Shown here one piece after another: positions 1-64,000 of a stretch of DNA of 64,000 bases. Position 1 is the stretch's first letter. Each line of letters opens with the position of its first letter. The DNA lies in assembly GCA_947498625.1 (NCBI GenBank), contig CANMKR010000004.1:1-64000 (forward strand). The letters are read 5' to 3'. The notes below the pieces were generated by a model, which did not search any database, was not told where the DNA came from, and saw only the letters and a program-made list of their open reading frames with translations. The DNA comes from an uncultured Kangiella sp. (GTDB taxonomy: Bacteria; Pseudomonadota; Gammaproteobacteria; Enterobacterales; Kangiellaceae). The translations under genes were made by a program, and so were the position numbers.

Positions 1-102
1 CACTTCATTGATAATGCGATGCATTACCTATCAAGTGCCCACACAAATTGTCTTACAAACTTTTAAAGAACGTCTTGTCGAAGAACTTGCTCCGCTCAAG
101 TG
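1..102 (-). promoter_or_regulatory. rRNA operon leader with boxA-like antiterminator
   Basis: Read on the minus strand, the bases at 71-61 give GTTCTTTAAAA, a boxA-like element. It is followed at about 53-37 by GACAATTTGTGTGGGCAC, nearly the same as the stretch after boxA in E. coli rrn leaders. This is the transcribed leader of an rRNA operon whose 16S gene should lie just left of the window. The 16S body itself is not visible. An open frame on the other strand across this region has no coding support. Confidence 0.8.
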
Positions 103-137
103 GAGGCGAATTATACATTGCACCTCGTACCTGTCAA
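103..137 (-). promoter_or_regulatory. rRNA promoter, proximal of three
   Basis: On the minus strand there is TTGACA (137-132), a 16-nt spacer and TATAAT (115-110), both perfect sigma-70 boxes. The discriminator after the -10 is TCGCCTCC. GC-rich discriminators are typical of stringently controlled rRNA promoters. It lies next to the boxA leader, so it is the promoter nearest 16S. Confidence 0.85.
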
Positions 138-261
138 CATCTTTTGAAAACTTTTTTCACTCTTTTTTTAAGAGACCTTTTTAGGCAAGTTTTGAGGGTA
201 GATATCGACCGCTTTTCAACCCTAATCTTTCTAACTAACGCTTGGCTTTTCTGCCGAAGCG

Positions 262-296
262 GGGGCGCATTATATAGAGCGCCGTTTCCCTGTCAA
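262..296 (-). promoter_or_regulatory. rRNA promoter, middle of three
   Basis: On the minus strand there is TTGACA (296-291), a 16-nt spacer and TATAAT (274-269), followed by the discriminator GCGCCCCCGC. It shares the 16-nt block AAAAGATGTTGACAGG with the proximal promoter, which points to duplication of a promoter cassette. Confidence 0.85.
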
Positions 297-397
297 CATC
301 TTTTCTTAAACTTCTTTCAATTAATTTTGAAAGCTGCTTAATCAAGGCTTCCGAGCCTTTAATTCCAGGCTTTAGAATTTACGAATGCCTCGAAAGT

Positions 398-432
398 GGA
401 GCGCATTATAGAGAGCAAATCATAATGATCAA
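398..432 (-). promoter_or_regulatory. rRNA promoter, distal of three
   Basis: On the minus strand there is TTGATC (432-427), a 16-nt spacer and a perfect TATAAT (410-405) followed by GCGCTCC. The -35 is weaker than in the other two. A very AT-rich tract lies just upstream (about 433-480) and could act as an UP element; that last point is inference. Confidence 0.7.
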
Positions 433-513
433 CACTTATTTATAATTAATTTAAAATAAATGGATAAGCTGACTATAAATCATGCAAACTGTTGTTTTTG
501 CAAACTAAATGCA

Positions 514-541
514 TAAAAAAAGGCCAGCTTGGTTGGCCTTT
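514..541 (-). terminator. Rho-independent terminator of the XRE-TM gene
   Basis: A 7-bp stem AAGGCCA / TGGCCTT (520-526 with 534-540) has a 7-nt loop and, on the minus strand, a run of seven T. It ends the gene at 601-900 and separates it from the rRNA promoters. Confidence 0.8.
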
Positions 542-600
542 CTATGTTGGTCTCTACATTTGGAGCAGTAAACTCACCTATTTTTGTAAATTCCCCCCGC

Positions 601-900
601 TCAAAATGATTGCCAAAAATAAGCAATTACAAAAGCTATCAAAGCACTAAGCATCGTTGCAAGAATGAAGGTTTTTCGATTTCTATAAAAAGGGTTAATC
701 AATAAGACATCCGGTTTAGTCTCAAAAACTGATGCCAGAGCTTGAACCGACTCTTGAGAAGCGGAGCCTTCTTTTTCTATACGCTGAATGGTACGTAAGC
801 TGAGCCCACTAACTTCTGCCAAATGACTTTGACTCCAAGCCTTTTGCTCTCTCAACAGTTTTATTTGGTTAGTTTTTAGTTTCATGTATCTTAAATTCAT
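601..900 (-). CDS. Membrane-anchored XRE-family regulator
   Basis: This 99-aa protein has an N-terminal helix-turn-helix of the XRE/Cro type (about residues 11-62, with the W-S-Q-x-x-L-A core and SGLSLRTIQRIE recognition region). A basic stretch and one hydrophobic helix (about 75-95) end the protein. That architecture suggests a DNA-binding domain tethered to the inner membrane. GAGGAAG lies just before the ATG at 900 and supports this start. It has its own terminator at 514-541. The HTH is clearly related to the one at 5309-5800 (29 of 47 aligned residues identical by hand). Target and signal are unknown. Confidence 0.75.
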   Translation of the reverse strand: MNLRYMKLKTNQIKLLREQKAWSQSHLAEVSGLSLRTIQRIEKEGSASQESVQALASVFETKPDVLLINPFYRNRKTFILATMLSALIAFVIAYFWQSF

Positions 901-910
901 AATAACTTCC

Positions 911-935
911 TCAATGGCTAATTAAATACCATTGA
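911..935. promoter_or_regulatory. Inverted repeat upstream of the XRE-TM gene
   Basis: A perfect 7-bp dyad, TCAATGG and CCATTGA, is separated by 11 AT-rich bases. It sits about 10 bases before the start codon of the XRE gene, where an autoregulatory operator would be expected. The assignment rests only on position and symmetry. Confidence 0.35.
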
Positions 936-982
936 AGTGTGTCATTGATTGGGAGCCTTCCGTGACGTTAATGGTACGCCAA

Positions 983-1000
983 AACCCTAAAAGGGCTACG
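983..1000 (-). terminator. Weak terminator-like hairpin after tyrS
   Basis: A short stem CCCT / AGGG (985-988 with 992-995) is followed on the minus strand by TTTT. It is only 4 bp long, so tyrS may read through into the XRE gene. Confidence 0.3.
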
Positions 1001-1032
1001 ACACTTTTATGCCATAGCCATAATTATCGCAT

Positions 1033-2229
1033 CTAAACTAGCGTCACAAAGGCTATTTTCTTTTTCCCAGCTTGAATAAGGTATTTTCCAGCACTAAGCA
1101 TTAAAGAAGGTTCAACCACTTGCCAGTCGACCTTTACTCGACCATTTTTCAGCATGTCTTTGGCTTGTGCACCATTCACTGCTAGGCCCGCTCGATTAAT
1201 AATGGCACCAATCGGAAATTGCTCAGCGCCATCCAAAGAAACTTCAACCTCAGGTGTTCCTTCTGGAACTTCACCTTCAACAATTAAATTACCTGCACCT
1301 TTATGCGCATTCTCTGCTGCTTCAGCACCATGAAAACGCTCAATGATTTCTTTCGCGAATAAGATTTTGATGTCTCTTGGATTAGTACCATTCTCAACAT
1401 CTTTCTGTAATTGCTCAATTTCATCCAATGGCTTAAAGGACAACAATTCATAATAACGCCACATAATAGAATCAGGCAACGATAACAATTTTTGGTACAT
1501 AACACCCGGAGCTTCCGTAATGCCTACATAGTTATCTAGCGACTTAGACATTTTATTAACGCCATCTAAACCTTCTAGCAATGGCATCATTAATACTACT
1601 TGTGGCTTCTGACCGTAATGTTTTTGCAGCTCACGTCCCATTAACAGATTAAAACGCTGATCGGTTCCACCCAACTCTACATCGCACTCTAACGCAACCG
1701 AGTCATAACCTTGAGCTAACGGATATATAAACTCATGGATGGCGATAGGTTGTTCATTGGCATAACGTTTTTTGAAATCATCTCGCTCTAGCATTCTGGC
1801 AACGGTGGATAAAGAAGTCAGCTTAATCATACCAGCCGCCCCCAGCTTATCCATCCAACTAGAGTTAAACTCAACGACGGTTTTTTCTGGATCTAAAATT
1901 TTAAAGACCTGCTCTTTATAAGTTTCAGCATTTTCTAGAATCGCTTCTTTAGTTAATGGCTTACGAGTAACATTTTTTCCCGTTGGGTCGCCAATCAAAC
2001 CCGTAAAGTCACCAATTAAGAAAACCACTTCATGACCAAGCAGCTGAAACTGTCGCATTTTATTAAGTAAAACCGTGTGTCCCAAATGCAAGTCTGGAGC
2101 GGTTGGGTCAAAGCCCGCTTTTATTCGTAACTTTTTACCGCTTTTAAGGCGCTCAATCAGTTCTTCTTCCACTAATATCTCATCAGAACCACGCTTTATT
2201 TCAGCAAATGCTTTCTCAAAATCAGTCAT
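1033..2229 (-). CDS. tyrS: Tyrosyl-tRNA synthetase
   Basis: The enzyme charges tRNA-Tyr with tyrosine in the cytosol. The 398-aa protein is a class I synthetase. The HIGH-type motif is HLGH (48-51) within [13 protein letters not shown], the KMSKS loop is at 226-230, and a C-terminal S4 RNA-binding domain covers about 335-398. Length and the HLGH context match the TyrZ-like form found in Pseudomonas. There the gene also lies beside an rRNA operon and is followed divergently by an M23 peptidase gene and anmK, exactly as here. No T-box or other leader structure was seen upstream. Confidence 0.97.
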
Positions 2230-2560
2230 TTTTCTCAGAAACCGTTAAATTTAGCTATTTTTACTTTGTAATGGTTATTTTTACTTATGCCAAATCAAGC
2301 TCGAACCATTATTAAGTCTATTGATTAGAATAAAAGGCAAGGATAAAGGATCTTACTCAGGATGCAATGAAATATTGTATTTTCAGCGCTAGGTAAGTTG
2401 GCATTTATACCTAAATATCGTGAATTTTTCACATTTTTTAAGAAAACACCTTAAAACAACTGTTTTAACACAATTTTACATTGATCATTTCATCGCAGGC
2501 GGTTATTGTTAGAGCGCACTGAATGAGTGTAATTTATGAACAAAGTAAGTACAGCAACTA
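2230..2560. promoter_or_regulatory. Divergent intergenic region tyrS/mepM
   Basis: No gene is seen in these 331 bases. They hold an 18-bp dyad TTAAAACAacTGTTTTAA at 2451-2468. A possible mepM promoter follows: TTGATC (2481-2486), a 17-nt spacer and TATTGT (2504-2509). The sequence TATTTTTACTT occurs twice near the tyrS start (about 2256-2286). The dyad would sit near -56 from the predicted start, a plausible activator position. All of this is by eye. Confidence 0.35.
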
Positions 2561-4051
2561 GTGACCTTGATGATTAACAAAGATTTTAAACACCTAAGTA
2601 GAAAAGACACTCTATTTTCAAAAAAGCGTAAAAGTAAAAAAACTCTTTTAATGTCTGTTCTAGGCTCGATCGCCCTAGTTTCTGCTTATGCTTACTTTAA
2701 AGATGATAACCAAGGCAATACTTCTGAAGAACAAATCTTAGCTTTTGCTGCCAACATTGATGATTCCAATGGCGAACTATCTTTAGCTTCTTCAGATAAG
2801 AAGTCCGCAGAATTAGCGGCAACTGGATCTCAAAACTTGGAGCTTCAAGTCAGTTTGGCTAATCAATCAACCGCTGTAGTTGAAGCTATTCCTGCTGAGC
2901 CCGTTAAGCTTGAACCAATCACTCAGTGGCATTCTATCGAAGTCAAAAAAGGCGATACCTTAGCAAAAATTTTCCAGCAGCAAGGTTACTCAGCAACCGA
3001 TTTGCATTATATGATGAAATCGGGTGATGATATTAAAGTTCTTAAAAGTATCCGCCCAGGTCACACGATTGAATTTGCTCAAACTGAAGGGAAAGAAGGC
3101 TTTGAAAGTCTGCGTTACCCTTTTAGCTTAAGCGAAACTTTGGTCATCAATAAAGATGCTGCCAAAACATTCTCTTCTGAAATAGAACAAAAAGAAATCA
3201 CCTTTGAGCAACGTTTTGCCACCGCAACCATTAATAGCAGTTTTTACAATGCAGGTATCGAGGCTGGTTTGCCCGATGGTGTTATTATGGAGTTAGCGGG
3301 TGTTTTCGAATATGACATCGACTTCGCTTTAGAGATCCGCCAAGGCGACTCTTTTTCTGTGCTGTATCAAGAAAAGTTTATTGATGGTGAAAAAGTCGGT
3401 TACGGTGATATTTTATCTGCAGAGTTTATTAATCGTGGGGATCAATACGCTGCTGTACAATATACCGATCTAAAAGAGAGAACTGCTTATTACACACCAG
3501 ACGGTAAAGCATTACGCAAATCCTTCCTGCGAGCACCTTTAAAATTTAATTACGTAAGTTCGAATTTTAATCCTCGTAGATTTCATCCAATTCAAAAGCG
3601 CGTAAAACCTCATCGTGGAGTAGATTATAGAGCTGCCACAGGTACACCAGTAAGAGCTTCTGGCGATGGTCGAGTGGTTCGCTCAACTTATGACAAATAC
3701 AATGGCCATCATGTATTTGTACAACACGGTAATAACATTACAACTAAGTACTTACACTTTTCAAAACGACGAGTTAAAAAAGGCGAGCGAGTAAAACAAG
3801 GACAGGTTATCGGCTATGTAGGTAGCACAGGTATGTCAGAAGCTCCTCACTTACACTATGAGTTTCTAGTTAATGGTGTCCACCGTAACCCTCGAACAGT
3901 TAAGCTTCCGCATGCCGCACCGGTTGCAAAAAAAGAGCTTAACCGATTCAAGGAACAAACGAAAAGTTTAATTGCCCAATTGGAATATAAGCGTGTGGAG
4001 CATTTTGCCCGCTTGAATACTAATCCAGAAAATACTAAGTTAGAACAATAA
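2561..4051 (+). CDS. mepM: Murein DD-endopeptidase, M23 family (MepM-like)
   Basis: This is a probable periplasmic cell-wall hydrolase that cuts D,D crosslinks during growth. Its 496 residues hold a basic N-terminus with one membrane anchor (about 28-46), a LysM/OapA-like domain (about 123-195), a middle Csd3-like domain and a C-terminal LytM domain. Zinc ligands H351 and D355 (HRGVD), H399 and the HLHYEF motif (H430, H432) are all present, so it should be active. The frame opens at GTG 2561; ATG 2570 is the alternative and gives the same protein less three residues. The stop lies 20 bases before anmK, as in Pseudomonas. Confidence 0.9.
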   Translation: MTLMINKDFKHLSRKDTLFSKKRKSKKTLLMSVLGSIALVSAYAYFKDDNQGNTSEEQILAFAANIDDSNGELSLASSDKKSAELAATGSQNLELQVSLANQSTAVVEAIPAEPVKLEPITQWHSIEVKKGDTLAKIFQQQGYSATDLHYMMKSGDDIKVLKSIRPGHTIEFAQTEGKEGFESLRYPFSLSETLVINKDAAKTFSSEIEQKEITFEQRFATATINSSFYNAGIEAGLPDGVIMELAGVFEYDIDFALEIRQGDSFSVLYQEKFIDGEKVGYGDILSAEFINRGDQYAAVQYTDLKERTAYYTPDGKALRKSFLRAPLKFNYVSSNFNPRRFHPIQKRVKPHRGVDYRAATGTPVRASGDGRVVRSTYDKYNGHHVFVQHGNNITTKYLHFSKRRVKKGERVKQGQVIGYVGSTGMSEAPHLHYEFLVNGVHRNPRTVKLPHAAPVAKKELNRFKEQTKSLIAQLEYKRVEHFARLNTNPENTKLEQ

Positions 4052-4071
4052 TTTCTTTATAACTATTCCCG

Positions 4072-5169
4072 ATGCCCTATTTCATAGGTCTTATGTCTGG
4101 CACCAGTGTTGATGGTGTCGACGCCGTTTTGTGCGATATCCAGGATAACTCTATAAAGCTAATCGAATCTTTATGTTTCCCGATTGCAGAGCCATTGCAA
4201 AACAAAATTCACGCCATTGCTAACAGCGAATACCAGCAAGATCCCATTGAAATGATGGGGCACTTGGACGTAGAAATTGGCGACTTGCTAGCACAAGCCG
4301 TAGCTGCTTTGTTAGACAAAGCTTCAATAGCGCCTTCAGAAATAACTGCCATCGGCTCACATGGACAAACCATTCGTCATATCCCAAACCATGCTCAAGC
4401 TTTTACCTTACAAATTGGCGATCCCAATATTATTGCAGCCCAAACTGGGATCGATGTGGTTGCTGATTTCAGACGCCGAGATATGGCTTTTGGCGGTCAA
4501 GGCGCACCTTTAGTTCCAGCCTTTCATCAGTCAGTGTTTAAATCCGCTGCAAGCAATCGTGTGATAGTTAATCTTGGCGGTATTGCTAATATTACACTTT
4601 TAGCTAATAACATAGACGTCATAGGCTACGATACAGGCCCCGCGAATACTTTAATGGACCAATGGATAAAGCTGCATAAAAATCAGGCTTTTGATCCTAG
4701 TGGTGATTGGGCTAAAAGCGGTCAACTTGATGGTCACTTGTTAGAAGCAATGCTTGCGGATCCTTATTTTTCTCAAGCCGCCCCTAAAAGTACCGGCCGC
4801 GAATACTTTAATTTAGATTGGCTAAATCAATTCGATCTTCACTCTACTAAGGCTGTAGATATTCAACGGACCTTGTTAGAGCTTACCGCGCAAACTTTAT
4901 CTGATTCAATTGATAATCATATAGACTCTGGCGAAATTTATTTATGCGGTGGCGGCGCCCATAATGAATTCTTAGTTGAACGTATTAAGACTTTAATTCC
5001 ATCATTCACAGTTCAATCCACCTACCAGCTTGGAGTTGATCCCGATTGGGTTGAGGCTATGGCCTTTGCTTGGCTTGCTGAGCGAACCATTAATCGTAAA
5101 GCGGGCAATCTTGCTACCGTCACGGGCGCATCCCAGAATACTGTACTAGGCGCCATATACCCGACATAA
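4072..5169 (+). CDS. anmK: Anhydro-N-acetylmuramic acid kinase
   Basis: The enzyme phosphorylates and opens 1,6-anhydro-MurNAc to MurNAc-6-phosphate in peptidoglycan recycling, in the cytosol. The family's N-terminal nucleotide-binding signature GLMSGTSVDGVD (6-17) is intact. Also seen are the substrate-side block VADFRRRDMAFGGQGAP (130-146), NLGGIANIT (167-175) and DTGPAN (187-192). The length of 365 aa is normal. It follows mepM by 20 bases and is probably co-transcribed, linking a wall hydrolase with recycling of its products. In Pseudomonas the next gene is erpA; here a regulator takes that place. Confidence 0.95.
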   Translation: MPYFIGLMSGTSVDGVDAVLCDIQDNSIKLIESLCFPIAEPLQNKIHAIANSEYQQDPIEMMGHLDVEIGDLLAQAVAALLDKASIAPSEITAIGSHGQTIRHIPNHAQAFTLQIGDPNIIAAQTGIDVVADFRRRDMAFGGQGAPLVPAFHQSVFKSAASNRVIVNLGGIANITLLANNIDVIGYDTGPANTLMDQWIKLHKNQAFDPSGDWAKSGQLDGHLLEAMLADPYFSQAAPKSTGREYFNLDWLNQFDLHSTKAVDIQRTLLELTAQTLSDSIDNHIDSGEIYLCGGGAHNEFLVERIKTLIPSFTVQSTYQLGVDPDWVEAMAFAWLAERTINRKAGNLATVTGASQNTVLGAIYPT

Positions 5170-5308
5170 CACTGCCAGCAAAATTTTTAACCTATTGTTT
5201 TAATTGGATTTAATGTCCAGTGTCGGATTCTTTTCGCCTTGCCGTCGTGGTTTATGCCATAATCATTTCTCATAATAGATTCCAACAAACACAGATTCAG
5301 TAAAGATT

Positions 5309-5800
5309 ATGCTTATTAAAAAATTGCGCTTACAAAAAGGCTGGTCACAAGAACAATTGGCCGACATTAGTGGTTTAAGCACTCGCACAATTCAACGCTT
5401 AGAGCGCGGTGAAAATGCCAGTCTTGAGACGCTTAAGTCTCTAGCATCTGTGTTCGAAATCAATGTTGCTGAATTATCAGAACATTATCTTTTGGATAAA
5501 ATAGAGGAACCTATTATGCAACCCGACACAAAGCTAACTTATGATGAAGCAAAAGCCATTGAAAAAGTAAAAGAAATTAAAGGACTTTATATTCATTTGA
5601 TTATTTTCTGCTTGGTTATTTCAGGTCTATGGATTTTAAACTTAATGACCTCATCCAATGTTATTTGGGCATGGTGGCCAACCTTTGGTTGGGGAATTGG
5701 AGTCGCGGGGCATGCAATTGGAGTTCTAGATTTACCATTCCTTTTCGGAGCTGAATGGGAAAAGAAACAAATAGAAAAACGATTGGGGCGGAAGCTTTAA
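5309..5800 (+). CDS. XRE-family regulator with 2TM membrane domain
   Basis: This 163-aa protein has an XRE helix-turn-helix (about residues 3-57, cores GWSQEQLA and SGLSTRTIQRLE). A linker follows, then a C-terminal pair of hydrophobic helices (about 93-113 and 119-142) rich in Trp and Gly that resembles the 2TM domain family. The protein ends in a charged tail. This is likely a membrane-embedded transcription regulator; the signal is unknown. Its HTH is a close relative of that at 601-900. A strong bidirectional terminator follows at once. Confidence 0.8.
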   Translation: MLIKKLRLQKGWSQEQLADISGLSTRTIQRLERGENASLETLKSLASVFEINVAELSEHYLLDKIEEPIMQPDTKLTYDEAKAIEKVKEIKGLYIHLIIFCLVISGLWILNLMTSSNVIWAWWPTFGWGIGVAGHAIGVLDLPFLFGAEWEKKQIEKRLGRKL

Positions 5801-5811
5801 GTATTAAAGAC

Positions 5812-5857
5812 AAAAAAGGCGCTGTTCTTAATAAGAACAGCGCCTTTTCTTTTTTGG
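5812..5857. terminator. Bidirectional Rho-independent terminator
   Basis: A perfect long stem (AAAAGGCGCTGTTCTT pairing with its complement, about 5814-5829 and 5833-5848) has a 3-nt loop, A-rich on the left and T-rich on the right. It serves the XRE-2TM gene on the plus strand and rpmE on the minus strand. Confidence 0.92.
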
Positions 5858-5882
5858 TTTCTCTTAAAGAGAATTCTTTAAA

Positions 5883-6092
5883 TTACTTTAAAGAACGGTT
5901 ACCAAAACGCTTACGGAAACGGTCAACACGGCCACCAGTATCAAGCATTTTTTGCTTACCAGTGAAAAATGGGTGACAAGCTGAACATACGTCCAAGTTC
6001 ATGTCTGTGCCCGTTGAACCAACTTCAATTACGTTACCGCAACTACAAGTCGCTTTGATAGCTTTATAATTCGGGTGGATATCTTGTTTCAT
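5883..6092 (-). CDS. rpmE: Ribosomal protein L31
   Basis: This 69-aa protein of the large ribosomal subunit starts MKQDIHPNY, the usual L31 N-terminus. It has the zinc ligands of the C+ form: C16 and C18 (CSC), C37 and C40 (CSAC). A zinc-binding L31 often has a zinc-free paralogue elsewhere in the genome for zinc shortage; none is in this window. It shares the terminator at 5812-5857 with the convergent regulator. Confidence 0.97.
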
Positions 6093-6261
6093 AGTCTTAG
6101 ATCTCTTTTAGGGAATCGCCATCTGGGCTGTAGTCATACAAAATATATAAATAGCTACGCCAAACACGATTCGAGTACTTTTAAATTCGAGCGGCGATCA
6201 TACGCCTGAGACCAAGTTAGATCAAGCCTTTATCCTGAAATCTAACCTTATAAATTCCAAG

Positions 6262-6286
6262 CAAAAAAAAGCGACCATAGGCCGCA
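6262..6286 (-). terminator. Terminator of the small membrane protein gene
   Basis: On the minus strand a stem GCGGCC / GGTCGC with one wobble pair and a 3-nt loop is followed by eight T. It ends the gene at 6341-6652, about 55 bases after its stop. Confidence 0.75.
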
Positions 6287-6340
6287 TTGTCACACTTACA
6301 TATTGTTTTTGTTATGTTTTTATTCTTTTTAAAAGCTTAT

Positions 6341-6652
6341 TTAGTCTTTGCTCATATCAAATAATGAAATGATTGCTACTAGTAATGCAGCTGCGCCAAC
6401 CATATAGCCAATGTTTAACATGATATCAGTCACTTTAGCGCCAACCATTGGAAGCGTATCTAAAGCATCTGCCGCCATTAAAAAGGCGATAGCAGAAATC
6501 AAGAAACGACGTGACTCGCCACCTGATACGTTTAGGAAACCAACAACCAAGCCTGTTACCACTAAAACGATAGGAAACCACTCTTGTGAAACGAATGCTC
6601 CAACTACAGCAATTACTAAACCTACTAAGAACGCAATGCTACCAATTTTCAT
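6341..6652 (-). CDS. Small multi-pass membrane protein, unknown function
   Basis: I do not recognise this 103-aa protein. It is hydrophobic, with about four predicted helices (roughly residues 3-22, 25-43, 50-66 and 78-98) and a short charged end (DMSKD). A strong ribosome-binding site, GGGGGTG, precedes the ATG and a clear terminator follows, so it is a real single-gene unit. No catalytic or ligand motif is visible. Confidence 0.75.
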   Translation of the reverse strand: MKIGSIAFLVGLVIAVVGAFVSQEWFPIVLVVTGLVVGFLNVSGGESRRFLISAIAFLMAADALDTLPMVGAKVTDIMLNIGYMVGAAALLVAIISLFDMSKD

Positions 6653-6910
6653 GTGTCACCCCCAAGTCGTAAGATGTTGTAATTTTTAGAAATACATACA
6701 TCTTGTGTTTATTTTTTAATCAATTAGCAAATATTGTTGCTGAGCTAAGACTAACAGAGTTTGAACCAATCACTAGTCGTACCAGTTGCAGAATGTGTCG
6801 ATACTTATTCTAAAACCTTTTATTAATCGATAAATCACTAACAAATGGTTGCCACAACGACTAAGTCTCCTTATCCTTTCATCCTATAACTATTATCCAA
6901 TAAACAGTTA

Positions 6911-9103
6911 ATGCCAACCGAATTACGACTGGTCAAGGTAGCAGTTCCAGTACCACTGCGCCGGCTTTTTGATTATCAATACAGTGCCCAGCAAACCCCG
7001 GTGGTTGGTGGTCGCGTTCTCGTGCCTTTTGGAAGTCAGAAGCTTGTAGCCTATGTTGTAGGTTTTACTGATACAACGGATATAGCCTCTCATAAAATCA
7101 AACATATCAGTAAGGTCATTGACTCCGAAATACTTATCGACAAAGAACTGTTTGGTTTTATTAAATGGTCAGCTCAATATTATCAGCACCCTATTGGCGA
7201 AGTGTTCAGTGCTTGCCTACCTGCACTTGCTACTAAAGGAGAGTCAGCTGAACTGGAAGCTGAACGTTTTTGGCAGTTAACCGAGCTTGGTAAAGATGCT
7301 GAACCGAAAGCCAATGCTGTAAAACAACACGCCATATTAAAATTAGCTCGTATTAACAATGGTCTCATTACCCTTGAAACCTTAAAATTAAATCAATTTG
7401 CGCCAGCCGATTTAAAGGCTTTGCTTAATAAAGAGTGGCTCAAAGAAGCTTTTAAATCACTGAGTGACCACTATATCAAGCCGTCTGTAAAAACGAGCGA
7501 GATAGAACCCAACAAAGAACAGCATCAGGCATTGGCACAAATCTATGCCAAGAGCGCTAGCTTTCAACCATTCCTATTAGACGGGGTGACTTCAAGTGGT
7601 AAAACTGAAGTCTATTTAAGAGCTATTGCACAACAATTAGAAACGGATAAACAAGTATTAGTATTAGTGCCTGAAATTGGCTTAACGCCACAAACGGTCC
7701 AGCGCTTTAAGCAACGATTCAATGCCAACATAGCCATGCTTCATTCAGGCATGACTGACAAACAGCGCTTAAATGAATGGATTAAAGCGAAGCAAGGACT
7801 CACTTCGATTATCATTGGAACTCGTTCTGCCCTTTTTACACCATTTAAAAATCTTGGTTTGATCGTTATTGATGAAGAGCACGATTTATCTTTCAAGCAG
7901 CAAGAAGGCTTTCGATATTCGGCTAGAGATTTGGCACTAGTTCGAGCGAACAATTTAAATATCCCCATCATTATGGGCTCGGCTACACCATCTATGGAAT
8001 CCCAATATAATGTTGAAGCTGGTCGTTTTGAACGGCTGACTCTGGCACGTCGCGCAGGCAATGCCAAACCACCGCATAGCAAAATATTTGATGTCAGACA
8101 GAGACCATTGCAAGAAGGGATATCCAAGCCTTTAAAAGAGCATATTGAAAGTCACCTCGCCAAAGATCAGCAGTGTTTAGTCTTTCTAAATCGCCGCGGC
8201 TATGCACCCAGTATTTTATGCCATGACTGCGGTTGGTTGGCAGAATGTAATCGCTGCGATCGAAATATGACTTACCATCAACAACTAAAACGCTTGCATT
8301 GCCATCACTGTGATCGGCAAGTTTTTTTGCCCAAACAATGCCCTAGTTGCCAATCAAGTGAACTGCTACCCATAGGTTTAGGAACTGAACGGTTGCAAGA
8401 AGTGCTAAGCAAATTATTTCCAACCAAAAATGTTATCCGAGTTGATAGAGACTCCACTCGGCGCAAGAACTCAATGCAAACTATCGTTGAGCAAATCAAA
8501 AATGGCGAAGCCGATATTATTGTTGGCACCCAAATGCTGGCTAAAGGCCATCACTTCCCAAACCTTACTTTAGTTGCAGTAGTGGATATTGATGGTTGCT
8601 TATTCAGCGCCGATTACCGGGCAACCGAGCGGACAGCACAATTGCTCACTCAAGTAGCTGGTCGTGCTGGCCGAGGGGATGCCAAAGGTGAGATAGTGAT
8701 CCAAAGCCACCACCCTGATCATCCTTTATTGCTCAACTTATTTACTCAGAATTATCAACAACTTAGTGAGCAGATGCTGGCTGAACGCAAGACTGCAAAT
8801 TTACCGCCCTATTCTGCTCAAGTCTTAATCCGAGCCCAGGCCAACCAATTAGAAAAACCGATGGCGTTTTTATCGGAGATGGCCAATATTTTAAATCAAT
8901 ATTCTAACTTATCGGTATTCGGTCCCTACCCTGCCCCAATGATTAAACGAGCTGGTAAAATGCGGGCTCAACTTTTATTGCAAGCTGATGATAAAAAAAC
9001 CATACAGCAGATATTAAACGCCGCATTGCCCATAATAGAACAGCAGCAATCTGCTAAAACTGTTCGCTGGTCAATCGATGTAGATCCGCAAGAAGTCTTC
9101 TAA
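6911..9103 (+). CDS. priA: Primosomal protein N' (replication restart helicase)
   Basis: PriA reloads DnaB at stalled forks and is a 3'-5' superfamily 2 helicase. The 730-aa protein has the N-terminal fork-binding domain (LRLVKVAVPVPLRRLFDY), Walker A GVTSSGKTE near residue 226, the DEEH box near 322, and the zinc-binding cysteine clusters between about 437 and 480. Helicase motifs V and VI follow (GTQMLAKGH; QVAGRAGRG). It is full length and intact. Downstream ftsN and hslVU match the E. coli order priA-cytR-ftsN-hslVU without cytR. Confidence 0.97.
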   Translation: MPTELRLVKVAVPVPLRRLFDYQYSAQQTPVVGGRVLVPFGSQKLVAYVVGFTDTTDIASHKIKHISKVIDSEILIDKELFGFIKWSAQYYQHPIGEVFSACLPALATKGESAELEAERFWQLTELGKDAEPKANAVKQHAILKLARINNGLITLETLKLNQFAPADLKALLNKEWLKEAFKSLSDHYIKPSVKTSEIEPNKEQHQALAQIYAKSASFQPFLLDGVTSSGKTEVYLRAIAQQLETDKQVLVLVPEIGLTPQTVQRFKQRFNANIAMLHSGMTDKQRLNEWIKAKQGLTSIIIGTRSALFTPFKNLGLIVIDEEHDLSFKQQEGFRYSARDLALVRANNLNIPIIMGSATPSMESQYNVEAGRFERLTLARRAGNAKPPHSKIFDVRQRPLQEGISKPLKEHIESHLAKDQQCLVFLNRRGYAPSILCHDCGWLAECNRCDRNMTYHQQLKRLHCHHCDRQVFLPKQCPSCQSSELLPIGLGTERLQEVLSKLFPTKNVIRVDRDSTRRKNSMQTIVEQIKNGEADIIVGTQMLAKGHHFPNLTLVAVVDIDGCLFSADYRATERTAQLLTQVAGRAGRGDAKGEIVIQSHHPDHPLLLNLFTQNYQQLSEQMLAERKTANLPPYSAQVLIRAQANQLEKPMAFLSEMANILNQYSNLSVFGPYPAPMIKRAGKMRAQLLLQADDKKTIQQILNAALPIIEQQQSAKTVRWSIDVDPQEVF

Positions 9104-9235
9104 GCATTGTTTTAATAATACAAATCAATATTCATTCTTTACTGAATATTTAAACTCTAATGGTTGGTCTAACCTCAGATTAAAGCTAGAATAGCTTTAT
9201 ATCTGGTATTGACAATAACAATAGCAAAAACCTTA

Positions 9236-9820
9236 ATGATGCATTTTCACAAAGCCGCCACTCGTAAAACTAGCACCCGCAAAAATACGCGAAAAAATAC
9301 CCGTGCTCCACGAAAAAAAGCAGCTACAAAAAAACAAAGTTCGCCTGTTTTATTTTTCTTTAGCGGAATACTGCTGACAATAATTGGTATTATCGTTTGG
9401 TTATACTTTACTAAGCCAGAGTTACTAAAAGAATTTCTACCAGAAAAATCATCGGCTGCTAGTCAACAAGCAACCAATAGTCCAACAAACACAAAACCGA
9501 CTAAAACCAATAATAGCAATGATGAAGCTCAGCTTGATTACCACCAAATACTCACCAACAAAGAGTTAGAGGTAGAAAAGGACCCAAAAATCGCTGAGAG
9601 TTCAAGCAAACGCTATGTCATGCAATGCGGTGCATCGAAAGTCTTAGAAAAAGCTGAAAGCCTAAAAGCACAAATCGCTTTTATTGGCCTGCAAGCCGAA
9701 GTTGTCGAAAAAGATGGCTGGTATCGAGTTCGACTGGGACCTTACACATCTAAACGCGCTGCTGAAAGCGATCGCCACAAGCTAGAACGAAATGACTTTA
9801 ACGATTGTCGGATTTGGTAA
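9236..9820 (+). CDS. ftsN: Cell division protein FtsN-like, SPOR domain
   Basis: This is a probable septal protein that triggers constriction. It has a very basic cytoplasmic N-terminus (repeated RK and RKNT), one membrane helix (about residues 40-58) and a low-complexity Ser/Thr/Asn linker. A C-terminal SPOR domain (about 125-194, with RYVMQCGA, WYRVRLGPY and a final CRIW) binds denuded glycan. The frame opens at TTG 9209, but ATG 9236 is a better start; neither has a good ribosome-binding site. Position between priA and hslVU is the main reason for calling FtsN and not another SPOR protein. Confidence 0.85.
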   Translation: MMHFHKAATRKTSTRKNTRKNTRAPRKKAATKKQSSPVLFFFSGILLTIIGIIVWLYFTKPELLKEFLPEKSSAASQQATNSPTNTKPTKTNNSNDEAQLDYHQILTNKELEVEKDPKIAESSSKRYVMQCGASKVLEKAESLKAQIAFIGLQAEVVEKDGWYRVRLGPYTSKRAAESDRHKLERNDFNDCRIW

Positions 9821-10122
9821 TGATTGAGTTTCTAGTCAACTTCACTGTAGATGCTTTACTCAGTAGTTTAATTTTATGGCTAGCAGCTAAAATTACTGGT
9901 GTCGACTTAGAATATAAAACAGCCTAAATTATTTCTGCCGCTTCCTCAGTCGCGTTAATCATCCCGTTTGTAGGCTGGTTTATATCTGTGCTTATTTTTT
10001 TCTATTTACTATATCAATATACGACTGCAAGTATTTGGCCAGATCTGATTTTAATGGTTATTGTGAGTAAATTAATTTCTGTTTTGATTTGGATATTCTT
10101 GCTCTCTATATATCTTACTTAG
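9820..10122 (+). pseudogene. Small membrane protein gene with in-frame stop
   Basis: An ATG overlaps the ftsN stop (TAATG). Reading on gives 35 codons, a TAA at 9925-9927, then 64 more open codons in the same frame to TAG at 10120-10122. Both halves are strongly hydrophobic: the first starts MIEFLVNFTVDALLSSLILW and the second has helices such as VALIIPFVGWFISVLIFFY. The 100-codon whole reads as one three- or four-helix membrane protein with a single nonsense codon and no frameshift. It could be a recent pseudogene, a sequencing error, or two short products. Family not recognised. Confidence 0.65.
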
Positions 10123-10127
10123 AGGTT

Positions 10128-10157
10128 CTTGAATTTAGGATTCAAACCCCCACATAT
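10128..10157 (+). promoter_or_regulatory. Candidate sigma-32 heat-shock promoter for hslVU
   Basis: CTTGAA (10128-10133), a 13-nt spacer, and CCCCCACAT (10147-10155) resemble the heat-shock consensus CTTGAA-N11-16-CCCCAT. It lies about 45-70 bases before hslV, which is sigma-32 dependent in E. coli. A palindrome AAAATAAGCTTATTTT (about 10169-10184) follows in the leader. Confidence 0.6.
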
Positions 10158-10200
10158 CTCCTAACGCTAAAATAAGCTTATTTTAAAGTAGGTATATAAA

Positions 10201-10740
10201 ATGCAACAATATCGCGGAACCACCATTCTGTCGGTTCGCCGTAATGGCACCGTAGTTATCGGTGGTGATGGTCAAGTATCCCTTGGCAATACCATCATGA
10301 AAGGCAATGCGCGCAAAGTGCGTCGTTTATACAACAATCAAGTCATTGCCGGCTTTGCTGGCGGTACAGCTGATGCCTTTACTCTATTCGAGCGGTTCGA
10401 AGCTAAATTAGAATCCCACGGCGGTAAACTGATGCGCGCCGCGGTAGAGTTAGCTAAAGACTGGCGAACTGATCGTGCCTTACGCAAGCTAGAGGCTTTG
10501 TTAGCCGTTGCGGATAAAGAACACTCTTTAATCATTACTGGTAATGGCGACGTAATACAGCCTGAAGATGATTTGATTGCCATTGGCTCTGGTGGTGCCT
10601 TCGCCCAATCAGCGGCCAGTGCTTTATTGCAGAAAACCGATTTAAGTGCCCGTGAAATTGTCGAAACTGGCCTAACGATTGCTGGTGATATCTGTATTTA
10701 TACCAATCACAATCAAACTATTGAAGAATTGAATTACTAG
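10201..10740 (+). CDS. hslV: HslV protease subunit (ClpQ)
   Basis: HslV is the proteolytic core of the HslUV ATP-dependent protease: two stacked hexameric rings with N-terminal threonine nucleophiles. The 179-aa protein begins MQQYRG followed by [10 protein letters not shown], so T7 should be the catalytic residue after removal of a 6-residue propeptide, as in Pseudomonas-type Hsl[13 protein letters not shown] and the C-terminal GDICIYTN block are well conserved. It pairs with hslU, but the gap to it (188 bases) is long for this operon and holds tandem repeats. Confidence 0.97.
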
Positions 10741-10764
10741 TAGTCTTTTTGCTTGATAGCTTTG

Positions 10765-10801
10765 TTGCTTAATTGCTTAATTGCTTAATTGCTTAATTGC
10801 T
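10765..10801. repeat. 8-bp tandem repeat between hslV and hslU
   Basis: The unit TTGCTTAA is repeated exactly four times (10765-10796) and followed by a partial fifth. A related TTTGCTTGA lies just upstream. Short perfect repeats like this are prone to copy-number change by slipped-strand replication. Confidence 0.9.
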
Positions 10802-10928
10802 CATTTATCATGAATAAACTTCGACAATTAGGCGCCTCACTCTCAAGCAAAAATCCTTACTAGTAACCTTTATATTAATTATTGTTATTCCTGAGAAAGT
10901 GGGAAGCTAGCAGAAAGAGAAAAATATT

Positions 10929-12269
10929 ATGTCCATGACTCCTCGTGAAATTGTACACGAATTAGATAAACACATTGTTGGTCAACAAGGAGCTAAACGC
11001 TCAGTAGCCATCGCGCTAAGAAATCGCTGGCGTCGGATGCAAGTTGCTGAAGACTTGCGTAATGAAATTACTCCCAAAAACATTTTAATGATTGGCCCTA
11101 CAGGGGTGGGAAAAACTGAAATTGCCCGCCGCTTAGCTAAGTTAGCTAATGCACCATTTATAAAAATTGAAGCGACCAAATTTACCGAAGTTGGTTATGT
11201 TGGTCGTGACGTTGAATCCATCATTCGTGATTTAGTCGATGCGGCGTTTAAAATGATGCGCGAGCAGGAAATGGCTAAACAAGAAAATCGCGCTGTTGAT
11301 GCTGCCGAAGAAAAAGTCCTCGATGCTTTATTACCGCCAGCTCGCTCAAGCTCAACTGATTCGGCGTGGGATACCACAGATAAACCTGTTGAAGATTCTT
11401 CTGCTCGTCAAATCTTCCGTAAAAAGTTACGCCAAGGAGAACTGGATCAGCGTGAAATTGAAATCGACGTCGCTCAAGTTGCTGTTGGCATCGATATCAT
11501 GGCGCCTCCTGGTATGGAAGATATGACCAATCAATTACAGTCTATGTTCCAAAACATGAGTCCATCGAAAACTAAGAAACGTAAACTTAAAGTTAAGGAT
11601 GCGATGAAGTTACTGACCGAAGAAGAAGCTGCTAAACTTATTGATCAGGAAGAATTAAAAGTTAAAGCGGTTGAAGCCGTCGAACAGCATGGCATCGTAT
11701 TCTTAGATGAAATCGATAAAGTCGCTAAGCGCGGCGGCAATCAAGAAGGCGGCGTTTCCCGCGAGGGTGTACAACGAGATTTGCTACCTTTAGTCGAAGG
11801 CTCAACGGTGAGCACTAAATACGGCATGATCAAAACCGACCATATTTTATTTATCGCCTCCGGCGCTTTCCATTTAGCAAAACCATCCGACTTAATTCCT
11901 GAGCTACAAGGTCGTTTACCCATTAGAGTTGAATTAAGAGCGCTAACGGTAGAAGACTTTATGCGCATATTAACGGAGCCCGATGCTGCTTTAACCAAAC
12001 AGTACCAAGCACTATTAGCTACCGAAGGTAAGCAAATCGAATTTATCGATTCAGGAATACAACGGATTGCCGAGTTCTCTTATCAAGTCAACGAAACTAC
12101 GGAAAATATTGGTGCTCGCCGACTGCATACGGTCATGGAGCGATTGTTGGATGAAGTTTCATTCGACGCTGCTGAGAATGAAGAAAAACTTATCATAGAT
12201 GCAGCTTATGTTAACAAGCAGTTATCAGAATTAGCTGAAGACGAAGACTTAAGCCGCTTTATTCTTTAA
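10929..12269 (+). CDS. hslU: HslU ATPase/unfoldase subunit (ClpY)
   Basis: HslU is a AAA+ hexamer that unfolds substrates and feeds them to HslV. The 446-aa protein shows Walker [10 protein letters not shown] (56-64), the GYVGRD pore loop (about 91-96), the inserted I-domain (about 110-245), Walker B VFLDEIDK (about 257-264) and sensor regions ([28 protein letters not shown]). The C-terminal RFIL tail activates HslV. All features are intact. It is followed by a clear terminator. Confidence 0.98.
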
Positions 12270-12290
12270 TAGTTATATTCATATACTTTT

Positions 12291-12316
12291 AAAAGGCTCT
12301 TAAGGAGCCTTTTCTT
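12291..12316 (+). terminator. Terminator of hslVU
   Basis: AAAAGGCTC pairs with GAGCCTTTT across a 5-nt loop, followed by TTCTTG. It lies 20 bases after the hslU stop. Confidence 0.8.
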
Positions 12317-12710
12317 GTTCATAAAACAACAAGTTGTTCATTTTATTAACAAAAATTTCACACCAAAGATGAACAAGATCACATTTGTACATTAAGATAC
12401 AATTTATTTCCATTAGAAATTATAATCCATTATATTCGAAAAAAATAAATTAGAAACTACTAATAAACAGATCAATTAAAAAAAATCTGCTTCGAATTCC
12501 TATTAAAGCAATGCACTCCTGCATTATATTTACCACTTTTCACTCAGATTGATAAAATCTTCTAAGCCAACCGACAGCTATTAATTAAATTTAATAATAG
12601 TAAACGCTAACTTTTCCCCCAATATGATATTCAAACAGCTCATTTGTGTTTAATATTTACGCACTTCTTATTTGTGAGAAGTTTATTACGCAACAATTTT
12701 AGGGGGATGT
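12317..12710 (+). promoter_or_regulatory. Long AT-rich leader of the S8 protease, Crp-like site
   Basis: No gene is seen here. The 22 bases at 12365-12386 match the E. coli Crp consensus at 18 positions by hand. One half-site (TCACA) is perfect and the other is weak, so this is only a candidate. A TACAAT box follows at 12398-12403. Near the gene, ACTTCT and AGAAGT (12663-12668, 12677-12682) form a small hairpin. A very strong ribosome-binding site, AGGGGG, precedes the ATG at 12711. Confidence 0.3.
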
Positions 12711-14561
12711 ATGAAACTTAAAAAGGTAGTTGCTGGACTTGCGCTTGCACTAGGTGTAACCGGGGTTCATGCAGGGGAATATCGGGTCGCTCAAGACTCT
12801 ACGAAAAAAATCAAAAATCAATATATCGTAGGGTTTAAAGAAGCACCTCTTCAGTCTATGCAATTCAGTGGCTTTAACAATGCTTCAGCGATTAGTTTTA
12901 TGGCGCAAGATCTAGGCGCTAAATACCGTGGCGATGTAAAAATGACGTTCAAGAAAGCACTTAAAGGTGGTGTTTTCAAGATGTCTGAAAAAGATGCCCA
13001 GACCATGGCAAATGATCCGCGTATTGCATTCGTTGAAGAAGATCAAATGATGTCTAACAAAGCTACGCAAAACAACGCAACTTGGGGTCTTGATCGAATC
13101 GACCAAGCTAACTTGCCATTAAATAGCACTTATAACTATGACACTTCAGCATCAAATGTTAATGCCTACATTATTGATACCGGTGTTTTGAACAGTCATT
13201 CAGATTTTGGCGGTCGCTCACAGTCGGGTTATGATTTTGTTGATAACGATAACGACGCTACAGATTGTAATGGTCATGGTACCCACGTAGCTGGCACAGT
13301 CGCTGGTAGCACATACGGTGTGGCTAAAGGTGCAAAAATCTATGGTATTCGTGTATTAGGCTGTACCGGTAGCGGTTCAAACTCTGGCGTTATAGCTGGT
13401 ATCGACTGGGTTGCTAACAATCACGTTAAACCTGCGGTTGCAAACATGAGTTTAGGTGGCGGTGCTTCAAGCGCTACTGATAACGCAGTTGCAAACTTAG
13501 TTAATTCTGGTGTTACCGTGGTAGTTGCTGCGGGTAATGATAATAGTAATGCATGTAATTACTCACCAGCTCGTGCTCCAAGTGCGATTACAGTAGGTTC
13601 AACTACATCTAGCGATGCTCGCTCTAGCTTCTCGAACTTTGGTACTTGTCTAGATATTTATGCTCCTGGCTCAAGCATTACTTCAGCTTGGTCAAATGGC
13701 GGCACTCGTACTATCAGCGGTACCTCAATGGCTGCTCCGCACGTTGCAGGTGTTGCTGCTTTATATTTAGCAAACAATCCTAACGCAACTCCAGCGCAAG
13801 TTACTGCTGCAGTAACAGGCAATGCAGCTTCAGGTAAAGTATCGGATGCTAAATCAGGTTCACCGAACTTGTTATTACAAAGCCTATTTGGCGGCGGCGG
13901 CGATCCACCACCTCCACCACCACCAACAGATAACTCTTTGACTAACGGCCAAACAGTTACCGGTCTATCAGGTTCAACGGGTAATGAGAAGTTCTTCACT
14001 CTAGAAGTTCCTGCTGGTGCTACTAACTTGAGCTTCAATATTAATGGTGGTTCTGGTGATGCTGACTTGTATGTTCGCTTTGGTAGTAAGCCAACTACAT
14101 CGACTTATGATTGTCGCCCATACCGTAACGGTAACAGTGAAACTTGTGACATCAGTAACGTTCAAGCTGGCACTTATCATGTAATGCTGCGCGCTTACTC
14201 TTCTTACTCAGGTGTGAACTTAACTGGTAGCTTTGATGAAGGCGGCTCTAACCCACCTCCAGTAGATGATACTTTAAGTGAAACTGGTTTATCAGGCGCA
14301 CGTAGTAGTCAGCAGTTCTTTACATTGGAAGTCCCTGCGGGCAGAAGCCAAGTTACCATCTCAATTTCTGGTGGCTCAGGTGATTCTGACTTGTATGTAA
14401 GATATGGTAGTAACCCTACGACTAGAACTTACGATTGTCGTCCTTACCGTAACGGTAATAACGAAACTTGTACTCTAAATGCTCAAGCTGGCACTTACTA
14501 CATCATGTTAAGAGGTTACAGTGCTTACTCAGGCGTCAGTCTATCAGGTAGCTCTAACTAA
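12711..14561 (+). CDS. Secreted subtilisin-like serine protease (S8) with two PPC domains
   Basis: This extracellular endopeptidase has 616 aa. It has a Sec signal peptide (1-21, cleavage after GVHA), an I9 propeptide (about 34-114) and a proteinase K-like catalytic domain (about 120-393). The triad is D156 (DTG), H189 (GHGTHVAG) and S339 (GTSMA), with oxyanion N276. A GGGGD-polyproline linker leads to two C-terminal PPC domains (about 408-510 and 518-616), each holding DLYVR and [10 protein letters not shown] blocks. PPC domains are usually removed after export, and such proteases commonly leave through the type II system, which is complete at 50939-62581. Strong ribosome-binding site and terminator; single-gene unit. 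Confidence 0.95.
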
Positions 14562-14603
14562 GTATGAGCATAAAAAAATAATAACGAGTTACTCCTTAAA
14601 TTA

Positions 14604-14628
14604 GGGATGCATTGCATCCCTTTTTTTT
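14604..14628 (+). terminator. Terminator of the S8 protease gene
   Basis: GGGATGC pairs with GCATCCC around ATT and is followed by eight T (14621-14628). Confidence 0.92.
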
Positions 14629-14695
14629 CGCCTAGAATATAGAGCCGCCCTCAACCTGTGTTATCATTTCATTCACTGTATTAGTTTATAAAATA

Positions 14696-15091
14696 ATGAA
14701 TCCGCCTAAAACCATATCGCTTCTAACCCAATCCAAACAGTTAAAAGTCGAATTCGAGAAAGAGATTTTCTTGTTAAGCTATGAATATCTTCGGGTCTTT
14801 TCTCCATCAGCCGAAATTCGCGGGCATGGTAATCAAGAAATGCTCATTATTGGTGGTAAAAAGCATGTGCAAATCACTAATATTGAAGCCGTAGGACAAT
14901 ACGCTATTAAATTAACTTTTGATGACGGTCACGACAGCGGTCTGTATAATTGGAACACTCTTTACGAACTTGGTCGTGATTATGCTGCAAATTGGCAATA
15001 CTATTTGCAGAAATTACAATCTGCTGGTTTAAAGCGCACAGAAGATCCAAGCATTGGCATCTTTAATCCAAATCAGCCTAACCAAAAATGA
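14696..15091 (+). CDS. DUF971 protein (GBBH-like N-terminal domain)
   Basis: This 131-aa protein has the DUF971 fold, also the N-terminal domain of gamma-butyrobetaine hydroxylase. Typical blocks are visible: YEYLRVFSPSAEIRGHG, QITNIEAVGQYAIKLTFDDGHDSGLYNW and YELGRDYAANW. The family is often found directly before ubiE in gammaproteobacteria, as here (6 bases apart). A role in Fe-S handling or quinone metabolism has been suggested for relatives, but no reaction can be assigned from sequence. Confidence 0.85.
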   Translation: MNPPKTISLLTQSKQLKVEFEKEIFLLSYEYLRVFSPSAEIRGHGNQEMLIIGGKKHVQITNIEAVGQYAIKLTFDDGHDSGLYNWNTLYELGRDYAANWQYYLQKLQSAGLKRTEDPSIGIFNPNQPNQK

Positions 15092-15097
15092 GATCGC

Positions 15098-15868
15098 ATG
15101 ACTGAACAAAAAAAACCAGAAAACTCTCAAGAAACTACACACTTTGGCTATGAAACAATAGCTAAAGAAGACAAGGTAGAAAAAGTTGCTGAGGTTTTCC
15201 ATTCCGTAGCCGGCAAATACGACATCATGAATGACCTGATGTCATTTGGGATTCATCGGATTTGGAAGCGCTACACCATCGAGCGGGCGGCAGTGCGCAA
15301 AGGCCAAAAAATCTTGGATATTGCCGGCGGTACTGGTGACTTAACCGCGAAATTTTCAAAGTTAGTTGGTGATAAAGGCCAGGTTATTTTAGCCGACATT
15401 AACGACTCCATGATTAAAGTCGGCCGTTCTAAATTGGTCGATAGCGGCATTGTGGGCAATGTGGAATATCTTCAAGCGAACGCCGAAGCGCTACCCTTCC
15501 CGGATAATTACTTCGATCGCATTACCATCGCGTTTGGCCTTCGAAACGTCACAGAAAAAGAAAAAGCATTGAAGTCGATGTATCGTATTTTAAAACCAGG
15601 TGGCAAGCTCTTGGTTTTAGAGTTTTCAAAGCCGACCCTACCAGCGCTTTCTAAAATTTATGATACTTACTCTTTTAGCCTATTACCTTTTATGGGTAAG
15701 CTAGTTGCCAATGATTCAGAAAGTTATAAATACCTTGCTGAATCTATTCGTATGCACCCTGACCAAGATACTTTGCAAACCATGATGGAAGCTTCAGGTT
15801 TTGATGATGTGGAGTATACCAACCTAACTGGTGGAGTGGTTGCTTTGCATATAGGCAAGAAATACTAA
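15098..15868 (+). CDS. ubiE: Ubiquinone/menaquinone C-methyltransferase UbiE
   Basis: UbiE is a SAM-dependent methyltransferase acting on the demethylated benzoquinol or naphthoquinol ring. The 256-aa protein has the family signatures [18 protein letters not shown] (41-58), SAM motif [10 protein letters not shown] (73-81), FGLRNV and RILKPGG. A GAGAT ribosome-binding site lies just before the ATG. It starts the ubiE-ubiJ-ubiB run, joined with almost no spacing, so the three are surely one transcript. Confidence 0.97.
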
Positions 15869-16489
15869 ATGCTAGTGAGTTTATTTGCTCCAACCATTGA
15901 AACGGTTATCAATCAAGTCATTAAGCTTGATCCTGATGCTAAAGCTCGATTATTTAAATTAGATGGTAAGCTGATTAAATTTGAGCTAACTGATTTAAAA
16001 CAATCCATCTATTTTAAGATCGATGAAGATTATATTGTTGTAAAAGAGGCTTTTAACAATGAATTAGAGCCCAATGCTGAACTAAAAGGCAATAGTTTAT
16101 CCTTCTTTAACCTGGCGCTATCAGAACAGCAAGATCCTTTATTTAAAGGCGAAGTGATATTTTCAGGCGAAATCCAAACTGCGCAAAAATTCCAAAACTT
16201 CTTTGAACAACTCGACATCGACTGGGAAGAACACTTATCTAAATATACCGGTGATATCGTCGCTCATGAGCTTTTTAAAGCTGGTAAACGTTTTCAGGGA
16301 TGGGCGATGGAAACACTCAACACGGCCAAACTGAATCTCAGCGAATACTTAAGGTTCGAAGCAAGAGCTACTCCTGCATCAATCGAATTAGAAAATTTCT
16401 TTGATGATGTGGCCGACTTAAAATCTGACGTTGAGCGAATTGAATTAAGAATCAACCGTCTGCTTGCAAAAAAAATATCTGGCGAATAA
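15869..16489 (+). CDS. ubiJ: Ubiquinone biosynthesis accessory factor UbiJ
   Basis: UbiJ is an SCP2-type lipid-binding protein that helps assemble the soluble aerobic ubiquinone complex with UbiK. The 206-aa protein has an N-terminal SCP2 fold and an acidic helical tail ending FFDDVADLKSDVERIELRINRL, as seen in E. coli UbiJ. The ATG abuts the ubiE stop, showing translational coupling. Sequence conservation is low, as usual in this family; position makes the call firm. Confidence 0.92.
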   Translation: MLVSLFAPTIETVINQVIKLDPDAKARLFKLDGKLIKFELTDLKQSIYFKIDEDYIVVKEAFNNELEPNAELKGNSLSFFNLALSEQQDPLFKGEVIFSGEIQTAQKFQNFFEQLDIDWEEHLSKYTGDIVAHELFKAGKRFQGWAMETLNTAKLNLSEYLRFEARATPASIELENFFDDVADLKSDVERIELRINRLLAKKISGE

Positions 16490-16495
16490 TTTTCG

Positions 16496-18142
16496 ATGAG
16501 TAAACTTAAGCAACTGCATCATGCTATGACCATTAACCGTACTTTAGTTAAGTATGGTTTGGATGAATTTCTAGCACCAACACCCATCGCTAAATTTCGT
16601 TTTGTTGCCAAAATTTTTTCCTTAACGAGAACTCAACATAAAGACAAATCTCGCGGTAAAAGGCTAGCCATGGCCTTAACTGAATTAGGCCCTATTTACA
16701 TCAAGCTCGGTCAAATGCTTTCCACCCGCCGCGATATTATTCCGCCAGATATTGCAGATGATCTAGCCAAGCTTCAAGATCAGGTTGAGCCATTTGATAA
16801 CCAAGAAGCTATTAAGGTTATCGAAAGACAATTAGAGCAGCCTCTTAAGTCAGTCTTTACATCCTTTGAGCAGTCACCACTTGCCTCTGCTTCAATTGCC
16901 CAAGTACACGCAGCAGTTCTAAAAGACGGTCAAGATGTGGTAGTGAAGGTACTCAGACCAGGAATACGAAAGAAGATCCAGAAAGATTTGGATATGATGC
17001 ATTCCTTAGCGCAATGGGCCGAGAAATACTCCAGTGAAGCTCGCCGCTTTCGTATTAAAGAGGTAGTTAAAGATTATGACGAAACCATTAAGCGAGAAAT
17101 TGACTTAAGAATTGAAGCGGCTAATTGTTCTAATTTGCGGGGCAATTTTGAAGGTTCGGAATTACTCTATGTGCCAAAAGTATATTGGGACTATTGTCGC
17201 AATAAAGTCATGGTCATGGAGCGAATTTCAGGGATCCCAGTAGGAGAAGTTCAACAGTTAATCGATGCTGGCGTGGATATGCAAGAACTGGCTAACCGAG
17301 GAGTCGAAATCTTTTTTACTCAAGTGTTTAGAGATAGTTTTTTCCATGCAGATATGCATCCCGGCAATATCTTTGTGGACGTCAGCAGTCCCAGTAAGCC
17401 ACAATATATAGCGATCGATTGCGGCATTATGGGCACGCTGAACGAGTCAGACAAACGCTATTTAGCCGATAACTTCTTAGCCTTTTTTGACCAAAACTAT
17501 CGAAGAATTGCAGAATTGCATATTGAATCCGGCTGGATCGATAAGAATGTCTCAGTTACTGAGTTTGAGTCAGCAATACGTGCCGCCTGTGAACCTATTT
17601 TTGGTAAAAAGATTTCAGAGATTTCATTTGGGCACTTTTTAATCCAACTATTTCAGACCGCGCGAAAATTTAATATGCAAGTTCAGCCACAGTTAGTACT
17701 TTTACAGAAGACTTTGTTGTATATTGAAGGCCTTGGTCGCCAGCTTTATCCTGAACTAGATTTGTGGGAAACCGCTCAGCCATTTTTAAGGCAATGGATT
17801 AAAGATAAGTATTCACCGATAAACATTTTTAAACAGATGAAACAAGAAGCACCACAAATATTAGAAGAATTACCCAAAGTGCCCGGTAAAATTATCAAGG
17901 CAGTTGACCAAGTAAACCAGTTGGCGGAATCATTTGATGACATCAAGCAGCAAATAGTTGAGTTAGAGACTCACAAATTGCGTCAGCAATACGCTCAAAA
18001 ACATGCGGTGATAGGCTCCAGCTTAGCCATTACTGCGGGCTTAATTTATACTGCGATGCCAAATAATTTTTGGCCAGCAGTTGGCCTTGGATTGGGCGCA
18101 GCTTATTTTTTAATTAAAAGCCTATGGCCGGCTAGTAACTAG
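16496..18142 (+). CDS. ubiB: UbiB, atypical kinase-like protein of ubiquinone synthesis
   Basis: UbiB is an ABC1/ADCK-family ATPase needed for coenzyme Q synthesis, probably making hydrophobic intermediates available at the membrane. The 548-aa protein shows the KxGQ helix (KLGQMLSTR, from 70), the Ala-rich loop SASIAQ in place of a kinase P-loop (about 131-136), VVKVLRPG with K151, HADMHPGN near 283-290 and IDCG as the metal-binding loop. One or two membrane helices lie at the C-terminus (about 503-545). Complete and typical. Confidence 0.97.
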   Translation: MSKLKQLHHAMTINRTLVKYGLDEFLAPTPIAKFRFVAKIFSLTRTQHKDKSRGKRLAMALTELGPIYIKLGQMLSTRRDIIPPDIADDLAKLQDQVEPFDNQEAIKVIERQLEQPLKSVFTSFEQSPLASASIAQVHAAVLKDGQDVVVKVLRPGIRKKIQKDLDMMHSLAQWAEKYSSEARRFRIKEVVKDYDETIKREIDLRIEAANCSNLRGNFEGSELLYVPKVYWDYCRNKVMVMERISGIPVGEVQQLIDAGVDMQELANRGVEIFFTQVFRDSFFHADMHPGNIFVDVSSPSKPQYIAIDCGIMGTLNESDKRYLADNFLAFFDQNYRRIAELHIESGWIDKNVSVTEFESAIRAACEPIFGKKISEISFGHFLIQLFQTARKFNMQVQPQLVLLQKTLLYIEGLGRQLYPELDLWETAQPFLRQWIKDKYSPINIFKQMKQEAPQILEELPKVPGKIIKAVDQVNQLAESFDDIKQQIVELETHKLRQQYAQKHAVIGSSLAITAGLIYTAMPNNFWPAVGLGLGAAYFLIKSLWPASN

Positions 18143-18171
18143 GCTAAAATCATATTCAACAGTAAACACTT

Positions 18172-18504
18172 ATGACTGACTGTATTTTTTGCAAAATCAT
18201 CAATAATGAAATCCCAAGTAGCAAGGTCTATGAGGATGAGCAAGTTTTGGTTTTTAAAGACATTGCACCAAAAGCTCCTGTGCATTTATTGATGATTCCC
18301 AAAAAGCACATCCATAGTTTAGCTGAAGTCACTGCTGAAGATTCAGAACTTATGGGCTATATGATGACCAAGGTTCCAGAGATTGCAAAAGATGCAGGCT
18401 TAGAAGGTTTTAGGACCATCATCAATACTGGTAAAGATGGTGGGCAAATCGTATTTCATATACATATACATATTTTAGGTGGCGGCGGTCCGTTACCTTT
18501 TTAA
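18172..18504 (+). CDS. hinT: HinT-like HIT-domain nucleotide hydrolase
   Basis: This is a purine nucleoside phosphoramidase of the histidine-triad family, cytosolic. The 110-aa protein begins CIFCKIINNEIPSSKVYED, typical of HinT. The triad HIHIHILGGG lies near the C-terminus, matching HxHxHxx. It sits between ubiB and tatA and is probably part of the same run of genes. Confidence 0.95.
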   Translation: MTDCIFCKIINNEIPSSKVYEDEQVLVFKDIAPKAPVHLLMIPKKHIHSLAEVTAEDSELMGYMMTKVPEIAKDAGLEGFRTIINTGKDGGQIVFHIHIHILGGGGPLPF

Positions 18505-18530
18505 TATCCCGTTAAAGACAGAGGTTTATT

Positions 18531-18776
18531 ATGGGTCCTAGTTTATGGCAGCTATTGATAGTATTAGTCATTATTATTTTAATTTTTGGCACAAAAAAAC
18601 TTAAAAACATTGGTGGTGATTTAGGCGGTGCTTTAAAGAATTTTAAAGATGCGGTGAAAGATGAAAAAGGCGGCGAAAATAATACTGACGCTCAGCCTGA
18701 AGCCGTCGAAAAGCAAGATGCCGAATTTACAGAGACTTCTGGCGCAAAAGAAGAATCCCCTGTCGAGCGTAAATAG
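18531..18776 (+). CDS. tatA: Sec-independent translocase subunit TatA
   Basis: TatA forms the protein-conducting assembly of the twin-arginine pathway. The 81-aa protein has one N-terminal membrane helix (about 5-20), the [20 protein letters not shown] amphipathic helix and an acidic, flexible tail. The helix carries Gln at position 7, the usual polar residue. An AGAGG ribosome-binding site precedes the start. First gene of tatABC. Confidence 0.95.
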
Positions 18777-18789
18777 ATAAATATCTACT

Positions 18790-19098
18790 ATGCCTTTTGA
18801 CACTGGTATCTTTGAATGGCTGATCATATTTGTGATCGCCCTTTTAGTTCTTGGTCCTGAGCGCTTACCCAAAGCTGCCAGAACGGTCGGCCGCTGGTTT
18901 GGTAAAGCTAAATCAACCATGACTCAGTTTAATCATCAAATTAATCGCGAACTGGAAATTGATGAACTAAAGAAACGCGTCGCTGAACATGAAAAACTGA
19001 TCAAAGAGCAAGCCGCAGGCACAGAATTAGAAATCCTTAGAGAAGAAGCAGAGCAAACATTACAACAAGCTGAAGAGCGTCTGAAATCTAAAGAATGA
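18790..19098 (+). CDS. tatB: Sec-independent translocase subunit TatB
   Basis: TatB pairs with TatC as the receptor for folded proteins carrying twin-arginine signal peptides. In this 102-aa protein the membrane helix has the conserved Glu (E9 in FEWLIIFVI), the LGPERLPKAARTVGRW hinge and a coiled-coil tail. It overlaps tatC by 4 bases (ATGA), so the two are translationally coupled. Confidence 0.95.
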   Translation: MPFDTGIFEWLIIFVIALLVLGPERLPKAARTVGRWFGKAKSTMTQFNHQINRELEIDELKKRVAEHEKLIKEQAAGTELEILREEAEQTLQQAEERLKSKE

Positions 19099-19856
19099 GC
19101 CCACAAGAATCTCAAGATACTGATATGCCATTAGTTTCACATCTGGTGGAATTACGCGACCGCCTATTGCGGGTGGTTTTGGTGGTTGGAGTGATTTTTA
19201 TAGTGTTGGCTATTTTTGCAAATCGTCTATATGAGTTGCTATCAATTCCATTAAGCAACAACCTACCTGAAAATTCTCAGCAAATTGCCACCGGAGTTAT
19301 ATCGCCTTTTTTAGCGCCTTTGAAACTGGCTTTTGTGACCGCCGTATTTCTTGCCATTCCTGTCATACTGCATCAAGCTTGGGGCTTTGTTTCTCCAGGC
19401 CTATACGCCAAAGAAAAACGTTTCGCCTTTCCGCTTTTATTTTCTAGTGTGTTTTTATTTTATGCTGGCATCGCTTTTGCATACTTTGTTATTTTGCCCA
19501 TCTTGTTTCAATTCTTACCCAGTATCGCACCTGATGGCGTTGTCTATATGCCGGATATTACCAGTTACCTCGACGTATCCATTAAATTATTTTTTGCTTT
19601 TGGACTTGCCTTTCAAGTTCCTATTGTCACCTTGTTATTGATCTGGTCTGGCATTTCTAACGTTGAATCACTTTCTAAAAAAAGGCCTTATATTGTCGTC
19701 GGTGCATTTATCTTTGGGATGCTGCTCACTCCGCCAGACGTTATTTCACAAACCTTGTTGGCAATTCCTATGTGGCTGTTGTTTGAAGTAGGCTTAATTT
19801 TTGGCAAAGCATTTCCTGCAAAAAGAGATGAAACCACCGAGGATTCCCAAGCTTGA
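19095..19856 (+). CDS. tatC: Sec-independent translocase subunit TatC
   Basis: TatC is the six-helix inner-membrane protein that recognises the twin-arginine motif. The 253-aa protein contains the signatures PLVSHLVELRDRLLR, PGLYAKEKR with the conserved Glu, the mid-membrane region FRxx-like FGLAFQVPI and LTPPDVISQ. Complete. Its stop overlaps the next gene by 4 bases. Confidence 0.97.
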   Translation: MSPQESQDTDMPLVSHLVELRDRLLRVVLVVGVIFIVLAIFANRLYELLSIPLSNNLPENSQQIATGVISPFLAPLKLAFVTAVFLAIPVILHQAWGFVSPGLYAKEKRFAFPLLFSSVFLFYAGIAFAYFVILPILFQFLPSIAPDGVVYMPDITSYLDVSIKLFFAFGLAFQVPIVTLLLIWSGISNVESLSKKRPYIVVGAFIFGMLLTPPDVISQTLLAIPMWLLFEVGLIFGKAFPAKRDETTEDSQA

Positions 19857-20305
19857 AAATCACCCCCAAAAGACTAAAGTTTGGTTTAAACCTTTGGTTC
19901 CCTTTTCGCTTTACTGGCATCAAAGTTTTAGTCATTAAAGACGACTGGACCTATGCCAAAGTTCGCTTAAAAAGAAGTTGGTATAACCAAAATGCGGTTG
20001 GCACCCATTATGGCGGTTCTTTATTTTCTATGACTGATCCATTCTATATGCTGATGGCATTTTACCAAATAGGAAAAGACTATATTGTCTGGGATAAAAA
20101 AGCGGAAATTAAATTTATCAAAGCCACCAAAAAGGATGTCTTCGCCGAATATCATCTGCCACAAGAAACTTTAGATGAATGGAAACAGCAATTAAAAACT
20201 CAAGACAAAATTGAACCTGTTTTCGAGGTCGACATTAAGGATGCCGAAGGCAACATGATCGCCAAAGTTTGGAAGACTTTATATATAGCGAATAAAAGCA
20301 AATAG
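19853..20305 (+). CDS. DUF4442 (hotdog-fold) protein
   Basis: This 150-aa protein resembles the DUF4442 family, thioesterase-like hotdog proteins. NAVGTHYGGSLFSMTDPFYMLM is the conserved helix region that binds the acyl-thioester side in relatives. The start is a TTG overlapping the tatC stop (TTGA). Substrate unknown; a possible acyl-CoA-related role is inference from the fold. It is the last gene of the tat run. Confidence 0.8.
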   Translation: MKITPKRLKFGLNLWFPFRFTGIKVLVIKDDWTYAKVRLKRSWYNQNAVGTHYGGSLFSMTDPFYMLMAFYQIGKDYIVWDKKAEIKFIKATKKDVFAEYHLPQETLDEWKQQLKTQDKIEPVFEVDIKDAEGNMIAKVWKTLYIANKSK

Positions 20306-20348
20306 CTTCTAATTTTGTGGTTAGTGAGTTGTACATTTTTTTTAGCAC

Positions 20349-21692
20349 CTATTTAACAAAGTGCCACTCAGTCTGTCGCCCACCTAAGTAAATAACCTTT
20401 TCACCATCAAAATAGGCTGACTGTTCCAAAGGGATCTGGATTAGCTGATTATCCCATTCCGGAAGTTTTACTTTTACATTTCCTTCAATCGCGTAAGCTG
20501 TATTAGGATAAAGCTTCCAGTCGCCCTGTATTGGCGTTTCTGCTTGGTTATCCCACATTCCAATAGTCGGACCTACGGCATGACCAACAAAGCCTAAGGG
20601 GTGAGTATAGGTGCTACTAATCAATCCCTTTCGTCTGGCCTTTTCTTGAGTTGCTTTTAAGATTTCATTACCGGTTTTACCGGTAACATAAGATTTAGTG
20701 AGCTCATCTTGCCATTGATTACCTTTTGCTAAAGCACTAATAAATCCTTGCGGTACTTCAAACTCATCATTTTTAGCAACATAACCGACTTCTTGGGTAT
20801 CGGTACATAAGCCTAAATAGCAGATCCCCACATCGGTATGAATCAAATCACCTGGCATAATGGTACGCTTTCCTTTACCAAAAAATGGTGCCAAAGGATC
20901 ATTGATATCGCCTTTTCTTTGAATAGTGACATAAGGTTGGAACCAGGGACTTAATTGTAATTCTTCAAATCGCTCTCTTATAAACCAAGATAAATCGTCA
21001 CTTGTGGTAACTCCAGGTGTAATGGCTTTTGTAGAAAAGGCTTCAGAAATCACAGAGCGAGCCATTTTGACAATGTTCGGATACAGCGCTAACTCAGGCT
21101 CAGTTCGAGTTTCCATCCAGCGAATCACCATGTCTTTCGAACTAACTAAACGTTTCTGGTATTTTTCCGGTAAGGCATCATTTAATTGTTGATAAAGGCC
21201 CTGACTTAACCCATCGGCAATTGCCCAGTCCTTGCTAACATTGATACCAATTTTATTAGGCTGATACTCTTCAATAATTTCGGCAAGTCTTTGCCATTGC
21301 TGCTCTTTAGTACCACCATCCCAACGTGTTTTATAGACATCGCCAATGCTGTAACGACTCACGCTAAAGCGCTCTACTTTATTATCTTTTAAGGCAAAAA
21401 CTAACAAGGTCGTTCTACGCGCCGCAAAAGTGGGCTGCGGTACTAGCGTATAAAACAGTCTGTCTTCGCCATATTCGCGATTAATGACCAGCCACATATC
21501 AAGGCCAGACTCTTTCATCAACTGAGGCAATAAGTTATCTAAACGATGATTTAAAATTTGATTCTGAACTTTTGCACGCTCTTGATAATTTAAAATTTCT
21601 GGCGTCGCATCTACCACAAGCCCCTGCTCATAGTTTTCCGAATGAGCCTGTATAGCCACCAACAGCAATAAAACACTTAGTAATTTTTTCAT
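20349..21692 (-). CDS. Periplasmic M24-family metallopeptidase (Xaa-Pro aminopeptidase-like)
   Basis: This 447-aa exported peptidase has a Sec signal peptide (1-18, after IQAHS) and a creatinase-type N-terminal domain. The C-terminal pita-bread domain has the metal ligands D287 (HTDVG), D298 (CTDTQ), H371 (GHAVG), E403 (AIEGNV) and E423. All five ligands are in place, so an active dinuclear metal site is expected, probably removing N-terminal residues before proline. It is convergent with the DUF4442 gene; no clear terminator was found between them. Confidence 0.88.
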   Translation of the reverse strand: MKKLLSVLLLLVAIQAHSENYEQGLVVDATPEILNYQERAKVQNQILNHRLDNLLPQLMKESGLDMWLVINREYGEDRLFYTLVPQPTFAARRTTLLVFALKDNKVERFSVSRYSIGDVYKTRWDGGTKEQQWQRLAEIIEEYQPNKIGINVSKDWAIADGLSQGLYQQLNDALPEKYQKRLVSSKDMVIRWMETRTEPELALYPNIVKMARSVISEAFSTKAITPGVTTSDDLSWFIRERFEELQLSPWFQPYVTIQRKGDINDPLAPFFGKGKRTIMPGDLIHTDVGICYLGLCTDTQEVGYVAKNDEFEVPQGFISALAKGNQWQDELTKSYVTGKTGNEILKATQEKARRKGLISSTYTHPLGFVGHAVGPTIGMWDNQAETPIQGDWKLYPNTAYAIEGNVKVKLPEWDNQLIQIPLEQSAYFDGEKVIYLGGRQTEWHFVK

Positions 21693-21793
21693 TTAGATTC
21701 TCAAGTTATTATCATTTAGAGCGTTATGTGCGACGCATATTTGCGGCTGGAGAAAATTTAAATTTTAACCAACCACCATAGCGGCGATACGAG

Positions 21794-21814
21794 ATCCTGA
21801 ATCAAGTTCAGGAT
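21794..21814. repeat. REP-like short palindrome
   Basis: ATCCTGAAtcaagTTCAGGAT is a perfect 8-bp palindrome with a 5-nt loop, flanked by GAG and GAC. Similar palindromes are dispersed in many proteobacterial genomes. Only one copy is seen in this window, so its repeat status here is inference. Confidence 0.5.
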
Positions 21815-21851
21815 GACTTAGTGTAAAAATTGCATTTTTCCACTAAGTCAT
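21813..21851. terminator. Long hairpin at the end of the permease gene
   Basis: ATGACTTAGTG (21813-21823) pairs perfectly with the complementary 11 bases at 21841-21851. A nested AAAAA / TTTTT pair is inside, which makes a long near-perfect hairpin. One arm contains the stop codon of the permease gene at 21848. It may end transcription or protect the mRNA 3' end. No classic T-run follows, so function is uncertain. Confidence 0.5.
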
Positions 21852-22900
21852 TTGTCACCCAACATAATCCCAATCCACCGAGTCTCCTCATTAGCATCAA
21901 GAATAATCTTAACGATAATGGTCAAAGGAACTGATAACAGCATTCCCACTGGACCTAAGACCCAGCCCCAGAACAGTAAGGATAAGAAAACTACTAAAGT
22001 CGACAGGCCTAAACCTTTGCCCATGAATTTAGGCTCGACAATATTGCCAACAATGAAATTCACCAGTAGATAACCTACGGCTACTAAGATAGGCGTTGCC
22101 AATGTACTTTCTGGCGATAGCCAAGCCAAGATTACGGCGGGGACTGCAGCAATGATAGAACCAATGTTAGGAATAAAATTAAACATAAAGGCCACTAGCC
22201 CCCATAAAAATGGATATTCCACATTAAAGAACCATAGCCAAGCTGAAATAAAAGCGCCAGTCATTAAGCTCACGACTGATTTAATCGTCGCGTAACGTTT
22301 GATTTTTTCGATAACTTGATCAGTACCATCTTTTGCTTTGCTATTACCTAATTCGGATGCTGGGAATGCTCTATGTAATTTATCGGAAAAGATACTGGCT
22401 TCCATCAATAAGAAAATAGAAGTAAAAACAATTAAGAAGGTGTTGCTTAATAAAGAGCCTAATCCATTCAGTACGGACGTGGAGACATTCATAATCATGC
22501 CGGGAGAGAAGTTTTGTGAAATCCCAGTTTCTGGTATTGGTAGACCAAAACTTTTTAAATTTTCAATTAATCCCGACAACTTATTGGTTAGCGCACTTTG
22601 GTATTGGGGTAATTTATCCGAAAAATCTTGAATGGAATTACCTACCAACTTACCGATCATAAAAAACACAAAACCAGCAATCACTACTACTAAAATGATT
22701 GATAACCAATCTGGAATATTTTTTTGCGTATAAGGGACTTTGCTTGAAGCAAAGAAAAAATACAAAGGGCTTAAAATAATCGACACAAAAATCGATAAAA
22801 TTACTGGCACAATAAAACTACTGGCCGCTTTCATGCCAGCAATAATAATAAAGGTAGCAGCTATGGCTAAAAGGACATTGGTTGCACGACTTATTTGCAT
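21848..22900 (-). CDS. AI-2E/PerM family inner-membrane transporter
   Basis: This 350-aa polytopic protein belongs to the AI-2E transporter (UPF0118, PerM) superfamily, with about seven or eight helices. Family features are the N-terminal helix pair, the long soluble segment after helix 3 (about 85-140), the FMFNFIPNIGSIIAAVPAV loop and the C-terminal GPVGMLLSVPLTIIVK. Members export small solutes, peptides or ions; the substrate cannot be told. It is divergent from tatD. Confidence 0.88.
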   Translation of the reverse strand: MQISRATNVLLAIAATFIIIAGMKAASSFIVPVILSIFVSIILSPLYFFFASSKVPYTQKNIPDWLSIILVVVIAGFVFFMIGKLVGNSIQDFSDKLPQYQSALTNKLSGLIENLKSFGLPIPETGISQNFSPGMIMNVSTSVLNGLGSLLSNTFLIVFTSIFLLMEASIFSDKLHRAFPASELGNSKAKDGTDQVIEKIKRYATIKSVVSLMTGAFISAWLWFFNVEYPFLWGLVAFMFNFIPNIGSIIAAVPAVILAWLSPESTLATPILVAVGYLLVNFIVGNIVEPKFMGKGLGLSTLVVFLSLLFWGWVLGPVGMLLSVPLTIIVKIILDANEETRWIGIMLGDK

Positions 22901-22987
22901 TGTATTGAATTAGGCTCCTGCCCCTTGTTTTTATTGATTTTAGTTTATACCATCTAGTGATAGTTTTTCTAATAAAATCACAGCTTT

Positions 22988-23821
22988 ATGGCGTTTAACG
23001 GTAACAATACCGCTGTTTATATAGACATAGGGGTAAATTTAACCAACTCCAGATTCGATAAGGATCGCTATGAAGTTATCCTGCGCGCAGAAGAGGCTGG
23101 AGTGATCGCCCAAGTGATTACTGGCACCGACGCTCAAGAAAGCATTGCCGCATATCAGTTAACACGACAAAACCCTTCACTATTCTCAACCGCTGGCTGT
23201 CATCCGCACGATGCAAAAGATTTTACCGAAGACGACTTTCAAACTATCCAGTCATTGTTAAAGCATGAAAGAGTCGTAGCCGTTGGCGAATGTGGTTTAG
23301 ACTTTAATCGCAACTTTTCTCCACCTGCGATCCAAGAAACAGTTTTCAGGCAGCAAATAGAATTAGCCTGCACCATTAACAAACCGCTATTTCTGCATGA
23401 ACGTGATGCGAATGAGCGGATGATTGAAATATTAGACGAATATGCCGCTGATTTACCCAAAGTGGTTATTCATTGTTTTACCGGCAATCAACCAGCTTTA
23501 GAGTCTTATCTTGAGCGCGATTTGTATATTGGAGTTACAGGCTGGGTATGTGATGAACGCCGCGGAGTTGGCTTGTCTGAAATCATCCATCTTATTCCTG
23601 ATAATCGGCTAATGCTTGAAACCGATGCTCCTTATTTAATACCGCGTGATTTAAAGCCTAAGCCAAAGTCTAATCGAAATGAGCCTAAGTATTTACCGCA
23701 TATTGCGCAAAAAATTGCTCAATGCAGAAATCAAGACTTGGAATATATTGCAAAAATCAGCTACCAAAATGCACTAGATTTTTTTAAACTCGATGCTACT
23801 GATACGTTTCAAATAACTTAA
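22988..23821 (+). CDS. tatD: TatD-family metal-dependent DNase
   Basis: This 277-aa cytosolic hydrolase is an orthologue of E. coli TatD by its start (DIGVNLTNSRFDKDR) and its blocks AGCHPHDAK, GECGLDFNRNFS, VIHCFTGN, GWVCDERRG and ETDAPYL. Those supply the metal-binding His, Glu and Asp residues. E. coli TatD acts on DNA in repair and quality control and is not part of the Tat transporter. In E. coli it follows tatC; here two other genes lie between. Confidence 0.95.
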   Translation: MAFNGNNTAVYIDIGVNLTNSRFDKDRYEVILRAEEAGVIAQVITGTDAQESIAAYQLTRQNPSLFSTAGCHPHDAKDFTEDDFQTIQSLLKHERVVAVGECGLDFNRNFSPPAIQETVFRQQIELACTINKPLFLHERDANERMIEILDEYAADLPKVVIHCFTGNQPALESYLERDLYIGVTGWVCDERRGVGLSEIIHLIPDNRLMLETDAPYLIPRDLKPKPKSNRNEPKYLPHIAQKIAQCRNQDLEYIAKISYQNALDFFKLDATDTFQIT

Positions 23822-23843
23822 ACAATAAATAACAGGAAGTTTA

Positions 23844-25721
23844 ATGGCCAATCAATTTCAATTATTTAAACAAAAGTTCTTTTCTTCCTATTTTGTTACT
23901 CAAGCCTTAGGCGCTTTTAATGACAGTACTTTTAAACAAGCGCTCATTACTCTTATTACCTATTATTCTGCTGGTAAGATTGCGTTGGAACCGCAAATTA
24001 TGACCAACGTTGCAGCAGGGTTATTTATTGTCCCGTTTTTCTTATTTTCCGCTACCGCTGGGCAGTTTGCCGAAAAGTTTGAAAAATCTTGGTTAATTCG
24101 AAAAATTAAAATCCTCGAAATTTTTATCATGATATTAGCAGTCATTGGTCTTTATCTTGATAATATTTATTTCTTGCTCACCATTTTATTTTTATTAGGC
24201 TTGCAGTCCACATTCTTTGGGCCAATAAAATATTCTATTTTACCGCAGCACTTAAAAGATGAAGAATTGGTCGGTGGTAATGGCATGGTAGAGATGGGCA
24301 CCTTTGTAGCGATTTTAATTGGTACCATCGTTGGTGGCGCGCTAATTGGTTATAACGAAATCGGCAAGATCATCCTTTCTGTTCTAATACTTTCAGTTGC
24401 CGTTTTAGGTTATTTTGCAAGTAGTCGTATCCCGCATACCAAAGCCGTGCAACCTGATCTTAAAATAAACTGGAACCCCGTAACTCAAACCTATAAAACT
24501 CTACAATTCACCCGACGAAACCGAGTAGTTTTTTTAGCTATCCTTGGCATTTCTTGGTTTTGGTTTTACGGCACGATTTTCTTAACTCAAATCAATACTT
24601 TTGCCAAAGTCAGTCTCGATGGAAATGCCTTTACTGCAATTTTATTGCTAACAGTATTTTCTGTTGGCATTGGTTTAGGTTCGGCACTATGTGAAAAGAT
24701 GTCAGGCAAACGTGTGGAATTAGGCCTAGTTCCTTTTGGCGCTATCGGCATGACTTGGTTTGCTATCGATTTATATCTGGCTAACCCGCAAGTTGGCTTT
24801 GATGGTAATTTAGGGCCATGGCAATTTATAGAAACACCTGGAGCCATACGTACCTTAATTGATTGCGCATTTGTCGGGGTTTTTGGCGGTTTTTATATTG
24901 TTCCCTTATATGCGCTGGTTCAAGAACGATGCGACCGAGAATTTCTATCGCGGGTAATAGCTGGCAACAACATCATCAACTCTTTATTTATGGTTGTCGC
25001 CGCTTTCTTTGCAGCGGGGTTGCTGACTTTAGGTATTACTATTCCTGAGTTATTGTTAATTACCGGAATTCTAAATGCGGTAGTGGCTATTTATATCTTC
25101 ACCCTAGTGCCAGAGTTTTTGATGCGATTCTTAATTTGGATTTTGATCAGCACCATTTACAAAGTTAAAGCCAAAGACTTAGATAAAATCCCAGAAGATG
25201 GTCCTTGCGTTATTGTATGTAATCACGTCAGTTATGTTGACTCACTCATTATTGGTGGTTATGTCCGTCGCCCTATCCGATTTGTGATGTACTATAAAAT
25301 CTTTCAAATTCCTGTGCTGAGCTTTATTTTCAAAACCGCTAAAGCGATTCCCATTGCTGGACGTTCTGAAAATGAATCCTTACTTAATAAATCCATGTAT
25401 CAAATTCAAGAAGCCTTAGACGCGGGTGAAATCGTTTGTATTTTTCCAGAAGGCAAACTCACCTCTGACGGTGAAATGAATGAATTCAAAGCTGGGGTTG
25501 AAAAGATTATCGCTAACTCACCTGTGCCAGTAGTACCCATGGCATTGCAAGGTTTATGGCACAGTTTATTTAGCCGTAAAAAAACCAATAAAATTGCCGA
25601 TAGAATTAAGCGAATTAGAACTCAGGTAGGCTTGGTGGCTTCTGATCCGATTCCGGCATCAGAAGTAACTAAAGAACTGTTGCACGAAAAAGTAGCTGAG
25701 CTTAGAGATGGGCAACTCTAA
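23844..25721 (+). CDS. MFS transporter-acyltransferase fusion (LplT-PlsC type)
   Basis: This 625-aa protein has two parts. Residues about 10-420 form a 12-helix MFS domain similar to the lysophospholipid flippase LplT (ALGAFNDSTFKQAL near the start). Residues about 430-625 form a PlsC-type acyltransferase with NHVSYVD (about 460-466) and FPEGKLTSDGE (about 534-544). Such fusions are expected to move lysophospholipids inward and re-acylate them. The AMP-binding acyl-ACP synthetase part of Aas, present in three-part relatives, is absent, so acyl groups must come from another source. Confidence 0.85.
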   Translation: MANQFQLFKQKFFSSYFVTQALGAFNDSTFKQALITLITYYSAGKIALEPQIMTNVAAGLFIVPFFLFSATAGQFAEKFEKSWLIRKIKILEIFIMILAVIGLYLDNIYFLLTILFLLGLQSTFFGPIKYSILPQHLKDEELVGGNGMVEMGTFVAILIGTIVGGALIGYNEIGKIILSVLILSVAVLGYFASSRIPHTKAVQPDLKINWNPVTQTYKTLQFTRRNRVVFLAILGISWFWFYGTIFLTQINTFAKVSLDGNAFTAILLLTVFSVGIGLGSALCEKMSGKRVELGLVPFGAIGMTWFAIDLYLANPQVGFDGNLGPWQFIETPGAIRTLIDCAFVGVFGGFYIVPLYALVQERCDREFLSRVIAGNNIINSLFMVVAAFFAAGLLTLGITIPELLLITGILNAVVAIYIFTLVPEFLMRFLIWILISTIYKVKAKDLDKIPEDGPCVIVCNHVSYVDSLIIGGYVRRPIRFVMYYKIFQIPVLSFIFKTAKAIPIAGRSENESLLNKSMYQIQEALDAGEIVCIFPEGKLTSDGEMNEFKAGVEKIIANSPVPVVPMALQGLWHSLFSRKKTNKIADRIKRIRTQVGLVASDPIPASEVTKELLHEKVAELRDGQL

Positions 25722-25736
25722 GCTCTAAGCTCTAAG
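25716..25736. repeat. 7-bp tandem repeat over a stop codon
   Basis: CTCTAAG occurs three times in a row. The first copy contains the TAA stop of the MFS-acyltransferase gene (25719-25721). Confidence 0.8.
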
Positions 25737-25744
25737 CTTTTCAA

Positions 25745-26182
25745 TTAAACCTTTAAATTAAAGGTTACAGGGCCATCATTAATAAGCTCAACTCGCATGT
25801 CTGCGCCAAACTGACCCGCTGCGGTTTTGGGATACTCAGCTCGTGCTTTGGCCACCATATACTCAAATAAACTTCTTGCCTGTGTAGGAGGCGCTGCACA
25901 GGAAAAGCTGGGACGAAGCCCTGAGTCCGTATCAGCGGCCAAAGTAAATTGTGGCACTAACAATAAGCCGCCTTCGATATCTTGCAATGATAAATTCATT
26001 TTTCCAGCTGCATCTGAAAATACGCGATAACTGAGTAATTTCTTGAGCAATTTGTCGGCAGAGGATTCAGTGTCATCTTTTTCCACACCTACCAAAACCA
26101 TGATCCCTCTTTCTATTTCTCCAACAGTAACGCCATTAACCGACACTTTCGATTGAGTGACTCTTTGTAATAACCCAATCAT
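25745..26182 (-). CDS. dtd: D-aminoacyl-tRNA deacylase
   Basis: Dtd removes D-amino acids (and glycine from tRNA-Ala) wrongly attached to tRNA. The 145-aa protein is of normal length. It has the two active-site blocks: PQFTLAADT with LRPSFS (about 77-92), and the C-terminal NDGPVTF cross-subunit Gly-Pro motif. It overlaps the start-side lipoprotein gene by 4 bases, so it is translated from the same transcript. Confidence 0.95.
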
Positions 26183-26544
26183 TGATCATCATCACCTTTT
26201 TCGCCTTCATCGTCTTTGGTGCCGTCTATCACTTCATCCTCATCTACACGACGAACAATAACTTCCCCACCTAGATCTAAGTCTTCGTCTAGACCTTTTT
26301 GTGCTTTAACTTTTGCTACTGCTATTTGCGCACATTCGGTTCTAAGTTCAATATCGTCTTCATTACCGTCTAAACACACTCTCATTTCATGTGCTAGTAA
26401 TTCTTTTACAGTAGGATCTAAGAATGCAGAGCGCGGTTGCTCGCCACCCGTTAGCATCCTAGACACTTGCGCGACTTTTTGCACAGTGCTAGCGGAACAA
26501 GCAGTTAATGTCATTATCGATAGCGCAAGAATTGCTTTTTTCAT
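26179..26544 (-). CDS. Small lipoprotein, unknown function
   Basis: This 121-aa protein has a lipoprotein signal peptide ending LTAC (Cys16). The body (about 17-90) is helical, with two further Cys (C57, C70), and the tail is highly acidic ([20 protein letters not shown]). I recognise no family. The gene is followed by dtd with a 4-base overlap, a pairing that may be only transcriptional. Confidence 0.75.
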
Positions 26545-26611
26545 TGTGGTCCCAAATCTAATCTTTTATATAAGAACAGTATAGCAAGAAAAAGTTGCAA
26601 ATTAGCAACCA

Positions 26612-26640
26612 TAAAAAAAGCCGCTAAACAGCGGCTTTTT
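26612..26640. terminator. Bidirectional terminator after typA
   Basis: AAAAAGCCGC (26615-26624) pairs with GCGGCTTTTT (26631-26640) across a 6-nt loop. On the minus strand it follows the typA stop and is itself followed by a run of T. Confidence 0.88.
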
Positions 26641-26654
26641 GAAACATCAAACTT

Positions 26655-28475
26655 TTATGCTTTAGGCGGCCTTGCTGCACGCTTTCTTTCGCTTTCCGTT
26701 AATAACTTCTTACGGATACGAATAGACTCAGGAGTAACCTCAACCAATTCATCATTATCAATAAATTCTAAAGCTTGCTCTAAGGTCATTTTAATTGGTG
26801 GCGTCAAAACCTGCGCATCATCAGTTCCAGAGGCTCGGACGTTAGTTAATTGCTTACCTTTAAGCGCATTAACCGTCAAATCGTTGGCGCGACTGTGAAT
26901 ACCGACAATTTGTCCTTCATAAACTTCATCACCATGTTTGGCAAATAAACGACCGCGTTCTTGTAGGTTAAATAAGGCATTAGTTAATGCTTTACCTTGA
27001 CCATTAGAAATCAAAACACCATTAATACGCTGACCAATTTCGCCACCTTTGTGTGGACCATAATGCTCAAAAGTGTGATACATCAAACCCGAGCCAGAAG
27101 TTAAAGTCATGAATTCTGTTTGGAAACCAATCAAACCACGGCTAGGCATCATAAAGTCCATACGGATACGGCCTTTACCATCGGGAGCCATATTAGTTAG
27201 CTCTGCTTTACGCAAACCTAGGTTCTCCATAATGCTACCTTGATGTTCTTCTTCCACATCAATGGTTACCGATTCGTACGGCTCCATTAATTGCCCGTTT
27301 TCTTCTCGAATAATAACTTCTGGACGAGATACCGCTAATTCATAACCTTCACGGCGCATATTTTCGATCAAGATCCCTAGGTGTAATTCACCTCGACCTG
27401 ATACTTTAAATTTATCCGGATCATCAGTTTCTTCAACTCTTAATGCAACGTTATGCACTAACTCTTGGTGCAATCGCTCTAGAATATTTCTTGAAGTAAC
27501 ATATTTGCCTTCCTTGCCTGCAAAAGGTGAAGTATTCACTTGGAAGGTCATGGTAACGGTCGGCTCATCAACACTTAGTGCCGGCAAAGCTTCCACTTCA
27601 TTTTGATCACAAATAGTGTCCGAAATCTTTAAATCACCCAAACCCGTGATAGCAATAATATCGCCTGCTTCTGCAGTTTCAACTTCATGACGGTCAAGGC
27701 CTAAGTAACCTAATACTTGACCTACTTTACCATTGCGTTTAGCGCCATCAGCACCAACAATAGTTACCTGTTGATTAATTTTAACGCTACCGCGCTTAAT
27801 ACGACCAACGCCAATAACGCCAACATAGGAATTATAATCCAATTGCGAGATTTGCATTTGGAAACCACCTTCGCTATTCGCAGGCGGCGGAGAAACATTG
27901 TCTACAATTGCTTGGAACAAAGGCTGCATATTCTCGCCAGTTTCGCCTTCTTCGCGACTAGCCCAACCATTCAAAGCAGAAGCGTAAACCACTTCGAAGT
28001 CTAATTGCTCGTCAGTAGCGCCAAGATTATCAAACAGGTCAAATACTTGGTCCATGACCCAATCAGGGCGAGCCCCTGGCTTATCAATCTTGTTGATCAC
28101 TAGTATTGGCTTCAAGCCTTGTGCAAATGCTTTTTGGGTTACAAAGCGCGTTTGAGGCATTGGGCCTTCAGCCGCATCAACCAATAGTAATACCGAATCG
28201 ACCATCGACATCACTCGCTCTACTTCGCCACCAAAATCGGCGTGACCAGGAGTATCTACGATGTTAATACGGTAGTCATTCCAAGTAATCGCTGTGTTCT
28301 TAGCTAAAATGGTAATGCCACGCTCTTTTTCTAGATCGTTGGAATCCATCACACGATCTTGCTCGCCAGCGCGTTCACCTAAAGTACCTGACTGCTCAAG
28401 CAGCTTATCAACCAAAGTCGTTTTACCGTGGTCAACGTGGGCAATAATCGCAATATTGCGTAATTTTTCGATCAT
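26655..28475 (-). CDS. typA: Ribosome-associated GTPase TypA/BipA
   Basis: This is a translational GTPase of the EF-G family that assists 50S assembly and growth under stress. The 606-aa protein shows G1 AHVDHGKTT (12-20), G2 around the RGITI block, G3 DTPGHADFGGEVERV, G4 NKIDKPGARP and the BipA-specific C-terminal domain (GSGLMYHTFEHYGPHKGG). Complete and typical. A GAGAA ribosome-binding site precedes the start. Confidence 0.97.
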   Translation of the reverse strand: MIEKLRNIAIIAHVDHGKTTLVDKLLEQSGTLGERAGEQDRVMDSNDLEKERGITILAKNTAITWNDYRINIVDTPGHADFGGEVERVMSMVDSVLLLVDAAEGPMPQTRFVTQKAFAQGLKPILVINKIDKPGARPDWVMDQVFDLFDNLGATDEQLDFEVVYASALNGWASREEGETGENMQPLFQAIVDNVSPPPANSEGGFQMQISQLDYNSYVGVIGVGRIKRGSVKINQQVTIVGADGAKRNGKVGQVLGYLGLDRHEVETAEAGDIIAITGLGDLKISDTICDQNEVEALPALSVDEPTVTMTFQVNTSPFAGKEGKYVTSRNILERLHQELVHNVALRVEETDDPDKFKVSGRGELHLGILIENMRREGYELAVSRPEVIIREENGQLMEPYESVTIDVEEEHQGSIMENLGLRKAELTNMAPDGKGRIRMDFMMPSRGLIGFQTEFMTLTSGSGLMYHTFEHYGPHKGGEIGQRINGVLISNGQGKALTNALFNLQERGRLFAKHGDEVYEGQIVGIHSRANDLTVNALKGKQLTNVRASGTDDAQVLTPPIKMTLEQALEFIDNDELVEVTPESIRIRKKLLTESERKRAARPPKA

Positions 28476-28629
28476 GGGATTCTCGTTAATCTAGTTGGAG
28501 CTATAAAAAGTGGCGCAATTCTACACTAGATAAAGGGTTTCGGACAGAAAATAATCACATTCCTTTAATTTACTCTAAAGCTATAAATCACCTATAATCG
28601 CTAAGTTAATTAATCTTTGAGAAATAAAA

Positions 28630-28902
28630 ATGTCCAAATTGGATCAAGCTGAATTCCTACGACTGATAGATGTCATTGAAAATTTCGAAGTTTTAGAGTG
28701 CTATCGCTTACTATGCCCTATGCCGGTTATTAAAACCCAGAATAAGTTAAAAGATATGCAAGTTGGCGAATACCTCAAGGTTATCTGTACTGACCCTGGA
28801 ACTATGGCAGATATCCCTACTTGGTCCAGAATAAATGATATAACCGTGATTGGATTTGCAGAGTTTGACGACCACACCATCCAATTTCTGCTTCGAAAGT
28901 AG
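28630..28902 (+). CDS. TusA/SirA-family sulfur carrier-like protein
   Basis: This 90-aa protein has the TusA core: CPMPVIKTQNKLKDM (Cys about 29), then a VGEYLKVICTDPGTMADIP block as in family members. TusA-type proteins carry persulfide sulfur on the CPxP cysteine for tRNA thiolation or other pathways. The N-terminus is longer than in classical TusA and lacks its usual DxxGLxCP lead-in, so this may be a specialised paralogue. A putative tRNA sulfurtransferase lies two genes downstream, a suggestive link. Confidence 0.82.
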   Translation: MSKLDQAEFLRLIDVIENFEVLECYRLLCPMPVIKTQNKLKDMQVGEYLKVICTDPGTMADIPTWSRINDITVIGFAEFDDHTIQFLLRK

Positions 28903-28995
28903 ACGATGCTTTAAATCTCAACAATCTCGCCTGGTTAATTTTTAAACGATTTGTGCTAGTATGCCTATTCAAGGATAGGTCTAGAGGATACGACT

Positions 28996-29421
28996 ATGAA
29001 ATCGTTTTTAAATACCCTTTTGTTCATTAGCATCTGCATTTCCGCTCAGCCACTTATAGCCGATGATCATGATTTCCAGGCCCAAGAGTCAGTTGAACAT
29101 TATCTAGAATTCGAGCTTCCAGCATCTTTAAGCCTATCCCCTAGAATGTCACGCGGCGACGATACTATTTACGCCTCCTCCAAAGATGTGTTGGTTGTAG
29201 GAGTAAAAGGGCGAGGAAATGCAGTTATGCTTGTCATAGAATCGGCTGAAACGCCCTTTTTGTCCGGCAAGTATCGTGTCACTATAAATTCGGGCAACAA
29301 AAAAAAGCTACGCTTTGCTAATAAGCCTGGCTCTTATAAATATTCAATCGTCGATGTTTCTGATAAAAACGGCAGTGAAGAAAGGCCTGTATTAGACCCC
29401 GTAATTATCATTAAAAACTAG
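28996..29421 (+). CDS. Exported protein of unknown function
   Basis: This 141-aa protein has a clear signal peptide (MKSFLNTLLFISICISAQPLI, cleavage near residue 22). The mature part is rich in beta-strand-like alternation (VLVVGVKGRGNAVMLVIES; YRVTINSGNKKKLRF). No Cys pair, metal motif or known domain was recognised. It sits between the TusA-like gene and the PP-loop gene, with about 90 and 80 bases of spacing, so co-transcription is possible but not shown. Confidence 0.7.
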   Translation: MKSFLNTLLFISICISAQPLIADDHDFQAQESVEHYLEFELPASLSLSPRMSRGDDTIYASSKDVLVVGVKGRGNAVMLVIESAETPFLSGKYRVTINSGNKKKLRFANKPGSYKYSIVDVSDKNGSEERPVLDPVIIIKN

Positions 29422-29499
29422 CCGTCTAACTTTGCTTACAATCTCTGCTTCAGCTATAATCGCTGTCCATTTTTTGAGCACCACGATTTCTGAATTAGC

Positions 29500-30561
29500 A
29501 TGACTGAATTATCTAACCAAAAACCTCAACGCAAAGCTGTCGCATTAATTTCTGGCGGTTTAGACTCTTTATTAGCGGCCAGAGTTGTCCAAGAACAAGG
29601 CGTTCATGTTGAAGGTATTAACTTTTACACCGGATTTTGCGTAGAAGGTCATACTCATGCTATTCGTAAAAAAGATAAAGAAAAGCAAAAGCGTAATAAT
29701 GCTTTGTGGAGTGCTGAGCAACTTGGCATAAAACTGCATATCATCGATATTTCAGAAGAATACAAGGATATCGTCTATAACCCCAAGCATGGTTATGGTT
29801 CCAACCTAAATCCTTGCCTCGATTGCAAAATCTATATGGTCAATCAAGCTCAAACTTGGGCTGATGAAAACGGTTTCGATTTTATCATTACTGGTGAGGT
29901 TATAGGTCAAAGACCTAAATCTCAACGCAAAGAAACTATGCCAATTATTGCCCGTGAGTCTGGTGCTGAAGATAGATTGTTACGTCCACTTTGCGCGCAA
30001 AATTTAATGCCCACACTTCCGGAACGCCAAGGTTGGGTTAATCGAGAAGAGCTTCTTGGTTTCACAGGGAGAAGCCGCAAACCTCAATTTGAGCTTGCTA
30101 AAAAATTTGGTTTCGAAGACTTCGCTCAGCCAGCAGGCGGCTGCTGCTTCTTAACTGATGCAAACTATTCAAAAAAACTTGCAGATCTTTGGGAAGCTCG
30201 TGGCGAAAAGCATTATGAACTTGATGATATTATGCTATTAAAAGTAGGGCGACATATTAGACCGAAGCCTAACTTTAAGATCATCGTTAGTCGTGAAGAA
30301 GGCGAGAATAATTTCCTACGGGGTTATCGTAAAGAGTTCACTACTATTCATACCGTCAGTCATGGGGGCCCTCTAACTCTAGTAGAAGGCACTTTTGACA
30401 AAGAAGACCTAAAGTTAGCCGCTCAAATCGTCGCACGTTATTCTGGTGGTAAAAGCGCCGATAAAGTTACTGTAGAAGTAGATAACTTTAAAGGCTCTTC
30501 TTACGTTATGGATGTTAAGCCGATGGCTGCTCACGAAGTTTTAGAAGAGTGGCATATCTAG
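29500..30561 (+). CDS. PP-loop ATPase, putative tRNA sulfurtransferase with NFACT-R-like C-domain
   Basis: This 353-aa protein has a PP-loop SGGLDS (18-23) as in MnmA/ThiI enzymes that adenylate a tRNA base. Two cysteine sites fit MnmA-like sulfur chemistry: C106/C109 (NPCLDC) and C215/C216 (GGCC). The C-terminal part (about 235-353; LKVGRHIRP, REEGENN, LAAQIVARYS) resembles the NFACT-R_2 RNA-binding domain found in predicted tRNA thiolases. It is distinct from MnmA and ThiI proper, and its base target is unknown. A TusA-like gene is nearby. Confidence 0.78.
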   Translation: MTELSNQKPQRKAVALISGGLDSLLAARVVQEQGVHVEGINFYTGFCVEGHTHAIRKKDKEKQKRNNALWSAEQLGIKLHIIDISEEYKDIVYNPKHGYGSNLNPCLDCKIYMVNQAQTWADENGFDFIITGEVIGQRPKSQRKETMPIIARESGAEDRLLRPLCAQNLMPTLPERQGWVNREELLGFTGRSRKPQFELAKKFGFEDFAQPAGGCCFLTDANYSKKLADLWEARGEKHYELDDIMLLKVGRHIRPKPNFKIIVSREEGENNFLRGYRKEFTTIHTVSHGGPLTLVEGTFDKEDLKLAAQIVARYSGGKSADKVTVEVDNFKGSSYVMDVKPMAAHEVLEEWHI

Positions 30562-30634
30562 CCTAAAATCCAACAACTAGTCTTTTTATAGCTTTACCGT
30601 TATCATGTGTTTTTTTAAGAACTATGAGAACAAA

Positions 30635-32566
30635 ATGCTTATAAAACAATTAATATCATTCTCAATACTTTTGATGTCATTATCGATAATGGCAGAACCG
30701 ACAGCAGTTGAGATTTTCGCAAAAGACCCTAAATTTCAGAATATGAAAATATCTCCATCTGGGGACTATATTGCTGTAACATTCGAAGAAAATCAATCAA
30801 CCAAGTTAGCCATATTCAGTTCAGATATGAACAAGGTTTTAGGGCAAATTTCCTACGAAGGTGATGATATATATTACTTTGACTGGATAGATGAAAAAAA
30901 TATCTTATACAGAGTAAAAAACGACAATGGGTATTTAGCTACTAAAAGCTCCGAAAATCATCAAGTATTTATTGCAAACTATGACGGTAAGAACAGACGA
31001 TCATTAGATCAATATGGCAATGCTTATTTAAGGAATAAATTAAAAAAAAGCAAAAATCACATTCTTATCCAAAAATATAGAGAAATTGCAAAACTATTCA
31101 AAGTCAATTTAAAAACGATGAAACAACGCTTAGTAAATGATAAGCCGCTAATCAGCTCAAGCATTCAACCAGGCATAATTGACAACCAAGTAAATTTAAA
31201 TGGTGAAAATGCTGTAGTAACAGTTCTTGATGTAAACGATAGAAGTGATCCATGGGATGACTCTTACACAACTTATTATAGATTTAATAAAGACTCTGAC
31301 TGGAAAGCAATAACTGTAGATAATAAGAGACCTGGAAAGTGGGTTAGTAATGATCTTGGTTTTAGCTCTAATAATCGCTATTTTTACTTTCTTTCTAACC
31401 ATGACATGAAGGAAAATGATCGCTCAGGCCTTTTTCAGCTAGATATGAGAACAGGCAAAATAAAATTAGTCTTTAGACACTCAGATGTGGATATCGCTGG
31501 GGGCGTCTACGCTGAAGATCAGTCTTTAATAGGGGTTCGTTACGAAGCAGGATACCCTGGTTATTTTTATGTTGATGAAAATCATCCTGAAGTGAAGTTT
31601 CGTAAAGAACTTAAAGCATTATTCCCTAATTCTAGAATAAGCATTACAAGTTATACTAATGACAGCGATATGCTTATTTATGTTTCAAGCGATAGGAACG
31701 CGGGTGAATTCCACCTTTTTAAAAACAAATCAAAGAAACTTATCAGCATTGCAAAAACTAGACCTGAGATTGATCCTAAAAAGATGTCCATTCAAGAGGC
31801 ATTCACACTTCAATCGCGCGATGGCTTAAAGTTATATGGTTTATTAACTCTTCCTTATGGCAAAAAAGACCAAAACCTTCCAATGGTTGTTATGCCTCAC
31901 GGCGGCCCATTTGGCGTTCAAGATTTTTGGGGGTTTGATGACCGAGCCCAATTATTTGCCAGTAGAGGCTATGCAGTTTTGCAAGTCAATTATCGTGGCT
32001 CCGGTGGATACGGTAATGACTTTGAAGAGTCAGGTCACAAGAAGTGGGGCGAAGAAATGCAAGATGACATAACTGACGCCACCCAATGGGCTATAAAAGC
32101 GGGTGTTGCAGACCCTAAACGGATCTGCCTATATGGTATTAGTTATGGTGGCTATGCCACTATGCAAGGAGCTGTAAAAGAGCCGGATTTATATCAGTGC
32201 GCTATAGCTTCAGGCGGCGTCTATGATTTGTTCCTTCATACCAAAGTTGGTGACTTCCAAGCGGGAAGGACAACAGATGCATGGATGGAAAAGACCATGT
32301 CATCAGTTCCAGAAGTGATGCGTCGAAACTCTCCTACTTTAAATGTTGATAAAATCAAAGCTGATATATTTTTGCTTCATGGGGATGCGGATATACGAGT
32401 TCGAGTCGATCACTACCACGCTTTAGCAGAAGCCTTAGATAAAATTGGCAAACCTTATAAATCAATGATCAAAGAAGGTGAAGGTCATGTGTTTACTAAA
32501 TATGAAAATCGTGTAGAAGAGTTTTATGCTATATTAGATTTTTTGGATAAAAGTATTGGCAAATAA
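30635..32566 (+). CDS. S9-family prolyl oligopeptidase-like serine peptidase
   Basis: This exported peptidase has 643 aa from ATG 30635. That start gives a clean signal peptide (MLIKQLISFSILLMSLSIMA) and is preferred over ATG 30605, ten codons upstream. An N-terminal beta-propeller covers about 22-370 and an alpha/beta-hydrolase domain follows. The triad is S503 (GISYGGY), D586 (HGDADIRV) and H618 (GEGHVF). The likely role is cleavage of imported or periplasmic oligopeptides. The gene is more AT-rich than its neighbours. It shares a terminator with the convergent methyltransferase. Confidence 0.9.
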   Translation: MLIKQLISFSILLMSLSIMAEPTAVEIFAKDPKFQNMKISPSGDYIAVTFEENQSTKLAIFSSDMNKVLGQISYEGDDIYYFDWIDEKNILYRVKNDNGYLATKSSENHQVFIANYDGKNRRSLDQYGNAYLRNKLKKSKNHILIQKYREIAKLFKVNLKTMKQRLVNDKPLISSSIQPGIIDNQVNLNGENAVVTVLDVNDRSDPWDDSYTTYYRFNKDSDWKAITVDNKRPGKWVSNDLGFSSNNRYFYFLSNHDMKENDRSGLFQLDMRTGKIKLVFRHSDVDIAGGVYAEDQSLIGVRYEAGYPGYFYVDENHPEVKFRKELKALFPNSRISITSYTNDSDMLIYVSSDRNAGEFHLFKNKSKKLISIAKTRPEIDPKKMSIQEAFTLQSRDGLKLYGLLTLPYGKKDQNLPMVVMPHGGPFGVQDFWGFDDRAQLFASRGYAVLQVNYRGSGGYGNDFEESGHKKWGEEMQDDITDATQWAIKAGVADPKRICLYGISYGGYATMQGAVKEPDLYQCAIASGGVYDLFLHTKVGDFQAGRTTDAWMEKTMSSVPEVMRRNSPTLNVDKIKADIFLLHGDADIRVRVDHYHALAEALDKIGKPYKSMIKEGEGHVFTKYENRVEEFYAILDFLDKSIGK

Positions 32567-32580
32567 AAAGTTGTTCAAAA

Positions 32581-32610
32581 ATAAAAGCCTCTTACGAGGC
32601 TTTTATTTTA
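32581..32610. terminator. Bidirectional terminator between S9 peptidase and methyltransferase
   Basis: ATAAAAGCCTC (32581-32591) pairs with its perfect complement at 32596-32606 across a 4-nt loop, with A and T runs on the two sides. The minus-strand methyltransferase stop codon (32592-32594) lies in the loop. Confidence 0.88.
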
Positions 32611-33572
32611 TCTGCCACAAAGGTGACACCAAATAAATTTTTATTATAGTAAATTGGTTGCACTAAACGTAACTTGTAATTTTTAGATTCGGCCAACCTA
32701 TTTAACTTTAACAGCCCCTCTTTATCTAAAGCTGCTGACTTCAAATCCAACATTCTCTCTTTATACTTTTTTATTTCTACTTTCAGATTCTCTAGAGTTT
32801 GTTGCTTTTCTTCTAAAGTCATCAAACTAGCTTCTTGCGCAAAAAACCTTGATAGCATGTCTATAAAAAATTGAATATGTGTTGGCTCTGCATATTTTTT
32901 CATTTGTTCTGTTAAAAATGATAGTTGCTTATTAATATCTTTTTTTAACTTATCTGCAACATCATCTTTTGCATTCTTTGGTAGCTTATCTAATCGAGCC
33001 AGAATTAACCCAACAGTTTCTATCAAACCAGTGCGATTACAAACTCTAATTTGTTCAAGAGCTTCAAAGGCCTGTTTTATTATTACAGATTCAGAAATAT
33101 GCATTATGAAAGCAACTCTTCCAGTATCATTTAAGATCCTATCTACCTCATTAAAAGCCTTTTCATGATCTGCATATTCAAAACCAAACTGGCTTATAGC
33201 CATATCAAATGAATTATCATCAAACCCTGTATTTTCTATATTAGTGTTTGAATAAAAATTAATATTATTTTTTAATTTAGTTAATGACTCACTTCCTTCC
33301 GTTGCTTCATTGACTTTAATATCTGCAAAATCTACTGCTGAAATTTTGTGACCACGGCTATTTAACTGATTAAATTCTTCAATCAATAGTGCCAAAGCAC
33401 CATTACCGGAGGCAAGATCAACTATTTTTAAATTTGGGTTTGTTTGGGCGAACAACTCGAACCAAAACTGCTTAATTTCACCGTCATAGTTACCTTCAAA
33501 ATGACCATGAAAAGTGGTTAATGTATTTTTGTCCCAAAACTGAGACCATTGTTCAGAGTTTAATTTACTCAA
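32592..33572 (-). CDS. Class I SAM-dependent methyltransferase, unknown substrate
   Basis: This 326-aa protein has the Rossmann methyltransferase fold with motif I VDLASGNGALALL (about 56-68), the acidic AVDFADIKV strand and FDDNSFDMAISQFGFEYAD as motif IV. After about residue 170 comes a long charged helical region (coiled-coil-like, TLEEKQQTLENLKVEIKKYK) of unknown role. The gene lies 5 bases after the 2OG oxygenase gene and is certainly co-transcribed with it. The two probably modify the same molecule. It is more AT-rich than its surroundings. Confidence 0.8.
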   Translation of the reverse strand: MSKLNSEQWSQFWDKNTLTTFHGHFEGNYDGEIKQFWFELFAQTNPNLKIVDLASGNGALALLIEEFNQLNSRGHKISAVDFADIKVNEATEGSESLTKLKNNINFYSNTNIENTGFDDNSFDMAISQFGFEYADHEKAFNEVDRILNDTGRVAFIMHISESVIIKQAFEALEQIRVCNRTGLIETVGLILARLDKLPKNAKDDVADKLKKDINKQLSFLTEQMKKYAEPTHIQFFIDMLSRFFAQEASLMTLEEKQQTLENLKVEIKKYKERMLDLKSAALDKEGLLKLNRLAESKNYKLRLVQPIYYNKNLFGVTFVADKIKAS

Positions 33573-33577
33573 AATTA

Positions 33578-34225
33578 TTACCTTTTATTATGAAACCAAA
33601 AATTTGCCGCTATAGTAATTCTTTCTTCCTTACCCAAATATGGTTCCACGTAGTGATTTAAATAAGACGGAAATATAATAAGCTCTTTAGCTTGTAGTCT
33701 TACCCGGTATCCATTGTAGCTGTAGGCACGTGACATAGTTCTATTAGTAGGGTCTAAAAACATTGATGAACCAGCTCGACTGTCCATAAAGACTAAGTGC
33801 CCTGCTTGTTTATCTTCGGACGGAATTTTATCACCCGGGCTTACACAATAAACAACACTCCAAGATGCCAAAGGGTGGTTGTGTGGTTGAAAATATCCAC
33901 CGTTTCTAGTTATATGAAACCAAGAGTCATTATAGAACATCAAATTTTCTAAATCACTTAACTTAAAATTATTTATCTCCGCAATAAATTGTGCCAATTC
34001 ACTATAAATAACCTGCTTAAGCTGCTGTATCACCGGTGAATCATGCTTAAACAAATCAAATTTGCTTTCAAATAAATTAGGAAATTTTCCCTGTGGTGGA
34101 TTTGGCTTCTCAAACTCCAAGGTTTCTGACTGTAAAATAAATTGCTCTATTGAGTCGTTAAAGTTGAGCTTGTCTAGTACCTTTCTGTATACAGGCGTTG
34201 CGAAAAGTGTATTTATTTGTTTCAT
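33578..34225 (-). CDS. Putative 2OG-Fe(II) oxygenase (TIGR02466-like)
   Basis: This 215-aa protein resembles the TIGR02466 family of putative 2-oxoglutarate/iron oxygenases. The conserved start region INTLFATPVY is present. The QPHNHP block supplies the first iron-binding His residues, FPSYLNHYVEPY the distal His and KEERITIAANFWF the Arg that would hold 2-oxoglutarate. The substrate is unknown. It lies between the TonB-dependent receptor and the methyltransferase. A strong terminator (34237-34270) separates it from the receptor, so it needs read-through or its own promoter. Confidence 0.8.
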   Translation of the reverse strand: MKQINTLFATPVYRKVLDKLNFNDSIEQFILQSETLEFEKPNPPQGKFPNLFESKFDLFKHDSPVIQQLKQVIYSELAQFIAEINNFKLSDLENLMFYNDSWFHITRNGGYFQPHNHPLASWSVVYCVSPGDKIPSEDKQAGHLVFMDSRAGSSMFLDPTNRTMSRAYSYNGYRVRLQAKELIIFPSYLNHYVEPYLGKEERITIAANFWFHNKR

Positions 34226-34236
34226 TTCTACTTACC

Positions 34237-34271
34237 AAAAAAAACCTTGGGCAAAGCCCAAGGTTTTTTAA
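34237..34271 (-). terminator. Terminator between TonB receptor and 2OG oxygenase
   Basis: AAAAACCTTGGGC pairs with GCCCAAGGTTTTT across AAA, with eight T on the minus strand. It is only 12 bases before the oxygenase ATG. It should reduce expression of the two downstream genes relative to the receptor. Confidence 0.92.
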
Positions 34272-34284
34272 TTACATTCAACTG

Positions 34285-36909
34285 TTATAGACGTTGCGTA
34301 TAACTGATGAATGGAGTTCTGCCTTCAAGTTGGTACAACTGACCAGATACTGATTGATCCCAACCAGTTGTTGGATCAATTGGCACATCCGCATCAAATA
34401 AGTTACGGAAACCAACTGTGATATCAGCATCCCAAGAAGTGTTGAATACATAAGTTGCATCAGTTGCAAAATAATCATCATATCTTGGTACGTCTGGACC
34501 GCCTGAACCCTCGAAATCTGCTATATAGCGAGAAATCAAGTTAACAGTGTGAGCATCAGAGTTCCAACGCAAGTTAAGGTTATAACGGTCTTCAGGAGCA
34601 CCTTCACTATCAATTTGATTTACTGCAGCTGCAGTTGGATCAGAAGTGAAGTTGTACTCATTAATGTGAGACCAAGTTAACTGTGCGTCTAAAGAACCGA
34701 AGCTATCAGTGTCAAAACGGTAACCTAACTTAACGTCATAACCTTCAACTTCAAAGATACCAACGTTAGCGAAACCACGTTCGATGTTGTTCAAACGACC
34801 AACAGTGAAACCAGCAGGTGGTGGATCACGAGTGATAACAACGCCTGGAGGAAGTGGGTTACCTTGAGATTCAAGGTTGATAATAGTTTGCATACCAATT
34901 TGCTGAACAGCATTTTCAATTTCGATGTTATAGAAGTCAACACCAACATTTAAGTTTTCAATTGGCTCCCAAACAGCACCAACATTGAATGTTTCTGCAG
35001 TTTCAGCTTGTAGATCTGGGTTACCACCAGTGAAGTTTTCAACTTGGTTGTTAGGACAGTCAACAGCTGCGATGCCACGATCAGCACACAATGTTAAATC
35101 AACTACGTCATTGAAAGACTGTGCACGTGAAGAATAAAGCTCAGTTAAGTTAGGAGCTTTGAAGCCTTCACCCCAAGATGCACGTAATACTAAGTTATCC
35201 AGTGGTTGGAAACGTACCATTACTTGTGGAGAGAACTCATCACCGAAGTCACTATAATCATCATAACGACCAGCAACATTTACTGTTAACATGTCAGTGA
35301 TTGGGAATTGCATCTCACCGTATACAGCGTAACGCTCACGATCACCAGCAGCAGAGTTACCAGCAGAACCAGTTACGTTACCAGCTTCACGGAATGTATC
35401 ATAAACGTCTTGATACTTTTCAGTAGCCCATTCGCCACCAAATGCCCAACCGATGTCACCACCGGCTAACTCACCGAATGCGCCATTTAAAGAGAAGCCC
35501 ATTGCATTGTAAGTAGTGATAATGTCACGAGATAAAGTTGCAGATGAATTTGCAACAGCTTGTAAGTGAGTAGGATCTTGAGATAGAGGATTCAATACAT
35601 CGTAGTTACCAGCAGCAACTTCTTCTTCAAGAACAGAAGTTAGAACATAAGTTGAACCTAACTCTAAACCTTCATAACGATAGTTACGTGCGTAAACACT
35701 ATACTCAACGTCATCATTCAAGAAACCTTCTAGAGTTACAACATTGTTTAACTCGTAACGAGTTGTGTTGTCATCACGAGTACCGTGACCAACAAAACGG
35801 TGGAATGCTAAAATGTCACCGCCAGCTGTTGCTGGACGAGGATCACAACCTGCACAGAAGAAGAAACCAACTGCAGGAGCATAACGACCAAAACTCTCAA
35901 TACGAGAGTAAGTGTTACGATAGCTTAAAGTGTGGTTATCGCTAATTTGGTAGCTAGCATTTAAGAAAGTACTGAAACGGTCTACAGCACCAGTTTGTGC
36001 TGAGATGTCTGCATAGCCGTAACCACAACCTTCACCTGGAACGCCAAATGGATCAGTGAATACGCCAGCATATAAACCGCCATCGTCAGTTGTTTGACAA
36101 TCGCCTAAAACGAAAGCTTCGCTGAAGTCTGTAGAGAAACCAGTGTTACCACCTACAGAAATACCACGAGTATCTGCGCCGAAAACGCCGCCTGGATTAA
36201 GCACTTGAACACCACTGTAATCGCGGTCAGCATCAAAAATTGCATCACGACGGAAGATTTCAGCCGAGAATACGATATTAGCTTTGTCTGAAGCACCACC
36301 GATTACGAAGCTAGCGTTCTCTTCATCACCACCTTCTAAAGATGGACGAGCTGCACCAAATTTGAATTCTGCGCCTTCGTAGTCATTACGCAATTTGATG
36401 TTAATTACACCACCAATTGCATCAGCACCATAAATTGCTGAAGCACCATCTGTTAAGATGTCGATGCTTTCAACAGCTGCTAATGGAATACTGTTTAAAT
36501 CTACAGCAGCAGAACCAGTGAAAGGGTTACCAGGAACTCTTAAACCGTCAATTAATACAGCAGTTCTGTCCGCACCTAAAGCTCTTAAGCTTACTAATGC
36601 GATTTGACCAAAACTTGTACCAGAACGTTCACGGAATGAACCGAAGCTGTTAAACGTGGTTGATCTTAATACGTCAGAAACAGACTCTAAACCAGAAAGT
36701 TCTAAGTCTTCGCGAGTGATAGTTGTAACTGGAGTAGCGCCTTCAACGTCAGTTTGACGGATACGCGAACCAGTAACAACAATACGTTCAGCTTCATCAG
36801 CGCCATCTTCGGCAGCCATAGAAGCAGGAGCACTAATCGCTAAAGTTGCTGCAGCACCGCTAAATAAAGCAGCTTTAACAGCTTTAGCTATCATTGTCTT
36901 ATTTGTCAT
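34285..36909 (-). CDS. TonB-dependent outer-membrane receptor
   Basis: This 874-aa protein has a signal peptide (1-32, ending ASMA), a TonB-box-like ERIVVTGSRI (about 41-50), a plug domain (about 55-170, with VLIDGLRVPGNP and SAIYGADAIGGVINI) and a C-terminal 22-strand barrel. It ends SYTQRL instead of the usual aromatic residue. Receptors of this kind import iron complexes, peptides, glycans or other large solutes; the ligand cannot be told. The following oxygenase and methyltransferase may act on the imported compound. A candidate promoter lies at 37020-37047. Confidence 0.92.
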   Translation of the reverse strand: MTNKTMIAKAVKAALFSGAAATLAISAPASMAAEDGADEAERIVVTGSRIRQTDVEGATPVTTITREDLELSGLESVSDVLRSTTFNSFGSFRERSGTSFGQIALVSLRALGADRTAVLIDGLRVPGNPFTGSAAVDLNSIPLAAVESIDILTDGASAIYGADAIGGVINIKLRNDYEGAEFKFGAARPSLEGGDEENASFVIGGASDKANIVFSAEIFRRDAIFDADRDYSGVQVLNPGGVFGADTRGISVGGNTGFSTDFSEAFVLGDCQTTDDGGLYAGVFTDPFGVPGEGCGYGYADISAQTGAVDRFSTFLNASYQISDNHTLSYRNTYSRIESFGRYAPAVGFFFCAGCDPRPATAGGDILAFHRFVGHGTRDDNTTRYELNNVVTLEGFLNDDVEYSVYARNYRYEGLELGSTYVLTSVLEEEVAAGNYDVLNPLSQDPTHLQAVANSSATLSRDIITTYNAMGFSLNGAFGELAGGDIGWAFGGEWATEKYQDVYDTFREAGNVTGSAGNSAAGDRERYAVYGEMQFPITDMLTVNVAGRYDDYSDFGDEFSPQVMVRFQPLDNLVLRASWGEGFKAPNLTELYSSRAQSFNDVVDLTLCADRGIAAVDCPNNQVENFTGGNPDLQAETAETFNVGAVWEPIENLNVGVDFYNIEIENAVQQIGMQTIINLESQGNPLPPGVVITRDPPPAGFTVGRLNNIERGFANVGIFEVEGYDVKLGYRFDTDSFGSLDAQLTWSHINEYNFTSDPTAAAVNQIDSEGAPEDRYNLNLRWNSDAHTVNLISRYIADFEGSGGPDVPRYDDYFATDATYVFNTSWDADITVGFRNLFDADVPIDPTTGWDQSVSGQLYQLEGRTPFISYTQRL

Positions 36910-37214
36910 AAATCGTACCTATAAGTATGTAGTTAGTAAATTTACTTTTTATTGCACCATTGTTAATTTTTCTCGTAGCACAAAGCGTGCTCCAACGAAA
37001 AACCTTGGTGACCGTAATAAGTATCACATATAAAGTGTGAAGGTCAACAACATTTAGTTATTTGCAGTCTTTTTATGGAACTTTCTCAATAAATGTTAAT
37101 ACATAAGCTTTTCTAGTAATTTATCCTTCAAAAATAGGATCCAATATTTTTTTGCTTCGATTAAAGCCGATAATAAATACTTTGCTAACGACTAGTTGAA
37201 CACACTCTATTGGT
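36910..37214. other. Intergenic region between TonB receptor and glnA
   Basis: No coding sequence is seen. This stretch holds the receptor leader and promoter (37020-37047), and a small dyad AGCAC / GTGCT around 36977-36991. The rest, up to the glnA control region, is AT-rich without clear structure. Confidence 0.5.
37020..37047 (-). promoter_or_regulatory. Candidate promoter of the TonB receptor gene
   Basis: On the minus strand there is TTGACC (37047-37042), a 16-nt spacer and GATACT (37025-37020) preceded by an extended -10 TGT. The spacer region contains TCACA and TGTGA (37024-37028, 37036-37040) as an outward-facing inverted repeat, which may be an operator. It implies a leader of about 100 nt. 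Confidence 0.45.
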
Positions 37215-37231
37215 TGCACCGTTCTGGTGCA
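37215..37231. promoter_or_regulatory. NtrC-type binding site upstream of glnA
   Basis: TGCACCgttctGGTGCA is a perfect 6-bp dyad with a 5-nt centre. It matches the enterobacterial NtrC site (TGCACC-N5-GGTGCA). Its centre lies about 73 bases before the predicted glnA transcription start. An identical dyad lies before ntrB (39476-39492). Confidence 0.85.
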
Positions 37232-37255
37232 GAAGCTTCTTCTTCACCCTTGAAA

Positions 37256-37296
37256 TTAACTACTGTTAACTTCCATTTATCCGTATAATTGCCTCC
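37256..37296 (+). promoter_or_regulatory. glnA promoter, sigma-70 type
   Basis: A perfect TATAAT (37284-37289) lies 39 bases before the glnA ATG. The 17-nt-spaced -35 (TACTGT) is poor, which would fit an activator-dependent sigma-70 promoter. A dyad TTAACtactGTTAA (37256-37269) covers the -35 area. No GG-N10-GC sigma-54 element was found between the NtrC site and the gene. Confidence 0.6.
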
Positions 37297-37328
37297 AATA
37301 TTTGTTAGGACCTCATTTGGAGAAATTT

Positions 37329-38738
37329 ATGTCAGTTGCAGCTGTTTTAGAAATGCTAAAGGAAAACGAAGTTCGTTTCGTTGATTTACGTTTTACCGAC
37401 ACTAAAGGTAAAGAACAACACGTTACTATTCCTGCCCATCAGGTAGACGAAGACTTCTTACAAGACGGTAAGATGTTTGATGGCTCTTCTATTGCTGGCT
37501 GGAAAGGCATTAACGAATCTGACATGGTTTTGATGCCTGATACTACCACTGCGGTAATGGACCCTTTCTTTGAAGATCCTACTCTAATCCTGCGTTGTGA
37601 TATCTTAGAGCCTTCAACCATGACTGGTTATGATCGGGACCCACGCTCTGTAGCTAAACGTGCTGAAGAGTATTTAAAGTCTACCGGCATTGCTGATACG
37701 GCTTATTTTGGTCCTGAGCCAGAGTTCTTTATGTTCGAAGACGTTAAGTTTAAAACCGATATGAGTGGCTCTATGGTTAAAATTGACGATCCTGAAGCTG
37801 CTTGGAACTCAGACAAGAGTTATGAAGATGGCAACACTGGTCACCGTCCTCGTGTCAAAGGCGGTTACTTCCCTGTACCTCCAGTTGATTCATCACAAGA
37901 TATTCGCTCGCAAATGTGCTTAGTCATGGAAGAAATGGGCTTAGTTATCGAAGCGCATCATCATGAAGTGGCAACAGCTGGTCAAAACGAAATCGCTACT
38001 CAGTTTAACACCTTGGTTAAAAAAGCTGACGAAGTACAAATTCTTAAGTATGTAACTCATAATGTTGCACACGCTTATGGCAAAACCGCAACTTTTATGC
38101 CTAAGCCAATTGTTGGTGATAATGGCACTGGTATGCACATCCACCAGTCATTAGCTAAAGATGGCACTAATATCTTCGCTGGCGATAAATATGGTGGCCT
38201 GTCTGAAGAAGCTTTATATTACATTGGCGGTATCATTAAACACGCTCGCGCCTTAAATGCTATCACCAACCCTTCAACTAACTCTTACAAGCGTTTAGTT
38301 CCAGGTTTCGAAGCTCCTGTAATGTTAGCCTATTCTGCCCGTAACCGTTCAGCCTCAATTCGTATTCCACACGTACCAAGTGCTAAAGCACGTCGTATCG
38401 AAGCGCGTTTCCCTGATCCAATGGCAAACCCTTACTTAGCCTTCGCTGCTATGATGATGGCTGGTCTTGACGGCATCCAAAATAAAATCCACCCAGGCGA
38501 TGCCATGGATAAGGATTTATATGATTTACCCGCTGAAGAAGCGGCTGAAATTCCAACCGTTGCGAACTCATTAGAGCAAGCATTAGATGCGTTAGAAGCA
38601 GATCGCGAATTCTTAACTCGCGGCGGTGTATTCTCTGACGAAATGTTAGACGCATACATTGCATTAAAGCGCGAAGAGGTTGCTTTGTTAAACATGACAA
38701 CTCATCCAATTGAGTTTGAAATGTATTACAGCCTATAA
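37329..38738 (+). CDS. glnA: Glutamine synthetase type I
   Basis: The enzyme makes glutamine from glutamate, ammonia and ATP and is the main ammonia-assimilating enzyme. From ATG 37329 (GGAG ribosome-binding site) it has 469 aa, the exact length of E. coli GlnA. A TTG nine codons upstream is not needed. Typical blocks are [21 protein letters not shown], the ATP-binding [17 protein letters not shown] and the NRSASIRIP loop. Tyr398 in DLYDLPAEE is the adenylylation site, so GlnE control is expected. It is followed by a strong terminator. Confidence 0.98.
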
Positions 38739-38766
38739 GCTGTTGAGATTACTCAAACCGCTTATC

Positions 38767-38793
38767 AAAGCCCAGCAACCGCTGGGCTTTTTT
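38767..38793 (+). terminator. Terminator of glnA
   Basis: AAAGCCCAGC pairs with GCTGGGCTTT across AACC, followed by further T. It separates glnA from the genes downstream. Confidence 0.92.
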
Positions 38794-38841
38794 GTTTTGA
38801 CAGCATCATTATTCTCAGGAATACTTTAGTTATATTGCGAT

Positions 38842-39453
38842 ATGGAGTTTCCTGTGTCATTTAAAAATATTCTAATCTACTTCAGTTCAGTCATACTACT
38901 GGCGACTATGAGCGCTAAATCTTCGGCTGAAGAAAAAACACTGTATAAAAAAATCGACAAAAACGGTCGTGTAATTTTTACCGATAAGCCCCTTCCTGGT
39001 GCTAAAAAGGTGGTAGTCGACACCAGTAAAAATGTGATGGCTATTCCAAAGGTTAAAACCAATAAAAACGAAGAAGGAAAGTTTGCTGTCGAATTTGGCA
39101 AAAGAAATAAGGACGACAAAGACGATAAGAAAAAGCCCTTTCAATATCAGCTTCTATCGATTGAAAAGCCAAACAATGATGAAGCCATTCGCGCTAATGA
39201 TGGCAACCTCTATATCATTGTTGCGATCACTCCAATGCTGCAAAGAGAGCATAGTATTCGATTATTGATGGATGGCGCAGCGGCCAGCCCCGATCAAAAA
39301 GTACCTTACTTCTCATTAACTGGCGTCGATCGCGGCACCCATCAATTAACGGCTCAAGTTATCGATGATGCCACTGGCGAGATTCTGCAATCGAGTGAAT
39401 CAATAGAATTTCATTTATTGAGAGCTTCAAGATTGCAAAATAACAGACGCTAG
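38842..39453 (+). CDS. Exported DUF4124-domain protein
   Basis: This 203-aa protein has a signal peptide (about 1-29). It is followed by the DUF4124 pattern LYKKIDKNGRVIFTDKPLPGAKKV and, after a lysine-rich linker, a beta-sandwich-like domain (about 95-195). DUF4124 proteins are periplasmic with unknown role. The gene is often found between glnA and ntrB in gammaproteobacteria, as here, but no functional tie to nitrogen control is established. Its terminator doubles as an NtrC site. Confidence 0.82.
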   Translation: MEFPVSFKNILIYFSSVILLATMSAKSSAEEKTLYKKIDKNGRVIFTDKPLPGAKKVVVDTSKNVMAIPKVKTNKNEEGKFAVEFGKRNKDDKDDKKKPFQYQLLSIEKPNNDEAIRANDGNLYIIVAITPMLQREHSIRLLMDGAAASPDQKVPYFSLTGVDRGTHQLTAQVIDDATGEILQSSESIEFHLLRASRLQNNRR

Positions 39454-39472
39454 TTTTAAAGATATAAAGTAG

Positions 39473-39500
39473 AAATGCACCAGTATGGTGCATTTTTTGT
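39473..39500 (+). terminator. Terminator overlapping a perfect NtrC site
   Basis: ATGCACCA pairs with TGGTGCAT around GTA (39475-39493) and is followed by T: a terminator 20 bases after the DUF4124 gene. The stem contains TGCACCagtatGGTGCA (39476-39492), the same dyad as upstream of glnA and a full match to the NtrC consensus. A possible ntrB -10 (TAAAAT, 39511-39516) lies just downstream, so bound regulator would overlap the -35 area. Confidence 0.8.
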
Positions 39501-39544
39501 TTTTATAGCATAAAATAGTTAAAACGATAGCTAAGTCATTTAAT

Positions 39545-40597
39545 ATGAACTCTGAAGCTCCTCTTCTTTCGCAAATCACTACAGCTATTTTGATTCTCGA
39601 TCTCAATGGTCGCTTTTATTATTTAAATAGCAGTGCTGAAAGAGCTATAGGGATCACCGCTCGAAATTTGATTGGCAAACGCTTTAATTATTTTATCGAA
39701 GCTGAAAGTCTGCCAGTTAGAGAGTGGTTATCGCAATTAAGCAATCTAGAAACTAAAATTTATGACAAGCGTTTATTGCAATTTAAAAATCAGCAGTCAG
39801 TTGATGCCGAGTTAGTATTACAAAAAATTCAGCTGGCTAACGACTATTATTTGTTGATCGAATGGCAAAATAGTTCTTTAGTCAAAAGGCATAAGCAAGA
39901 AGAAGAAATTCTTCGGCAGCAACAAATCCAGCAGCAACTTTTAAATAATCTCGCACATGAAATAAAAACACCTCTAACGGGCATCGCAGGCGCTGCACAG
40001 CTTATCAATCCTGAGCCTAAAGATAATCTTGAAATTAGTAACATCATCAGCAAAGAAGTAAAGCGATTGACTCAACTAGTCAACAGAATGTTGCTGGGGC
40101 AACAAGTTGCCAGTCGTTTGAAGGTCAATATTCATGAAATCATTGAAGATGTTATTAGATTCTTAAACTTAAACTTGCCGCCAAACATCACCATTGTCAG
40201 AGATTACGATCCTAGTTTACCTGAACTGGAATTAGCGCCAGAACAGGTTTATCAAGTTCTACTCAATCTAGCTCAGAATTCCATTGATGCTTTAGTTGAA
40301 ACTAGCAATCCTACACTAACTTTCAAAACTCGTATTAATAAAGAGCATCCTTTACCACCCGAGGTCAATCTAGCCGTTTGCATTAGTGTTATTGATAATG
40401 GTTGCGGTATTCCTGAAGCGCTCAAGCCCAGCATTTTCTTCCCAATGATTAGCGGTAAGAACAGTTCTGGACTAGGACTTGGCATAGCCCAAGGTTTATT
40501 GCAGCAACATCAAGGAACCATTGAAGTTGACTCACAAAACGGACTTACCCAATTTCATTGCTACTTACCTTTGAACAGCGAGCCTAAAGATGGATAA
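39545..40597 (+). CDS. glnL: Nitrogen sensor histidine kinase/phosphatase NtrB
   Basis: NtrB senses nitrogen status through PII and controls phosphorylation of NtrC. The 350-aa soluble protein has an N-terminal PAS domain (about 5-110), a DHp domain with H138 in NLAHEIKTPLTG, and a HATPase domain with LNLAQNSIDAL, DNGCGIP and GLGLGIAQ. No membrane helices, as usual. All catalytic blocks are intact. It overlaps the response regulator gene by 8 bases, so the two are translationally coupled. Confidence 0.95.
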   Translation: MNSEAPLLSQITTAILILDLNGRFYYLNSSAERAIGITARNLIGKRFNYFIEAESLPVREWLSQLSNLETKIYDKRLLQFKNQQSVDAELVLQKIQLANDYYLLIEWQNSSLVKRHKQEEEILRQQQIQQQLLNNLAHEIKTPLTGIAGAAQLINPEPKDNLEISNIISKEVKRLTQLVNRMLLGQQVASRLKVNIHEIIEDVIRFLNLNLPPNITIVRDYDPSLPELELAPEQVYQVLLNLAQNSIDALVETSNPTLTFKTRINKEHPLPPEVNLAVCISVIDNGCGIPEALKPSIFFPMISGKNSSGLGLGIAQGLLQQHQGTIEVDSQNGLTQFHCYLPLNSEPKDG

Positions 40598-41222
40598 GCC
40601 GTTAATTCTTTTAGTTGATGATGACAGCTCAATTCGTTGGGTTTTAAGCAAGGCTCTTAATAATGCAGGCTTTAAGGTTCTTGCCGCTGATAATGGACAG
40701 GACGCGCTCAAGCTCATCGAACAGCAATTACCAAAATTGATCATTACCGATGTACAGATGCCAGGAATGAGCGGATTGGAATTAATGGAAACGGTAAAGC
40801 TTCGCCACCCTAATTTGCCGGTGGTGATTATTACCGCCAATACCGATACTCAAATGGCGGTGGAATCGCACAAAATAGGTGCTTTTGATTTCTTACCAAA
40901 ACCATTCGATATTATTCAAGCCGTTTCCATATGTCAAAAAGCGATCGCTAAGGATTCAATTGAAGAGTTACCGCCATGGCAGGAGCAAATTCAAAGAACC
41001 ATGCTGGCCGAATATCATCAAGGAAATCAAACTATTTTTACGGAGTTACAAAAGGACTTTGAACAATTTATGGTCGAGCAAGCATTAACCATTTGTCAGG
41101 GCCATAAACAAAAAGCAGCAAAACTATTAGGTTGGGGTCGCAATACCTTGACACGTAAACTACAATCTTGGCAACTAGATGCCCATTCAAGCGGCAATAA
41201 AACTAAAGAAGATAACGACTAA
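40590..41222 (+). CDS. NtrC-like response regulator lacking the AAA+ domain
   Basis: This 210-aa protein is NtrC at both ends but not in the middle. The receiver (1-120) has the acid pocket D10-D12, phospho-acceptor D54 ([11 protein letters not shown]), T82 and K104 (KPFD), at the same positions as in E. coli NtrC. The C-terminus (about 125-196) has the NtrC dimer and Fis-type HTH region with [22 protein letters not shown], nearly identical to E. coli NtrC. The roughly 240-residue AAA+ domain, with Walker boxes and the GAFTGA sigma-54 loop, is cleanly missing. It cannot open sigma-54 promoters and is likely a sigma-70 regulator or repressor. The frame is continuous. Confidence 0.92.
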
Positions 41223-41683
41223 TGTTTCATATAGTACTGTTTGAACCAGAGATTCCGCCCAATACTGGCAATATTATTCGTCTGTGTGCCAATACTGGGT
41301 TTCAACTCCATTTGATCGAGCCTCTAGGGTTTGAAATTGATGATAAAAGAATGCGCCGTGCAGGCCTAGATTATCACGAGTGGGCAAACGTCAAGATTCA
41401 TAAAACCTATCAAGAATTTAAAAATTCAGAACAACCAGAGCGTTTGTTTGGCTTAAGCACTAAAGGCAAAGCCTACTATCATGAAATTGAATACCAAGAC
41501 GGTGACTTTTTTATATTTGGGCCTGAAACTCGAGGCTTACCTGACTGGATATTACAAGACATTGCCGAACACCTACTACGCATTCCTATGAAAAAAGATA
41601 GTCGCAGCTTGAATTTATCAAATACAGTTGCAGTATTAGCTTATGAAGCCTTAAGGCAGCAAGAGTTTGCTGAATTTGAATAG
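41222..41683 (+). CDS. trmL: tRNA (cytidine/uridine-34-2'-O)-methyltransferase
   Basis: TrmL is a SPOUT-class methyltransferase modifying the wobble base of tRNA-Leu. The 153-aa protein has the start [21 protein letters not shown] and the knot region [31 protein letters not shown]. Its ATG overlaps the stop of the short ntrC by one base (TAATG), so it is read from the ntrBC transcript. Confidence 0.96.
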
Positions 41684-41713
41684 AATGATTTGTGCTGAGA
41701 TGAATAGTTAAAC

Positions 41714-42718
41714 CTAAGATTCTCGCTTTAAATCCCGAGTCAGCAACTGATGAGCTACTAGCTTAGGATCGACACCTTTATAAATAATTTGATAGATTGC
41801 TTGGCAAATGGGCATTTCTACGCCAATTCTTTCAGCTAACATTTTAACTTCTTTGGCATTACGAACCCCTTCAACCACTTGGCCGATTTCAGCTTCTATC
41901 GCTGCTCGGTCTTTACCCTTACCCAGAGCCATCCCAAAGCGTCGATTACGAGACTGATTATCAGTACAGGTTAATACTAAATCGCCCATACCCGCCATGC
42001 CATTAAAGGTTTTACGCTTGCCGCCAAGAGCCTTACCCAAGCGCATCATTTCTGCTAGACCGCGGGTGATAAGAGCGGTTCTGGCATTCGCACCAAAACC
42101 AAGACCATCGGCAATTCCTGCGCCAATAGCTATTACGTTTTTTACAGCACCACCGATCTGAACCCCGACTACATCTTTACTCAAATAGACTCTGAAGCGT
42201 TCGTTGTGCAGAGCCTTAGCAAACCCTTTACGTAACTTCTTATTTTTTGAAGCCAAGGTTATAGCTGTAGGCATTCCCATTGCCATTTCCTTAGCAAAAG
42301 TTGGCCCTGATAAAATGGCATAAGAAACTTCAAAACCTAGCACTGACTCAAGAGTAGTACCCAATAAATCACCGGTTTCTGGATCTAAACCTTTACTTGC
42401 CCATACTATCTGATTGCCACTATCTAAATAAGGCTTAGCTTGCTCCAAACATTCTTTGAATGCATGGCTTGGTACTGAAATTAAAACGGTATCAACCTGG
42501 TTTAAGGCTGTTGGTAAATCATCAGTAATAACTAAATTTTCAGGAAAGGAAATGTCAGGAAGGTATTGCTGATTACCGCGGTCTTGTTGCATCTGCGCAG
42601 CTTGCTTAGCTTTTCGCGCCCATAGGGTAACTTGATTACCATTATTGGCAAGCAACACAGCCAAAGCGGTACCGTAGGAGCCAGCTCCTAGGACCGCAAT
42701 GGAAAGTGATTTAGCCAT
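41714..42718 (-). CDS. gpsA: Glycerol-3-phosphate dehydrogenase (NAD(P)+)
   Basis: GpsA makes sn-glycerol-3-phosphate from dihydroxyacetone phosphate for phospholipid synthesis. The 334-aa protein has the N-terminal dinucleotide-binding GAGSYGTALA, the substrate and catalytic Lys region IGGAVKNVIAIGAGI and GMAGMGDLVLTCT. It is the last gene of the minus-strand run rhodanese-grxC-secB-gpsA, the same as E. coli yibN-grxC-secB-gpsA. Confidence 0.97.
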   Translation of the reverse strand: MAKSLSIAVLGAGSYGTALAVLLANNGNQVTLWARKAKQAAQMQQDRGNQQYLPDISFPENLVITDDLPTALNQVDTVLISVPSHAFKECLEQAKPYLDSGNQIVWASKGLDPETGDLLGTTLESVLGFEVSYAILSGPTFAKEMAMGMPTAITLASKNKKLRKGFAKALHNERFRVYLSKDVVGVQIGGAVKNVIAIGAGIADGLGFGANARTALITRGLAEMMRLGKALGGKRKTFNGMAGMGDLVLTCTDNQSRNRRFGMALGKGKDRAAIEAEIGQVVEGVRNAKEVKMLAERIGVEMPICQAIYQIIYKGVDPKLVAHQLLTRDLKRES

Positions 42719-42748
42719 ATTACTTTTTATTAAGTCTGTTTGACCTAA

Positions 42749-43258
42749 TTAAGCTTGGCCTTCCGCAGGTTGACCTGCTTGCTGCTGTTGAGCCTGCTGT
42801 AAAGCTTGCTCATACATTGCATTGAAATTGATTGGCGTCAAAATAAAGCGAGGGAAACCACCGCGCGCAATAGTTTCTGAAACCGCTTCACGCACGTATG
42901 GGAACAATTGCTCAGGACAGAAAGTACGTAGAACACGAGCACGAGTTTCATCATCTAAACCTTTAACCGTGAAAACGCCACCATATTTAACTTCGGCAAT
43001 AAAGGCTGTTTTTTCGCCAACTTTAGAAGTAACAGTTACTTGTAAGTCCACTTCATAAGCATCATTTTCTAACGCTTTTGTGGCATTACCTAAATTAACA
43101 TTAATATCAGGCTTATATTCTTGTAAGAAAATCTCTGGCGCATTAGGCGACTCAAAAGACACGTCTTTTGCATAGATAGTTTGAATATTTAATTGGATAC
43201 CTTCTGGAGTCTCAACTGCTTGCTCTTGTGGGTTTTGAACTTGATCATTCTCAGCCAT
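42749..43258 (-). CDS. secB: Protein-export chaperone SecB
   Basis: SecB is a tetrameric cytosolic chaperone that keeps preproteins unfolded and hands them to SecA. The 169-aa protein has the conserved core IYAKDVSFESPNAPEIF, a VDLQVTVT strand and the C-terminal FCPEQLFPYVREAVSETIARGGFP region. It has a Gln-rich tail slightly longer than in E. coli. An AGAGAAG ribosome-binding site is present. SecB would serve the many Sec-exported proteins encoded here, including outer-membrane GspD and the TonB receptor. Confidence 0.97.
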   Translation of the reverse strand: MAENDQVQNPQEQAVETPEGIQLNIQTIYAKDVSFESPNAPEIFLQEYKPDINVNLGNATKALENDAYEVDLQVTVTSKVGEKTAFIAEVKYGGVFTVKGLDDETRARVLRTFCPEQLFPYVREAVSETIARGGFPRFILTPINFNAMYEQALQQAQQQQAGQPAEGQA

Positions 43259-43296
43259 TGTCTTCTCTCTTATCTTATCTTTAATATTTTAATGAA

Positions 43297-43566
43297 TTAC
43301 GCATTAGCAAAAACTAATGCTTCTAATTTGTTTGCTCTTCGTAAGGCAAAAAGGTCATCGCAGCCGCCAATTGGAGTATCATCGATAAAAACTTGCGGCA
43401 CAGTTCGCTTACCCGCCATCTTTGCCATTTCATCTTGTAATTGCGGCTTGCCATCTACAGAAATTTCTTGATAGTCCAACTCTAAGGAATTGAGCAATTG
43501 TTTTGCACGAATACAGTAAGGACAATAAGTTTTTGTATAAATAACAATTTTTGCTTGTTGCTTCAA
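43297..43566 (-). CDS. grxC: Glutaredoxin 3
   Basis: This 89-aa thiol-disulfide oxidoreductase has the dithiol active site CPYC (C15, C18), the cis-Pro TVPQVFID and the GGCDDL glutathione-binding turn. It lies between the rhodanese gene and secB in the conserved order. Confidence 0.96.
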   Translation of the reverse strand: MKQQAKIVIYTKTYCPYCIRAKQLLNSLELDYQEISVDGKPQLQDEMAKMAGKRTVPQVFIDDTPIGGCDDLFALRRANKLEALVFANA

Positions 43567-43588
43567 AGCCTTTTTCTCTTTTTAACGG

Positions 43589-44014
43589 TTAGCTTTTCTT
43601 TAAAGGAAGGTTCTCAGCAGTCCATGATTGGATACCGCCTTTTAACTTATGAACATCCTTAAAACCTTTAGCTCGTAACATAGTTGAAGCAGCACCTGCT
43701 TGCATCCCAGTGTTACAAACCATAATCATGGGGTTGTCTTGATATTTTTCAAGATCTTTCATGCTATCTTTTAGCTTAGTAAAAGGCAGGTTAATCGAAC
43801 CTGGAATATGACCTTTATTGAAGTCTGCAATCGAGCGCAAATCGACCATAACTCCGTTCTCGCGATTCACAACTTCAGTAGCTCCGACAGTCGTCAGGTT
43901 TTGTGAGCCACTCATAGCAGTTTGCACATAACTGAGTATTAGTAGAACTGCTACTAGGATCCAAGCGCTACCTAAAAGATAGTGGTTGGAAAAAAATTCA
44001 ATCAATTGTTCCAT
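43589..44014 (-). CDS. Membrane-anchored rhodanese-like protein (YibN-type)
   Basis: This 141-aa protein has one N-terminal membrane helix (about 14-32) and a single rhodanese domain (about 45-138) with the active Cys100 in VCNTGMQAG. It probably handles persulfide sulfur or redox-active thiols at the membrane. Like E. coli YibN it precedes grxC and secB. Confidence 0.88.
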   Translation of the reverse strand: MEQLIEFFSNHYLLGSAWILVAVLLILSYVQTAMSGSQNLTTVGATEVVNRENGVMVDLRSIADFNKGHIPGSINLPFTKLKDSMKDLEKYQDNPMIMVCNTGMQAGAASTMLRAKGFKDVHKLKGGIQSWTAENLPLKKS

Positions 44015-44127
44015 AAGTCTTCTAACGTTAATTCATACGGATACCGGCTATTAGCCAGCATTACAGGATAGAGCATTATACACAAATGATTGCTTAAACC
44101 TAGTTTTTCAAGGCCTACTAGAGGCTA

Positions 44128-44161
44128 AAAAAGAAAAAGGCAAACCTTTCGATTTGCCTTT
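44128..44161 (-). terminator. Terminator of the NfeD/SPFH unit
   Basis: AAAGGCAAA (44136-44144) pairs with TTTGCCTTT (44153-44161) across an 8-nt loop. A T-rich tract follows on the minus strand, 37 bases beyond the NfeD stop. Confidence 0.82.
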
Positions 44162-44197
44162 ATAGCTGTAGCAGAGTTTCAACCCTACTGGTTGGTT

Positions 44198-44650
44198 TTA
44201 AACCGCTTCAACCTTGAGGCTCGCACCTTCAAAACCAACCACTTTGACCCGCTGATTGACTTCCATATCCGAACCAATAACGCGCCAATGAGTATCACCT
44301 ACTTTGGCTTTGCCAACCCCGTTTACTATCGCGGCACTAAGCACAAATTCTTTACCAATCAGTGCTTTACCTCGCTGATTCAAAGTATCATTTTCGTCTC
44401 GAATACCTATTTTGTGTTTTTTAGCATAAGACTTCCAAGCGACAATACTGACAATTGAGAATATCGAGAAAAGCAGCCACTGCACTTGCGGGCCAATAAG
44501 ATCGCCGAAAATGAGTTGCAGTATCCCAACAACTAAGCCTGCAACACCGAACCACAATAAAATAGCGCCAGGAGCAAACATTTCCAGGATAAGTAACACT
44601 AAGCCAATAGCCAACCAGTGCCAATATTCCATATTCATAAAGAATTCCAT
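44198..44650 (-). CDS. NfeD-family membrane protein
   Basis: This 150-aa short NfeD protein has two or three N-terminal helices (about 10-80) followed by a small OB-fold domain (about 88-150; GKALIGKEFVLSAAIVNGVGKAKVGDTHWRVIG). It partners the SPFH protein encoded 29 bases upstream in the same operon, a pairing found across bacteria and thought to organise membrane domains. Confidence 0.9.
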   Translation of the reverse strand: MEFFMNMEYWHWLAIGLVLLILEMFAPGAILLWFGVAGLVVGILQLIFGDLIGPQVQWLLFSIFSIVSIVAWKSYAKKHKIGIRDENDTLNQRGKALIGKEFVLSAAIVNGVGKAKVGDTHWRVIGSDMEVNQRVKVVGFEGASLKVEAV

Positions 44651-44679
44651 AATAACTCCTTATCTATTATCAACAGTCA

Positions 44680-45591
44680 TTAAGACTTTTTTCCGAAAGC
44701 TTCTTTCGCCAATTCGGCCACGCCTGCCACAGAGCCAATCACTGACGAAGCTTCTAATGGCATCATTAAGACTTTTTGGTTATCGGAAGTAGCAATTTTA
44801 CCTAACGCATCAACGTATTTTTGCGCAACAAAGTAATTGATCGCTTGTACGTTACCCTCAGCAATCGCTTTAGATACCATTTGCGTTGCATTCGCTTCAG
44901 CTTCAGCTAAACGCTCACGTGCTTCAGCTTCACGGAAAGCTGCTTCTTTATCACCTTCAGCTTTTAGGATTTGTGATTGCTTCATACCTTCAGCTTCAAG
45001 AATTTCCGACTGTTTGGTACCTTCCGCTTCAAGGATTTGGGCACGCTTAATACGCTCAGCCTTCATTTGACGCGCCATCGCATCAACCAAATCTCTTGGC
45101 GGTAAAATATCTTTAATCTCGATACGGGTAACTTTTACGCCCCATGGATTAGTCGCTTCATCGACAATCGTCAAAATTCGCGCATTGATTTCATCACGCT
45201 TTGACAACATCCAGTCCAAATCCATTGAACCCAGTACCGTACGAATATTGGTCATCACTAGGTTTTGCATGGCTCTATGTAATTGATTGACCTCATAAGT
45301 CGCTTTCACAGAATCAACCACTTGATAGAAACAAACCGCATCAATAGTTACGGTTGCGTTATCTTGCGAGATAACTTGTTGTGCAGGAATATCGAGAACC
45401 TGCTCCATCATATTCACCTTGGCGCCAATCTTATCAACCACCGGCACAATAATATGCAGCCCTGGGGTTAACACGGTTTTTAACTTGCCGAAACGTTCGA
45501 CAGTATATTCGTAGCCCTGAGAAACGGTTTTTACACCAGATATAATTAAAAAGATGGCAAATGCCGCAATTGCCCCAATGACTATTTCCAT
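44680..45591 (-). CDS. SPFH/stomatin-like membrane protein (QmcA-type)
   Basis: This 303-aa protein has one N-terminal membrane helix (about 2-20), an SPFH/PHB domain (about 25-180, with [20 protein letters not shown]) and a long Ala/Glu-rich coiled coil with repeats of ILEAEGxKQS (about 185-240). It oligomerises at the inner membrane and acts as a scaffold, often affecting proteases such as FtsH. First gene of the two-gene unit with NfeD. Confidence 0.92.
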
Positions 45592-45807
45592 AGCAAGCTC
45601 CTATATTTTCACTTGATTTATATTTATCAAAAACGCCATTAAAAGGCGATTTATTTAACTAATATATGGGGATTATTACTGTAATTTCAATAACTTTAGT
45701 GTTACCAATTATTTACAAGTAAATTTCACTGCGGCCCTATTTTCGCTCTAGCCTAGATTTTAAGCAGCAGGTACAATGGCCATATTATTGATACCCACAG
45801 ATTTACT

Positions 45808-47343
45808 ATGACCCACAGCGTAAAGCCAATGGCCTTAATTATCCTTGATGGTTGGGGCTACTCAGAAGATCCAAAAGACAATGCCATTATGGCGGCCAAC
45901 ACTCCTAATTGGGATAAGTATTGGTCACACTTTTCTCGCACCCTGATCTCAGGTTCTGGCACTGACGTTGGCTTGCCTGAAGGTCAAATGGGTAACTCGG
46001 AAGTTGGTCATTTGAATCTTGGCGCTGGTCGCGTGGTTTATCAAGATTACACTCGTATCAGTAAAGCGATTAAAGACGGCGACTTTTATCAAAACCCAGC
46101 TTTAGTCCAAGCCATTGAAAAAGCGGTTGCCAATAACAAAGCAGTTCATTTAATGGGTTTATTATCACCTGGCGGCGTGCACAGCCATGAAGATCATATC
46201 CATGCTGCAATTAAATTAGCTCAGCAGAAAGGCGCTCAAAAAATATATGTGCATGCTTTTCTTGATGGTCGTGATATGCCACCTCGTTCCGCGCAAGCGA
46301 GTATTGAAGCGCTGGAGAAAGTCTGTGAAACCATTGGTGCTGGACGCATTGCAACCATGACCGGTCGTTATTACGCCATGGACAGAGATAACCGTTGGGA
46401 GCGGGTTGAAGCCGCTTATAAAATGCTTACAGAGTCAGTTTCCGAATACCAATATGAAACTGCAACAGAAGCTCTAGCCGCTGCTTACGCACGTGGTGAA
46501 AACGATGAGTTTGTTGCAACTTCTATTATCGGTGACGAGGCTGCGATTGCAGATGGTGATTCTATTATCTTTATGAATTATCGCGCCGACAGAGCTAGAG
46601 AAATTACTCGTGCTTTTGTTGATAAAGAATTTAATGGCTTTCAAAGAAATGTCTGCCCACAAGTTGCTGACTTTGTGATGCTGACTCAATATGCAGCTGA
46701 TATCGACACTTCAGTAGCTTATGCACCAATTAGTATGAGTAATGTACTTGGCGAGCATTTGCAAAAACTTGGGAAAAAGCAATTGCGTATTGCTGAAACT
46801 GAAAAATATGCACATGTTACTTTCTTCTTTAATGGCGGAGTTGAAGAACCCTTTAATGGCGAAGACCGAGAGCTGATACCTTCGCCCGATGTAGCGACTT
46901 ATGATCTGCAACCTGAGATGAATGCATCAATCGTCACTGACAAGCTAGTTGATGTTATTGAACATCAAACCCATGATGTGATCATTTGTAATTTTGCTAA
47001 TCCTGATATGGTAGGCCATACCGGCAACTTCGAGGCGACGGTAAAAGCCATTGAAGCGCTCGATATTTGTTTGGGTCGAATTGTTTCAGCTTTAGAAAAA
47101 TTTGGCGGTGAAGCTCTAATTACTGCCGATCATGGCAATGCTGAAAAGATGGCGGATGCTAGTACCGGTCAGGCGCATACAGCCCATACTTCTGAGCCGG
47201 TCCCCTTGTTATATGTCGGCAGAAAAGCAAAAGCTAAAATTAGTAATGGGGTCTTGTCGGATTTAGCTCCGACCATGTTAGATTTAATGCAATTGCCAAT
47301 CCCTGAAGAAATGACTGGCCGCCCTATTTTTGAACTAGAATAA
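45808..47343 (+). CDS. gpmI: Phosphoglycerate mutase, cofactor-independent
   Basis: The enzyme interconverts 3- and 2-phosphoglycerate in glycolysis using two manganese ions. The 511-aa protein has the metal site D14 (ILDGWGYS), catalytic S64 ([11 protein letters not shown]) and the [20 protein letters not shown] and AHTSEPVPL blocks. Complete. It is followed 3 bases later by envC, as in E. coli gpmM-envC. Confidence 0.97.
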
Positions 47344-47346
47344 TAA

Positions 47347-48486
47347 GTGCCTATAATCTTTAAATCATTTTTATGCATAACACTGCTATTTTTTACTAGC
47401 AGTGTTTTAGCAGATAAAACTAAAACCGAACAAGAACTACAACAATTACAAAAAGCCATTGCTGCGGTAAAAGATAAACTTTCAAAAAACCAACAACAAC
47501 AATCCAAAGCTGAAAAACGCTTATCAGATGCCGATAAAAAATTATCCTCCGCCAGCAAAAATTTACGTGATACCAGAAACTCAATCACAAACAAACAAAG
47601 TGAGCTGAAAAATTTAAAAAAAGAACAAACGACTAAGCAGATTGAAGCACAACAACAAAAAGTTTTATTGGCCAATCAACTCAGAAGCGCTTATAAATCG
47701 GGCAATGAAGAATATTTAAAGCTTTTGCTAAATCAAGAAGACCCAGCAAAAGTAACACGGATGCTTAAATATTATGATTACTTAAACAAAGCTCGAATAG
47801 AAAACATTCAAGCATTGCAAAATAATCTTAAGCGGTTAAATGAAATTGAACTAGCGATAAATTCTAACATCCTCGATCTACAATCTTTACAACAATCGCA
47901 AGAGCAACAGCGCTCCAACTTATTAACGTTAAAGAAAGAACAGCAGTCGGCTTTAGCGCAGTTAAAAACTGACTATAGCTCTAATAATCAGCGTTTATCG
48001 AAACTGCGACGAAATGAGCAAGAATTACAAAAGCTACTTTCTCAATTAGAAGAAACACTTAAGAATTTCAGCCCGCCACAATCCTTAAATGGCCTGGCGA
48101 ACTTTAAGCGTAAACTTAACTGGCCTTTAAAAGGAAACCTTTTGCACCGGTTTGGTACCTCTAAGCTTAATAGTTCGCTTAAATGGAATGGGATTATGAT
48201 TAATAGTAAAGAAGGTAAAGAAGTCCAGGCCATCCAACAAGGCAGAGTTGTTTTCGCCGATTGGTTGCGCGGTTTTGGATTAATGACTATTATCGATCAT
48301 GGTAAAGGCTATTTATCACTGTATGGCCATAATCAATCGCTGCTAAAAAATCCTGGGGATTTTGTTGAGGCTGGCGAGCCGATTTCTACTGTAGGACAAA
48401 GCGGTGGATTTCCGCAGAGTGCCCTTTATTTTGAAATTCGGCACAATGGCAAACCGCAAAATCCATTACAATGGATAAAGCAGTAA
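47347..48486 (+). CDS. envC: Murein hydrolase activator EnvC
   Basis: EnvC is a periplasmic FtsEX partner that turns on the septal amidases AmiA and AmiB during division. The GTG start gives a good signal peptide (1-18). Next is a long coiled coil (about 20-250) and a LytM domain (about 265-379). The zinc ligands of active M23 enzymes are lost here (WNGIMI in place of HxxxD and LYFEIRH in place of HLHFE), the mark of EnvC as an activator and not an enzyme. It lies between gpmI and ctpA. Confidence 0.93.
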   Translation: MPIIFKSFLCITLLFFTSSVLADKTKTEQELQQLQKAIAAVKDKLSKNQQQQSKAEKRLSDADKKLSSASKNLRDTRNSITNKQSELKNLKKEQTTKQIEAQQQKVLLANQLRSAYKSGNEEYLKLLLNQEDPAKVTRMLKYYDYLNKARIENIQALQNNLKRLNEIELAINSNILDLQSLQQSQEQQRSNLLTLKKEQQSALAQLKTDYSSNNQRLSKLRRNEQELQKLLSQLEETLKNFSPPQSLNGLANFKRKLNWPLKGNLLHRFGTSKLNSSLKWNGIMINSKEGKEVQAIQQGRVVFADWLRGFGLMTIIDHGKGYLSLYGHNQSLLKNPGDFVEAGEPISTVGQSGGFPQSALYFEIRHNGKPQNPLQWIKQ

Positions 48487-48505
48487 TTCATTTATCGAGA
48501 ACATT

Positions 48506-49729
48506 ATGCTAAAAATTATTTTAACCATTTCGATCTTATGTTTGAGCACTAATCTTTATGCTGAACATAGTGAAAGCGTTAAAAAGCAAAAAGATGCTTT
48601 TGATGCTCGAATTGAAGAGTTGCCATTGGATGAACTGGCTACTTTAACCGATGTTTACGCGCAAATTAAGAAAGTTTATGTGAATGAGTTAAGCGATAAG
48701 GAAATCTTAGAAAATGCCGTAAAAGGTATGCTAAGCAATTTGGATAAACACTCCGCCTATCTTAGTCCTGACCGGTTTGAACAACTAGAAGAATCTGCCC
48801 GCGGTGAATATGGTGGCATCGGAATTCGCGCTGATCATTTAGACGATGCTATCTATGTGCGTTATATTTTCGACGAATCACCCGCAAAAAAATCAGGATT
48901 AAAGTTAAATGACCGCATTGTTGCGATTGATGGTCAATCAACCAAAGGCATGAGCGTGGCCGAAGGCAGCGACTTATTACGCGGCACCCCAAATTCAAAA
49001 CTCAAACTAACCATCATTTCTGAAAACTCAGAAGAAGAAAGAGCGGTAAAGTTAAAACGGAAAATTATCCAATTCACCAGTGTCAGTTATGAGCTCATTG
49101 AACCTGATATTGGCTATGCCCGTGTTGGTGAGTTTCAGGCTCGAACCGCTAAAGATCTCACTCAAGCCATCACAAAAATGGAGAAAAATAATAAAAACCC
49201 ATTAAAAGGTTTTATTCTCGATTTGCGTAATAATCCTGGTGGTATTTTAGAAATGGCGGTTACGGTTAGCGATTTATTCTTACATCAAGGCGTCATTGTT
49301 TACACCAAAGGACGGCTAGCAGATTCTAACCAAGAGTATAGCGCTACCTCTGGTGATATCTTAAGAAATCGTCCTTTGATTGTTCTAGTTAATGGTATTT
49401 CCGCTTCCGCGTCTGAGATTGTTTCAGGCGCCTTGCAAGATCACAAGCGAGCTTTAATATTAGGAACTCAATCCTATGGTAAAGGCTCTGTTCAAACGGT
49501 TTACCCGATTCAAGGTAAAGGAGGTGGAATAAAGATTACTACGGCACTTTATTACACGCCTAACGACCGCTCGATAAGAGACTTGGGGATTACTCCAGAT
49601 TTAATCGTAGAGTTTGAGGAGTTCGAAGGTGATACTTCTGATGTTAAGCCTAACTATAAAGTGGATAATCAAGTAGTCGCGGCAGTGGAAGAGATTAAAA
49701 AATTAAGTAACAAGGGGGTTACAAACTAA
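48506..49729 (+). CDS. ctpA: C-terminal processing peptidase (S41, CtpA-like)
   Basis: This 407-aa periplasmic serine protease has a signal peptide (1-19) and a PDZ domain (about 95-180). The S41 catalytic core has S301 (SASASEI) and K326 (SYGKGSVQ) as the Ser-Lys pair, with the FILDLRNNPGG strand. It probably trims or degrades cell-wall enzymes and other periplasmic proteins, consistent with lying next to envC. It ends 4 bases inside the convergent nudE gene. Confidence 0.94.
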   Translation: MLKIILTISILCLSTNLYAEHSESVKKQKDAFDARIEELPLDELATLTDVYAQIKKVYVNELSDKEILENAVKGMLSNLDKHSAYLSPDRFEQLEESARGEYGGIGIRADHLDDAIYVRYIFDESPAKKSGLKLNDRIVAIDGQSTKGMSVAEGSDLLRGTPNSKLKLTIISENSEEERAVKLKRKIIQFTSVSYELIEPDIGYARVGEFQARTAKDLTQAITKMEKNNKNPLKGFILDLRNNPGGILEMAVTVSDLFLHQGVIVYTKGRLADSNQEYSATSGDILRNRPLIVLVNGISASASEIVSGALQDHKRALILGTQSYGKGSVQTVYPIQGKGGGIKITTALYYTPNDRSIRDLGITPDLIVEFEEFEGDTSDVKPNYKVDNQVVAAVEEIKKLSNKGVTN

Positions 49730-50274
49730 TCCTGCTGCTGTAGAAAATTTTGCAGTAAGTATAAAGCTGCTATGCTTCTAGCCTCAGTAAAGTCATGCCG
49801 TAATAGCAATTGCTCAATCTCACTAAATTTCCACTGAACAACTTCAATCGGTTCAGGCTCATCACCCTCAAGTCTTGATGGGTATAACTCTTCTGCGACT
49901 ACTAAATCCATTTTATGACTTAAATAACCTGGTGCTAAACTAATCTTTTTCAGTTGCGTTAATTTTTTCGCTGCAAAACCTGTTTCTTCTTGCAGCTCAC
50001 GGTTAGCAGCATCTATCGACTTTTCTCCTGGTTCCACCAATCCTTTAGGGAAAGCTAACTCATAAGCTTCCACCCCTGCCGCGTATTCTTTGATCAATAA
50101 AAAGTGTTCCTCATCAACCACAGGAATCACCAATACTGCGCCATTAGAGCCTGCCTTTAATCGCTCATAGATCCTTTTCTCACCATTGGAGAATTCCATG
50201 GATAACTCTTCAACCGCAAATAAGCGGGTTTGCGCAACTATTTTAGATTGTTTGATTTTCGGTAGCTTGCTCAT
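49726..50274 (-). CDS. nudE: ADP compounds hydrolase NudE
   Basis: This Nudix hydrolase acts on ADP-ribose, NADH and diadenosine polyphosphates. The Nudix box is visible from GLVEPGEKS to RELQEETGF. ATG 50274 is preferred; a TTG four codons upstream would overlap the preceding gene. It is 182 aa. The ATG is 5 bases after the yrfG stop, as expected for the E. coli-like nudE-yrfG pairing. Confidence 0.93.
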   Translation of the reverse strand: MSKLPKIKQSKIVAQTRLFAVEELSMEFSNGEKRIYERLKAGSNGAVLVIPVVDEEHFLLIKEYAAGVEAYELAFPKGLVEPGEKSIDAANRELQEETGFAAKKLTQLKKISLAPGYLSHKMDLVVAEELYPSRLEGDEPEPIEVVQWKFSEIEQLLLRHDFTEARSIAALYLLQNFLQQQD

Positions 50275-50279
50275 GAATT

Positions 50280-50939
50280 TTACCAATTTAAAATTTCATC
50301 CAGTTGATTAATGCTTTCAAAACTAGGATAAGATTTCATTGGTTTAGAAGAATCTGGACTTGATACCCCCAGTGTAAACTCAATCCCAAAATTCCTAGCA
50401 GCTTGTAAGATATCAATACTATCATCCACAAACAAAGTGGTTTTCTTGTCAAAGTTCCAGCGGGATTCTATCGCCTGCCAAAACTTGCTACTTTCTTTTG
50501 GATAGCTTGTTTGATGACTCGAAAGTACTTCATCGAAATAGGAAGAAAAATCCTTTTGCTTTAACTTTATTGCTAAAGTATCTGGATGCGCATTGGTGAC
50601 CAAATAGATAGTTTTATGTTGCTCTTTTGCGCTGCGAAGAAATTCTAATGTACCCTCACGGTATTCTACTCGCTCTGCAATACTAGATTTGATCTCGGCT
50701 ATATCTAAAGTTAATTTTTCAGACCAAAAGTCAGTACAATACCATTGAAGACTCCCTTGATATTGTGCGAAGAGTTTAGTTAATTTATTGTTGGCTGCTA
50801 CCTCTGAAATATCGTGCTTTTTGGCGTATTCTCTCGGTATTAATTCTAACCAAAAGTAATTATCGAACTCTAAGTCTAGTAAAGTACCGTCCATGTCAAG
50901 CAAGACAGTTTCTATTTGCTGCCAGTTAGAGCTTGTCAC
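50280..50939 (-). CDS. yrfG: HAD-family GMP/IMP nucleotidase YrfG
   Basis: This HAD hydrolase dephosphorylates purine mononucleotides. It has motif I DMDGTLLDL, motif II TNAH, the motif III Lys in YPKES and motif IV VDDS. GTG 50939 fits best: it overlaps the gspN stop (TAGTG) and gives an N-terminus aligning with E. coli YrfG (NWQQIETVLLDMDG). A TTG six codons earlier is unnecessary. It is 219 aa and translationally coupled to the gsp operon. Confidence 0.9.
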   Translation of the reverse strand: MTSSNWQQIETVLLDMDGTLLDLEFDNYFWLELIPREYAKKHDISEVAANNKLTKLFAQYQGSLQWYCTDFWSEKLTLDIAEIKSSIAERVEYREGTLEFLRSAKEQHKTIYLVTNAHPDTLAIKLKQKDFSSYFDEVLSSHQTSYPKESSKFWQAIESRWNFDKKTTLFVDDSIDILQAARNFGIEFTLGVSSPDSSKPMKSYPSFESINQLDEILNW

Positions 50940-51697
50940 TAAAATTTTCCATTCCAAACAATCTCATAACGTCCATTATTTATGCGAGCAATCTTTTTGA
51001 TCCAATTATCAAGATCGGCAGGAAGCGAAGAGCTAGTGGTGAGATTTAATTTATAATCTCTCGCAGGCGTTAAAGATAGCTGCCCTTCAATATCTAATAA
51101 GCCTTTATTTTCAGTTATCTCAATAACCAAATTATTATTAGCGTCTGTGGCTATTTGAAATTTAAAATCTCCTAACGGCAGATTGTTATTAAGATACTCG
51201 ATGTTGGCATTCAACCAATCGCCATTACCTTGCACATTTGACCAACTGTCCTTTGGAGAAAAGTCCGCAACTTTGATATCTCCGACAATGGTCCCATTGA
51301 CACCTTTTACAGGGAACTTCATAAAAGGGTCTAATAACTGCGCATTTAAACGGTAAGCAAGGTTTTCTATAATAACCTTTTCCGTCTGAGCATCAAGCTC
51401 ACCTTCAAGCTTTAAATTCTCGTCATCGGCAGAAAGATGTAGGCTCAAACTGCCAGCTAGCAAGGAAAAAGGACTGATATCAATCGCAACATTTTGGATC
51501 GTCAGTTGTTTATAGCTAATGGCAGCAAATTTGGGCGACCAAATAGAACCGCTAATTTCACCGAATTGCAGGGACTGTAAATTTGGGGGCAGATAACTTT
51601 TTACGATTGGAACTATGGTTCTTGCCGGTGCTAAGACTAATAAAAATACTATTAATACAACAATACTCAGCAAAATGCCGAATAGTTTCTTTTTCAC
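50939..51697 (-). CDS. gspN: Type II secretion protein GspN
   Basis: GspN is a membrane-anchored periplasmic protein of the T2SS, accessory in some species. The 252-aa protein has an N-terminal helix (about 5-24, followed by LAPARTIVPIV) and a beta-rich periplasmic domain with family features such as FGEISGSIWSP. It is the last gsp gene, 3 bases after gspM. Confidence 0.88.
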   Translation of the reverse strand: MKKKLFGILLSIVVLIVFLLVLAPARTIVPIVKSYLPPNLQSLQFGEISGSIWSPKFAAISYKQLTIQNVAIDISPFSLLAGSLSLHLSADDENLKLEGELDAQTEKVIIENLAYRLNAQLLDPFMKFPVKGVNGTIVGDIKVADFSPKDSWSNVQGNGDWLNANIEYLNNNLPLGDFKFQIATDANNNLVIEITENKGLLDIEGQLSLTPARDYKLNLTTSSSLPADLDNWIKKIARINNGRYEIVWNGKF

Positions 51698-51700
51698 AAT

Positions 51701-52177
51701 TTAACCTGCTCTTAACACTTTTAAAGATACGTCAACTTTTCCAGAAGCATCGGTTTTTGATACTCGTAAATTTTCTACAATTAATCCTTTATTTTGCTCA
51801 AGATCAGCCACCCATTGAATCAACTTATCAAATTCAACATCATCTAAACGCAGTTGCATCTCTTGATTTCTTTTACGCTCTTGGATATTAGACAAACGCA
51901 AACCATATTGGTTAGCCGTTTGATTAACCATTTGGTTTAAAGGTTGATTGGAAGCGGTATTAACCCCTCCTGCTTTCAAAGTAGTTACTTGCTGTTTTAA
52001 AGTCCCTAATTGAGAGGCTAAAGCATCGCGGTCATTGACTAGGCCCGCTCGATAGTCTTTTATCGGTAATATGATTAATAAGGTAATGAGAAGCAAACCA
52101 AAAGCTATGCCTAAAATTTGAATCATTAACTTTTCCCGCTGATTAAGGCCAGCATACCAATTCTTCAACTCACTCAT
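51701..52177 (-). CDS. gspM: Type II secretion protein GspM
   Basis: This inner-membrane platform protein binds GspL. Its 158 aa hold a short cytoplasmic start (ELKNWYAGLNQREK), one membrane helix (about 18-38) and a periplasmic ferredoxin-like domain. It overlaps gspL by one base. Confidence 0.92.
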   Translation of the reverse strand: MSELKNWYAGLNQREKLMIQILGIAFGLLLITLLIILPIKDYRAGLVNDRDALASQLGTLKQQVTTLKAGGVNTASNQPLNQMVNQTANQYGLRLSNIQERKRNQEMQLRLDDVEFDKLIQWVADLEQNKGLIVENLRVSKTDASGKVDVSLKVLRAG

Positions 52178-53412
52178 TAGTTCACCTTAACCACTAGTCT
52201 GGTTGTCCAACTACCATCATTATCTTTAGCATTTCTCATTTCAGCTTTGAGGCCATTTGCTTCAAGTCGCTCTTGAGTTGAAGTTAATTGCTGATAGTTA
52301 TCGGCAATAACATCCAGATTCAAAGTACCTTGCTTCGAGTTATAATCAATCTGCTCTAACCTTAGCTGCGCAGGATCTATGGTGGTATACACTTTATCTA
52401 ACAAACTCGTTAAGCCAGCCACTTGCCCAGTACTACCAGCAGCTTTTTTATATAAACGGCCAATCTCGCTGATTTTTGAGTCTAGTTTTTGCTCATCAAT
52501 ATTAGGACTAATCTTCCTAACTTCTTGCAAGGCCTGTTGTTGATAATCATCTCTTTCACTTTTAAGTACAATGATATCGCTGATTAAATAACTCAAACCA
52601 ATCACTGCTAATACCGATGCTGCTATTAATGGTAACTTCCATACTCCAATAGAATTGTTTGATTTTTTTGTAGGCGAAAAATCTTGCTGTAATAAATTAA
52701 TGCCGTTACTTCTATCTTGCGAAGCGAGCCAAAGCAACTCGTCGTCAATTGGCATCGGCTGTAAAGCCAAGCCTGCAACAGAGCTTAAATTTATCGGCGC
52801 TTCTTTATCAGAAAAAACTCTTAATGCTTGGCTAATGCTTTGCTCTTCTTCAACCGCTTGATTTATATTCCATTGCAATAAATCCTTTGCCATATCCTGC
52901 GGGGCGGACCAAAAGTTATTGCTATCTTGTCTTACTAACACTGGATCTGAATCTAACATAGTCCAGGCATCATCAAACACCGGCAGACTAGCTGCATCCG
53001 CTACGAGTTCATCAGGTTCAACACCAGCCCCTTTAAAACTATCTAATAAATCTGATAAATAAGCCTTACTGATAACATTGACTGAAATTTGATTATTCCC
53101 ATCAATATCACCTAAAGCAAAATGCTGAGTTTCTACTGATTCAATCACTAATTCTTCAACTAAATAAGGAACGGCTTTTTGCAAATGCTTCCTATTTTTT
53201 GTGGGTGCATCTACTTTAAAAGTTCTAATTTTTTCGGCCGGGATTAAAACCGTTACGGGTAATACTTCCGCCATCTCCGCAAGCGCCACAATATCACTGA
53301 GCAACAAGTTTCCGCGCTCAAGAAAGGCTGTCGTTGCTTCCTGTGAATTAATGAGTCCCCATTCAACCGATTCATGATCGGGCAATAATCGAATAAATAA
53401 TCGATCTTTCAT
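52177..53412 (-). CDS. gspL: Type II secretion protein GspL
   Basis: GspL anchors the GspE ATPase to the membrane platform. ATG 53412 is chosen because it has a GGAGAT ribosome-binding site and begins one base after the gspK stop. A further in-frame ATG 13 codons upstream lies inside gspK. It is 411 aa: an actin-like cytoplasmic domain (about 1-255), a membrane helix (about 263-280) and a periplasmic ferredoxin-like domain with a coiled region. Confidence 0.92.
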   Translation of the reverse strand: MKDRLFIRLLPDHESVEWGLINSQEATTAFLERGNLLLSDIVALAEMAEVLPVTVLIPAEKIRTFKVDAPTKNRKHLQKAVPYLVEELVIESVETQHFALGDIDGNNQISVNVISKAYLSDLLDSFKGAGVEPDELVADAASLPVFDDAWTMLDSDPVLVRQDSNNFWSAPQDMAKDLLQWNINQAVEEEQSISQALRVFSDKEAPINLSSVAGLALQPMPIDDELLWLASQDRSNGINLLQQDFSPTKKSNNSIGVWKLPLIAASVLAVIGLSYLISDIIVLKSERDDYQQQALQEVRKISPNIDEQKLDSKISEIGRLYKKAAGSTGQVAGLTSLLDKVYTTIDPAQLRLEQIDYNSKQGTLNLDVIADNYQQLTSTQERLEANGLKAEMRNAKDNDGSWTTRLVVKVN

Positions 53413-53413
53413 T

Positions 53414-54469
53414 TCAATCTCCGATGTGGCGTGCAACCACTTGAAAGTCATTATTGTTTTTTATTAACAATGATTTTGTTTCTGCTTTTCCGGTATGAAT
53501 AACAGCCCTTGCTGTCATCAAAAAATATTTACTGTCGAAAGCTAAACGACCTCTGCCTGCTTTGGAGGTTTTCCCTCCTTCTAAAGCGGTAAAGAAATCA
53601 CCTTCGTTGTACCCTTCTTCGGGTAACTCTTGCAGCACCTGCTGAACAGTCGATAAATTCACATCATCTAATAAAGCCCACACCAAAACTGCATGCTCAG
53701 GCTTAACCGTGTTGACGTTGATAGTGCCCTCTTGAATAGGTAAGACACATATATAATCCTTAATCGCATCATAAATCTCAGGTGTATAACCTTTGATCAC
53801 CAATAGCTCGCTAGTATGAGCTAATAAGTTATTGGCCGCTCGATAAGGGATTTCATAACCAGTGTAGGTATAATCCTCTGCTCCATCTGCGCCAGAAACC
53901 TCTTCATCTGGATCTAACCAATCTCTTAAAGTCGAAGCCAGCTGCGCTGGGGTTGCTTCTGTATCGCTAGGCAATAATGAGTCCAATAACTTTGCGTAAA
54001 TTTTTTCGCCCGGTAATTGTTTACCAAATTCAACGGGATCAATTACCGCCGTATCGCGAGACTCATCCCTTAGTTCTGTATCAGGGCCGCCATCTCTGCC
54101 ACCGCCTTGGCTGCCTGCTACCAATAACGAATTCAAATTGAAGCAGCTGTGCATATCACGCACTGTACCTTCGAGTGAACCCAAATTATTTTCAATCGGA
54201 AACTGCATAGGGGTTGTAGCCCACTGCTGATTTCTAACTACCCGCTCTGCCTTTGTCTGTTCAAAAAACTGTGACAGCAGACTTGTACCAAAAATCTCTG
54301 CGCCCGCCATATATTCACTAGCACGAGCGTTATTAATAATATTAAAAGTTCTTCTATCACTGACTTGACGATCATTAATAATAAAAGTTGCGAACATCAT
54401 CAAAACCGCTGCAATCATTAACACAGTAATGAGTGCGATACCTTGCTGTTTTTGATTTGGTTTTCTCAT
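53414..54469 (-). CDS. gspK: Type II secretion minor pseudopilin GspK
   Basis: GspK caps the pseudopilus tip with GspI and GspJ. The 351-aa protein has a prepilin leader ending G10 before IALITVLMIAA. Position 5 of the mature protein is Thr, not Glu, as is usual for GspK. A large helical insert and calcium-binding-like acidic loops follow. Confidence 0.94.
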   Translation of the reverse strand: MRKPNQKQQGIALITVLMIAAVLMMFATFIINDRQVSDRRTFNIINNARASEYMAGAEIFGTSLLSQFFEQTKAERVVRNQQWATTPMQFPIENNLGSLEGTVRDMHSCFNLNSLLVAGSQGGGRDGGPDTELRDESRDTAVIDPVEFGKQLPGEKIYAKLLDSLLPSDTEATPAQLASTLRDWLDPDEEVSGADGAEDYTYTGYEIPYRAANNLLAHTSELLVIKGYTPEIYDAIKDYICVLPIQEGTINVNTVKPEHAVLVWALLDDVNLSTVQQVLQELPEEGYNEGDFFTALEGGKTSKAGRGRLAFDSKYFLMTARAVIHTGKAETKSLLIKNNNDFQVVARHIGD

Positions 54470-54491
54470 AAATTCTTTTAATTACTATTTA

Positions 54492-55154
54492 CTAGCGACC
54501 TTTTGAACCACCATCTATAGCAGGATTTCTTGGTTCTTCTGCTGCATCTGCGAAAGAAGCTATTGGAAATATTCTAAATATCTCGCCTAAGTCCTTTAAG
54601 ATTAAGGTAACCCGGATTGCTTTGGGCAAATCCGTTAAATTATTCTCTTCAGTTTCCCACTCTTTTATCCAGTCATCATCTTCTTCCAAGAACTCAAATT
54701 TTACCTCTTCAACCTGACTTAAAATCGGTCTTTTTAATTCTTGGTCCTCTTGCGCATTATCTACATACAACCAATGATTCCGAATCAATCTGTCTTCATC
54801 CAGCTTATAAACCAAATGCTGCAAATTACTGCGCGCTAATTTTGCTGGGTTACGCCAACCAGTACGAGTAAATTCTAAAAAGCTATCTGATGCGGAAGTT
54901 TTACCTCTTAATAAGGCAACCTTGTCACCAAATTCATTACGGCGTTCTCGAAACACCAGATGCTGAATATCATCTTCTATTTGCCGCACTGCTAATTGAA
55001 CTTCTCGCAAACGATTGATTTGCTTTTCATTTGATTTCATGGTGCCTTGAACAGTATTAAAAACCTGCATAGCCACCAATCCAAAAATACCTAAAATCGC
55101 TAATGAAATTAGTATTTCAGTTAAGCTAAACCCTTTTGCCTTTGCCCGTATCAT
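54492..55154 (-). CDS. gspJ: Type II secretion minor pseudopilin GspJ
   Basis: ATG 55154 is chosen: it lies one base after the gspI stop and gives a normal prepilin leader (MIRAKAKG, then FSLTEIL with Glu at position 5). An upstream start would overlap gspI. The protein has 220 aa and a typical GspJ beta-rich body. Confidence 0.93.
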   Translation of the reverse strand: MIRAKAKGFSLTEILISLAILGIFGLVAMQVFNTVQGTMKSNEKQINRLREVQLAVRQIEDDIQHLVFRERRNEFGDKVALLRGKTSASDSFLEFTRTGWRNPAKLARSNLQHLVYKLDEDRLIRNHWLYVDNAQEDQELKRPILSQVEEVKFEFLEEDDDWIKEWETEENNLTDLPKAIRVTLILKDLGEIFRIFPIASFADAAEEPRNPAIDGGSKGR

Positions 55155-55155
55155 G

Positions 55156-55530
55156 CTATTTCTTTTCTTTTTTACCGACAAAGCCTGTCATAGTGAAAGT
55201 GCCGTCCTGACCATAGAAAACCGATACCGCCACACGGCGTAAATTTTCTTCACTCGTTTCAACAACTTGGTGTCGAATTTTCCACTCGCGATTACCCAGT
55301 TCCATTTCTGATTCTTTAGAGCCGACTGAAGGCCACTTTTGATCCAGTTGCAGTTCAGCAATATAATTTTTAGCCACATAACTGGCTAAAGTTTTATCCC
55401 TGTTAGCAGTAATACTGTGAGCGCTGGAGTTAAAAAGGCCATACACTAATGGAATGATTAGTATCCCAGTAATCAACATTGCTACTAATAACTCTAACAA
55501 GGTCAAACCTTGTTGCTTTTTATTGAGCAT
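55156..55530 (-). CDS. gspI: Type II secretion minor pseudopilin GspI
   Basis: This 124-aa pseudopilin has cleavage after G8 (MLNKKQQG, then LTLLELL with Glu at 5). GspI nucleates the GspI-J-K tip complex. It overlaps gspH by 11 bases. Confidence 0.94.
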   Translation of the reverse strand: MLNKKQQGLTLLELLVAMLITGILIIPLVYGLFNSSAHSITANRDKTLASYVAKNYIAELQLDQKWPSVGSKESEMELGNREWKIRHQVVETSEENLRRVAVSVFYGQDGTFTMTGFVGKKEKK

Positions 55531-56179
55531 AAAAATTCTCTCTATCTAAATTTTTATCCCAATCTGATTGAAAGTCACCTTCCAAGGCTGTTCTGCTAAT
55601 TTTAAAATCGCCTAAATAGTTACCTCTGATGCGGTAGAAAACGCCGTCATCTTGATCAAGCCCAACAGTCAAAACAAATTCATTCATTTCACCACTTGAA
55701 AGCATAAACACTTGCGGTAACTTTATTTTCTTTTCGAGATCTAAATCGCCAGTCGTCACTTCAGTATCAGAACCTTTATCATCATCTTCATCTGGCTCAG
55801 CATTTTTTAAAAGTGACTCTTGCCCATCTACATTGACATATAGTGCAAAGGGTTCTTTAAATTCTTGTTCTTTCAAAAATTGATGATCTTCTAAACGCTG
55901 CCACTTTTCTTGGTTATAGATCAAAAAAAAGTAGCCATCGTCTTCAACTCTTAAGCCGAAATCAACACCCCGAATTATTGACTCTTCTTGAGCTATTTGT
56001 AACTGACCTAATAATTTATAGGCGTGATTTTTGAGATCACCTTTATGGTTGGAACCAAAAAATCGAAATGCACCCACTGCAATGATAGCGATGATTGCCA
56101 TTGCAATGACAACCTCAAGCATAGTAAAGCCAGCTTGAGGTTTTTTATTAAAAAAAAGGCTGTTTCTAATTTTCAACAT
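55520..56179 (-). CDS. gspH: Type II secretion minor pseudopilin GspH
   Basis: This 219-aa pseudopilin has its leader cut after G17 (then FTMLEVV with Glu at 5), an N-terminal hydrophobic helix and a beta-sandwich body with an acidic, disordered loop (DEDDDKGSD). It is somewhat longer than typical GspH because of that loop. It overlaps gspG by 14 bases. Confidence 0.92.
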   Translation of the reverse strand: MLKIRNSLFFNKKPQAGFTMLEVVIAMAIIAIIAVGAFRFFGSNHKGDLKNHAYKLLGQLQIAQEESIIRGVDFGLRVEDDGYFFLIYNQEKWQRLEDHQFLKEQEFKEPFALYVNVDGQESLLKNAEPDEDDDKGSDTEVTTGDLDLEKKIKLPQVFMLSSGEMNEFVLTVGLDQDDGVFYRIRGNYLGDFKISRTALEGDFQSDWDKNLDRENFYAQ

Positions 56180-56636
56180 TAAAATTGATTGCGTTCATGT
56201 TCCAAACGCTAATGTCTTGGAATTTACCTTGACCACCCGTGCGACCGTCAGCACCCATCGAATAGAGATCATAATCGTTTTCAATACCAGGAGATATATA
56301 TTGATATGGCTTACCCCAAGGGTCATTCGCTACGCCACCACCAGAAATATAACCACCACGCTGATAATTATTCGGAACCGGCTCTTGGGTTGGCTTACTC
56401 ACTAAAGCACTCAAACCTTGATCGGTTGTTGGAAAGAAACCATTATCGTTGTAATAACTCATCAAAGCCGACTGCAAATTAGTTAAGTCACCTTTAACGC
56501 GCGTGAATTTTGCTTCTTCAGTTTTACCCAAAAAGTTTACAGCGATAACCGTTGACATAATGGCAACAATTGCTAGTGCAACCAAAATTTCAGTGATGGT
56601 AAAACCCTTCGCTTTTTTTGAAAATTGTTTGTTCAT
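56166..56636 (-). CDS. gspG: Type II secretion major pseudopilin GspG
   Basis: GspG is the main subunit of the T2SS piston. The leader is cut after G11 (then FTITEIL with Glu at 5). The 156-aa protein has the family signatures YYNDNGFFPTTDQGLSALV, DPWGKPYQY and the calcium loop YDLYSMGADGRTGG. Confidence 0.97.
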   Translation of the reverse strand: MNKQFSKKAKGFTITEILVALAIVAIMSTVIAVNFLGKTEEAKFTRVKGDLTNLQSALMSYYNDNGFFPTTDQGLSALVSKPTQEPVPNNYQRGGYISGGGVANDPWGKPYQYISPGIENDYDLYSMGADGRTGGQGKFQDISVWNMNAINFNVEN

Positions 56637-56660
56637 TTTTTCTCTCTTACTTTAATCGTG

Positions 56661-57878
56661 TTAACCGATAGAACTGGTCAATTCAAAGATTGGCAGCATC
56701 ATTGCCAATACAATAAAGAATACCATTCCACCTAAAAATAAAATAATCATAGGTCCCATTATATTCAGCGCAATATCGACGCTGTTCTCAAATTGAGATT
56801 CTTGATTATCAGAAACTTGCTGCAGCATATCTTCGAGCTCACCACTGGCTTCACCACTACCGATCATATGAATCATCATCGGCGGAAACAGCTTGGTTTG
56901 CTCTAGTGAATTTTTTAAACTTGCACCTTCTCTTACCTTGATCGACGCATCATGAACCGCTTCTCGCATTTTCAAATTAGTTAAGACTTTGCCTCCAATT
57001 TTCATGGCTTCAAGTAAAGGCACGCCACTGGAATGCAAAATGCTGAGTGTGCTGGAAAACTGCGAAGTATTTAAGTTTTTTGATAAGCGCCCAAAAACGG
57101 GTAACTTTAATAGCGTTGCATGCCAACGTTGCTTATTCTCAGTTTTCCTTAGCCATAAGGAAAATAAGGCTATAGCACCTACGATACCAACGGCCGTAAA
57201 TAAACCCGCGTAAGATGACAAAAAGTCACTCATACCAATTAGAATCTTGGTAGCTATCGGAAGTTCCTGACCAGAATTGGTAAATTGGGCAAGAATTTTC
57301 GGAACTGCGAAGATCATCAATAAAACAACAACACTTACCGCAACAGTGATTAGCACTATCGGATAAACCAAAGCAGCAGTTATTTTTCCACGAATTTTAT
57401 GACGTCTTTCTGTGTAGTCCGCTAAACGGTTTAAAACTGTGTCTAAATGCCCAGCTCTTTCGCCAGCAGCCACCATCGAGCGGTACAATTCGTTAAATAC
57501 TTTCGGGAACTCCGCCATTCCATCTGCCAAGGTATGACCTTCCATCACTTTCGAGCGGACGCCCAGAATGATGCTTTTTACTTTTGGTCTTTCCGTTTGC
57601 TCAGCAACCGCTTTTAAAGCTTCTTCAATCGGCAGTGAAGCTTTGACTAACGTCGCCAGCTGGCGAGTAATCAAGGCTAAATCTGCCACTTTCATTGAGC
57701 TGCCACGGACGCCAGATTTGTTGCTGGCTTTAGTGGTATCCCCAATATGAGAAACTTCTAACGGAGTAAAACCTTTTTCACGCAGCTGCTGTCTAATTTG
57801 CCTTGGCGTATCAGCCTCAAGAACGCCTTTTTTCTCGCGTCCTTTAGGGTTTAATGCTACATATTCAAACGCTGCCAT
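56661..57878 (-). CDS. gspF: Type II secretion inner-membrane protein GspF
   Basis: GspF is the polytopic platform core, 405 aa, with two repeated helical cytoplasmic domains and three membrane helices. Signatures include RQIRQQLREKGFTPLEV, LTRQLATLVKASLPIEEAL and GERAGHLDTVLNRLADY. Complete. Confidence 0.97.
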   Translation of the reverse strand: MAAFEYVALNPKGREKKGVLEADTPRQIRQQLREKGFTPLEVSHIGDTTKASNKSGVRGSSMKVADLALITRQLATLVKASLPIEEALKAVAEQTERPKVKSIILGVRSKVMEGHTLADGMAEFPKVFNELYRSMVAAGERAGHLDTVLNRLADYTERRHKIRGKITAALVYPIVLITVAVSVVVLLMIFAVPKILAQFTNSGQELPIATKILIGMSDFLSSYAGLFTAVGIVGAIALFSLWLRKTENKQRWHATLLKLPVFGRLSKNLNTSQFSSTLSILHSSGVPLLEAMKIGGKVLTNLKMREAVHDASIKVREGASLKNSLEQTKLFPPMMIHMIGSGEASGELEDMLQQVSDNQESQFENSVDIALNIMGPMIILFLGGMVFFIVLAMMLPIFELTSSIG

Positions 57879-57902
57879 TAGCTACACCATTAATCAACAT
57901 CA

Positions 57903-59420
57903 TTAATCTTCTCGCGTTACGCGTAAGACTTCTTCTACTGTGGTGATTCCTTGCAACACTCGATCACGTCCGTCGGAACGAATTCCTGGCGTCGCTTTGC
58001 GGGCATGACGCTCCATTTCTTGCTCACTGGTGTTGTCATGAATCATGGTACGCATCGTTTCATCAACCACGAGTAATTCATAAATACCCTGACGACCGTT
58101 ATAGCCACGATGACTACAGGCATCACAACCTACCGGATGGTAAATGGTTGGCGGCTTGTTTGGATCAAAGCCCATCAACTCACATTCTTTATCATTAGCA
58201 GTATCAGCTCTCTTACACTCAGGACATAAACGTCTTACCAGACGCTGTGCCAACACGCCTAAGATAGAAGAGGATAATAAAAACGGCTCTACGCCCATAT
58301 CTTGCATACGAGTAACCGCACCAACCGCGGTATTGGTATGTAAAGTCGACAATACCAAGTGACCGGTTAAAGATGCTTGCACTGCTATTTGCGCAGTTTC
58401 TAAATCACGGATCTCACCCACCATTACTACGTCTGGATCTTGACGCAAAATAGCGCGTAAACCACGAGCAAAGGTCATATCAACTTTTGGATTAACCTGA
58501 GTCTGACCAATGCCGTCTATTAAATACTCAATCGGATCTTCAACCGTTAAAATATTGCGGCTCGAATTATTGAGTAACGAAAGACCGGCATACAAAGTGG
58601 TCGTTTTACCTGAGCCCGTGGGGCCAGTAACCAAAATAATGCCATGAGGTTTATGCAATAAAGCGCTCATTAAATCCATGCTTGCTTGTTGCATACCAAG
58701 GTGAGAAAACTCTAAACGACCGGCCTCTTTATCAAGTAAACGCAATACCACTCGCTCGCCATGACTTGAGGGCATGGTGGAAACACGCACATCGACTGCG
58801 CGATTGGCAATTCGTAAAGCGATACGACCATCTTGCGGTACTCGCTTTTCAGCAATGTCGAGCTTCGCCATAACTTTAATACGCGACACTAATAAAGGCG
58901 CTAACTTTCTACTCGGCTGTAAGACTTCTCTTAATACACCATCAACTCTAAAACGAACGGATAAAGTTTTCTCGAAAGTTTCAATATGAATATCAGAAGC
59001 GTTTTCTTTAATCGCTTGGGTCAACAAAGCATTAATCAATTTAATGATTGGCGCATCATCTTCCGCTTCTAATAAATCTTCGGTTTCTGGAAGTTCCTCT
59101 GCCAATTTGAACAAGTCGATTTCTTCGCCCAAATCATCCATTGCTTGCTGGGCACCACCAGTTCCTGATTGGTAATAGGCACTTAATTGTGATTCAAAAT
59201 CATCTTCGTTAAGTTTGATCACATCGAAGTGTTGATTGCAATGACGCTTTACTTCTAACAAGGCAGTAGGAGCTGTACCCTCTCTCAGAAAACAATTCAA
59301 ACCAGCTTCACCTTGCATCAAAAAGACACCATGTCGCATAGCAAAGCTAAATGGCAAAGGTCTAAAACTATCGAAGATAGGCTCAGCCGTTTCTAATTCG
59401 GAAGACAATTGTTCAGCCAT
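57903..59420 (-). CDS. gspE: Type II secretion ATPase GspE
   Basis: This hexameric ATPase drives pseudopilus assembly. The 505-aa protein has an N-terminal GspL-binding domain, Walker A GPTGSGKT (266-273), the Asp box, Walker B ([12 protein letters not shown]) and a zinc-binding tetracysteine loop (CPEC ... CDAC, about 398-445). All are intact. Confidence 0.97.
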
Positions 59421-59426
59421 ATCGAA

Positions 59427-61505
59427 TTACTCTTTACCTTTTTTATCATCTTCTTTGGCATCTTGATCAAGATACTCTTCAAAGCTTGGCGGTAAAATTA
59501 GCGCTTCATCATAAGTTGGCATCACATGCGCATCTTCATCCGGCATTAAGTTGATACCATCGGCAAGCTTTTGCAGTTGTTGCGCACGCATGTAACTGTA
59601 CTTTGCTGAACTAATTCTTTTTAATTCAGCATCATCTTTAAGTACTCTTGGATGAATAAACACCATCAAGTTACGTTTTTCTTTAGTAGTGCCGCGAGAT
59701 TTAAATAAGTTACCTAGTAATGGAATATCACCCAATAATGGAACTTTTTGTTCACTCTCATTAATAGTGTCATCAATCAAGCCACCTAATACGACCATGC
59801 CGCCATCAGGTACCAATACAGAAGTTTTTACCTTACGTTTATTGGTTACAACATCTACTTGCGTAGTACCTGCTAATGAAGAGACTTCTTGCTCAATATC
59901 TAAACGCACATGATCACCTTCGTTAATCTGCGGTTTAATTTTTAAAGACACGCCAATATCTTTCCGATCAACATTCTGGAATGGATTGGAGTTATTATTA
60001 CCCAAAGTTGAACCTGTAATAATTGGTATTTCTTGACCAGCACTAAACTCGGCTTCGGTATTATCCAAGGTGGTAATGCTCGGACGAGCTAAAGTATTAG
60101 AGTCTGTTACCCCTTCTAAAGCAGTAATAAAAGCACCCCAGCTTAAACCTGAATTAGAAATTCTGGATAAACCAATACCAGCACCGGATAAACCGCCTAG
60201 TGCTTCTGCCAAAGCAACACCATTATCACCTTGGTTACGAATAGTTTCTGTCCCAGTAATAACTCCTGTATCAGGATCGCGAGTAAAGATTTCCTCTTCA
60301 GTACCACGCGCTGCAATTGCACCACCCGCTACTTGTCCTATTGAACCAAAATTAACAATACCTGCTGGATAAGTGCCATCATCCCCTGAAGGAGCAAACA
60401 GCCACTGAATACCTAATTCACGCGCTTTTCGATCGGATATCTCAACAATAATCGCTTCAACGTGAACTTGCTTACGACGAATATCTAAACTGCGAACAAC
60501 CGATTCAAATTCGCGCATCATATCGGGTGGTGCTGTAAGAACTAATGCATTAGTTTCTTCATGCGATTGAATACTAAATAAAGATTTCGAACTTCGAGCC
60601 GCTGCTTGACCAGCGCCGCCAGACTCTTCTTTTTGTTTATACTCACCGATACCCGATAAAACTTCTTTAACTTCGTCGGCTTTAGCATATTTTAAGAAAA
60701 TGGTTTTAGTATTACCGGCGGTTTCTTGTTGACGATCTAAATTAGCAATTAAAGCTCTTAAGCGAATGCGAGTTTTCTCAGTCGCGCTCAAAAGAATTGT
60801 ATTCATACGTTCATCAGCCACAAACTTTGGTACTTGGCTTTGATTGACTTGCTGCTGACCACCTTTATCCTTAGAAATAGATTCAAGAATTCTGACCACT
60901 TCAGTAGCTGAAGCATGCTTTAACGGAATCACTTCAATTTCTTCATCGTTGGCTTTATCGGTTCTGGCAATAATATCTTTTAAACGATTAACGTTAGTCG
61001 CAGAGTCATGCAGAATAATGGTATTAGTCCCTTGTACCGCTAACATCTGACCTGAGGTTGTCGAAACCATAGGGCGTAATACATTCACTAGCTGCTGCGC
61101 ATTAACATTATTCACCGGAATCACTTGCGTGATATAGGTATCGCCTAGGCGTTTAGGGTTAGATGGATTAACTGGACCTGGTTCAGAGCGTGCCTTAGCT
61201 TCTTGAATAATTTTAACCGTATTTTTATCAACGTTAATCGCTTGGAAGCCATGAATTTTTAATGTCGCTAAAAACATCAAATAGATATCATCTTTACTGC
61301 TATCTTGATTGGAAATAATGGTGATCTTCTTTTGTGAAACTCGCGGGTCAACAATCATGTTTTTACCCGTGATTCTGGCAACCGTTTCAACCACTTCCCG
61401 TATATCCGCATCACGCACATTTAAACGGGCAGCATCTGCTGAAAAAGAAGCAAGCAGCAACCCTAGACTCACAGTTGTTGTTATTAATTGATTTCTAATC
61501 TTCAT
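59427..61505 (-). CDS. gspD: Type II secretion secretin GspD
   Basis: GspD forms the outer-membrane channel. The 692-aa protein has a signal peptide (1-25), N0 to N3 domains with repeated ring-building folds (about 26-330), the secretin core (about 340-640, including VPLLGDIPLLGNLFKS) and a C-terminal tail. No GspS pilotin gene is seen in the window, nor GspAB. Confidence 0.97.
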   Translation of the reverse strand: MKIRNQLITTTVSLGLLLASFSADAARLNVRDADIREVVETVARITGKNMIVDPRVSQKKITIISNQDSSKDDIYLMFLATLKIHGFQAINVDKNTVKIIQEAKARSEPGPVNPSNPKRLGDTYITQVIPVNNVNAQQLVNVLRPMVSTTSGQMLAVQGTNTIILHDSATNVNRLKDIIARTDKANDEEIEVIPLKHASATEVVRILESISKDKGGQQQVNQSQVPKFVADERMNTILLSATEKTRIRLRALIANLDRQQETAGNTKTIFLKYAKADEVKEVLSGIGEYKQKEESGGAGQAAARSSKSLFSIQSHEETNALVLTAPPDMMREFESVVRSLDIRRKQVHVEAIIVEISDRKARELGIQWLFAPSGDDGTYPAGIVNFGSIGQVAGGAIAARGTEEEIFTRDPDTGVITGTETIRNQGDNGVALAEALGGLSGAGIGLSRISNSGLSWGAFITALEGVTDSNTLARPSITTLDNTEAEFSAGQEIPIITGSTLGNNNSNPFQNVDRKDIGVSLKIKPQINEGDHVRLDIEQEVSSLAGTTQVDVVTNKRKVKTSVLVPDGGMVVLGGLIDDTINESEQKVPLLGDIPLLGNLFKSRGTTKEKRNLMVFIHPRVLKDDAELKRISSAKYSYMRAQQLQKLADGINLMPDEDAHVMPTYDEALILPPSFEEYLDQDAKEDDKKGKE

Positions 61506-61612
61506 ACTCTCTACTCTGGGTGCGTTTTTATCCCTAAAAACTATTCTCTAATATTGTTTCTAAAAAAATTGTTAACTTAAAAAGGTTTAATATATAAAAT
61601 CTCTAGCTATAG

Positions 61613-62581
61613 CTATTGAATTTTTAAGTCTCGATTATCTGGTTTACGCTCTTCTTTGGGTTGATTCGAATCTGCAGCGCCTAAATTCAGTAACAACCTC
61701 ACCGGACGACCATTGCGCTCAACGGTGATATCCAAAGATTCAGCCGTTTGCATTTGATCCAACAAAGTCCAGTAGGCTTGGCTATTTAAAGACTGTCCAT
61801 TAATAGAAGTTACGACGTCATTTCTACGCAAACCTAATCTGCTAAACAACCTTGGATCTTTACCAGGCGCAACTTTAAAACCGGATACTTGCCCGGTATT
61901 ATCGGTGACCACCTGAAACTTAGCTAAGTCGTTAAAAGATTGTGGGCTTTGACTTAATTTCTTACGAATATCATTCAAGTCACGTGCCAACTGGCTATCT
62001 TTGCGCTTATCGATAGTTTTAGAATTAGAGTCATCCAATTCTTCATTTTTCTTATCGCCAGAGGCTAACACATCTTTGTTTAACTGCTCTAACAAAGTTA
62101 ACGTCTCGTTTCTGCCGTTGTTTCTTATGATAACTCTTAGCGGTTCAACCTTTCTTAGCTCGACTTTACTACTGCCAACACCTTCTAAATTATCACCAAT
62201 CCAGTAGACTTTCTCATTATTACCACTTCGGATAATGGCACTGCTTTGCGGCTCTTCCGGATCCACATAGACCCCTATCAATTTTAAGCTTAAATTGGTT
62301 TCGCCGGTCACTTCTTCTTCCACCTCAGCGACGGCATTAGCCTCGCCAAATAAGTGCATTTGGACAAGCTTATCGACATTGACTTTATTCTTGACCGGAG
62401 CTTTTATTGCTCTGACGTTGGTGGAAGGCGCTGCTTTAGGTTGACTGTAATCGACCCATAACCAAACTATCTTCGCCAGCAGATACAAAGCCAATAATAA
62501 TAACAATCCGGCAATAGCTTTGGTTAGCATGCCGCTATTATTTTTCCAAAAATTGATAATATTCTGATTTGATTTATTCAT
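61613..62581 (-). CDS. gspC: Type II secretion protein GspC
   Basis: GspC links the inner platform to the secretin and helps select substrates. The 322-aa protein has one membrane helix (about 20-38), an HR domain (about 75-165; LSLKLIGVYVDPEEPQSSAII) and a PDZ domain (about 215-305; GFKVAPGKDPRLFSRLGLR). It is the first gene of a gspCDEFGHIJKLMN operon, with a 107-base gap before gspD. Confidence 0.95.
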   Translation of the reverse strand: MNKSNQNIINFWKNNSGMLTKAIAGLLLLLALYLLAKIVWLWVDYSQPKAAPSTNVRAIKAPVKNKVNVDKLVQMHLFGEANAVAEVEEEVTGETNLSLKLIGVYVDPEEPQSSAIIRSGNNEKVYWIGDNLEGVGSSKVELRKVEPLRVIIRNNGRNETLTLLEQLNKDVLASGDKKNEELDDSNSKTIDKRKDSQLARDLNDIRKKLSQSPQSFNDLAKFQVVTDNTGQVSGFKVAPGKDPRLFSRLGLRRNDVVTSINGQSLNSQAYWTLLDQMQTAESLDITVERNGRPVRLLLNLGAADSNQPKEERKPDNRDLKIQ

Positions 62582-62816
62582 TATTAAGTTAAAAGATTAA
62601 TTACTGTCCCTAGCGCAGATATTAAGCCATTGTGGCATATATTGTTATTTTATATTATTAGATAATTGTAACTAATCTGAACTTTTGCTGTTGATTATCT
62701 CTATACTGGAAATCTTCCCATGCCGACAGTGATAAAGCAAGTCTGGGGTCTGTAAAGAAACTTATAGATTAGTCATTCAACAGTCAGCAGAATTCAACCA
62801 ATTTTAGCGGAAAAAG

Positions 62817-63188
62817 ATGGAAACCACTCGATTAGATAAATGGCTTTGGGCAGCCCGATTTTACAAAACCCGCTCGATTGCTAAGAAAGCGATTGATGGC
62901 GGTAAAGTCCATTGTGATGGCGTTAAAGGCAAAGCCAATCGTCAGGTAGTGGTTGGTATGGAAATACGCTTAATGCAAGGTCATCAGCAAAAGACCATTG
63001 AAGTGCTAGACTTATCTGAACAAAGAGGGCCTGCTGCAATTGCTCAAAAATTGTACCAGGAAACGCCCGAAAGCATTACTAAACGCGAAGAATTGCAAGC
63101 ACAGCGCCAATCCATGCCCTTTTCCAATACTAAACCGGATAAAAAGCAAAGACGGCAAATTCATAAATTTCTTCGCGAGCAGGAATAA
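62817..63188 (+). CDS. hslR: Ribosome-associated heat-shock protein Hsp15
   Basis: Hsp15 rescues stalled 50S subunits that carry peptidyl-tRNA. The 123-aa protein has an N-terminal S4 RNA-binding domain (RLDKWLWAARFYKTRSIAKKAI) and a basic C-terminus. It is followed by hslO, the same pair as in E. coli. Confidence 0.95.
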   Translation: METTRLDKWLWAARFYKTRSIAKKAIDGGKVHCDGVKGKANRQVVVGMEIRLMQGHQQKTIEVLDLSEQRGPAAIAQKLYQETPESITKREELQAQRQSMPFSNTKPDKKQRRQIHKFLREQE

Positions 63189-63230
63189 GTCTTATATAAT
63201 TAGGCCACTATCCTAGAATGACCTTTAGCC

Positions 63231-64000
63231 ATGAGTGACCATATACAACGCTTTAGTTTTGCCCAACTACCTATTCGTGGCGAAATTATCTCTTTGACCG
63301 AGACTATAGATACCATCTGTGATCAGCATCAATACCCTAAAGAAGTGCGTCATTTATTGGCAGAGTCATTGGCTGCTTGTTGTTTATTGGCCGATATCAT
63401 CAAGATAGAAGGAAGAGTGGCGCTACAATTACAAAGCTCTTCGGTAGTCAAACTACTTTTAGTTGAATGCGATAATCAAGGCCGAATGCGTGGCTTATTG
63501 CATCTCAATGAAGAACATGCGCACTTAGTAACTAGTGGACCCTTTGATTTCAAGCAGTGGACAGCCAATGGCCAAATGGCGATTACTATCGATCCCGATA
63601 AAGGGCAGCGCTATCAGGGGGTAGTACCTCTAGATAAAATCACCTTGGCAGCATGTTTAGAAGATTACTTTAATATGTCTGAGCAACTGCCAACTCATAT
63701 CAAAATTTTTGCTGACCATCACAAAGCCTTCGGTATTTTTATTCAAACCTTACCGCAAGCAGCTAATTCCAGTATTGGTAATGAAGAAAGCCAACAAGCC
63801 TTTGAACATGTCACAGCACTTACTGAAACTATCAAGCCAGAAGAAGCCTTTGAACTCAGTCATCAAGAACTGTTATATCGGCTATTTCACCAAGATGAAG
63901 TTAGCATTTACCCTGAAAAAGACTTGGGGTTCGAATGTAGCTGCTCCAGAGAGCGAAATATGGCAGCTTTAATGACTATAACGCCTGCGGAATTAGTCAA
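63231..64000 (+). CDS. hslO: Redox-regulated chaperone Hsp33, cut by window end
   Basis: The ATG at 63231 opens a frame that runs off the window: MSDHIQRFSFAQLPIRGEII begins it and 256 codons are seen. Blocks LLAESLAACCLLADIIK and RYQGVVPLD are typical of Hsp33. The first zinc cysteine pair, ECSCSRER, lies near the edge, and the CxxC pair should follow beyond it. Hsp33 is a holdase activated by oxidation. Confidence 0.95.
   Translation, partial: MSDHIQRFSFAQLPIRGEIISLTETIDTICDQHQYPKEVRHLLAESLAACCLLADIIKIEGRVALQLQSSSVVKLLLVECDNQGRMRGLLHLNEEHAHLVTSGPFDFKQWTANGQMAITIDPDKGQRYQGVVPLDKITLAACLEDYFNMSEQLPTHIKIFADHHKAFGIFIQTLPQAANSSIGNEESQQAFEHVTALTETIKPEEAFELSHQELLYRLFHQDEVSIYPEKDLGFECSCSRERNMAALMTITPAELV

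Follow-up and report, generated by a model that had tools for sequence, protein, structure and literature searches.

Truncated NtrC without an AAA+ domain and a candidate sigma-70 promoter at glnA in Kangiella

We analyzed a window of 64,000 nucleotides, the first part of a contig from an uncultured Kangiella sp. with a 2.32-Mb genome. The window contains an operon in which glnA is followed by a gene for a putative exported protein, by glnL and by a short ntrC, with an NtrC-type dyad ahead of both glnA and glnL (Table 1). An ORF of similar size lies between glnA and glnL in most congeners, and a short ntrC is found downstream of glnL in every Kangiella operon examined. For glnA, the start given is the conserved ATG, whereas the ORF caller begins at a TTG at position 37302. 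The two perfect dyads of the operon are the only ones in the genome, where roughly 0.14 would be expected for 12 fixed bases.

Table 1. Genes and regulatory elements of the glnA operon in the window
Feature	Position	Strand	Remarks
NtrC dyad (predicted site), TGCACC-GTTCT-GGTGCA	37215..37231	+	exact match; centre ~-73 from expected glnA start
glnA -35 position, TACTGT	37261..37266	+	poor vs TTGACA; -35 likewise poor, at 16-18 bp spacing, in 20/20 leaders
glnA sigma-70 -10 element, TATAAT	37284..37289	+	exact; kept in 20/20 leaders
glnA, type I glutamine synthetase, 469 aa	37329..38738	+	NF007006, 966 bits (cut-off 845)
Putative exported protein, 203 aa, between glnA and glnL	38842..39453	+	no family match
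Second perfect NtrC dyad, before glnL	39476..39492	+	centre ~-39, over -35 position
glnL promoter, -10-like TAAAAT	39511..39516	+	35 bp from dyad start
glnL (ntrB), sensor kinase NR(II): PAS, HisKA, HATPase	39545..40597	+	NF008293, 239.2 bits (cut-off 240)
ntrC (glnG), truncated, 210 aa, receiver + Fis-type HTH	40590..41222	+	AAA+ domain missing

The dyad in the glnA leader, TGCACCGTTCTGGTGCA, is of the NtrC type and contains no mismatches. The hexamer TACTGT stands 17 bp 5' of the exact TATAAT, and the best agreement with TTGACA at spacings of 16-19 bp is 2/6. When the expected transcription start is set 7 bases past the -10 element, the centre of the dyad falls 73 bp upstream. No GG-N10-GC element was found in the 320 bp upstream of glnA, and the top sigma-54 match in the leader (8/12) is the same as in shuffled sequences (mean 7.8). 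A preliminary description of this DNA had reported a perfect dyad, an exact TATAAT with a weak -35, the lack of a sigma-54 promoter and a class I activator position about 73 bases before the start, and each of these features was reproduced here. In many species, both with and without rpoN, the glnA -35 (37261-37270 in the window) coincides with a TAGTTTTAA-like stretch.

The preliminary description had also called the regulator truncated. The window NtrC matches the Pfam families Response_reg and HTH_8 and has no match to Sigma54_activat. Alignment with E. coli NtrC revealed that the AAA+ domain is cleanly gone, and the GAFTGA loop with it. The acidic residues at Asp10-12, the phospho-acceptor Asp54, Thr82 and Lys104 are retained, and the recognition helix matches that of E. 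coli. The best solved match for the DNA-binding part is NtrC 1ntc (E-value 2.5e-10), whose fold is a constitutive dimer. An AlphaFold model consists of a receiver and a helical bundle, and adds little. Scores against the NtrC models were 181-186 bits, which is under the cut-offs for full-length NtrC. RegA, PrrA and ActR are response regulators that combine a receiver with a Fis-type HTH and have no AAA+ domain. They share this architecture with the window NtrC but belong to a different family, as the ActR_PrrA model NF033791 reached only 66.5 bits (cut-off 250). The nearest named relative of the window genome is Kangiella sp. HZ709 (95% in NtrC).

The truncation is common to the whole genus, as a short NtrC occurs in 19/19 Kangiella genomes with glnA. 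In the other genera of this family the protein is full-length (frames of 465-506 aa at the best-matching NtrC), with GAFTGA or the near variant GSFTGA in the 11 that were read. One further candidate for a truncated NtrC, at locus L136, was discarded because the locus ends inside a complete AAA+ domain with GAFTGA.

We compared 20 glnA leaders, from the 19 Kangiella genomes with glnA and from a sister lineage, G020. The distance from dyad to TATAAT is 68-70 bp in 19/20 leaders, whereas shuffled leaders had TATAAT at this distance in at most 2/20 genomes. The exception, G015, has a distance of 58 bp, about one helical turn shorter. The leaders thus have a single site 5' of the -35 that keeps a constant phase. 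Conversely, the distance from the -10 element to the ATG varies from 42 to 67, and dyad-to-TATAAT spacers of equal length share a mean identity of only 41%. Spacer length is thus conserved and sequence is not. In the sister lineage the distance is 69 bp (placement support 94/92), and no ntrC was found in its assembly, which is 73% complete. In the other genera, 17/18 glnA leaders, read by script, contain a sigma-54 element matching at 10-12/12, which is usually preceded, ~90-130 bp further up, by one or two NtrC sites. Sigma-54 scores in the Kangiella leaders are at the level of shuffles, the sole exception being a 10/12 match well upstream in G004.

The second dyad, which the preliminary description did not include, lies 33-35 bp from the -10 in 18 congeneric loci and overlaps the -35. 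In the window strain it is followed by a T-run, so that 39476-39505 could also serve as an intrinsic terminator. A conserved terminator can be rejected as the sole reason for this dyad, since several congeners without the T-run keep it.

A search with the relaxed pattern YGCACC-N5-GGTGCR yielded 45 copies in 19 genomes, compared with 3 for a reversed-pattern control. Of these copies, 36/45 are at glnA or glnL, 3/45 at amtB-glnK, in genomes having a second P-II gene there, and 6/45 elsewhere. Three of the last six were read and were unconvincing, and dyad-like sites within unrelated ORFs (L023, L029, L006 and L035) look like chance occurrences. Few NtrC-type dyads in Kangiella therefore lie outside glnA, glnL and, in genomes that have it, amtB-glnK. 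At amtB we saw a weak -10 ~58-59 bp from the dyad; it was read by eye and is only suggestive. The genome of the window carries a third P-II-like gene (G000:C2:343972-344250), weaker than glnB and glnK. One genome, G029 (L017; contigs C2, C6, C34, C49, C71 and others), contains 45 near-perfect NtrC dyads, far above any relative, mostly grouped in twos or threes ~31-41 bp apart on many contigs.

We consider it likely from this arrangement that phosphorylated truncated NtrC is a minimal response regulator that activates the sigma-70 polymerase at glnA in class I style. By homology, we infer that NtrB, the glnL product, phosphorylates Asp54 of the receiver under nitrogen limitation. The short NtrC would then bind the glnA dyad as a dimer through its Fis-type domain and recruit polymerase, most likely by way of the alpha C-terminal domain, to a promoter whose -10 is perfect and whose -35 is poor. 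The geometry is as observed in the leaders, while binding, the alpha contact and a positive direction of control are presumed. Activation of glnA would thus proceed without ATP hydrolysis, looping or sigma-54. At glnL, the position of the dyad over the -35 suggests that NtrC regulates its own operon, either as a repressor or as a class II activator. Some observations count against the proposed mechanism. NtrC phosphorylation normally works through oligomerization of the AAA+ domain, so the signal would have to be passed on without the domain that this route normally needs, and the weak amtB -10 elements count against the sigma-70 reading.

The perfect -10 at glnA is a further point against, as it makes it likely that part of the transcription there is independent of NtrC. 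The promoter could even be essentially constitutive, with NtrC at -73 only fine-tuning it or mainly repressing its own operon at glnL, where the overlap of dyad and -35 would suit a repressor; the restriction of the dyads to two or three places also fits this. We regard this as improbable, though of some weight, because the -35 is poor in every leader, the -73 site overlaps nothing that repression would need, and the dyad stays at its exact spacing although the leaders vary in length and the spacers in sequence. Activation of glnA by the truncated NtrC explains these leaders better.

We next considered whether sigma-54 could still be involved. In the genome of the window rpoN is intact, RpoN box included. 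The loss of sigma-54 can therefore be rejected as the cause of the switch in this strain. Conversely, rpoN is absent from seven Kangiella genomes, two of which are single contigs rated 100% complete, and these seven form one clade (support 100/100). A PrsR-type (PEP-CTERM) enhancer-binding protein, TIGR02915 in the genome of the window, has lost GAFTGA at unchanged length in 7/7 of the rpoN-less genomes (L239-L245), while both congeners with rpoN that were read retain the motif. This confirms the loss of sigma-54 in the clade. The short NtrC is nevertheless retained in these genomes, as are the dyad and, 68-69 bp from it, TATAAT. Sigma-54 is thus excluded as the driver of glnA in this clade. 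Considering that the window has the same arrangement, sigma-54 most likely does not serve its glnA either, despite the intact rpoN. The intact gene and two GAFTGA-type activators would allow a sigma-54 promoter of unusual sequence or position, with another enhancer-binding protein giving the ATPase in trans. This is very unlikely, since the Kangiella leaders have no sigma-54 element above chance, against matches of 10-12/12 in other genera, and seven genomes have the same leader without rpoN. Truncation is often a first step in gene loss, and the short NtrC might be degenerating while another regulator binds the dyad. This is hardly credible. Asp54, Thr82 and Lys104 are invariant across 21 NtrC sequences, and the receiver catalytic residues and the recognition helix show little or no variation among 19 genomes, although these depart from the window NtrC at up to 46% of residues. 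In addition, the same dyad occurs at E. coli glnA and glnL, and the short gene keeps its place after glnL. Genus-wide conservation, rpoN-less clade included, thus supports the earlier suggestion that the nitrogen switch now works through sigma-70, as far as can be judged from sequence.

Scanning 369 gammaproteobacterial genomes revealed short NtrC proteins in a second family, f178, where 11 genomes of one genus encode an NtrC of ~208-217 aa (for example L257 of G422, 3936-4589, and L258 of G326, 3930-4574; relatives, L260-L280). Ten relatives have a long NtrC, with GAFTGA in eight, GSFTGA in one and the loop deleted in one (G435), and rpoN is present in 25/26 genomes. The glnA leaders combine a dyad with a sigma-70 promoter (TTGGCA, 16 bp, TACAAT), with dyad distances of 83-85, 73-74 or 69-71 bp. 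A leader of this kind is also found in most members with full-length NtrC. This suggests that the promoter type changed before the AAA+ domain was lost, a loss that, judging from the genomes compared, is independent of that in Kangiella. The f178 dyads lie on approximately the opposite helical face from the Kangiella dyads. A single helical phase for both lineages is therefore not supported, and dyad phase is not universal, which also counts against the mechanism proposed for Kangiella.

The operon resembles the enterobacterial glnALG operon in its gene order glnA-glnL-ntrC, dyad consensus, recognition helix and dyads before glnA and glnL. E. coli NtrC drives a sigma-54 promoter at glnA. Unlike the Kangiella protein it keeps the AAA+ domain with GAFTGA, and unlike the Kangiella gene its target has a -24/-12 element. 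According to the account in PMC10274813, Rhodobacter capsulatus NtrC works on the housekeeping polymerase (Bowman and Kranz 1998), as we propose here, but it still has an AAA+ domain, from which the GAFTGA loop is deleted, and it needs ATP binding, whereas the whole domain is missing in Kangiella. Caulobacter NtrC, which is GAFTGA-less, is a reported regulator of sigma-70 promoters and is required for glnBA expression (PMC10274813). It too differs in retaining the AAA+ domain, the Walker motifs of which are required for ammonium use (PMC10274813). The class I activators CRP, at -61.5, and NarL, at -77.5/-67.5 of ogt (PMC2859248, PMC7419079), likewise act from 5' of the -35, at distances in phase with the helix. 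These two papers do not list NtrC as an activator of this class, and the alpha contact in Kangiella is a presumed one. Our literature search, which reached few subscription papers, returned no report of Kangiella NtrC or of an AAA+-less NtrC. NtrC acting on sigma-70 was thus known from Rhodobacter and Caulobacter, in the former as far as it is described in the source consulted, with an AAA+ domain; the proteins described here differ in having no AAA+ domain at all.

The control of glnA by NtrC and sigma-54 is a textbook case of bacterial enhancer-type transcription. Taken together, we somewhat favour the view that Gammaproteobacteria have seen two or more conversions of NtrC, one in Kangiella and one in part of f178, each turning a sigma-54 AAA+ enhancer-binding protein into a minimal receiver-HTH sigma-70 activator of glnA. 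Ordinary recruitment appears to have taken over with the sensor, regulator lineage, DNA site and target gene unchanged. On this view the switch preceded rpoN loss in Kangiella and apparently preceded AAA+ loss in f178, and even a central metabolic switch could give up its dependence on sigma-54 step by step. Living intermediates exist with rpoN kept, with rpoN lost, with the AAA+ domain kept at a sigma-70 promoter, with GAFTGA lost and with the AAA+ domain lost. The evolution of sigma-54 dependence and the need for the AAA+ step are therefore directly testable.
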